DNA of 32,325 nucleotides from Conexibacter sp. (GTDB taxonomy: Bacteria; Actinomycetota; Thermoleophilia; Solirubrobacterales; 70-9). Positions 1 to 32,325 of this stretch are shown here, piece after piece. A model generated the notes under the pieces. It was not told where the DNA came from. It saw nothing but the letters and a program-made list of their open reading frames with translations, and made no database searches. A program made the translations under genes and the position numbers. The DNA lies in the NCBI GenBank assembly GCA_018263295.1, contig JADFCZ010000003.1, positions 1-32,325 on the forward strand. Direction: 5' to 3'. Each line of letters opens with the position of its first letter. The stretch's first letter is position 1.

Positions 1-1
1 C

Positions 2-112
2 ACGGCGCTGGTGGCGGCGGCCCTGGGAGCGGCGAACGCCGGCACGGCGCTCGGAGTCGGCCAGGTCGTCTTCGTATTCGTCGTCACGGGCCTGCTCCTG
101 TTCCGCGACTGA
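2..112 (+). CDS. C-terminal end of a membrane protein (5' end outside window)
   Basis: An open frame runs in from the left edge and ends at TGA 110-112, giving 36 residues. They are Ala/Gly/Val/Leu-rich, with a hydrophobic stretch that includes VVFVFVVTGLLLF and a short charged end (RD). This looks like the last transmembrane helix of an integral membrane protein. The frame is G/C-rich at third positions like the neighbouring genes. It converges on ispD with only 4 bp between the stop codons. The family cannot be named from this fragment. Confidence 0.55.
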   Translation, partial: TALVAAALGAANAGTALGVGQVVFVFVVTGLLLFRD

Positions 113-116
113 CCGA

Positions 117-848
117 TCAGGCCGGGCCCGAGGCGACGAGCGCCTCGGCGGCGGCCAGATCGGCGCCGGTCGTGACCTTGAAGTTGGCGGAGCCGGTCTC
201 CTCGAGCAGCACCCGCCCGCCGGCGAGCTCGATCAGCGAAGCCTCGTCGGTCGCAGCGGCGAGGCGGTCCTCCCCGGCGGCCCGGCGCTGGGCGTCGCGG
301 AGCGCGCCGAGCCGGAACGCCTGCGGGGTCTGCGCCGCCCAGAGGAGGTCGCGGTCGAGGGTCTCGGCGACGACGTCGGCCCCCTCGGCCTCCCCGCCGC
401 GGGCCGCGCGGGAGCGCTTGACCGTGTCCGTCAGCGGCGCCGCCGCGATCGCCGCGGCCGCCTCGGGATCGGCGGCGAGCCGGGCGAGCACCCGGTCGAC
501 GAGGCCGGGCGTGATCAGCGGGCGGGCGGCGTCGTGGATCGCCACGAGGTCACCGCGGACGTGGTCGAGCGCGAGCTCGATCGATGCCGCCCTCGTCGCG
601 CCGCCCGGGGTGACGACCACGGCGGCCTTCGGCGCGGCGAGTCCGGCGGCGAGCTCGGCCTCGCGCTCGAAACCGGCCGGGGCGGCGATCACGATCGACC
701 CGATCGACCGCGCCGCGTCGAGCGCCGCGAGCGACCACTCGATCAGCGCCCTTCCCCCGAGGTCGACGAAGGCCTTCGGGCCGCCGGCACCGAGCCTCTG
801 CCCGGAACCGGCGGCCGCTACGACGGCCGTTGCGCGGGCTCCGCTCAG
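117..848 (-). CDS. ispD: 2-C-methyl-D-erythritol 4-phosphate cytidylyltransferase (IspD)
   Basis: Couples CTP to 2-C-methyl-D-erythritol 4-phosphate in the MEP (non-mevalonate) isoprenoid pathway. The N-terminal nucleotide-binding signature AAAGSGQRLG followed by GPKAFVDLGG is clear, as is the central IHDAARPL motif. The signature lies upstream of the first in-frame ATG (692), so the gene must start earlier. No ATG, GTG or TTG exists in frame between the signature and carD. The only reasonable candidate is CTG at 848-846, overlapping the carD stop as CTGA. This gives about 243 aa, close to the family norm of about 230. It is the last gene of the radA-disA-carD-ispD series. An ispF neighbour, common elsewhere, is absent here. 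Identity is firm; the start codon is inferred. Confidence 0.93.
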   Translation of the reverse strand: MSGARATAVVAAAGSGQRLGAGGPKAFVDLGGRALIEWSLAALDAARSIGSIVIAAPAGFEREAELAAGLAAPKAAVVVTPGGATRAASIELALDHVRGDLVAIHDAARPLITPGLVDRVLARLAADPEAAAAIAAAPLTDTVKRSRAARGGEAEGADVVAETLDRDLLWAAQTPQAFRLGALRDAQRRAAGEDRLAAATDEASLIELAGGRVLLEETGSANFKVTTGADLAAAEALVASGPA

Positions 849-1426
849 GCGGGAGCACCCGCTTCGGCGACGGTCTCGCCGAAGCGCTCGGTGAGCAGGC
901 CGTCGAGGTACTCCTCGGCGCCCTCCTCATCCTTGTCCAGCGCATACATGAACTCCGAGGCGAGGATCTTCTTCGCCCGCGTGTACATCTGCTTCTCGCC
1001 GGTGGAGAGGCCCTTCTCGATCTCGCGGATCGCGAGGTTGCGAACGACCTCGGCGAGCTCGAAGACGTCGCCGGTCTTGATCTTCTCGCGGTTGTGCTTG
1101 AAGCGCCGGTTCCAGTTCTTCGGCATCTCGGACACGTCGTCGGTGAGGACGGCGGTGACCTTCTTCACGTCCTCCGGCCCGATCACGCGCCGCAAGCCCG
1201 CCACGCCGGCGTTCTCGCAGGGCACCTGAACGGTCATGTCGTTGTGGAGGATCTTGATCGTCAAGTACTCGCGCTTCTCTCCGAGGAGATCCTTGCTCTC
1301 CTTGCGGAGGACGACACCGGCCCCGTGGTGCGGATAGACGACGTTGTCGCCAACCTCGAAGTCCTCGCACTGCAGCATCTCGATGTCGAGATCGGTGTCA
1401 ATCGTTTCGTCTACTAGCTCAGGAAT
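845..1426 (-). CDS. carD: CarD family RNA polymerase-binding transcription regulator
   Basis: CarD binds the RNA polymerase beta subunit and stabilises open complexes, particularly at rRNA and housekeeping promoters in actinobacteria. The N-terminal RNAP-interacting (Tudor-like) domain reads FEVGDNVVYPHHGAGVV, followed by a helical DNA-binding domain with MPKNWNRRFKHN and a helical C-terminus. The first in-frame ATG (1378) has no good ribosome-binding site. Sixteen codons upstream, ATT at 1426-1424 lies 6 nt after a perfect AGGAGG, and the intervening frame is open, reading PELVDETIDTDLDIE after the first residue. I therefore place the start at ATT, giving 193 aa, with the 177-aa ATG form as the alternative. 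The gene follows disA by about 50 bp and overlaps ispD. Confidence 0.94.
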   Translation of the reverse strand: MPELVDETIDTDLDIEMLQCEDFEVGDNVVYPHHGAGVVLRKESKDLLGEKREYLTIKILHNDMTVQVPCENAGVAGLRRVIGPEDVKKVTAVLTDDVSEMPKNWNRRFKHNREKIKTGDVFELAEVVRNLAIREIEKGLSTGEKQMYTRAKKILASEFMYALDKDEEGAEEYLDGLLTERFGETVAEAGAPA

Positions 1427-1432
1427 CGTCTG

Positions 1433-1440
1433 CCTCCTCT
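1433..1440 (-). promoter_or_regulatory. Strong Shine-Dalgarno deciding an ATT start for carD
   Basis: The minus strand reads AGAGGAGG here, followed by six bases (CAGACG) and then ATT in the carD frame. An in-frame TAG lies immediately upstream, overlapping this motif, so no longer reading frame is possible. No ATG, GTG or TTG lies in this frame between the motif and ATG 1378, which is 54 nt further and too far to use it. Confidence 0.6.
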
Positions 1441-1477
1441 AGTCGCGGCACCCCGACTCGCGGGATGCCTGTTCACA

Positions 1478-2599
1478 TCAGTTCAGTGGGTATCGCTCGA
1501 AGACCTCGGACTCGCGCACGCGGTCGAGCCCTTCCCGGAGTTCGGCGGCACGGTCCTCGCCGACCCCGTCGATCGCGGCGAGCTGCTCGTCGCCGGCCGC
1601 GAGGATCTCCTCGAGGCTTCCGAAGTGCTTGATGACCTTCTCGCCGACCAGGCGCGGCAGGCGGGAGATCCGGCTCAACGCCCGGTAGCCGCGGGCGGAG
1701 ACCTGGAGGTCGTGCGGGTTGACCTTGCGGTCGAAGCCGAGGAGCTCGGCGAGGCGGCCGAGGTCGAGCAGTTCCTGGTGGCTCAGCTTCGAGAGCTCCG
1801 CGAGCGTCGAGTCGAGCATCGCCTCGCTGTCGTCGACCGCGTAGTCGCGGATCAGCGCCACCCGGTCGGAGAGCACGCCCACGGACGTCTCCTCGAGCTG
1901 CATCTCGATCATCCGGCCCTCGGCGCCGAGCTCGATGATGTAGCGCTCGACCTCGTTCGAGGTCCGCAGCAGGAGCTCGGCCCGCTGGAGGACCGTCAGC
2001 ACGTCGTGGAGCGTCGCGGCGCCGGCCATCTCGACCGTGGTCAGGCGTGCCGTCACCCGGTCGAGGCGCAGCCGGTACTTCTCCATCGTCGCGAGGCCCT
2101 GATTGGCCTTGCTGAGGACGGTCGGGATGTCCTGGAGGATGTACTTGATCCCGCCGAGGTAGATCGAGACGACGTCGCGGCGGGCGGAGATCGCGATGAC
2201 CAGCGCGTTCGTCTGCTTCGAGACGCGTTCGGCGGTGCGGTGCCGGGTGCCGGTCTCGGAGGAATGGATCGTCGGATCCGGCATCAGCTGGACGTTCGCC
2301 CAGGAGATCTTCCGGGCCTCGGGGTCGAGGACGATCGCCCCGTCCATCTTCGCCACCTGGTAGATCAGCCCCGGCGTGTAGTCGACGTCGAGCTTGAGCC
2401 CACCGCTGAACAGGAAGGAGATCTCCTCGGGCTCGCCGATGACGATCAGGGCGCCGGTCGAAGCGTGAATGACGTTGTCGATGCCCTCGCGAAGCGTCGT
2501 CCCGGGCGCGACCATGTCGAGCGCTCTCAGGAGCCTCGGATCCTCGTGCACCAGCCCCGCATTCGTATCGTCCCAGGAAGCCAGCGCCATCAACGCCAC
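1478..2599 (-). CDS. disA: DNA integrity scanning diadenylate cyclase DisA
   Basis: Condenses two ATP into cyclic di-AMP while scanning DNA for branched structures; it acts in the cytoplasm on the chromosome. The DAC domain has the DGA motif (residues 86-88, MDGAIVLD) and the RHRTAER motif (119-125). A helical linker follows, then a C-terminal helix-hairpin-helix DNA-binding domain (about 300-373, including IDGVGEDRA). At 373 aa it is slightly longer than the usual 355-360. The start is GTG 2599; an ATG three codons inside (2590) is the alternative, and neither has a clear ribosome-binding site. It lies downstream of radA (121-bp gap) and upstream of carD. radA-disA adjacency is widely conserved and functionally linked, since RadA homologues modulate DisA. 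Confidence 0.97.
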   Translation of the reverse strand: MALMALASWDDTNAGLVHEDPRLLRALDMVAPGTTLREGIDNVIHASTGALIVIGEPEEISFLFSGGLKLDVDYTPGLIYQVAKMDGAIVLDPEARKISWANVQLMPDPTIHSSETGTRHRTAERVSKQTNALVIAISARRDVVSIYLGGIKYILQDIPTVLSKANQGLATMEKYRLRLDRVTARLTTVEMAGAATLHDVLTVLQRAELLLRTSNEVERYIIELGAEGRMIEMQLEETSVGVLSDRVALIRDYAVDDSEAMLDSTLAELSKLSHQELLDLGRLAELLGFDRKVNPHDLQVSARGYRALSRISRLPRLVGEKVIKHFGSLEEILAAGDEQLAAIDGVGEDRAAELREGLDRVRESEVFERYPLN

Positions 2600-2644
2600 G
2601 AATGATGGCAGAAGCGCATAAAGAGCCGATTTCCGGCCATTCCG

Positions 2645-2673
2645 AGTTGAAAGATCGGATTCGGCTTTGTCAA
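2645..2673 (-). promoter_or_regulatory. Possible disA promoter
   Basis: In the radA-disA gap the minus strand has a perfect TTGACA (2673-2668), then 17 nt, then TCAACT (2650-2645), a poor -10. The stretch 2600-2680 is visibly less G+C-rich than its surroundings. A tandem 7-mer (GTCACCG twice, 2683-2696, plus strand) lies just upstream of the -35. A weak CCCC/GGGG hairpin (2706-2719) follows the radA stop. The -35 is the main support. Confidence 0.35.
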
Positions 2674-2720
2674 GCTGCGACCGTCACCGGTCACCGTTCG
2701 GTTCCCCCCTGCAGCGGGGA

Positions 2721-4118
2721 TCAGGCGGCTTCGCGGAGGGCGGTCCCGAACCGCTTCCGGGCCGTTCCCAGCGCCGCCCGCAGGGTCGCCGCCGGCTCCA
2801 GGCCCGAGGGGGCCTCACGGATCGCCGGCCCGAGGACCGGCGAGAGCCCGAACTTGAGCGCCTCGGCGACCCGGCGCTCGGCGTGGGCGACGTAGCGGAG
2901 CTCGCCCGTCAGCCCGACCTCGCCGAAGCAGGCGAGCGGCCTGCCCTCGCGATCGCTGAGCGGCTCGCCGCGATGGGCGGATGCGATCGCGAGCGCGATC
3001 GCCAGGTCGGCGCCGGGCTCGTCGACGCGGACGCCGCCGGCGACGTTGACGAAGACGTCGGCATTCCCGACCCCGACGCCGCCATGGCGGGAGAGGACGG
3101 CGAGGATCATCGCCAGCCGGTTGCGGTCGATGCCGTTGGCGACCCGGCGCGGCGGGACGACCTCGGTGGGCGCGACCAGCGCCTGGACCTCCACGAGCAG
3201 CGGCCGCGTCCCCTCCATCGCGCAGAGCACCACCGACCCGGAGGCCGCGGTGGCCTCGCCGACGAACCGGGCGGAAGGGTCCTCGACCTCGACCAATCCC
3301 GCTTCGCGCATCTCGAAGACGCCGAGCTCACTGGTGGCCCCGAAACGGTTCTTGAGCGCGCGCAGCGTCCGGTAGGAGCGCTCGCGCTCACCCTCGAAGA
3401 GCAGCACGCAGTCGACGAGGTGCTCGAGGACGCGCGGCCCGGCAACGGCGCCCTCCTTGGTGACGTGCCCGACGAGGATCAGCGCCGTGCCGTTGCGCTT
3501 GCCGACCTCCATCAGCGCGTTCGCCGCTTCGCGGACCTGCGCGACCGAGCCGGGGGCGCTGGAGAGCTCCGCCGAGTGCAGCGTCTGGACGGAGTCGACG
3601 ACGCAGGCGTCGGGCCGCTCGGACTCGATCGCCGCCGCGACCGAGGCGAGGTCCGTCTCGGCGAGAACCGGGACGTCGAGAGCGCTCTCCCCCAGTCGCT
3701 CGGCTCGCATCCGCACCTGCGCAGCCGACTCCTCACCGGTCACGTAGAGGACGTCGCGGCCCGCGGCCGCCAGGTTGCCGAGCGCCATCGCGGTGATCGT
3801 GCTCTTGCCGATGCCGGGCGAGCCACCGAGCAGGACCAGCGATCCCGGGACGAGGCCGCCGCCGAGGACACGGTCGAGCTCGCCGATGCCGGTGCCGAGG
3901 CGCTCCTCGGCCGGCGCCGCGACGTCGCGCAGCGGGATCGACCGCGGCGCCGCCGCGGCGCTGCGGCGCTTCGAGCGGCCGGCGCCGGCTGCGGTCGTCG
4001 CGGTCACGACCACCTCCTCGAGCGTGTTCCACTCCGAGCAGCCAGGGCACTGCCCGGACCAGGCCAGCGACTCGTGGCCGCAATCGCGGCAGACGTAGCG
4101 GCTGCGCTGCTTGGCCAT
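2721..4118 (-). CDS. radA: DNA repair protein RadA (Sms)
   Basis: A RecA-like hexameric ATPase that drives branch migration during homologous recombination. The N-terminal zinc finger has two CxxC pairs (Cys10, 13, 24, 27; YVCRDCGHESLAW then CPGC). The Walker A motif is GGSPGIGKST (98-107) and the RadA-specific KNRFG motif is at 256-260. The C-terminal half is the Lon protease-like domain. ATG 4118 starts directly at MAKQRSRYVC, giving 465 aa, normal for the family. The same frame stays open upstream to 4325, but that stretch has no RadA homology and overlaps the DUF998 gene, so it is rejected. A 50-bp gap follows the DUF998 gene, suggesting co-transcription. Confidence 0.97.
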   Translation of the reverse strand: MAKQRSRYVCRDCGHESLAWSGQCPGCSEWNTLEEVVVTATTAAGAGRSKRRSAAAAPRSIPLRDVAAPAEERLGTGIGELDRVLGGGLVPGSLVLLGGSPGIGKSTITAMALGNLAAAGRDVLYVTGEESAAQVRMRAERLGESALDVPVLAETDLASVAAAIESERPDACVVDSVQTLHSAELSSAPGSVAQVREAANALMEVGKRNGTALILVGHVTKEGAVAGPRVLEHLVDCVLLFEGERERSYRTLRALKNRFGATSELGVFEMREAGLVEVEDPSARFVGEATAASGSVVLCAMEGTRPLLVEVQALVAPTEVVPPRRVANGIDRNRLAMILAVLSRHGGVGVGNADVFVNVAGGVRVDEPGADLAIALAIASAHRGEPLSDREGRPLACFGEVGLTGELRYVAHAERRVAEALKFGLSPVLGPAIREAPSGLEPAATLRAALGTARKRFGTALREAA

Positions 4119-4168
4119 CACCGACGATCCTGCCAAGCCCGGGGGACGGCACCGCGCCCCTGCCGCGC

Positions 4169-4849
4169 TCAGGGCTCGGGCGGGGGAAGGCGGCGGGCGG
4201 TCACGGCGACCGCGATCAGCCAGAGCCCGAGGAAGACCTGCGCCGCGCGGTGGAAGACCCCCTTCGCGGAGGCGAGGTCGTCGATGAGGTACTGGGCTCC
4301 CATCAGCGCGTTGCAGGCCGTCCACGCGGCCCCCGCCGCCACCGTCCAGGCGCCGAGGCGCCGCAGGCCCGCGTCCGACTCCCGCAGCAGCCCGACCGCG
4401 AACAGGCCGAACGTGACGATCGTGATCCCGATCGAGATGAACGTCTCACCGCCGTGGATCAGGTCGACGAGGTCGTAGCGCAGCTCGCAGGGCTCGGCGA
4501 GCGTCTCGCCGCAGCTGAGCGGGAACGCGCCGTCGACGATCGTGCAGCCGCCGACGGCGAGCAGGCCCCACGCGCCCCACCCGAGCTCGCGGGAGCGGCC
4601 GGCGAGGAAGGGCATGAGCAGCAGCGCGAAGGCGACGAGAACCACGCCGGAGGCGGCCTCGAGCAGGTCGAAGAGCAGCCCGGTCTCCTCGGTCCTGGCG
4701 CCGAGGTCGCTGATCCAGGAGCCGTCCGGGTCGGTGCGGTCGGCGAGCAGCGTCTCGAGCGCCCAGTAGTTGGCGGTGAGCCCGGCGAGGATCCCCGCCG
4801 CCACGAGCGCGCGCGGCCTCTCAGTCCGGTTCAGCGGCCGCTCGCCCAT
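4169..4849 (-). CDS. DUF998-type integral membrane protein
   Basis: This 226-aa protein has six or so hydrophobic segments: AAGILAGLTANYWALETLL near the N-terminus, GVVLVAFALLLMPFL, the WGLLAVGGCTIVDGAFPL region, FISIGITIVTFGLFAVGLL, WTVAAGAAWTACNAL and VFLGLWLIAVAVTA. The ISDLGAR motif after the first helix and a later Cys-containing loop (SCGETLAEPCEL) resemble the DUF998 family, whose biochemical role is unknown. The start ATG 4849 has no Shine-Dalgarno but a TAGGGT hexamer 8 nt upstream, suggesting a leaderless mRNA. It is probably the first gene of the transcript reading into radA. The membrane assignment is firm; the family name is from memory of its pattern. Confidence 0.72.
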   Translation of the reverse strand: MGERPLNRTERPRALVAAGILAGLTANYWALETLLADRTDPDGSWISDLGARTEETGLLFDLLEAASGVVLVAFALLLMPFLAGRSRELGWGAWGLLAVGGCTIVDGAFPLSCGETLAEPCELRYDLVDLIHGGETFISIGITIVTFGLFAVGLLRESDAGLRRLGAWTVAAGAAWTACNALMGAQYLIDDLASAKGVFHRAAQVFLGLWLIAVAVTARRLPPPEP

Positions 4850-4857
4850 CGCCGATC

Positions 4858-4863
4858 ACCCTA
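4858..4863 (-). promoter_or_regulatory. -10-like box for leaderless DUF998-radA transcript
   Basis: TAGGGT on the minus strand ends 8 nt before ATG 4849. No purine-rich ribosome-binding site lies between. No recognisable -35 is present. Confidence 0.35.
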
Positions 4864-4982
4864 GGGATGCCGTCGCGCGTAACAGGATCTTCTCCATCGC
4901 GAAACCCGCGCTTCACATACCGGTGACTGCTTTGAAACATATTGCTCGCGTCACCGTCCTGGGCCGTCAAGGGAGATCGGTC

Positions 4983-5387
4983 ATTTCCGAAGCAATCACA
5001 ATCGCCAACCTCGAAATCCGTCCGAAGGAGTTCGACGTCCTGGTCGAGGGCCGGCGCGCCGGCCTGACCGTCCGCGAGTACAAGCTCCTCACCGCGCTAG
5101 CGTCCAATCCCGACACGGTCATGCAGCGCCCCGACATCTACGAGGTCGTCTGGGGCGGCGCGATGCGGCACCGCGACCGGTCGGTCGACGTCGTCGTCAG
5201 GAAGGTCCGGAGCAAGCTCGAGATCTGGGCTCCGGACTGGCAGTACATCCACACCCACTTCGCGGTCGGCTACCGGTTCCATCCGGAGCGGGCCGCGACG
5301 GCGGAGGGTGGAACCGCGGCGGTCCCGGACCGCAGAGCGGCGCCATGGCCGCCGCCCGCCGACCTGGCGGAGCTGCGGGCGTTCTGA
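4983..5387 (+). CDS. Orphan OmpR/PhoB-type winged-helix DNA-binding protein
   Basis: A stand-alone Trans_reg_C winged helix with no receiver domain. The domain runs from IANLEIRPKEFDVLV through GLTVREYKLLTALASNP, the VMQRPDIYEVVWG helix, the recognition helix RSVDVVVRKVRSKLE and the wing FAVGYRF. A Pro/Ala-rich tail follows. The frame is open upstream to 4770, but that part overlaps the DUF998 gene antisense and is not domain-like. GTG 4923 lacks a ribosome-binding site. ATT 4983 lies 7 nt after AAGGGAG and would give MSEAITIANLEIRP..., the expected position just before the first beta strand, so about 134 aa. The gene is divergent from DUF998-radA and ends 27 bp from the clpC stop. Target genes are unknown. 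The fold is confident; the start is inferred. Confidence 0.8.
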   Translation: MSEAITIANLEIRPKEFDVLVEGRRAGLTVREYKLLTALASNPDTVMQRPDIYEVVWGGAMRHRDRSVDVVVRKVRSKLEIWAPDWQYIHTHFAVGYRFHPERAATAEGGTAAVPDRRAAPWPPPADLAELRAF

Positions 5388-5414
5388 CCCGGGCGCCGGG
5401 AACGGCGCCGGCCG

Positions 5415-8015
5415 TTACTCGCTCGGCTCGCCGGACTCGGCGGGCTCGTCGCCCGAGCCGTCGTCGGACGGCTCGTCCTCGTCGGAGCCCTTCGCCCCGA
5501 CCCCGACCGGCTGCTTGTCCTCGCCGACCGGCTTGCTCGGCGGAATCAGCTCGAGCTTGAGCGGCTGGTCCTTCTCGTCGCCCGCCTCGTCGCGGGAGAC
5601 CAGGACGGTCGTGCCGGCCTCGATCGAGTCCGGGCCGGCCTTCAGCACCTCGTCGGCGAGCGGGTCCTCAATGTAGCGCTGGATCGCGCGCCGCAGCGGG
5701 CGGGCGCCCATGGACGGGTCCCAGCCCTTCTCGACGAGCAGGTCCTTCGCCTCCTCGGTCAGGTCGAGCTGGAGCTCGTGCTCGGAGATCTGGGTCCGGA
5801 CGCGGCCGATCAGCAGGTCGATGATGACCTTGATCTCGTCCCGGCTGAGCTTGTGGAAGACGATCACCTCGTCGATCCGGTTCAGGAACTCGGGACGGAA
5901 GACCTTCTTGAGGTCGCCCATGATCCGCTTCTTCATGTCGTCGTAGGTCGTGCCCGTCTCGTCGGTGACCGCGAACCCGAGCGGGGTGTTGCGGGCGATG
6001 TCCTGGGCGCCGACGTTCGACGTCATGATCACGATCGCGTTGCGGAAGTCCACGGTCCGGCCCTGGGCGTCGGTGAGGCGGCCGTCCTCGAGGATCTGCA
6101 GCAGGATGTTGAAGACGTCCGGGTGGGCCTTCTCGATCTCGTCGAGCAGGAGCACGCAGTACGGCTTCCGCCGCACGGCCTCGGTGAGCTGGCCGCCCTC
6201 GTCGTAGCCGACGTAGCCGGGGGGCGAGCCGACGAGGCGGCTGACCGCGTGCTTCTCCATGTACTCGGACATGTCGATCCGGGTCATCGAGTCCTCGTCG
6301 CCGAACAGGAACTCGGCGAGGGTCCGCGCGAGCTCGGTCTTGCCGACGCCCGAGGGGCCGAGGAAGATGAACGAGCCGGACGGCCGCTTCGGATCCTTGA
6401 TCCCGGCGCGGGCGCGGCGGATCGCCTTCGAGACCGCGGTGATCGCGACCTCCTGGCCGACGACGCGCTTGTGCAGCTCCTCCTCCATGCGGACGAGCTT
6501 CTTGGTCTCGGCCTCGGTCAGCTTGAAGACGGGGATGCCGGTCCACATCGAGACGATGTCGGCGATCTCCTCCTCGCCGACGACCGGGCGGGTGCCCTCC
6601 TCGCCGGAGCTCCACTCCTCCTCGAGCTCGCGCTTTTTCGCGGTGAGCTGGCGCTCCTTGTCGCGGAGATTGGCGGCCTTCTCGAACTCCTGGGCCTCGA
6701 TCGCGGCTTCCTTGGCGCGCCGCGTCTCGTCGATCTCGTCTTCGAGATCGCGGTACACGGGGGGCTGCGACATCGACTTGATCCGCAGCCGCGAGGCGGC
6801 CTCGTCGATCAGGTCGATGGCCTTGTCCGGCAGGAAGCGCTCGGAGATGTAGCGGTCGGCGAGATCGGCCGCGGCGGCCAGCGCCTCGTCGCTGATCTTC
6901 ACCTTGTGGTGCTGCTCGTAGCGGTCGCGCAGCCCCTCGAGGATCTGCACGCTCTGCTCGATCGACGGCTGGTCGACCTTGATCTGCTGGAAGCGGCGCT
7001 CCAGCGCCGAGTCGCGCTCGAGGTACTTGCGGTACTCGTCGAGCGTCGTCGCGCCGATCGTCTGCAGCTCGCCGCGGGCGAGGGCGGGCTTCAGGATCGA
7101 GGCCGCGTCGATCGCACCCTCGGCGGCACCGGCGCCGACGAGGTTGTGGAGCTCGTCGATGAACAGGATGATGTCGCCGCGTTGGGTGATCTCCTTCATC
7201 ACCTTCTTCAGGCGCTCCTCGAACTCGCCGCGGTACTTCGAGCCGGCGACGAGAGCCGCCAGGTCGAGCGTGTAGATCTGCTTGTTGCGCAGCAGCTCCG
7301 GCACCTCACCGTTGGTGATCCGCGCGGCGAGGCCCTCGACGACGGCGGTCTTGCCGACGCCCGGCTCGCCGAGCAGCACCGGGTTGTTCTTCGTGCGGCG
7401 GGAGAGGATCTGCATGATCCGCTCGATCTCGGTCTCGCGACCGATCACGGGGTCGAGCTTGCCGTCGGCGGCGAGCTTCGTCAGGTTGCGGCCGAACTGG
7501 TCGAGCAGCTTCGAGGACTTCTTGCCCTCGCCGGAGCCGGTCGAGCTGGAGCTGCCGGAGCTGCCCTGGCGGCGGCCGCCGGGGCCCGAGAGCATCCGGA
7601 TGACCTCGTTGCGAATCTTCTCGGAATCGGCGTCGAAGTCGAGCAGGATCCGGGCGGCGACGCCCTCGTTCTCGCGGACCAGTCCGAGCAGGATGTGCTC
7701 GGTGCCGATGTAGTTGTGGCCGAGCGAGAGCGCCTCGCGGAGGGCGAGCTCGAGGACCTTCTTGGCCCGGGGCGTGAACGGGATCTGCCCGGACGTGACC
7801 TCCTCACCGGAGCCGACGATCCGCACCACCTGGGCACGGACGCGCTCGACGGTGATGTCGAGGGACTCGAGGACGCGGGCGGCGAGGCCCTCTTCCTCTC
7901 GCAGGAGCCCGAGCAGGATGTGCTCGGTCCCGATGTAGTTGTGCTTGAGGGTCCGCGCCTCCTCCTGGGCGAGGACGACGACTTGACGAGCCCTCTCTGT
8001 GAATCTCTCGAACAC
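5415..8015 (-). CDS. clpC: ATP-dependent Clp protease ATP-binding subunit ClpC
   Basis: An AAA+ unfoldase that feeds substrates to ClpP; essential in many actinobacteria. The domains in order are two Clp-N repeats (about 1-75 and 78-145, each with [13 protein letters not shown]), a Ser/Gly linker (about 150-168), AAA1 with Walker A GEPGVGKT (216-223), a middle coiled coil with a UVR-like stretch (about 425-465), and AAA2 with Walker A GPSGVGKT (553-560). The end has an acidic Ser/Glu/Asp tail (about 835-866), which makes it slightly long at 866 aa. The start is GTG 8015 ([13 protein letters not shown] is the standard ClpC N-terminus), with only a weak AGGT upstream. It stands alone, convergent with the winged-helix gene. 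Confidence 0.98.
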
Positions 8016-8353
8016 TGGCTACCTGACCTGTCTTCCGTGGGTACTTGAGCTCGGAGCCGTAATCCTCCGGCTCCGCCCGGACGCTTGCCGGTCCCCGGCC
8101 TGGACGCTCCCCGGGAATGCGCTGCCGCCGGAGTTCTGAATCAAATTCTTCGGCGCCTGCTTGCCGATCGTTCAGCCCTCCGGTTTGTGGTTTGCGCGGA
8201 TGCAGAAGTATAGACGGGGGTGTCGGTCGGTTCGGCGGCGCGGCAGCCCGCGTGCACCGCGTTCCCGCAACCTGCGGAACTCCGGGCCCCGCGCCCGCCG
8301 CGGGCGCCCCTCGCCGCCGGGGTGGCCGGCTCTCCCGCCGATAGATTCCGGTC
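8016..8353. other. Divergent promoter region between clpC and the gene at 8354
   Basis: 338 bp with no gene I can support. On the minus strand TATACT (8212-8207) is a near-consensus -10 that would give clpC a leader of about 185 nt. On the plus strand the overlapping TATAGA (8209-8214) has TTGTGG 18 nt upstream (8185-8190). A second plus-strand hexamer abuts the 8354 start. A short inverted repeat (TCGGC, 8-nt spacer, GCCGA) lies near 8150-8168. I found no clear heat-shock (CIRCE, HAIR) or ClgR-type operator by eye. Confidence 0.35.
8342..8347 (+). promoter_or_regulatory. -10-like box, leaderless gene at 8354
   Basis: TAGATT ends 6 nt before ATG 8354. The six bases between (CCGGTC) are not a ribosome-binding site. 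The geometry matches several other genes in this window. Confidence 0.45.
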
Positions 8354-9613
8354 ATGGCCGGAACCAAGGAAGCGGGCGCGCTGTCGGCGTTCGCCGCGGC
8401 CTCCGGGCTCGAGGCGGGAACCGGCGGCGAGCTGCCCGACACCGGCGCCCTCCTCGGCGAGGGCAGCCTGAAGGTCGAGGGCGCCGGCCACGGCGAGCTG
8501 CCCGGCGGCGCGACCGGCACGATCCTCCACTGCACTTACGAGACCCGCTCCGACGACCGCACGACGACCCATCGGCGGACCGCCGTCGTCGTCAAGGTGC
8601 CGGCCGCGATGGGCTACGCCCCCTACCTGCTGTTCGGCGCCCTCGTCGGGTCGCACCTGCCGGCGGATGCGAAGAAGTGGGAGCCGGCCCCCGACGTCCG
8701 CGTCCTCGCCGATCGGGGAATCGACGAGGGCTGGCTGACCGAGCTCCTCTCCCCCGCCCTGACCGAGTGGCTGCAGCGCAGCCCCGACGACTGGGGCGCG
8801 GAGTACGCCGACGGTGTCCTCGTGGTCGCCCGGGAGTCGGCGATCACCGACCGGGACGATCTCGAGGGCCTGTGCGGAGACGCAGCCCGGATCGCGACGG
8901 CGCTCTCGGAGGAGGCGCTCGAGGCGAGCGAGGCCGGCGGCGGCAAGGCGGCGAAGAACACGAAGGTGAACCGCAACGCGCAGATCGCCGCCGGCATCGT
9001 CGGCGAGCTCGGGGCGGGGAACCCCGCCGACGTCGGCTCCGAGCTCCCCGCGGCCTCGGCGCTGGCCCGGCGCGACGGCGGCACGATCGGGCGGACGATC
9101 AAGCTGACGATCCTCTGGCTGATCGGCATCAACGTGATCGGCGGCGGCATCTACGGCCTCCTGCTGAACCTCGGCGACCCACTGAGGGCGGTGTTGATCT
9201 ACCAGGTGATCCTGATCGCGATCGTGGCGCCCCTGACCTTCCGCTCCGTCTCGCGCTCGGTCGCAACGATCGCCTCCGAGGAGGCGTTCTTCAGCGCCTA
9301 CGCGCGGGCAAACGGCCTGACGCCGCTCGAACCGCTGGCGTTCGCCGCCGAGTACGCCGACGCGAACCTGCCGGGCAAGCCGGTCCGCGTCTTCGCCGGC
9401 TCTTTCGGCGGCCGGCCCGGGGTCCTGATGACGACGGGGGACGGGCGGACGCGGGGCGATCAGATCGCCCTCGTCCGCGGGATCCGGGGGCCGATAGCGA
9501 CGACCGAGCTCAACGTCTCAGCGCCGGGCATCTCCGCCGGGGACCTCGACGCCGCGGTCGAGACGCTCGTGCTCGACCTCGAGACGGCGCCGGCGGAGCC
9601 CGCGAAGGCCTGA
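8354..9613 (+). CDS. Unknown membrane protein with two related soluble domains around a helical hairpin
   Basis: 419 aa, family not recognised. Residues about 250-273 (LTILWLIGINVIGGGIYGLLL) and 279-297 (AVLIYQVILIAIVAPLTF) form two adjacent transmembrane helices with a very short loop, so both large flanks lie on the same side of the membrane. The flanks look related: SAFAAASGLE (11-20) matches SAYARANGLT (314-323). Each is followed by a Gly-rich turn (LPGGATGTILHCTYET, FGGRPGVLMTTGD) and a basic strand. There is no signal peptide. A Lys-rich linker (GGKAAKNTKVNRN, about 197-208) precedes the membrane part, which suggests cytoplasmic flanks. The ATG start has a -10-like box 6 nt upstream. 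It may share a transcript with the GNAT gene 20 bp downstream. Function unknown. Confidence 0.85.
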   Translation: MAGTKEAGALSAFAAASGLEAGTGGELPDTGALLGEGSLKVEGAGHGELPGGATGTILHCTYETRSDDRTTTHRRTAVVVKVPAAMGYAPYLLFGALVGSHLPADAKKWEPAPDVRVLADRGIDEGWLTELLSPALTEWLQRSPDDWGAEYADGVLVVARESAITDRDDLEGLCGDAARIATALSEEALEASEAGGGKAAKNTKVNRNAQIAAGIVGELGAGNPADVGSELPAASALARRDGGTIGRTIKLTILWLIGINVIGGGIYGLLLNLGDPLRAVLIYQVILIAIVAPLTFRSVSRSVATIASEEAFFSAYARANGLTPLEPLAFAAEYADANLPGKPVRVFAGSFGGRPGVLMTTGDGRTRGDQIALVRGIRGPIATTELNVSAPGISAGDLDAAVETLVLDLETAPAEPAKA

Positions 9614-9632
9614 GGCGAGGCGGCGAACGGCC

Positions 9633-10205
9633 TTGGCGGCGCCGGCCGGGTGCCGCCGGGATGGGTGGGTCGCGAATCGCTTTACTGCAGGGATCGCCAC
9701 GACTCCGATCGACATCCGTCCCGCCGTTCTCGACGACCTGCCGCGGATCTTCGCGATCTACAACCGCGAGGTCGAGGGCGGCGTCGCGACGTTCGACATC
9801 GAGTCGCGCGAGCCGGGGCGTGACGACGAATGGCTGACCGCCCGCGCCCCCTACCACCCGGTGACGGTCGCGGTCGCCGACGGCAAGGTGGTCGGCTGGG
9901 CATCGATCGGCCCCTGGTCCCCGCGCGGCGCCTATCGCCGGACCGGCGAGGTCTCGGTCTACGTCGATCCCGTCAGCCGCGGCGCCGGAATCGGCCGGGC
10001 GCTGCTCGCCGACCTCGTCGGACGGGCCCGCTCGCTCCCCGAGATCCACGTCCTGCTCGCCCGGATCGCCCAGCCGAACCCGGCCAGCGTCACCGTCCAC
10101 GAGGCGGTCGGCTTCCGCTCGTTCGGAGTCCAGCGCCGTTGCGGCGAGAAGCTGGGAAGGATCCTCGACGTCGAGCTCTTCGACCTGCACCTGGACGAGG
10201 TGTAG
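9633..10205 (+). CDS. GNAT family N-acetyltransferase (phosphinothricin acetyltransferase-like)
   Basis: Transfers an acyl group from acyl-CoA to an amine. The pattern IDIRPAVLDDLPRIFAIYNREV, then VAVADGKVVGWASIGPW, then GEVSVYVDPVSRGAGIGRALL (the acetyl-CoA binding loop), then QPNPASVTVHEAVGFRSFG is typical of the Pat/Bar (YncA-like) branch. The substrate is not evident. The start is uncertain: TTG 9633 has no convincing ribosome-binding site and adds about 20 atypical residues. TTTACT (9681-9686) followed after 6 nt by ATC 9693 would give MATTPIDIRPA, a family-typical N-terminus and 170 aa, with an unusual start codon. The gene ends at the hairpin-rich region before greA. Confidence 0.85.
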   Translation: MAAPAGCRRDGWVANRFTAGIATTPIDIRPAVLDDLPRIFAIYNREVEGGVATFDIESREPGRDDEWLTARAPYHPVTVAVADGKVVGWASIGPWSPRGAYRRTGEVSVYVDPVSRGAGIGRALLADLVGRARSLPEIHVLLARIAQPNPASVTVHEAVGFRSFGVQRRCGEKLGRILDVELFDLHLDEV

Positions 10206-10366
10206 GACTGGAGACCGGCGGCGGCTGGTCGCGCGGCTGCCGGCAGGGTGCGGGGTGGTTTTGGCAGTGAGGGGGATGCGGGGCGGAACGCTGAGGAGGC
10301 TAGCGCCGGGGCATCGGGCCGAGTTGAGGGTCGTATGGCCACCAAACGCGGCCCAATGAAGCCACC

Positions 10367-10405
10367 GATCGGGATCGTGGCTGCAGAGCAACCCGAATCC
10401 CGATC
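10367..10405. repeat. 9-bp perfect inverted repeat, 21-nt spacer
   Basis: GATCGGGAT (10367-10375) and ATCCCGATC (10397-10405) are exact reverse complements around a 21-nt spacer. The repeat lies about 160 bp past the GNAT stop, in the less G+C-rich part of the gap. It could be a hairpin in a 3' UTR or a protein site; the sequence does not distinguish these. Confidence 0.5.
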
Positions 10406-10492
10406 AGTACCCAACCAACGGTGAGCCGATGTGTCGATTCGCTCGCCCGGATCACAAGATCGTCGGGCCGCCCGCCGGCCGCCGGCCCAGGG

Positions 10493-10558
10493 GTCGGCGG
10501 GGGTGGGCGCCGCCGACACTCAGCACGAAGTGCGGAGGCGGTGCCCACCCCCGACGGC
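10493..10558. terminator. Large GC-rich hairpin with a nested inner hairpin (probable bidirectional terminator)
   Basis: The arms 10493-10514 and 10537-10558 pair over 22 positions with one mismatch and two G-U pairs; the core is GGGGGTGGGC against GCCCACCCCC. The 22-nt loop contains a second perfect hairpin, GCAC-GAA-GTGC (10523-10533). There is no U-tract on either strand. It lies 20-85 bp past the greA stop and some 290 bp past the GNAT stop. It is best read as a U-less terminator or 3' RNA structure for greA. Confidence 0.6.
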
Positions 10559-10560
10559 CC

Positions 10561-10585
10561 CCGCCTAGGACACGGACCTAGGCGG
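10561..10585 (-). terminator. Perfect 9-bp hairpin containing the greA stop codon
   Basis: CCGCCTAGG and CCTAGGCGG pair perfectly around a 7-nt loop. The greA TAG stop (10580-10578) sits inside the right arm, so the last two codons and the stop are in the stem. With the larger hairpin just beyond, this forms a tandem 3' structure on the greA mRNA. Confidence 0.5.
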
Positions 10586-11057
10586 CCTCGATCTTCGTGA
10601 TCTTCAGCTCCTTGGCCGGACCCCGCGGCACCTCGACGCTGACGATCTCGCCGCGCTTGCGGCCCATCAGGGCCTTGCCGATCGGGGACTCGTGCGAGAG
10701 CTTCTCCTCGGCCGGGTTGGCCTCGGCCGAGCCGACGAGCTGGAACTTGCGGGAGTCGCCGGTCTTCTGGTCCTTGACGTGCACCTTGACGCCGACGGAG
10801 ACGACGCCGGTGTCGACCTGATCCTTGTCGACGACGATCGCACGGCGGACGCGCTCCTCCATCTGGGCGATCCGCTGCTCGAGCATGGCCTGCTCGTTCT
10901 TCGCGTCGTCGTACTCGGAGTTCTCGGCGATGTCGCCGAACTCGCGGGCCTCCTTGATCCGCTCGGCGACCTCACGCCGGCGCGTCGTCTGGAGCTCCTC
11001 GAGCTCCGCCTTCAGCTTCTCGAGACCTTCGGGAGTGATCAGGGACTCTCTGGCCAC
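10578..11057 (-). CDS. greA: Transcription elongation factor GreA
   Basis: Binds the secondary channel of RNA polymerase and stimulates cleavage of backtracked RNA. The N-terminal coiled coil begins LITPEGLEKLKAELEEL. Its tip carries the acidic catalytic loop GDIAENSEYDDAKNEQ with the conserved Asp and Glu. The C-terminal FKBP-like domain follows (VKVHVKDQKTGDSRKFQLVG, then SPIGKALMGRKRGEIVSVEVPRG). At 159 aa it is standard length. The start is GTG 11057, with AGGAAGG 6 nt upstream. The gene has its own promoter and a leader of about 110 nt with a strong hairpin, and hairpins at its 3' end. Confidence 0.97.
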   Translation of the reverse strand: MARESLITPEGLEKLKAELEELQTTRRREVAERIKEAREFGDIAENSEYDDAKNEQAMLEQRIAQMEERVRRAIVVDKDQVDTGVVSVGVKVHVKDQKTGDSRKFQLVGSAEANPAEEKLSHESPIGKALMGRKRGEIVSVEVPRGPAKELKITKIEAA

Positions 11058-11121
11058 GTTCTACCTTCCTCGTGTTCGTCCCCGGTTGCCGTCTGAAAAC
11101 GCCCTCCCGGAGAACAGAAAC

Positions 11122-11159
11122 GCCCGATTTGCAGTCCCGCGAGGGGCCGCTGGTCGGGC
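11122..11159 (-). promoter_or_regulatory. Candidate attenuator hairpin in the greA leader
   Basis: On the minus strand GCCCGA (11159-11154) pairs with TCGGGC (11127-11122). Inside, CAG/CTG and CCC/GGG can extend the helix. The structure is followed directly by a U-rich stretch (GTTTCTGTTCT), so it resembles an intrinsic terminator starting a few nucleotides after the predicted transcription start and ending about 65 nt before the greA start codon. Confidence 0.45.
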
Positions 11160-11172
11160 ACGGCGGCGCGGA

Positions 11173-11200
11173 ACTATAGCAACGGCTCTCGCCGGTTCAA
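11173..11200 (-). promoter_or_regulatory. greA promoter
   Basis: TTGAAC (11200-11195), a 16-nt spacer and TATAGT (11178-11173) form the best sigma70-type promoter in the window (4/6 and 5/6 to consensus). It lies between the dus stop and greA and predicts a transcription start near 11166. Confidence 0.6.
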
Positions 11201-11243
11201 CGGGCCTGGGAGCGGCCGCCCGCGCGACCGCCGGAACGGCGCC

Positions 11244-12239
11244 TCAGGCCGCCGCGAGCCGGGCGGTGCCGAGCTCGCGGACGCGCTCGCGGGCCTCGCC
11301 GAGATCCTCGAGCTGCTGGAAGCAGGCGGCGTCGCGGTGCGGGACCCCCATCCGCGCCAGATACCAGGGGTAGAACTTGCGCAGGTAGTGCGATGCCCGG
11401 GCCGCCCCGAGGTGCTCCTCGGCGGCGTCGATGACCCAGAGCAGCTCCGCCGCGATCTCCTCGGGGTCCGGCGCCTCCGTCCGTCGCCCCGTCAGCTCCT
11501 CGAAGATCCACGGGTAGCCGAACGAGCCGCGGGCGATCATCACCGCGTCGGCGCCGGACTCCCTGTACGCCGTGCGCGCGGATTCGGCGCTGTCGAGCCC
11601 CCCGGAGACGATCACCGGCACGTCGATCAGGCCGGTCAGCTCACGGACGAGCTGGTAGTCGGGCGTCCCCTTGTGCTGGACGGCCGCCGAGCGCGGATGG
11701 AAGGCGATCGCCGCCACCCCCGCCTCGCGGACGAGGCGCACGGCGACGTCGACGCCGGACCGGTCCCCGGCCCGCAGGCCCGAGCGCAGCTTCACCGTCA
11801 CCGGCCTCCCGCCCCCCTCGACGGCAGCCGCGGCCACCGCGACCGCGAGGTCGGGGTCGGAGATCAGCTCGGCCCCGGCACCCGTCTTCCGGACCTTCTT
11901 GACGGGGCAGCCCATGTTGAGGTCGATCAGGTCGGCGCCCGCCTCGGCGGCGACCGCGGCGGCCCCGCGCATGACCTCCGGGTCGGCCCCGAAGAGCTGG
12001 ATCGAAGTCGGATGCTCGTCGGGGTGGATGCGGAGGAGCTCGGTCATCGTGCGCTCGTTGCCGTAGTGGATTGCGTGGCTCGAGACCATCTCGGAGACGG
12101 CCAGGCCGGCACCGTGGCGGCGGGCCTGCAGGCGCACGAACCAGTTGCCGATGCCGGCGAGCGGCGCCAGCAGAACGCGATTGGAGATCGGGACGCCGCC
12201 GATCTCGAAGGGCTCCGTGAGCGGCGGCTGCGCGCTCAC
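11244..12239 (-). CDS. dus: tRNA-dihydrouridine synthase (Dus family)
   Basis: An FMN-dependent enzyme that reduces uridine to dihydrouridine in tRNA. The TIM barrel starts at ISNRVLLAPLAGIGNW. The catalytic Cys is in DLNMGCPVKKVRK. Flavin and phosphate contacts are in VTVKLRSGL, FHPRSAAVQHKG, VIVSGGLDS and ADAVMIARG, and the helical tail includes HYLRKFYPWYL. The start is GTG 12239, overlapping the coaX stop as GTGA, which gives 331 aa. The same frame stays open far upstream through coaX, but that is shadow. Which of the Dus subfamilies it belongs to is not decidable here. It is translationally coupled to coaX; a separate promoter follows for greA. Confidence 0.95.
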   Translation of the reverse strand: MSAQPPLTEPFEIGGVPISNRVLLAPLAGIGNWFVRLQARRHGAGLAVSEMVSSHAIHYGNERTMTELLRIHPDEHPTSIQLFGADPEVMRGAAAVAAEAGADLIDLNMGCPVKKVRKTGAGAELISDPDLAVAVAAAAVEGGGRPVTVKLRSGLRAGDRSGVDVAVRLVREAGVAAIAFHPRSAAVQHKGTPDYQLVRELTGLIDVPVIVSGGLDSAESARTAYRESGADAVMIARGSFGYPWIFEELTGRRTEAPDPEEIAAELLWVIDAAEEHLGAARASHYLRKFYPWYLARMGVPHRDAACFQQLEDLGEARERVRELGTARLAAA

Positions 12240-13000
12240 CGGTTGCGCTCCCAGATCAGCCGCAGGCCGGTCAGCGTCAGGTGGGGATCGACCTCGTCGA
12301 TGGTCTCGCAGAGCGGGGCGATCGTCGTGGCCATGCCGCCGGTCGCGATCACGGTCGCGTCCTCGCCGAGTTCCTCGCGCATCCGCGCGACGACGCCGTC
12401 GACGAGACCGGCGAACCCGTACGCGAAGCCCGACTGGAGTGCCGTCTGCGTATTCCGCCCGATCGCCTGCTCCGGCCGCGCGAGCTGAAACCGCGGCAGC
12501 TTCGCGGCGCGCGAGGAGAGGGCGTCGATCGAGATCTCGAGTCCGGGTGCGATGACGCCGCCGAGGTACTCGCCGTCGGCGGAGACGGCATCGACGTTGA
12601 TCGACGTCCCGAAGTCGACCGAGAGACAGCGGCCGCCGACCCTGTCGTAGGAGGCGACGGCGTTGACGAGGCGGTCGGAGCCGAGCTCGTGCGGGTTGTC
12701 GATCAGGATCGGCATCCCCGTCCTGGCGGCCGGCCCGACCGGGAGGAACGGCACCTCGATGTGGTGGGAGCAGAGGCGCTCGTACTCGGGCGCGAGTCGC
12801 GGCACCACGGTCGAGAGGATCAGTCCCTCGACCGAGCCGCGGTCGAGATCGCGGAAGTCGAGCGAGCCCGCGATCGCCAGCGCCAGCTCGTCGGCGGTCG
12901 AGTCGCCGCGGGTCGCGAGGCGCCAATCGCCGATCAGTTCGGCGCCGGCGAAGGCGCCGACGTGCGTCTGGGTGTTGCCGACGTCGACCGCTAGGAGCAT
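12236..13000 (-). CDS. coaX: Type III pantothenate kinase (CoaX)
   Basis: Phosphorylates pantothenate, the first step of coenzyme A synthesis. It belongs to the ASKHA fold. The phosphate loop is AVDVGNTQTHVG (6-12 core), the catalytic Asp lies in GSDRLVNAVA (residues 107-110, usually GADR), and the second phosphate motif is DFGTS (129-133). IAPGLEISIDAL and the C-terminal ATGGMA also fit. At 254 aa it matches the family. Ser for Ala in GSDR is a mild variant. The ATG start has no ribosome-binding site but GACAAT 6 nt upstream, consistent with a leaderless coaX-dus mRNA. It is divergent from the GST-like gene with 50 bp between start codons. Confidence 0.96.
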   Translation of the reverse strand: MLLAVDVGNTQTHVGAFAGAELIGDWRLATRGDSTADELALAIAGSLDFRDLDRGSVEGLILSTVVPRLAPEYERLCSHHIEVPFLPVGPAARTGMPILIDNPHELGSDRLVNAVASYDRVGGRCLSVDFGTSINVDAVSADGEYLGGVIAPGLEISIDALSSRAAKLPRFQLARPEQAIGRNTQTALQSGFAYGFAGLVDGVVARMREELGEDATVIATGGMATTIAPLCETIDEVDPHLTLTGLRLIWERNR

Positions 13001-13006
13001 CGCGCG

Positions 13007-13012
13007 ATTGTC
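13007..13012 (-). promoter_or_regulatory. -10-like box for leaderless coaX
   Basis: GACAAT on the minus strand ends 6 nt before ATG 13000. There is no ribosome-binding site and no clear -35. Confidence 0.4.
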
Positions 13013-13037
13013 GCAACCGCCGCGGGCCGGATGCGTG

Positions 13038-13043
13038 TAGGTT
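13038..13043 (+). promoter_or_regulatory. -10-like box for leaderless GST-like gene
   Basis: TAGGTT ends 7 nt before ATG 13051; the bases between (CGCCGCC) cannot act as a ribosome-binding site. It lies 26 bp from the opposite-strand coaX box, so the two promoters share about 50 bp. Confidence 0.4.
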
Positions 13044-13050
13044 CGCCGCC

Positions 13051-14121
13051 ATGAAGGCTCGCCTGTTCACGATCCCCGCTTCCCATCCCGGCTGGACGGC
13101 GAGGCTGATGCTCGAGCGCAAGGGCATCCCCTACTCGCGGATCGACCTCGTCGCGGTGCTCTCGAAGCCGATCCTCCGCGCCGCTGGATTCCCCGGAGTG
13201 ACGGTGCCGGCGCTGCGGATCGACGGCCGCAGGGTCCAGGGCAGCAGGGAGATCGCTCGCGAGCTCGACCGGATCGCGCCCGACCCGCCGTTCTTCCCCG
13301 CCGACCCCGATGCCCGGGCCAAGGTCGAGGAGGCGGAGGCCTGGGGGGACGAGGTTCTCCAGGACGTCGCGCGGCGGCTCGTCTGGAACCTGCTCAGCAA
13401 GGACAGCGGCCCGATCGAGAGCTACCTGGCCGGCGCGAAGCTCGGGCTCCCGGTGCCGATCGCCGCCAAGACCGCACCGCCGATCGCCAAGTTGTCGGCC
13501 CGCTTCAACGAGGCTGACGACGCCCATGCGATCGCCGACCTCGCCGCGATCCCCGGGCTCCTCGACCGGATCGACGCCTACATCGCCGACGGCGTCATCG
13601 GCGGCGCCGACCCGAACGCGGCCGACCTCCAGATCGCACCCAGCGTCGCACTGCTGATGACGCTCGAGGACCTGCGCCCGCACATCGAGTCGCGGCCGGC
13701 GGGCGAGCTCGCGCGCCGGCTGGTCCCCGACTTCCCGGGGCACACGCCTCCCGGCTTCCCGGCCGCCTGGCTCGAGCCGCTCAGCGGCCGAGCTCGATCG
13801 GCCCGAACGGCACGACCCGCTCGGCGTCCCCGAGCTTCTCGAGGCAGTCCCGGAGCCGGGTCCCGTCCGGCAGCTCGAGCCCGGGATCGAGCTCGAGCAG
13901 GGGGATCAGCACGAACCGGCGCGACGTCACCTCGCGGTGCGGCAGCCGCAACCTGTCCGTCTCGAGCTCGACGTCGCCGAGCAAGAGGACGTCGACGTCG
14001 ACCGGCCGCGGGCTGTGGCGGGGCGCCGAGAAGTCGCGTCCGGCCTCGGCCTCGACGGACTTGCAGGCGTCCAACAGCCCCTCGGGCCCGAGCGCGGTCG
14101 AGATCCGGACGGCGAGGTTGA
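13051..14121 (+). CDS. Glutathione S-transferase-like protein with a long antisense-overlapping tail
   Basis: The N-terminal thioredoxin-fold GST domain is clear: RLFTIPASHPGWTARLMLERKG, YSRIDL, then VPALRIDGRRVQGSREIARELD, which matches the cis-Pro and the S/E glutathione-contact loop. A helical C-terminal domain runs to about residue 243 (GFPAAWLEPL). Actinobacteria mostly lack glutathione, so the thiol partner is uncertain. No stop occurs at the domain end. The frame continues another 110 or so residues, very rich in Arg, Ala and Ser, antisense to folK, until TGA 14119-14121. No stop exists near the domain end in the other two forward frames either. The tail has no domain features and may be a read-on extension. 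Start ATG 13051. Confidence 0.8.
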   Translation: MKARLFTIPASHPGWTARLMLERKGIPYSRIDLVAVLSKPILRAAGFPGVTVPALRIDGRRVQGSREIARELDRIAPDPPFFPADPDARAKVEEAEAWGDEVLQDVARRLVWNLLSKDSGPIESYLAGAKLGLPVPIAAKTAPPIAKLSARFNEADDAHAIADLAAIPGLLDRIDAYIADGVIGGADPNAADLQIAPSVALLMTLEDLRPHIESRPAGELARRLVPDFPGHTPPGFPAAWLEPLSGRARSARTARPARRPRASRGSPGAGSRPAARARDRARAGGSARTGATSPRGAAAATCPSRARRRRARGRRRRPAAGCGGAPRSRVRPRPRRTCRRPTAPRARARSRSGRRG

Positions 14122-14299
14122 GGAAGTCGGGCTGGTCGAGGATCTCGCCCACCGGTTCGGTCTCATAGCCGGAGGAGACCGCTTCCACCCCGACTCCGCG
14201 GCGGGACAGGCCGGCGATCGCGGCGCGCAGGTTCTCGACGCGGTCGCCGACGTTGGACCCGAGGCCGAGATAGCCGGTCCGCCCCCCGCCCGCGCTCAT
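13781..14299 (-). CDS. folK: 2-amino-4-hydroxy-6-hydroxymethyldihydropteridine pyrophosphokinase (HPPK, FolK)
   Basis: Transfers pyrophosphate from ATP to 6-hydroxymethyl-7,8-dihydropterin in folate synthesis. The motifs are GYLGLGSNVGDR (residues 9-20), SSGYETEPVG, QPDFLNLAV, and the HPPK signature RPVDVDVLLLG (98-108) with PHREVTSRRFVLIPL following. At 172 aa it is a normal monofunctional enzyme. ATG 14299 overlaps the folB stop (ATGA). It is the last gene of the leftward series and ends inside the antisense tail of the GST-like gene. The upstream open frame to 14803 is shadow of folB. Confidence 0.97.
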   Translation of the reverse strand: MSAGGGRTGYLGLGSNVGDRVENLRAAIAGLSRRGVGVEAVSSGYETEPVGEILDQPDFLNLAVRISTALGPEGLLDACKSVEAEAGRDFSAPRHSPRPVDVDVLLLGDVELETDRLRLPHREVTSRRFVLIPLLELDPGLELPDGTRLRDCLEKLGDAERVVPFGPIELGR

Positions 14300-14667
14300 C
14301 GGGGCGGGCGCCTGAGGACGACCGCGACCTCGCCGATCGCCTCGGGGATCGGCGGCTCGGTCTTGGCGGCGCGGATCTCGAGCTCGTCCGGCGAGAACTC
14401 CGCTTCGAGCCGGTCCGCGATCAGCCCGCACAGGTGCTCGAGCGTCCGGCAGCTCGTCCCGGTCACGACCTCGCTCGCCACGCGCGCGACCGCGCCGTAG
14501 TCGATGGTGCCGCCGAGCTCGTCGTCGGCGACTGCCGGGCACTCGGCGACGAGCAGATCGATGTCGAGGACGATCAGCCGGCCGACCTCGCGCTCGGCCT
14601 CGCTGACGCCGTGCGGCCCGAACGCCCGCAGGCCGCGGAGCTCGATCCGGACCGTCTCCCCGCTCAT
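14296..14667 (-). CDS. folB: Dihydroneopterin aldolase (FolB)
   Basis: Cleaves 7,8-dihydroneopterin to 6-hydroxymethyl-dihydropterin and glycolaldehyde. This 123-aa tunnelling-fold protein has RAFGPHGVSEAEREVGR (residues about 14-30, containing the conserved pterin-site Glu), TIDYGAV, CRTLEHLCGLIADRL and the catalytic Lys in AAKTEPPIP. It overlaps folP upstream and folK downstream by 4 nt each (ATGA), so the three are translationally coupled. The usual FGHHG-type loop reads FGPHG, as in other bacteria. Confidence 0.96.
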   Translation of the reverse strand: MSGETVRIELRGLRAFGPHGVSEAEREVGRLIVLDIDLLVAECPAVADDELGGTIDYGAVARVASEVVTGTSCRTLEHLCGLIADRLEAEFSPDELEIRAAKTEPPIPEAIGEVAVVLRRPPR

Positions 14668-15479
14668 GGCCCGACCTCCGCGGCCGGCGGCTCGGAACGG
14701 CGGAGGATCGGCTCGGCGACGCGCACGGCGTCCACCGTAGCGGCGACGTCGTGGACCCTGAGGACGGAGGCGCCCCCCGCGAGCGCGAGCACGTTGGTCG
14801 CAATGCTGCCGCCGATCCGGTCGCCGACCTCGCGGCCGGTGACGACGCCGATGAAGTTCTTGCGCGAGGTGCCGACGACCACCGGGCTCCCGAGTGCGGC
14901 GATCTCCCCGAGGCGGGCGAGCAGCTCGAGGTTGTGCTCGACCGTCTTGCCGAAGCCGATACCTGGGTCGAGCCAGATCCGCTCCGACGCGACGCCGGCG
15001 GCGACGGCCCGCCCGCGGCGCTCGGCGAGGAACCCGGCGACCTCGGTGACGACGTCTCCGTAGGTCGGGTCCTCCTGCATCGTCCTCGGCGTCCCCTTCA
15101 TGTGCATGAGGATCAGCCCGCAGCCGGCGTCGGCGCAGACCGCGGCCATGTCCGGGTCGCCGAGCGCGGTCACGTCGTTGACGATCTCCGCGCCCGCCGC
15201 GAGCGCCGCCGCTGCGACCTCGGCCTTCGAGGTGTCCACCGAAATCCGGGGGCCCACGGGCGCGAGCGCCTCGATCACCGGCAGGATCCGGGCGGCCTCC
15301 TCCTCGGCGCCGACCGCAGCCGCGCCGGGGCGCGTCGACTCGCCGCCGACATCGAGGACGTCCGCCCCGGCCTCCAGCAGCTCGCGTCCGTGTGCGATCG
15401 CGGCCTCGGCGTCGAGGTAGCGCCCGCCGTCGGAGAACGAGTCCGGGGTCACGTTGACGATGCCCATGACCGTCGTCAC
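14664..15479 (-). CDS. folP: Dihydropteroate synthase (FolP)
   Basis: Joins p-aminobenzoate to the pterin pyrophosphate; the sulfonamide target. The TIM barrel has both signatures: GIVNVTPDSFSDGG (6-19) and DVLDVGGESTRPGA, plus SVDTSKAEVA, EIVNDVTAL, LMHMKGTP, DPGIGFGKT and GTSRKNFIG. It is 271 aa long. The start is GTG 15479. GATAAT ends 6 nt upstream of it, so folP may also be transcribed from its own leaderless promoter. It follows ftsH by 36 bp. In many actinobacteria folE lies between ftsH and folP; it is not present here. Confidence 0.97.
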   Translation of the reverse strand: MTTVMGIVNVTPDSFSDGGRYLDAEAAIAHGRELLEAGADVLDVGGESTRPGAAAVGAEEEAARILPVIEALAPVGPRISVDTSKAEVAAAALAAGAEIVNDVTALGDPDMAAVCADAGCGLILMHMKGTPRTMQEDPTYGDVVTEVAGFLAERRGRAVAAGVASERIWLDPGIGFGKTVEHNLELLARLGEIAALGSPVVVGTSRKNFIGVVTGREVGDRIGGSIATNVLALAGGASVLRVHDVAATVDAVRVAEPILRRSEPPAAEVGP

Positions 15480-15485
15480 GGCGCC

Positions 15486-15491
15486 ATTATC
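15486..15491 (-). promoter_or_regulatory. -10 box for leaderless folP transcript
   Basis: GATAAT (5/6 to the -10 consensus) on the minus strand ends 6 nt before GTG 15479, in the 36-bp ftsH-folP gap. There is no ribosome-binding site. Confidence 0.5.
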
Positions 15492-15515
15492 GGCGAGATG
15501 ACGCGCGTCGGCGCG

Positions 15516-17507
<1,992 letters not shown>

Positions 17508-17601
17508 CTCAGGTGTCCTTCAGGTGCAATCCGCATGGGAATGGGGTCCGTACCGGCCCCGCCGAATGTTGAGCGTACCAGGGAGGAAACCCCGCTCGAG
17601 C

Positions 17602-17623
17602 CCCTCGCGGGGCGCCGCGAGGG
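17602..17623 (-). terminator. Perfect 9-bp GC hairpin between hpt and ftsH
   Basis: CCCTCGCGG (17602-17610) and CCGCGAGGG (17615-17623) pair perfectly around a 4-nt loop. It begins about 15 nt after the hpt stop. No U-tract follows, though GGGGTTTCC lies shortly downstream. It could partly terminate or stabilise the hpt transcript. The remaining gap to ftsH shows only the ftsH ribosome-binding site. Confidence 0.5.
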
Positions 17624-17637
17624 ATCCTGCCCGCCGC

Positions 17638-18192
17638 CTACCGGTCCTGCTCGAGCGCGGCGACGTAGTCGAGGTTGCGATGACGCTGGGCGTGGTCGAG
17701 CCCGTAGCCGATCGCGAACCGGTCCGGAATCTCGAATCCGACGTAGCGGATCGGGGTCTCGACCCGCCTCCGCTCCGGCTTGGTGAGCAGGGCGCAGACC
17801 TCGATCGAGGCCGGATCGCGGGCCTTGAGGTTGCGCAGCAGGTACTGGAGCGTGAGGCCGGAATCGACGATGTCCTCGACGATCAGGACGTCGCGGCCGT
17901 TGACCGAGGTGTCCAGGTCCTTGAGGATCCGGACGACACCGGAGGAGTCCGTCGCCGACCCGTAGCTGGAAACCGCCATCAGGTCGATCTCGCAGGGCAC
18001 CGTGAGCTCGCGCATCAGGTCGGCCATGAAGATCAGCGCCCCCTTGAGGACGCCGACCATGACGAGATCGCGCTCGGCGTAATCGGCGCTGATCTCGGCG
18101 CCGAGCTCGGCGACGCGGCTGTGCAGCCGGTCCGACTCGATCAGGGTCTCGCCGATCCCGCCGGTTCCGCTGCTCGGAGATGGGTCGCCCAT
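17638..18192 (-). CDS. hpt: Hypoxanthine phosphoribosyltransferase
   Basis: Purine salvage: converts hypoxanthine or guanine plus PRPP to the nucleotide. It shows VMVGVLKGALIFMADLM, the SSYG loop, and the PRPP-binding motif VLIVEDIVDSGLTL (residues 102-115 with Glu106, Asp107, Asp110), then the C-terminal YVGFEIPDRFAIGYGLD. At 184 aa it is normal. ATG 18192 has no ribosome-binding site but TACACT 7 nt upstream, overlapping the very end of tilS, so an internal leaderless promoter is likely. tilS-hpt-ftsH is a widely conserved order. Confidence 0.97.
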   Translation of the reverse strand: MGDPSPSSGTGGIGETLIESDRLHSRVAELGAEISADYAERDLVMVGVLKGALIFMADLMRELTVPCEIDLMAVSSYGSATDSSGVVRILKDLDTSVNGRDVLIVEDIVDSGLTLQYLLRNLKARDPASIEVCALLTKPERRRVETPIRYVGFEIPDRFAIGYGLDHAQRHRNLDYVAALEQDR

Positions 18193-18199
18193 CGCGGCG

Positions 18200-18205
18200 A
18201 GTGTA
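18200..18205 (-). promoter_or_regulatory. -10 box for leaderless hpt
   Basis: TACACT ends 7 nt before ATG 18192, within the 14-bp tilS-hpt gap. It would allow hpt-ftsH to be expressed independently of tilS. Confidence 0.45.
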
Positions 18206-18206
18206 T

Positions 18207-19598
18207 TCAGGGGCGACGGGTCACGGCGCGTGCGGTGATCACCGCGACCTCGGTCGATTCCTCGAGCAGCCGGAACTCGTCGCCGACGGCGACGCCGGCG
18301 ACCCAGGCGACCCGGCCCCCGGCGGTGACCACCGGGATCCGGGACCGGACCGAGCGCGGCACGCCCTGGTCGGTGAAGAGGTCCTGCAGGCTCTTGCTGC
18401 CGCCGAGGCCGAGCGGCCGCATCCGGTCGCCCGATTGCCAGGCCCTGATCTCGACCTCGTCGCCGATCGCGCTCGCGTCGAGCGTCGCCAGCCCCGGGCC
18501 CTCGGGATCGACGGGCCCGTCGCGGAGCTCGGCTCTGAGCTCCCAGTCGCCGAAGCGGGCGACACCGGGGACGCTCATCCGGACCGCGGCGGGAATCGGG
18601 TCGGTGCCGGTGGCGAAGCGGACGGTGCCGGCCTCGCAGAAGGCGCTGAGCCCGCCGCCGACCTCGACCTCGCCGCCCTGGGGGCGCTGGGCGAGCGCGA
18701 GGATCCGCGACGAGTGCCCGCGGTTGAGCGCGACGCTGCGGCCGGCGGCCCGCTCGGCCAGCTCCCGGAGGGCGAGGCGGCGCAGCCCCGGGCCCATCCG
18801 CTCGAGCTCGCTCGCGTCGATCACGGTCGCGCCGCTGCCGGCGCCGGCAGCGGTCAGCGCCTCGGCGACGACGTCGGCGAGGAGCTCGGCCTCCTCGTGG
18901 AGCTCGGCGTGGGTCGCGGCGATGTTGCGTTCGACCTCGGGCCCGATCTCGGCGAGCCGCGGGAGGATCTCGTTGCGGATCCGGTTGCGGACGTAATGGG
19001 GCGTGGCGTTGCTCGGGTCGTCAACGAACGGCAGCTCCGCCTCGATCGCGACCGCCCGCGTCTCCTCGCGCGAGATCGAGTGCAGCGGGCGGACGACGTC
19101 GCCACTGCGGGGCGCGAGGCCGAGCAGCGGCCGGGTCCCGGGCGAGACGGCGAGGCGGTAGAGGAAGGTCTCGGCGACGTCGCTGCGGGTGTGGCCGGTC
19201 GCGACCCACTCGTAGCCGAGCTTGCGCCGGAGCGCCTCGGCCGCCGCGTAGCGGGCGTCGCGGGCCCGCGCCTGGATGTTGCCGCGACCGAGGTCGGGGC
19301 GCTCGACCCGGAGGTCGACGCGGAGCTTCGCGCAGAGCGCGCGGGCAGCGCGCTCGTCCTCGCCGGAGTCGGCGCGGAGGCCGTAGTTGAGGTGAACGGC
19401 GGAGATCGACTCGGGCCCGCAGAGCGCGACGAGCGCCGCCGCGGCACAGGCCGAGTCGGGGCCGCCGGAGACGAGCACGACGCCGGCCGATCGCCGGTCG
19501 ATCAAACCGCCGGCCTCGACCGCGTCGGCCAATGCCTCGATGGCCGGCGAGCTCTGCACGCGGCCAGAATACGGACGCCCACGGCTGGAATCGCTCAT
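18207..19598 (-). CDS. tilS: tRNA(Ile)-lysidine synthase (TilS)
   Basis: Modifies C34 of the AUA-reading tRNA(Ile) to lysidine using ATP and lysine. The N-terminal PP-loop is VLVSGGPDSACA (SGGPDS at 44-49), with HLNYGLRADS, the ATGHTRSDVAET motif and RPLHSISREE. The linker and C-terminal TilS domain are present (PLGLGGSKSLQDLFTDQGVP, RVAWVAGVAVGDEF). It is full length at 463 aa. ATG 19598 overlaps the cyclase stop by 4 nt (ATGA), so it is translationally coupled to a signalling enzyme. The frame is open upstream to 19889 but that part lies inside the cyclase gene. Confidence 0.96.
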   Translation of the reverse strand: MSDSSRGRPYSGRVQSSPAIEALADAVEAGGLIDRRSAGVVLVSGGPDSACAAAALVALCGPESISAVHLNYGLRADSGEDERAARALCAKLRVDLRVERPDLGRGNIQARARDARYAAAEALRRKLGYEWVATGHTRSDVAETFLYRLAVSPGTRPLLGLAPRSGDVVRPLHSISREETRAVAIEAELPFVDDPSNATPHYVRNRIRNEILPRLAEIGPEVERNIAATHAELHEEAELLADVVAEALTAAGAGSGATVIDASELERMGPGLRRLALRELAERAAGRSVALNRGHSSRILALAQRPQGGEVEVGGGLSAFCEAGTVRFATGTDPIPAAVRMSVPGVARFGDWELRAELRDGPVDPEGPGLATLDASAIGDEVEIRAWQSGDRMRPLGLGGSKSLQDLFTDQGVPRSVRSRIPVVTAGGRVAWVAGVAVGDEFRLLEESTEVAVITARAVTRRP

Positions 19599-20800
19599 CT
19601 CATACGGACGTTGGCGGCGGTGGCGACGTAGAGCTCGGTCGGCTCCGGCACCCCCTTGAGAGCCACCTCGCCGATCGGCTCGAGGTCGAGGTAAACGGTC
19701 TCGCCGATCGCGTCGACGACCGGTCTCGTCACGAGCACCTCGCCGGCCAGCGCCCGGGCCACCACCCGATGGGTGAGGTTGACGTCGCTGCCGAAGTAGT
19801 CGCCGTCGCGGTAGACGGCGCCGCCGCAGTGGATCGCCACCCGCGGCCGCGGGCGCTCGTCGAACATGGTCAGGAAGCCGACTGCCCACTCGGTCAGCAT
19901 CCGCGGCTCCGAGGAGACGACCATGACCTCGTCGCCGATCGTCTTGACGATCGTCGCGTCGGCCGGGAGCGTCGCCTCGACGGTCTCGACGAACCGCTCG
20001 ACTAGGTCGAGCGCCTGCTCGTCGCCCTCCTCCTCGGTGAACCGCGTGAAGCCGGTCAGGTCCACGAAGCAGAACGCCATCGAGACCCGGTCGGGATGGC
20101 TGCGGGTCAGCGGCAGGTCGGCCTCCATGTGGCCGACGACGTCCTGCTCCATGTAGAAGCGCAGATAACGCCCGTGGATGTACTCGAGCACGGGCGCGAC
20201 CGTCGGCAGCAGCTCCGACGCCATCCGCTCCATGTCCTCGGCCATCACCAGCGGCGGGACGCCGTCGCGGATCATCGGCTCGTGGACGAAGAGGTGGAAG
20301 AGGCGGACCTCGGCCTCGGCGATCTTGCGGCCGGCCTGGGCGTAGACGCGGACGAGCTGGAGCAGGGCGATCAGCGGGAAGCCGTTGCGGAGCGCACCCG
20401 CCATCCGCTCGAGTGCGGCGACGTCCTCGTCGGTGATCCGGTCGGTCAGCGCCATCGGCGTTCCGAGCAGCGCCATCACCCGCTCGATCAGGTCCTCTTC
20501 GAGCCCGACGATCTCGGCCGCCTCGGCGCGCGAGTGGCTGCGGGTCGGCGCCGGGAGCAGCTCCTCGACCGATCCGAACGCCAGGCGGCCGTCGCGAACC
20601 GCGCCCCGGATCTCGCGAAGCGAGTGGCCCCGCTCCCGCATCCGGTGGATGACCCTGGCCTGCGAGGCGGTGGCTGCGGTCCAGGTCCCGCCCTCGACCT
20701 CGAGGAGCTTCTGCCCGGCCCAGCGCTTCAGGGTCGAAACGGGGACGCCGGAGCGCCGCGACGCCTCGCTGATCGAAATCGGATCATCCGCGGTGGCCAC
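19595..20800 (-). CDS. MerR-like HTH fused to a class III adenylate/guanylate cyclase
   Basis: The N-terminus (about 10-75) is a MerR-type winged HTH: ISISEASRRSGVPVSTLKRWAGQKLL then RVIHRMRERGHSLREIR. A helical middle region (about 90-235) resembles cyclase regulatory domains. The C-terminal cyclase homology domain (about 243-395) has both metal Asp residues (FCFVDLTGFTRFTE and KTIGDEVMVVS), the Lys of KTIGD that favours ATP, and the transition-state Asn and Arg in GSDVNLTHRVVARA. It therefore looks catalytically competent, probably producing cAMP. It is soluble, with no transmembrane segment. GTG 20800 has AAAGG 7 nt upstream; TTG 20806 is too close to that site. The stop overlaps tilS. Confidence 0.9.
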   Translation of the reverse strand: MATADDPISISEASRRSGVPVSTLKRWAGQKLLEVEGGTWTAATASQARVIHRMRERGHSLREIRGAVRDGRLAFGSVEELLPAPTRSHSRAEAAEIVGLEEDLIERVMALLGTPMALTDRITDEDVAALERMAGALRNGFPLIALLQLVRVYAQAGRKIAEAEVRLFHLFVHEPMIRDGVPPLVMAEDMERMASELLPTVAPVLEYIHGRYLRFYMEQDVVGHMEADLPLTRSHPDRVSMAFCFVDLTGFTRFTEEEGDEQALDLVERFVETVEATLPADATIVKTIGDEVMVVSSEPRMLTEWAVGFLTMFDERPRPRVAIHCGGAVYRDGDYFGSDVNLTHRVVARALAGEVLVTRPVVDAIGETVYLDLEPIGEVALKGVPEPTELYVATAANVRMR

Positions 20801-20857
20801 GTCCAAACCTTTACCAATCGGGGCCGGCGGTGGTGAGGACGCCGGACACGTAATCGC

Positions 20858-21817
20858 CTAGATGAACGCGGAGCCGCGCTTGACGAGGTTCTCGTAGAGC
20901 TTCTGCTGGATCGTCTCGCGGACCTGCTCGGAGATCTCGAACACGATCTGGCGGTCGTCGGCGGCCTCGGGTCCGAGACCGCGGAGGTCGATCGGCTCGC
21001 AGAACTCGATCCGCCATTTCGACGGCAGCGGGATCAGGCCGGCGAGGCCGAGCCAGGGAAACGTCGGCGTGATCGGCGCATACGGCGCGCCGATCGCCCG
21101 GGCCAGCAGCGAGCTGTCGGCGATCTTCGGGTAGATCTCCTCGGATCCGACGACGGCGATCGGGACGATCGGCGATCCGGTCCGGAGCGCGACCTCGACG
21201 AAGCCGCCGCGACCGAAGCGCTGCAACCGGTAGCGCTCGGCGAACGGCTTACCCGTGCCCTTGACGCCCTCCGGGAAGACCATCATCAGCCCGTCGTCCT
21301 CGAGGATCCGGGTGGCGTTGTGCGGGCTCGCGGGGACGCCGCCGACCTTGCGCATGAACGCCGACAGGAACGGGAGCGAGAAGGCCCAGTCGAGGACCAT
21401 GAACCGCGGCCACCGGGGCAGCGGGTGCTCCTTCATGACCGCCCCGGTGATCATCGACGCGTCGAACGGGAAGATCGCGCCGGCGTGGTTGGCGACCAGC
21501 ATCGCCCGGCCGTGCGCCGGGACGTTCTCGACCCCGACCGCATCGACCCGCCACCACTGGTCGTAGAGCAGCTCGAAGAACGGGTAGGCGGCCTCGGCGA
21601 ACTCCTCGTCGAAGCCCCACTCGTCCTCGTGGTACTCGCCGCGGAGCCGCCGCGCCATCCGTTCGACCGCGTCGCGGAGCGTCTTCGGGAGGTCGGCCGA
21701 GGCGGCCTCGGCGGCGCTCATCGGGTCGAGGCCGCCGTCGACGGCGGTGCGGACGCTGCGCAGGAAGCGCACGCCGATCTCGGGGATCGATCCGGCCGGG
21801 GCCGCGGCCGCGCTCAT
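20858..21817 (-). CDS. Lysophospholipid acyltransferase family protein (PlsC-like)
   Basis: Likely acylates a glycerol-phosphate or related lipid at the membrane. The acyltransferase block reads MLVANHAGAIFPFDAS (the His of the NHx..D motif, with a longer His-Asp spacing than classical HxxxxD, as in the DGAT-like LPLAT group). GGVPASPHNATRILEDDG follows, then the FPEGVKG motif, then TGSPIVPIAVVGSEE. It is 319 aa. The N-terminal 70 residues are helical and less typical. ATG 21817 overlaps the SDR stop (ATGA). From memory, the SDR/acyltransferase pair matches the mycobacterial Rv0501-Rv0502 arrangement, suggesting a conserved actinobacterial lipid function. The substrate is unknown. Confidence 0.87.
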   Translation of the reverse strand: MSAAAAPAGSIPEIGVRFLRSVRTAVDGGLDPMSAAEAASADLPKTLRDAVERMARRLRGEYHEDEWGFDEEFAEAAYPFFELLYDQWWRVDAVGVENVPAHGRAMLVANHAGAIFPFDASMITGAVMKEHPLPRWPRFMVLDWAFSLPFLSAFMRKVGGVPASPHNATRILEDDGLMMVFPEGVKGTGKPFAERYRLQRFGRGGFVEVALRTGSPIVPIAVVGSEEIYPKIADSSLLARAIGAPYAPITPTFPWLGLAGLIPLPSKWRIEFCEPIDLRGLGPEAADDRQIVFEISEQVRETIQQKLYENLVKRGSAFI

Positions 21818-22836
21818 CGCGCCGACCCCGCGAGGCGGTCGAGGACCGAGCCGACCCCCGGCATCGAGACGAGCCGAAGGCCGCGATCGGCGGCGGCGAA
21901 GTCGCGGATCGCGCCGACGGCGTCGTAGGCCGGCTGGAAGCCGAGCTCGTTCCGCAGGCGCGAGTTGTCGACGCCGCGGCCGTAGCGGAGGAGGCGGACC
22001 GCGTCGCCGTAGAGGCTGCCGGCGCCGAGCCGGTCGCCGAGGCGGGCCATCGCCGGCGCGAACAACGGGTGCGGGATCGGCATCTGCGGGCGGTCGATCA
22101 GCCGCAGCGCCCGCGACAGCGAGATCGACCCGCTCGGCGCGACGTTGACCGCGCCGCGGATCGGGTTCATCGCCGCGGCATGGAGGGCGCCGGTCGCGTC
22201 GTCGGTGTGCAGCAGCTGCAGGCGCGGGTCGAAGCCGAGCTGGGTCGGCACCACCGGCAACGAGAGGTAACGCGCGATCGGCGCGTCGAGGCCGGGGCCG
22301 ATCTCGGGCTGGTAGCGGAGCATGCAGCAGGTGAGGCGGCCGTGGCGACGGGCGAAGTTCGCGAAGTAGCCCTCGAGCTCACCGATGTCGCGCTGGAACC
22401 GGGTCCGGAGCGGGAAGTCGGCGGCCATCGACTCGGTGAAGAAGGACGGGCCGGTCGGCTCGCAACCGTAGATCGCGGCCGACCCGCGGAGGACGACCCG
22501 CTCGAGGGTCGGCGATCGCTCGCAGGCGGCGAGCAGCTGAAGGGTGCCGATGACGTTGATGTCGTGGAGCGCCCGCTGCGGCTTGCCGGGCTCCGGGTAC
22601 CAGAGGATCCCGGCGTGGACGAGCGTGTCCGCCTCGGTCGCGGGAACCAGGCGGGCGAGCAGCGGGCTGCGGATGTCGGCCTCGAGGAACTCGGTCCGCT
22701 CGAGCTGCGCCAGGGGCGGTGTGGTGTCGATCCCGAGGACCTGCTCGACCCCCGGATCGCGCTCCAGGCGCAGTGCCAGCTCGGTTCCCCAGTGGGTTCC
22801 GATGCCGGCGATCAGTATCCGGCGGCCGGATGCCAT
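21814..22836 (-). CDS. Extended SDR / NAD-dependent epimerase-like protein
   Basis: This 340-aa Rossmann protein has the dinucleotide loop ILIAGIGTHWGTELALRL and the acidic strand end VLGIDTT. It also has LEADIRS, ADTLVHAGILWYP, HDINVIGTLQLLAACE and VVLRGSAAIYGCEP, and then a sugar-nucleotide-epimerase-like C-terminus (LLHTDDATGALHAAA, GAVNVAPSG). The usual catalytic YxxxK is not visible. The corresponding stretch reads RFQRDIGELEGYF, so Tyr and Lys appear replaced. That makes binding or an atypical reaction more likely than standard epimerisation. ATG 22836 follows the upstream TAG with no gap, and its end overlaps the acyltransferase start. Confidence 0.85.
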   Translation of the reverse strand: MASGRRILIAGIGTHWGTELALRLERDPGVEQVLGIDTTPPLAQLERTEFLEADIRSPLLARLVPATEADTLVHAGILWYPEPGKPQRALHDINVIGTLQLLAACERSPTLERVVLRGSAAIYGCEPTGPSFFTESMAADFPLRTRFQRDIGELEGYFANFARRHGRLTCCMLRYQPEIGPGLDAPIARYLSLPVVPTQLGFDPRLQLLHTDDATGALHAAAMNPIRGAVNVAPSGSISLSRALRLIDRPQMPIPHPLFAPAMARLGDRLGAGSLYGDAVRLLRYGRGVDNSRLRNELGFQPAYDAVGAIRDFAAADRGLRLVSMPGVGSVLDRLAGSAR

Positions 22837-23232
22837 CTAGTCCCGGGGATCCCCTTGTTCATCGGGTTCCAGCGGGCTAGTCTCAACCTCTACTGAAGCC
22901 TTAGGTTCGCCCTTGTCGGGCGCCCCGGCACCTTCGAGCGCGGCGAGCCGGCGCTCGATCCCGTCGAGGCGCTCACCGATGCGCCGGATCGCCTCGCCGT
23001 CGGCAGCGCGGAGCTCGCCGATCGCGTCGGCGAGGCGCGAAGTCGCCGATTCGCCGCGGCGCGCGACCTCCTCGCGGGCGCTGCGGCCGCGGCGGACGAC
23101 GTCGTCGAGGACGCCCTGCGCCCGGTCGCGGGTTCCGGTGGCCGACTCGGCGGTCGCCGCAAGCGTCCGCTCGACGGCGCTGCGGAGGGCGTCGGTGCCG
23201 GATCCGGCGCTGTCCTTGTCGGCTTCGCTCAT
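22837..23232 (-). CDS. Small coiled-coil (phasin-like) protein
   Basis: 131 aa, highly charged, no hydrophobic segment. Heptad-like helices run from about 15 to 100 (RRGRSAREEVARRGE, AIGELRAADGEAIRRIGERL, IERRLAALEGA), followed by an acidic tail. This layout resembles phasin or apolipoprotein-like coiled coils, but no family is certain. It heads the leftward series: its TAG is immediately followed by the SDR ATG. A TAAGCT hexamer 6 nt before ATG 23232 suggests a leaderless start. It resembles, in style only, the second coiled-coil gene at 24125. Confidence 0.7.
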   Translation of the reverse strand: MSEADKDSAGSGTDALRSAVERTLAATAESATGTRDRAQGVLDDVVRRGRSAREEVARRGESATSRLADAIGELRAADGEAIRRIGERLDGIERRLAALEGAGAPDKGEPKASVEVETSPLEPDEQGDPRD

Positions 23233-23238
23233 CCCCCA

Positions 23239-23244
23239 AGCTTA
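23239..23244 (-). promoter_or_regulatory. -10-like box heading the leftward series
   Basis: TAAGCT on the minus strand ends 6 nt before ATG 23232. The spacer is TGGGGG, which could weakly mimic a ribosome-binding site but is too close to the start. Confidence 0.4.
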
Positions 23245-23376
23245 GGGGCCGCCGGACGCCGCCGCGGGCCCGCGGGGCCGGTGGCGGCGACACCGTCTCC
23301 CAGGGGGTCGCCGGGGCACCATCCGGCAGCCCAGCGCAGTCGAGCGCGGCGGAGCCGCGCGAGTCGCGCAGTCATC

Positions 23377-23382
23377 TATCGT
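23377..23382 (+). promoter_or_regulatory. -10-like box for phosphorylase-like gene
   Basis: TATCGT ends 10 nt before GTG 23393, which would place the transcription start at or next to the start codon. The 23233-23392 gap is otherwise GC-rich with no further signal I can support. Confidence 0.35.
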
Positions 23383-23392
23383 CGCCCCGGCC

Positions 23393-24112
23393 GTGCCCCT
23401 CCACCTCCGCCCGAGCGCCCCGACCGCAGCCGACGCGCTGATCTGCGGCGACCCGGCCCGGGCGCTGACCATCGCCCAGCACGTGATGGTCCAACCGCGC
23501 ATGAGCAACCACAACCGGGGACTCTGGGGCTACCACGGCGCGACTCCGTCGGGCCTGGAGCTGACGGTCCAGGCGACCGGGATCGGCGCGCCGAGCGCTG
23601 TGGCCGTCCTCGCCGAGGCGGCCGAGCTCGGAATCCGGCGGATCGTCCGGATCGGGACCTGCGCCGGCGTCGGGCCCGTCCCCCACTCCCTCGGCGCGAC
23701 CGTCGTCGTCGCGACGGCGGCGGCGGGCGACGGCGCCAGCGCCGCTCTGGGCTCGGGGCCGGAGGCGATCCCCGACGGCGAGCTGACGTCGGCGCTCGCG
23801 GCGCTCGCCGGCGCCCCGGAGGCGTCCGTCTCCAGCGCCGACCTCCTGCCCGGAGCCGGCGATCGGCCGGCGGCCGGGCTCCACGATCTCCAGACCGCCG
23901 CCGTTCTGACCCTGGCCCGCCGGCTCGGGCTCGCGGCGGCCGCAGCACTCGTCGTCCGCAGCCTCGACGGCCGCCGGCTCGAGGACGATCCGCTCGAGGC
24001 GGCGCTCCTCCGGCTCGCCGACGCCGGGGTCGCGGCGCTCGAGAGCTCCGGAGGGACCGGGTCGACGCCGGACCGCCCCGTCCCGAAAGTCTCAACCTCG
24101 ACTAGAGACTGA
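23393..24112 (+). CDS. Nucleoside phosphorylase (PNP/UDP) family protein, active site altered
   Basis: The N-terminal half is a clear PNP_UDP_1 domain: ALICGDPARALTIAQ, HNRGLWGYHG, LTVQATGIGAPSAVAVLAEAA and RIVRIGTCAGVG, retaining the phosphate-binding Arg positions of the DeoD-type enzymes. The C-terminal half departs from the family. The ribose-binding Met-Glu segment reads LHDLQTAAVL (Glu replaced by Gln), and the catalytic Asp motif after the next strand (VSD in DeoD) reads VVRSLDG. At 239 aa it is near full length. It may bind a nucleoside or base without normal phosphorolysis, or use a different substrate. GTG 23393. It is convergent with the coiled-coil gene (12-bp gap). Confidence 0.82.
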   Translation: MPLHLRPSAPTAADALICGDPARALTIAQHVMVQPRMSNHNRGLWGYHGATPSGLELTVQATGIGAPSAVAVLAEAAELGIRRIVRIGTCAGVGPVPHSLGATVVVATAAAGDGASAALGSGPEAIPDGELTSALAALAGAPEASVSSADLLPGAGDRPAAGLHDLQTAAVLTLARRLGLAAAAALVVRSLDGRRLEDDPLEAALLRLADAGVAALESSGGTGSTPDRPVPKVSTSTRD

Positions 24113-24124
24113 GACCGGGGGTCT

Positions 24125-24406
24125 TCAGTCCGTCGCCGGACGGCGGCGGAGGCGATCGACCTCGTCCTCGAGCGCCTCGACCCGGTCGGAAAGGGCCCGC
24201 ACCCGACGGACGAGCCGCTCGACGTCGCCGGCGCTGGACACGTCGATCGCGTTCAGAGCCGCACGCTGAGCTCCGGCGGCGCGCTCGCCGGCGCCGAGCG
24301 CCTTCCCCAGCGCCTGGCTGAAAAGTGGGTTCTCGAGCAGGCTTTGAGCGAGCTCGCCGATGACCTCTTCGCCCCGCGCCCTCAATCCCGCTTGTTCTTC
24401 AGCCAC
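24125..24406 (-). CDS. Small coiled-coil protein
   Basis: 93 aa from GTG 24406, which has GGGAG 5 nt upstream; TTG 24439 would add 11 residues without a better site. The body is helical: EEVIGELAQSLLENPLFSQALGKAL, a middle with VERLVRRVRALSDRVEALEDEVDRLRRR forming a leucine-heptad coiled coil, and a basic end. No transmembrane segment. It looks like a phasin-type or oligomerisation protein; the family is not identified. It is divergent from the wall hydrolase gene across a 285-bp structured gap. Confidence 0.7.
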   Translation of the reverse strand: MAEEQAGLRARGEEVIGELAQSLLENPLFSQALGKALGAGERAAGAQRAALNAIDVSSAGDVERLVRRVRALSDRVEALEDEVDRLRRRPATD

Positions 24407-24453
24407 GTTCGCTCCCGAAGTTTGGTGCCCACCGTTCAAGGAACGACGGTAAC

Positions 24454-24474
24454 TGATCGATCACATGTCTGTGA
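24454..24474. promoter_or_regulatory. Overlapping palindromes, possible operator
   Basis: TGATCGATCA (24454-24463) is a perfect 10-bp palindrome. It overlaps TCACA-N4-TGTGA (24461-24474), a second perfect inverted repeat. Together they sit 48-68 bp upstream of the coiled-coil start and about 220 bp upstream of the hydrolase. The second has the half-sites of a CRP site in the reverse arrangement, so it is not a standard CRP motif. Confidence 0.4.
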
Positions 24475-24548
24475 GCAACCTTGATGTACCTTCCGCGGCA
24501 GGCCGTGAGCGGGGATCCGGCCCGAGCTATCGGATGGGTATGGAGACA

Positions 24549-24609
24549 CAGCGGAACAGCCGATTGGGATGCCCGATTGCGGGTATCGGTTCGTCGTTGC
24601 ATTCCGCTG
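24549..24609 (+). promoter_or_regulatory. Nested stem structure upstream of wall hydrolase
   Basis: CAGCGGAA (24549-24556) pairs perfectly with TTCCGCTG (24602-24609). Inside, CCGAT (24560-24564) pairs with ATCGG (24585-24589), and inside that CCCG-ATTG-CGGG (24572-24583) closes a tetraloop. Three nested perfect stems in 61 nt are unlikely by chance and suggest either a structured RNA leader or a complex protein site. Strand and transcript status are unknown. Confidence 0.4.
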
Positions 24610-24625
24610 CCCGGACGGATAGTTT
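24597..24625 (+). promoter_or_regulatory. Possible promoter for wall hydrolase gene
   Basis: TTGCAT (24597-24602), 17 nt, TAGTTT (24620-24625): both halves match consensus at 3 of 6 positions, with ideal spacing. If used, the leader would be about 60 nt and the nested stem would lie upstream in the promoter rather than in the RNA. Confidence 0.3.
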
Positions 24626-24691
24626 TCCTCGCGCTCTTGGAGAGGTCGGCGTCCAGCAGGCAGGGCTGAGCGAGTCTCGCGACAAGGGTGC

Positions 24692-27334
24692 ATGGGAATG
24701 AGGAACCGACTGGTCATAACGCTGGTGCTGGGCACGCTTCTCGCTGTGCTCGCTGCGGGTGCCGTAGGCGCCCAGTCGTCCGGTGTCTCCGTCGACCTCC
24801 CCGGCGGCGGCTCGCTCGACCCCGGCGCAGCCCTTCCCGCCTGCTCGAACCTTCGCGACGACGACGGCGACGGCGCGGTCGACCTCGGCGACGCCGGGTG
24901 CTCCAACCCTCTAGACGGGGATGAGACTAATTCGACGACGCCGCCGACGACGACCACGCCGCCGACGACGACCACGCCGCCGACCACCACCACGCCGCCG
25001 ACGACGACGACCGACCCGACCACCTCGACGAGCGACGACACTCCCCCGCCGCGGGACGATCCCGACGACCTCCCCGGCAAGGATCCGTTCGGGGACGGCA
25101 AGGACGGCGGTCGCGACTTCACCGTCAAGAACGAGGACGAGGGCGACGGCTCCAAGGGCGGCTCCGACGAGTCCGACGATCCGAACGAGATCCCGACCCC
25201 GGAGATCCGGCGCCCCGACGGCACGCCGACGAACTCGAACCCCACCATCACGATCGGCACCAGCGGCGCCGCTCCGATCGGGGTCCCCAACTTCGTCATC
25301 GAGCAGTTCTCGATCCCGCCCTTCCTGCTCCCGATCTACCAGGCCTGCGGAACCCAGTACGGGGTGCCATGGGAGGTGCTGGCCTCGATCAACCGGATCG
25401 AGACCGCGTTCGGCACGAACCTCAACGTCTCCACCGCCGGCGCGCTGGGCTGGATGCAGTTCATGCCCCCGACCTGGGAGATGTACGGAGTCGATGCCAA
25501 CAACGACGGCCGTAAGGACCCCTACAACCCGGTCGACGCGATCTGCGCCGCCGCCAGGTACCTGAAGGCCGCCGGAGCCGAGGAGGACCTCTACCAGGCG
25601 ATCTTCGCCTACAACCACGCCGACTGGTACGTCGACGAAGTCCTCCTCTACGCGAAGCAGTACGGGAACCTCCCGAGCGGCCTCGTCGACTCGCTCACCG
25701 GGCTGACCGAAGGCGCGCACTTCCCGGTCGCCGCGAAGTCGCGCTACGCCGACGACATCTCCGAGCGCGCCGCGATCAAGCGCGCGGCGCCGAGCCCGGG
25801 CTCCACCGGCAACGTCGCCGACGTCGTCAGCGACTCGCCGACCCGGCGCGGGATCGACATCTACTCGAAGGACGGCGCACCCGTCGTCGCCGCCAACGAC
25901 GGCGTCATCACGAAGATCGGCCAGAGCAAGCAGCTCGGCCGCTTCATCGTCCTCCGCGACGCCTACGGCAACGAGTACACCTACGCCGGCCTCGGCAAGA
26001 TCGCCGAGGCGATCCCGGTGCCGAAGCAGAAGAGCCTGACGGCGAAGGACTTCAACCTGATCACGCCGGGCGACGGCGACAAGAAGCCGAGCGTTTCGGC
26101 CAGCAAGACGACCAAGGCGCAGACCGTCCACAACGAGGCCGAAACGAGCGCCGGCTCCAAGGACGGCTCCAAGGGCTCCAAGGGCGGCGCCTCCGAGAAG
26201 TCCTCGAGCCCGAGCAAGGGCGGGCCCGCACCGGCGCCGGCGCCGCTCACCAGCGGCCTCGGCGACTGGCGCGCTCCGGACGCCGGCCCGACCAACACCG
26301 AGGACAGCCGCGAGCGCCTCTACGCGCTGCCGAACCGGAAGGACAACGGCGAGAACGGCAAGGGCGCCGAGAAGGTCGGCGGCAGCATCGGGGCCCAGGT
26401 CGACGACCTCCTCGGCAAGGGCATGCCCGGCTACGAGACCTTCAAGTCCTACTTCTCCGGCGTCCTTCGCTTCGACTCGAAGACGATGGACACGGCGCCG
26501 CTCCGCAAGGGCTCCCGGGTCGTCGGCGGCACGATCATCGGCGAGGTCGGCCAGACCGACCCCGAGATCGCACCCCACCTCCACTTCGAGATCACCCCGG
26601 CCGGGCGCGGCGCCCACACGATCGATCCGAAGCCGATCCTCGACGGCTGGAAGCTGCTCGAGGCGACCGCGATCTACCGCGCCGCCGGCAAGAACCCGTT
26701 CGACGACCGGGCGACCGTCGGCCAGGTCCTGCTCGCGTCGAAGTCGCAGCTCCAGCGCCAGGTCCTCGCCGACCCGAACGTCGAGATCTACTCCTGCGGC
26801 CGCGAGGACATCGCCACCGGGCAGATCGACCGCCGCGTCCTGGCGATGCTCGAGTACCTCGTCGCCCGCGGCTACCGCCTCACCCTCACCTCGCTCAAGT
26901 GCGGCCACAGCATCATGACCGCGTCGGGCAACGTCAGCGCCCACTCGACCGGCGACGCCGTCGACATCGCGATGGTCAACGGGATCCCGATTCTCGGCAA
27001 CCAGGGCCAGGGCTCGATCACGGAGGCCGTGATCAACGACCTCTTGAAGCTGCAGGGCCCGATGGAGCCGGCCCAGATCATCTCGCTGATGGAGATGGGC
27101 GGCCCGACGTTCGCGATGGGCGACCACGCCGATCACATCCACGTCGGCTACACGCCCGACGGCACCGACAGCGGCGGCCAGCCGCTGACCGGGATGCTCA
27201 AGCCCGATCAGTGGGACAAGCTCCTCGATCGGATCTCCGAGCTCGACCAGCCGACCGTACCGGTCAAGCCGTCGAAGTTCTCGCTGCCCGCCAAGAAGGG
27301 CGACAAGGCGAGCAACGCGCACATCGGCGAGTAA
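24692..27334 (+). CDS. Secreted multidomain peptidoglycan hydrolase (transglycosylase + M23-like + M15-like)
   Basis: 880 aa. A signal peptide (about 1-28) is followed by an acidic DDDGDGAVDLGDAGC Ca-binding-like motif with two Cys (51-70), a Thr/Pro repeat linker (about 82-108) and a charged linker. A lytic transglycosylase (about 205-330) follows: GVPWEVLASINRIETAFG with catalytic Glu237, GALGWMQFMPPTW, and the DANNDGRKDPYNP loop. An M23-like domain is split: its first half is at about 385-436 and its second half at about 602-645 (APHLHFEI), with a 165-residue Gly/Ser/Lys/Pro-rich insertion. Its first zinc ligand position is Arg385 instead of His (RRGID). The C-terminal domain (about 690-825) has the M15 motifs SAHSTGDAVD (His751, Asp758) and DHADHIHVGY. 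Start ATG 24692, or 24698, which is better spaced from AAGGG. Confidence 0.9.
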   Translation: MGMRNRLVITLVLGTLLAVLAAGAVGAQSSGVSVDLPGGGSLDPGAALPACSNLRDDDGDGAVDLGDAGCSNPLDGDETNSTTPPTTTTPPTTTTPPTTTTPPTTTTDPTTSTSDDTPPPRDDPDDLPGKDPFGDGKDGGRDFTVKNEDEGDGSKGGSDESDDPNEIPTPEIRRPDGTPTNSNPTITIGTSGAAPIGVPNFVIEQFSIPPFLLPIYQACGTQYGVPWEVLASINRIETAFGTNLNVSTAGALGWMQFMPPTWEMYGVDANNDGRKDPYNPVDAICAAARYLKAAGAEEDLYQAIFAYNHADWYVDEVLLYAKQYGNLPSGLVDSLTGLTEGAHFPVAAKSRYADDISERAAIKRAAPSPGSTGNVADVVSDSPTRRGIDIYSKDGAPVVAANDGVITKIGQSKQLGRFIVLRDAYGNEYTYAGLGKIAEAIPVPKQKSLTAKDFNLITPGDGDKKPSVSASKTTKAQTVHNEAETSAGSKDGSKGSKGGASEKSSSPSKGGPAPAPAPLTSGLGDWRAPDAGPTNTEDSRERLYALPNRKDNGENGKGAEKVGGSIGAQVDDLLGKGMPGYETFKSYFSGVLRFDSKTMDTAPLRKGSRVVGGTIIGEVGQTDPEIAPHLHFEITPAGRGAHTIDPKPILDGWKLLEATAIYRAAGKNPFDDRATVGQVLLASKSQLQRQVLADPNVEIYSCGREDIATGQIDRRVLAMLEYLVARGYRLTLTSLKCGHSIMTASGNVSAHSTGDAVDIAMVNGIPILGNQGQGSITEAVINDLLKLQGPMEPAQIISLMEMGGPTFAMGDHADHIHVGYTPDGTDSGGQPLTGMLKPDQWDKLLDRISELDQPTVPVKPSKFSLPAKKGDKASNAHIGE

Positions 27335-27350
27335 CGACAGGGGCGCCGCC

Positions 27351-28184
27351 CTGGCCGCTCCACCGCTACTCCCGTTCGCACAGCTCGACCTGCCCGGACG
27401 GCTCGGCCCCGGCGACGGCCGCTACCTGATCCGTCCCGAGGCCCGGCCCGACGCCGAGCCTGACGTGCTCGTGCTGACCACCCTCGGGGCCACGCGCGCC
27501 GGTCCCCGGCTGCGCCGCGCCAAGGCGCAGCCGCTCGCCGAGACGCCCGGCGCCTCGCCGCTGCCGCTGACCCGGGCGACGCTGATCCGGCCGCGGCCGT
27601 TCGGCGACGAGGCCGCCGCGGAGCGGTGGCTGCGCGAGGTCTGCGCCGACCGCGACCTCTGGAGCTCCCTCGCGCGCGAGGCGGCCGCCGAGCTCAACCG
27701 GCTCCTGCACGCCCACCGCACCGCCGCCGGCGACCCCTATGTGGCCGATGTCGACGCTGCCCGAGCGGTCGCGGTCCGCTTCGGCTACGGGACCGGCGAC
27801 GAGGTCGCCGACGGGCGCTGGCGGGCCGCCAACGAGCTCGCGGAGCCCGAACGGCGCAAGCTCGTTCAGCGCGACTACGAGGCGTTGCGCCCCCAGGAGC
27901 GGGTCGCCGCGGTCCTCGCCGGGCGCGAGGTGGTCGGCCCGCACGAGGACCTGATCGTCCGCGCCCGCGGAGATTTCGACGCCGGCCGCCTCGACGCCGC
28001 CGCGCTGGGACTCGACGCGGCGCTGCGCGCGATGGCCGCGGGCGGCGCGAGCCTCCCGGCCGCGGCCGACGCCGCGGCGGCGGCCCAGCGGGCCGTCGTC
28101 GGTGGCGACGCTCCCGACCGGGCGGCGCTCGAGACGGCTCTGCGCGAGGCGGAGATGGCGATCCGCAAGCGCGCGATCGGGTAG
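27351..28184 (+). CDS. Uncharacterised protein, probable CTG start
   Basis: No family recognised. The frame is coding-like well upstream of the first GTG (27465). AGGGG (27339-27343) lies 7 nt before CTG 27351, giving an N-terminus AAPPLLPFAQLDLPGRLGPGDGRYLIRP and 277 aa in all. Visible features are a strand-rich beginning (DVLVLTTLGATRA), a middle with AAAERWLREV, AAAELNRLLHAHRTA and YVADVDAARAVAVRFGYGTGDEVADGRW, and a helical Ala-rich C-terminus. There is no signal peptide or transmembrane segment. It starts 17 bp after the wall hydrolase, so it is probably co-transcribed with it, and converges on the sirtuin gene 5 bp away. Confidence 0.75.
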   Translation: MAAPPLLPFAQLDLPGRLGPGDGRYLIRPEARPDAEPDVLVLTTLGATRAGPRLRRAKAQPLAETPGASPLPLTRATLIRPRPFGDEAAAERWLREVCADRDLWSSLAREAAAELNRLLHAHRTAAGDPYVADVDAARAVAVRFGYGTGDEVADGRWRAANELAEPERRKLVQRDYEALRPQERVAAVLAGREVVGPHEDLIVRARGDFDAGRLDAAALGLDAALRAMAAGGASLPAAADAAAAAQRAVVGGDAPDRAALETALREAEMAIRKRAIG

Positions 28185-28189
28185 CCGCG

Positions 28190-28993
28190 CTAGATCCCGA
28201 GCGCCGCCAGCACGGCCGGCAGCTCGTCGGCGACGTCCCCGTCGAGCTTGAGCGCGGCGTCGCGGTCGTACGGCGTCGGGCCCTTCGTCACCAGCACGAC
28301 GCGGCCGCCGTGGGCGAGCGTCAGCTCCGGCAGGCCGGCCGCCGGGAACACCTCGAGCGAGGAGCCGACGCAGATCATCAGGTCCGCTGCCGAGGCGAGG
28401 GCCCGGGCGCGCTCGATCGCCTCGACCGGCAGCATCTCCCCGAAGAGGACGACGTCGGGCTTGACGAGGCCGGGGCAGACGTCGCAGACGGCGATCCCGC
28501 GGCCGTCGAACAGCGCATCGACCTCCTCGAGCTCGTAGGTGCGGCCACAGGTGACACAGCTCGCCGTCGCGATCGATCCGTGGACCTCGATCAGGTCGCG
28601 GGTGCCGGCGGCGCGATGGAGGCGGTCGATGTTCTGGGTGATGACGACGTCGAGGCGGCCGGCGTCCTCTAGCCGGGCGAGCGCCTCATGGGCGGCGTTC
28701 GGCCGCTTGTCGCCGAGCATGCTGAACCGCGGGCGATAGAAGTCCCAGAACCGCTTCGTGTCGTGGCGGAAGGCGTCGATCGAGGCGACCTCGAAGGGAT
28801 CGACGTCGGCCCAGATGCCCTCCCCGGGGGTGCGGAAGTCGGGGATACCAGACGGCACGCTGATCCCGGCGCCGGTCAACGCGACCGTGCCGGCGGACTC
28901 GCGGATCAGCTCGGCGAGCGACTCGGCGCCCGTCCGTTGCGACGGGCGCCGAGTGCCGTCCGATCCGGTTCTTTCGGCTACTTGCCGCTCCAC
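28190..28993 (-). CDS. cobB: Sir2-family NAD-dependent protein deacylase
   Basis: Removes acyl groups from lysines using NAD. The Rossmann motifs are TGAGISVPSGIPDFR (GAGIS at 41-45), TQNID (119-123) and GSSLEVFPAA. The catalytic His138 is in EVHGS. The zinc site has four Cys (CVTC 146-149, CDVC 170-173). KPDVVLFGE follows. I do not see the Tyr/Arg pair typical of desuccinylases in a position I can assign safely, so the acyl preference is open. The start is GTG 28993, overlapping the upstream fused beta-oxidation gene by 16 bp, so the two are co-transcribed and probably coupled. The N-terminal 20 residues are not conserved-looking, so a later start is possible. Confidence 0.95.
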   Translation of the reverse strand: MERQVAERTGSDGTRRPSQRTGAESLAELIRESAGTVALTGAGISVPSGIPDFRTPGEGIWADVDPFEVASIDAFRHDTKRFWDFYRPRFSMLGDKRPNAAHEALARLEDAGRLDVVITQNIDRLHRAAGTRDLIEVHGSIATASCVTCGRTYELEEVDALFDGRGIAVCDVCPGLVKPDVVLFGEMLPVEAIERARALASAADLMICVGSSLEVFPAAGLPELTLAHGGRVVLVTKGPTPYDRDAALKLDGDVADELPAVLAALGI

Positions 28994-30981
28994 TTGGGCG
29001 TGCGCTTACCGAGGAAGGCGCTGATGCCCTCCTTGGCGTCCTCGCTGAAGAAGGCCGCAGCGAAGCCGGCCTTTTCGGCCTCGATGCCCTCGTCGAGGTC
29101 GCCCTTGTGGGAGACCTGCTTGATCTGCTCGACCGCGATCGGCGCCTGGCCCGCGAGCTTGCGGGCGAAGGCGACGGCTGTGTCGAACATCTCGTGGTCG
29201 GGCGCCAGGTAGTTGACGAGACCGACCTCGTAGGCCTCGCCGGCGGTGATCGCGTCGCCGATCAGGTTCATCTCGAGGGCCTTCTGGGGTCCCACCAGGC
29301 GCGGCAGCCGCTGGGTGCCGCCGAACCCGGGGATGATCCCGAGCTTCACCTCGGGCTGGCCGAACACGGCCGACTCCGCGGCGATCCGCAGGTCGCAGGA
29401 CATCGCGAGCTCGCAGCCGCCGCCGAACGCGAGCGAGTTGACCGCGGCGATCGTGGCGATGCCCTCGGTGCCGAACTCGCGGAGCAGCGCGTGGCCGTCC
29501 TCGATCAGTTCCTTGCCGCCCGCCTCGTCCATCTTCGTGAACGCCTTGATGTCGGCGCCGGCCGAATAGACCAGCGGAATCGAGGAGGCGACGACCATCG
29601 CGTGGATCGAGTCGTCGGCCTTGAGCTTCTCCCAGACCGTTCGCAGGTCGACGATGACCTGGGGGCTGATCGAGTTCATCGGCAGGTTGGCCAGCCACGC
29701 GATCGCGACGCCGCCCTCCCGGGTCTCGAGCTTGATCGTCTCGGTCTGATCGCCCTCGTCCGGCTGCGGGTAGGCGTAGAAGCCCTGGCCGGTCGCGAGC
29801 CCGAGGCGGCCCTGGGCGACGAGGCGCCTGAGGATCACCGGCACCGTGAACCGGTCCGGGTGCTTCTCGGCGAGGTTCTCGACCTTCTCGAGAACCGTGT
29901 CGAGCCCCTCGACGTCGGCCTTCCAGAACGGCGGCAACAGGCCGCGCCGCGGGTCGAGCCCGGCGCCGGCCATCATCCCGACGTCGATCTCGCGGACGCT
30001 GCAGACCCCCTCCTCGAGGATCAGACAGGCTTCGACGAGAGCCTTGAGCGAGAACATCTCGACGAGCTCCTCGACGTTCGGGTCGGCGTCGCCCTCGAGG
30101 TTCGGCTCGCCGTCCTTGTAGGCGCCCTCGCCTCCGGTCTTGACGCCGAGCTTGCCCTCGTCGACCAGCTTCTGCATGCCCGGGTGGACGTAGAAGCGGT
30201 CGCCGTAGGAATCCCGGAGGTGCTCGGCGACGTGGAGGACCGTGTCGAGCCCGAGGAAGTCGGTGAGGATGAACGGCCCCATCGGCGCCGCGTTGGCACC
30301 GGCGATGCCCTCGTCGATCTTCTTGATCGACAGGCCCTTCTCGTTCTGCTCGCGCCAGACCTCGGCGACCGAGGAGTTGAGGATCCGGTTGACGACGAAG
30401 CCGGGGACCTCGTCGCAGACGATCGGCTGCTTCTTGATCGCCTGGGCGAAGTTGAACGCCGTGGCGACGGTCTCGTCGGAGGAGTCCTCGCCGCGGACGA
30501 TCTCGAGCAGCGGCATGATCGACGCCGGGTAGAAGAAGTGGAAGCCGACGACCTTCTCGGGTCGCAGCGTCGCCTCGCCCATCTCGGTGATCGACAGCGA
30601 CGAGGTGTTGCTGCTGATCACGGCGTGGCCCGGGGTGACGGCATCGAGCTCGGCGAACACGGCCTGCTTGATCTCCATCCGCTCCGGCGCGGCCTCGATG
30701 ACGAAGTCGACGTCGCCGAACGAGGAGTAGTCGGTGGTGCCCTCGATCCGGCCCATGACCTCCTCGAGGCGCGCGTCGGCCTGCTCCTGGGTCAGCTTCT
30801 CCTTCGAGACGAGCTTGTCGAGCTGGCCCTTGGTGACCTCGCGGGCCTTGTCGAGGCCGTGGTCGACGAACTTCTGGTCGATGTCCTTGAGCACGACGTC
30901 GATGTCGGCGACCGCGATCGCCTGGGCGATCTCGCCTCCCATCGTGCCCGCACCGACGACTGCAGCCTTGAAGACGAACAT
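28978..30981 (-). CDS. Fused 3-hydroxyacyl-CoA dehydrogenase / enoyl-CoA hydratase
   Basis: Bifunctional beta-oxidation enzyme in the order dehydrogenase then hydratase, the reverse of FadB/FadJ. It has NAD-binding GAGTMGGEIA (10-19), catalytic His148 in VVGFHFFYPA, and the VPGFVVNRI motif. Two HAD C-terminal domains follow (about 190-285 and 305-400, each ending in a GKLG or GRLG-type motif). The crotonase domain (about 420-615) has YSAGADIKAF, FGGGCELAMSCD (Glu524) and FGQPEVKLGIIPGFGGTQRLPR (Glu544); both catalytic Glu residues are retained. It is 667 aa. ATG 30981 has AGGAG 5 nt upstream. This domain order is known from archaeal crotonyl-CoA hydratase/3-hydroxybutyryl-CoA dehydrogenases. 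No thiolase lies nearby. Confidence 0.94.
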   Translation of the reverse strand: MFVFKAAVVGAGTMGGEIAQAIAVADIDVVLKDIDQKFVDHGLDKAREVTKGQLDKLVSKEKLTQEQADARLEEVMGRIEGTTDYSSFGDVDFVIEAAPERMEIKQAVFAELDAVTPGHAVISSNTSSLSITEMGEATLRPEKVVGFHFFYPASIMPLLEIVRGEDSSDETVATAFNFAQAIKKQPIVCDEVPGFVVNRILNSSVAEVWREQNEKGLSIKKIDEGIAGANAAPMGPFILTDFLGLDTVLHVAEHLRDSYGDRFYVHPGMQKLVDEGKLGVKTGGEGAYKDGEPNLEGDADPNVEELVEMFSLKALVEACLILEEGVCSVREIDVGMMAGAGLDPRRGLLPPFWKADVEGLDTVLEKVENLAEKHPDRFTVPVILRRLVAQGRLGLATGQGFYAYPQPDEGDQTETIKLETREGGVAIAWLANLPMNSISPQVIVDLRTVWEKLKADDSIHAMVVASSIPLVYSAGADIKAFTKMDEAGGKELIEDGHALLREFGTEGIATIAAVNSLAFGGGCELAMSCDLRIAAESAVFGQPEVKLGIIPGFGGTQRLPRLVGPQKALEMNLIGDAITAGEAYEVGLVNYLAPDHEMFDTAVAFARKLAGQAPIAVEQIKQVSHKGDLDEGIEAEKAGFAAAFFSEDAKEGISAFLGKRTPKWSGK

Positions 30982-31083
30982 TCCGCTCCTAACGTGGGTT
31001 CTGATCTGGGTACGTGAAGTGTGCGTGGCGCGCGGCGAGACGAGCCGTCGCGCGGCCGGGGGGCGACCCCGGGGTCCGGAAGG

Positions 31084-31533
31084 CTACCCGTTCGCCTCGA
31101 GGCGGAGAGCGCCGAGCGAGCGCTCCAGCGACCCCCGCATCTGGCTCCGGATGAAGAGAAAGTCGGTGATCGGGGCCAGCGGCCCGCCCCCGGTCAGCTC
31201 GTATGAGAGCCGCTGGGCGACGCGGGTCCGCCCCTCCTCGCCCTCGGCGACGATCCCGAACCGGGTCTCGAGCGTTCCCCGCGATTCCGGGTCCTCGAAC
31301 TCGATCCGGTGCAGCGAGCGCGGCTCGTGCGCGACGACGCGCTCGCGGACCTGCCCGCGCCCGGCCGCGGTCGAGCGCCAGACCAGCACGCCGCCGGCCT
31401 CGGGGTAGCCGTCCGCTGACACGACCGCCGCGAACTGGTCGACCCACGCGGGCCAGCGATCGGAGTCGAAGTAGAGGTCCCAGGCGTCGGCGAGCGGCGC
31501 CGGGACGTCGACGGAGGCCTCAACCGTCGCCAT
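31084..31533 (-). CDS. SRPBCC (START/Bet v1-like) family protein
   Basis: 149 aa with the helix-grip pattern: ASVDVPAPLADAWDLYFDSDRWPAWVDQFAAVVS at the start, strands such as GGVLVWRS, VRERVVAHEP and LHRIEFED, and the long C-terminal helix FLFIRSQMRGSLERSLGALRLEA. Such proteins bind hydrophobic ligands or act as cyclases or aromatases; the ligand is unknown. ATG 31533 overlaps the padR stop by 14 bp, so it is the second gene of a padR-SRPBCC unit and probably the regulated partner. The downstream gap (30982-31083) holds only the promoter region of the fused beta-oxidation gene. Confidence 0.88.
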   Translation of the reverse strand: MATVEASVDVPAPLADAWDLYFDSDRWPAWVDQFAAVVSADGYPEAGGVLVWRSTAAGRGQVRERVVAHEPRSLHRIEFEDPESRGTLETRFGIVAEGEEGRTRVAQRLSYELTGGGPLAPITDFLFIRSQMRGSLERSLGALRLEANG

Positions 31534-31975
31534 AGATCTCGCGCTTGATCAGCGTCACGGTCCTGATCATCGAGTCGAGGAAGGGCGACAGCTCGGCCTG
31601 CAGCCGCTCGTACTCCTCCCGGCCGGCGTCGGTGATCGAGTAGAAGCGGCGGGTCCGGCGGTCGGGATGCTCCCAACGGCCCTCGATCAGCTTCCGCTTC
31701 TCGAGGTCGCGCAGGAGCGGGTACATCGTGTTCGGGTTGACCGTGATCACGCCCTGTGTGATCTCCTCGATGTCCTCGATCAGCCGGTTGCCGAACGTCG
31801 GCTCGCGGGCGACCAGGTGGAGGACCAGCAGCGGGAAGACGTCGCGGCGCCGCAGCTCGCCGCCGAACACGTCCGACGGCCGCCCGGGGCCCCTCCCGCC
31901 CTTGCTGCGGCGTTCGGTCGCGCGCGTGGCCTCGGCGACGGCCTCCGCCATCGGCTTGGAACGGCTCTCGGCCAT
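31520..31975 (-). CDS. PadR family transcriptional regulator
   Basis: 151 aa. The N-terminal tail is charged (about 1-40, Arg/Lys/Gly-rich, KGGRGPGRPSD). The PadR winged helix follows: DVFPLLVLHLVAREPTFGNRLIEDIEEI, then VNPNTMYPLLRDLEKRKLIEGRW, and the wing RRTRRFYSITDAGREEYERL. A C-terminal dimerisation helix ends in MIRTVTLIKREIYG. The frame stays open upstream past the ATG to the window edge, but ATG 31975 is placed 6 nt after a TATAGT -10 and gives a normal length. PadR regulators commonly repress their own operon; a 27-bp palindrome lies just upstream of this -10. Confidence 0.93.
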   Translation of the reverse strand: MAESRSKPMAEAVAEATRATERRSKGGRGPGRPSDVFGGELRRRDVFPLLVLHLVAREPTFGNRLIEDIEEITQGVITVNPNTMYPLLRDLEKRKLIEGRWEHPDRRTRRFYSITDAGREEYERLQAELSPFLDSMIRTVTLIKREIYGDG

Positions 31976-31981
31976 GGGCCG

Positions 31982-31987
31982 ACTATA
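31982..31987 (-). promoter_or_regulatory. -10 box for leaderless padR
   Basis: TATAGT (5/6 to consensus) on the minus strand ends 6 nt before ATG 31975. The spacer CGGCCC is not a ribosome-binding site. The -35 region is occupied by a GC-rich palindrome with no TTGACA-like element. Confidence 0.55.
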
Positions 31988-31991
31988 GGCG

Positions 31992-32018
31992 CCGGGCCCG
32001 CGGCGCCCGCGGGCCCGG
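31992..32018. promoter_or_regulatory. Perfect 12-bp palindrome in the padR promoter, candidate operator
   Basis: CCGGGCCCGCGG and CCGCGGGCCCGG are exact reverse complements around a 3-nt spacer. The element ends 4 bp upstream of the padR -10, covering roughly -17 to -43, where a repressor would block RNA polymerase. It does not resemble the AT-rich ATGT/ACAT sites described for some PadR proteins. Confidence 0.5.
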
Positions 32019-32325
32019 TCCGTCCAAGGCCCCGTGCAGAACTCAAGTTCCGCCGTCCGGCACCGATACCCACGCAGTAGAGGTCGGCGGATCGCCTGTA
32101 GGGCACGCGCCACGGAGGGAACGTGACCAGGGCCACCGAAGGCCCCGGGTGAGCGGCCGGACATGACGTCCAGCCGGCCCACCAGTCGAATCCGCCGGCC
32201 TCTACATTGAACTGCTCGCCGGGCCGCCGGGCGGGGCGGGTAGGCGATCCTGCTGCGGTCGATTGGCTCCCGGATACGGGAATAGATCTCCTCGGCGGGG
32301 TCGCGCACGGGCACTGATCGGGATT
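32019..32325. other. Right-edge region without a confident gene
   Basis: 307 bp. It contains the long inverted repeat at 32077-32205. A minus-strand frame is open from the window edge and, over its first 35 codons (32325-32220), has mostly G or C at third positions (30 of 35) with a protein-like sequence including DPAEEIYSRIREPIDRS. It then loses coding character, and its frame has no stop before padR. It may be the end of a gene from outside the window with its true stop obscured, or chance. Confidence 0.35.
32077..32205. repeat. 16-bp inverted repeat bracketing a foldable 97-nt loop
   Basis: GTAGAGGTCGGCGGAT (32077-32092) and ATCCGCCGGCCTCTAC (32190-32205) pair at 15 of 16 positions, the exception being a possible G-U. 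The enclosed sequence has further inverted repeats: GGGCC-ACCGAA-GGCCC and GGCCGG/CCGGCC around ACATGACGT. This could be a structured RNA or a small terminal-inverted-repeat element; no target-site duplication is visible. Confidence 0.5.

What the first reader, a model, noticed from the sequence alone, without database searches (positions are those of the whole stretch)
24692..27334. One secreted protein with transglycosylase, split M23 lacking a zinc His, and M15-like peptidase modules
Combining glycan-strand cleavage with two peptidase folds in 880 aa is unusual. The M23 domain has Arg at the first zinc-ligand position (RRGID) but keeps HLH, and is interrupted by a 165-residue low-complexity insertion, so it may be a binding or activator module as in EnvC/NlpD-type proteins. 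The M15 motifs are intact.
Basis: partly seen in the sequence, partly recalled or inferred. Interest (0 to 1): 0.65.

Follow-up and report, generated by a model that had tools for sequence, protein, structure and literature searches.

The report
Cell-wall hydrolase with conserved dead peptidase
This gene encodes a secreted bacterial wall-cutting protein that carries a sugar-strand cutter and a zinc peptidase on either side of a third, peptidase-shaped module that has lost its zinc site in every relative examined, which suggests that nature fused two cutters to their own regulator or scaffold.

Summary
The 880-aa protein has a Slt35/GH23-like lytic transglycosylase module, a LytM/M23 fold split by a ~160-aa insert, and a divergent clan-MD (M15/MepA/Hedgehog-like) zinc peptidase module. 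In an alignment of 91 proteins (89 readable at all M23 positions), the transglycosylase Glu is invariant (89/89). The peptidase quartet H-D-D-H is kept in 81 of 88. In contrast, none of the 89 has His at the first M23 zinc-ligand position (Arg in 75), and none keeps all three zinc ligands; 63 keep none. The split is present in every member. The family is a near-core gene of the order (strong match in 58 of 61 genomes). A tree indicates the dead M23 entered an older, widespread actinobacterial SLT-M15 protein.

The likely mechanism is a two-enzyme wall hydrolase with a non-catalytic LytM module as built-in docking or regulatory part. The closest functional parallel is Caulobacter DipM, whose inactive LytM domain binds transglycosylases, an amidase and a carboxypeptidase. 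An EnvC/NlpD-type amidase-activator role is less likely: Amidase_3 was not found in this genome nor in most of 61 genomes of the order. The regulatory role itself is inferred, not shown.

The parts
24692..27334 (+). Whole gene, 880 aa: signal peptide - acidic disulfide motif - Thr/Pro linker - SLT - M23 half 1 - insert - M23 half 2 - clan MD peptidase - conserved C-terminal tail
   Evidence: homologues of the same architecture
24692..24772 (+). Signal-peptide-like N terminus (residues 1-27, MGMRNRLVITLVLGTLLAVLAAGAVGA)
   Evidence: read from the sequence; no predictor available
24839..24904 (+). Acidic double-disulfide repeat-like motif (residues 50-71, ACSNLRDDDGDGAVDLGDAGC region)
   Evidence: NF033662 E=1.7e-4, below its cut-off
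24929..25036 (+). Thr/Pro-rich linker (residues 80-115)
   Evidence: sequence; Mucin low-complexity match
25283..25726 (+). Lytic transglycosylase module (residues 198-345)
   Evidence: Pfam SLT_2 / SLT; Slt35 by sequence and fold; mean pairwise identity 76% in the family
25400..25402 (+). Catalytic Glu237 (aligned with the ET of the Slt35 GVETRWG motif)
   Evidence: invariant in 89 of 89 homologues with the position
25817..26011 (+). LytM/M23 half 1 (residues 376-440), with R385 in place of the first zinc His, D389, and G433 in place of the second catalytic His
   Evidence: model pLDDT about 93-96
26012..26491 (+). Insert between the M23 halves (residues 441-600), mostly low complexity, with conserved [KR]ERLFAxPxR at 540-549
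   Evidence: present in all homologues, 31-195 aa by alignment; low pLDDT in most of it
26492..26647 (+). LytM/M23 half 2 (residues 601-652), H629-L-H631
   Evidence: H631 kept in only 17 of 89
26714..27157 (+). Clan-MD (M15/M74/Hedgehog-like) peptidase module (residues 675-822); H751, D758, D814, H817
   Evidence: HDDH in 81 of 88
27179..27307 (+). Conserved C-terminal tail (residues 830-872, L-K-P-x-Q-W ... I-x-N/Q-P-x-V ... P-S-K/R-Y/F-A/S), seen in the proteins that carry M23
   Evidence: compare sequences

Best explanation
A secreted peptidoglycan hydrolase of Solirubrobacterales with two working catalytic modules and one non-catalytic module. Step 1 (inferred from the conserved catalytic Glu and fold): the SLT module cleaves glycan strands. 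Step 2 (inferred from the conserved zinc-site motif and fold): the C-terminal clan-MD module cleaves a stem-peptide bond; which bond is unknown. Step 3 (sequence evidence strong): the LytM domain between them cannot form the M23 zinc site and is a pseudo-peptidase in the whole family. Step 4 (inferred by analogy with DipM): this domain serves as a built-in docking or regulatory part. It would bind peptidoglycan stems or partner proteins, or hold or activate the two attached enzymes, so that strand and peptide cleavage are coupled in one place. The insert would be a flexible loop of the split LytM fold.
For: In 91 aligned proteins Glu237 is 89/89 and the H-D-D-H set of the peptidase is 81/88. 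At the M23 site none of 89 keeps His385 (75 Arg), none keeps all three zinc ligands and 63 keep none. The best-scoring M23 of the same genome keeps HNGVD and HLHFE, so the method reads real sites. The M23 fold is still predicted: both halves align together to lysostaphin and LytM (TM 0.64-0.68 by target length), and half 1 matches EnvC LytM, with core pLDDT above 90. Purifying selection on the M23 halves in the closest pairs (dN/dS 0.12-0.38) versus 0.46-1.16 in the low-complexity insert. The gene has a strong match (E below 1e-80) in 58 of 61 genomes, with sir2 and fadB homologues nearby in 32-33 of 50 loci. Precedent: the inactive LytM domain of DipM binds SdpA, SdpB, AmiC and CrbA and stimulates SdpA and AmiC (PMC10336132).
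Against: No activity or binding was tested. Two SLT-M15 relatives nested in the tree lack M23 (L169, L170), so the module is dispensable in some paralogues. In one lineage pair (L034/L035) M23 half 1 has dN/dS 1.12, although dS there is only 0.085. Three homologues lack part of the peptidase zinc set as well (GDNQ), so the two activities are not strictly coupled. The M15-like fold matches are weak (best E 7e-3, TM about 0.4).
Confidence: 0.6

Rival explanations
1. EnvC/NlpD-type: the degenerate LytM domain activates a separate Amidase_3 amidase at division.
For: Degenerate LytM domains of EnvC/NlpD do this (PMC8360153 and PMC9662197 abstracts and passages); fold matches include EnvC LytM and its AmiB complex.
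Against: No Amidase_3 in this genome (about 90% complete) and none in 51 of the 61 genomes searched in the order, while 8 of 14 control genomes ring. One Amidase_2 protein exists, but EnvC/NlpD are not known to act on that family (own knowledge).
Confidence: 0.1
2. The dead M23 is a substrate-binding module only (a cell-wall-binding domain), raising local concentration on peptidoglycan stems without regulating anything.
For: The LytM fold is retained; R385 (75/89) and Y431 (91/91) are conserved; modular wall hydrolases commonly carry binding domains (PMC9662197).
Against: Former active-site positions other than R385 vary freely (389, 433, 631), which is not what a fixed substrate groove would show.
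Confidence: 0.25
3. The M23 module is an autoinhibitory lid or spacer that blocks the SLT or peptidase cleft until cleaved or displaced.
For: The module lies between the two enzymes and is split by a long flexible insert.
Against: No direct evidence; the insert has no conserved protease site that I could recognise.
Confidence: 0.1
4. M23 still works with altered metal ligands.
For: H629 is kept in 66 of 89 and D389/H631 in some, including this protein.
Against: The first His ligand is absent in all 89 and 63 of 89 keep none of the three ligands; positions 389 and 631 are highly variable.
Confidence: 0.04
5. Dead passenger: the M23 domain is decaying and has no function.
For: M23 half 1 has lower family identity (51%) than SLT (76%); dN/dS 1.12 in one pair; absent in two paralogues nested in the tree.
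Against: Found across the order with a mostly conserved Arg and a well-predicted fold; dN/dS 0.12-0.38 in the closest pairs.
Confidence: 0.1

Closest known systems
DipM of Caulobacter crescentus (PMC10336132)
   Same: Catalytically inactive LytM domain working with a soluble lytic transglycosylase and other wall hydrolases.
   Different: DipM is a separate protein with LysM domains that binds its enzymes in trans; here the enzymes are fused to the LytM domain, and no binding has been shown.
EnvC / NlpD / ActS amidase activators
   Same: Degenerate LytM fold; fold search returns EnvC LytM.
   Different: They have no fused hydrolases and act on Amidase_3 amidases, a family not found in this genome.
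Actinobacterial SLT-M15 two-module proteins (for example L153-L156; M15-like part annotated 'extensin family protein' on Rhodococcus plasmids)
   Same: Same SLT and clan-MD peptidase modules in the same order; likely represent the ancestral arrangement.
   Different: No M23 module, shorter (300-500 aa).
Slt35/MltB and GH23 lytic transglycosylases
   Same: SLT module, catalytic Glu, QFMP and AYN-type motifs.
   Different: Only one of three modules here.
M15 / M74 (MepA) / Hedgehog-fold zinc peptidases, clan MD
   Same: Fold and H-x6-D ... D-x-x-H pattern.
   Different: Below every Pfam cut-off; looks like an undescribed or poorly modelled subfamily.

Membership tests
Lytic transglycosylase (SLT / Slt35-like) | Fold and catalytic Glu | tested here: met
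   Pfam SLT_2 61.7 bits against a cut-off of 24.3; Slt35 fold match; Glu237 89/89
Lytic transglycosylase (SLT / Slt35-like) | Produces 1,6-anhydro muropeptides | not testable with these tools
   needs enzyme assay
Peptidase family M23 (active) | LytM beta fold | tested here: met
Peptidase family M23 (active) | Zinc ligands HxxxD and HxH | tested here: not met
   R385 here; His385 in 0 of 89, no homologue with all three ligands
Degenerate LytM regulators (EnvC/NlpD/DipM type) | LytM fold without intact catalytic site | tested here: met
Degenerate LytM regulators (EnvC/NlpD/DipM type) | Binds and stimulates a wall hydrolase | not testable with these tools
   no binding data
Degenerate LytM regulators, EnvC/NlpD subtype | Cognate Amidase_3 present in the genome | tested here: not met
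   no PF01520 match in G000 (about 90% complete), 10 of 61 genomes in the order have one
Clan MD peptidases (M15/M74/Hedgehog fold) | Fold | tested here: met
   the top 38 PDB matches are of this fold, but E only 7e-3 to 0.36
Clan MD peptidases (M15/M74/Hedgehog fold) | Zinc triad H, D, H plus acidic catalytic residue | tested here: met
   H751, D758, H817 and D814 in 81 of 88
Pfam M15 families (VanY, M15_3, M15_4, Extensin-like_C) | Score above curated cut-off | tested here: not met
   best 16.3 bits against 25.4

The most novel reading that the evidence does not exclude
An order of bacteria that mostly lacks Amidase_3 amidases has replaced the usual trans pairing of LytM activator and wall hydrolase by one polypeptide in which a pseudo-LytM domain, inserted once into an older transglycosylase-peptidase protein, regulates both attached enzymes in cis.
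Probability: 0.3. Interest if true: 0.7.

Novelty: new variant of a known kind. Interest (0 to 1): 0.5.

Why it matters
How cells keep wall-cutting enzymes under control is an open question, and degenerate LytM proteins are among the few known regulators. A family in which evolution fused the pseudo-enzyme to a transglycosylase and a peptidase, and kept it fused across an order, gives a one-protein system in which the effect of a dead LytM domain on attached enzymes can be measured directly. It also points to a divergent clan-MD peptidase group in Actinomycetota that current family models miss.

Tried and rejected
Phage origin: no match of the peptidase module in 50,697 phage records and no meaningful PHROG; rejected. 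Stop codons inside the module in sister families: in the two loci inspected (L149, L150) the protein ends at ...HVGF/HVGY, directly at the end of the match, so this is an end effect and not readthrough. The long antisense ORF 24911-27322 (-) is taken as an artefact of high GC; it does not pass the codon-position filter used. Profile search of the peptidase module against PDB sequences found only a chance EF-hand match. A first attempt at the relatives search failed and was repeated.

Full report
Observation. The ORF at 24692-27334 (+) encodes 880 aa. Pfam assigns SLT_2/SLT around residues 218-314 and Peptidase_M23 in two stretches; in DNA the M23 halves lie at 25844-26005 and 26486-26605. The M23 site reads R385-R-G-I-D389, then Y431-A-G433-L, then H629-L-H631. 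By the family description in PMC9662197 the ligands are HxxxD and the second His of HxH, with a further catalytic His upstream of HxH. So this protein has lost the first ligand and, in addition, the upstream His (now G433).

Family survey. Searches of the genome's relatives and of GTDB contigs found the same architecture throughout Solirubrobacterales: 58 of 61 genomes searched have a strong match (E below 1e-80). I aligned the window protein with 90 homologues. Glu237 of the transglycosylase is invariant (89/89). The peptidase quartet H751-D758-D814-H817 is H-D-D-H in 81 of 88. In the M23 module, of 89 readable sequences none has His at 385 (75 Arg, 4 Pro, 3 Gln, 3 Ser, 2 Ala, 1 Ile, 1 Glu); 20 keep D389, 26 have His at 433, 66 keep H629 and 17 keep H631; 63 keep none of the three zinc ligands and none keeps all three. 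The best M23 protein elsewhere in the same genome reads HNGVD ... HLHFE, an internal control. The split is also family-wide: by alignment the stretch between the halves is 31-195 aa, with a conserved [KR]ERLFAxPxR motif inside, so it is an ancestral insertion and not junk in one gene.

Structure. An AlphaFold2 model of residues 186-830 (84 sequences, mean pLDDT 75.6) has confident SLT, M23 and peptidase cores and a disordered insert. Foldseek against the PDB returns LytM/M23 structures that span both halves across the insert (lysostaphin 4qpb and LytM 2b13, TM 0.65-0.68 by target length), EnvC LytM with and without AmiB, and Slt35. So the split halves are predicted to form one LytM fold. The separate model of the C-terminal module (pLDDT 86.9) matches Hedgehog N-domains, MepA, the M15 DD-peptidase 1lbu and VldE. 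All are the same clan MD fold, though with modest scores, and sequence models stay below cut-off. In Rhodococcus plasmids the related domain is annotated 'extensin family protein'.

Evolution. The peptidase module is found across Thermoleophilia and wider Actinomycetota. Outside the order most proteins carry SLT directly followed by the peptidase, or the peptidase alone; some Solirubrobacterales paralogues are SLT-SLT-M15. A tree of the module needs two changes of the label 'has M23' (shuffled mean 20), consistent with one gain near the base of Solirubrobacterales and loss in the lineage of paralogues L169 and L170. One trimodular protein lies outside the class (L151, family f11), by transfer or misbinning. 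Loci share neighbours related to the window's own: a Sir2-like gene and fadB downstream in 32-33 of 50 loci, and hpt, tilS or ftsH upstream in a smaller share. Names of neighbours are my reading of their sequences. This looks like an ordinary chromosomal locus, not a mobile element.

Constraint. Between the window and its closest relative L038, dN/dS is 0.03 for SLT, 0.12 and 0.22 for the M23 halves, 0.18 for the peptidase and 0.46 for the insert. The M23 halves are constrained, though less than SLT, and one pair (L034/L035) gives 1.12 for half 1 with very low dS.

Mechanism. Shown by sequence: two modules with intact catalytic residues and one with a family-wide broken site but retained fold. 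Inferred: the SLT cuts glycan strands, the clan-MD module cuts stem peptides (bond unknown), and the LytM module docks, scaffolds or regulates. [quoted passage not shown] DipM does in trans what this protein may do in cis. The EnvC/NlpD reading is weakened because Amidase_3, their target family, was not found in this genome (about 90% complete) and in 51 of the 61 genomes searched in the order, with the search validated on controls; one Amidase_2 protein is present.

Novelty. Each module is of a known kind. The literature searches I ran showed no paper on this architecture or on wall hydrolases of Thermoleophilia, within the open-access library only. I rate it a new variant of a known kind, interest 0.5.

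Noticed in passing
L173:2-1879, L182, L183, L171: Paralogues with two transglycosylase-like modules in tandem followed by the clan-MD peptidase module.
   Followed up: partly
L172:2-2695 (and homologues L087, L093, L106 with G-D-N-Q): Trimodular proteins in which the C-terminal peptidase has also lost zinc-site residues, leaving only the transglycosylase intact.
   Followed up: partly
26657-27181; L152-L168: A divergent clan-MD peptidase group, mostly fused to SLT, in several actinobacterial families and below Pfam cut-offs (nearest Extensin-like_C).
   Followed up: partly
24839-24904: Acidic double-disulfide repeat-like motif (DDDGDGxxDxxDxGC) behind the signal peptide, perhaps calcium-binding.
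   Followed up: no
27179-27307: Conserved C-terminal tail (QW..L..RI..I.QP.V...PS.F) that by eye goes with the M23 module: absent in the M23-less paralogue L169.
   Followed up: partly
15516-31000: Partly conserved order of ftsH, hpt, tilS, this gene, a Sir2-like gene and fadB homologues across Solirubrobacterales loci.
   Followed up: partly
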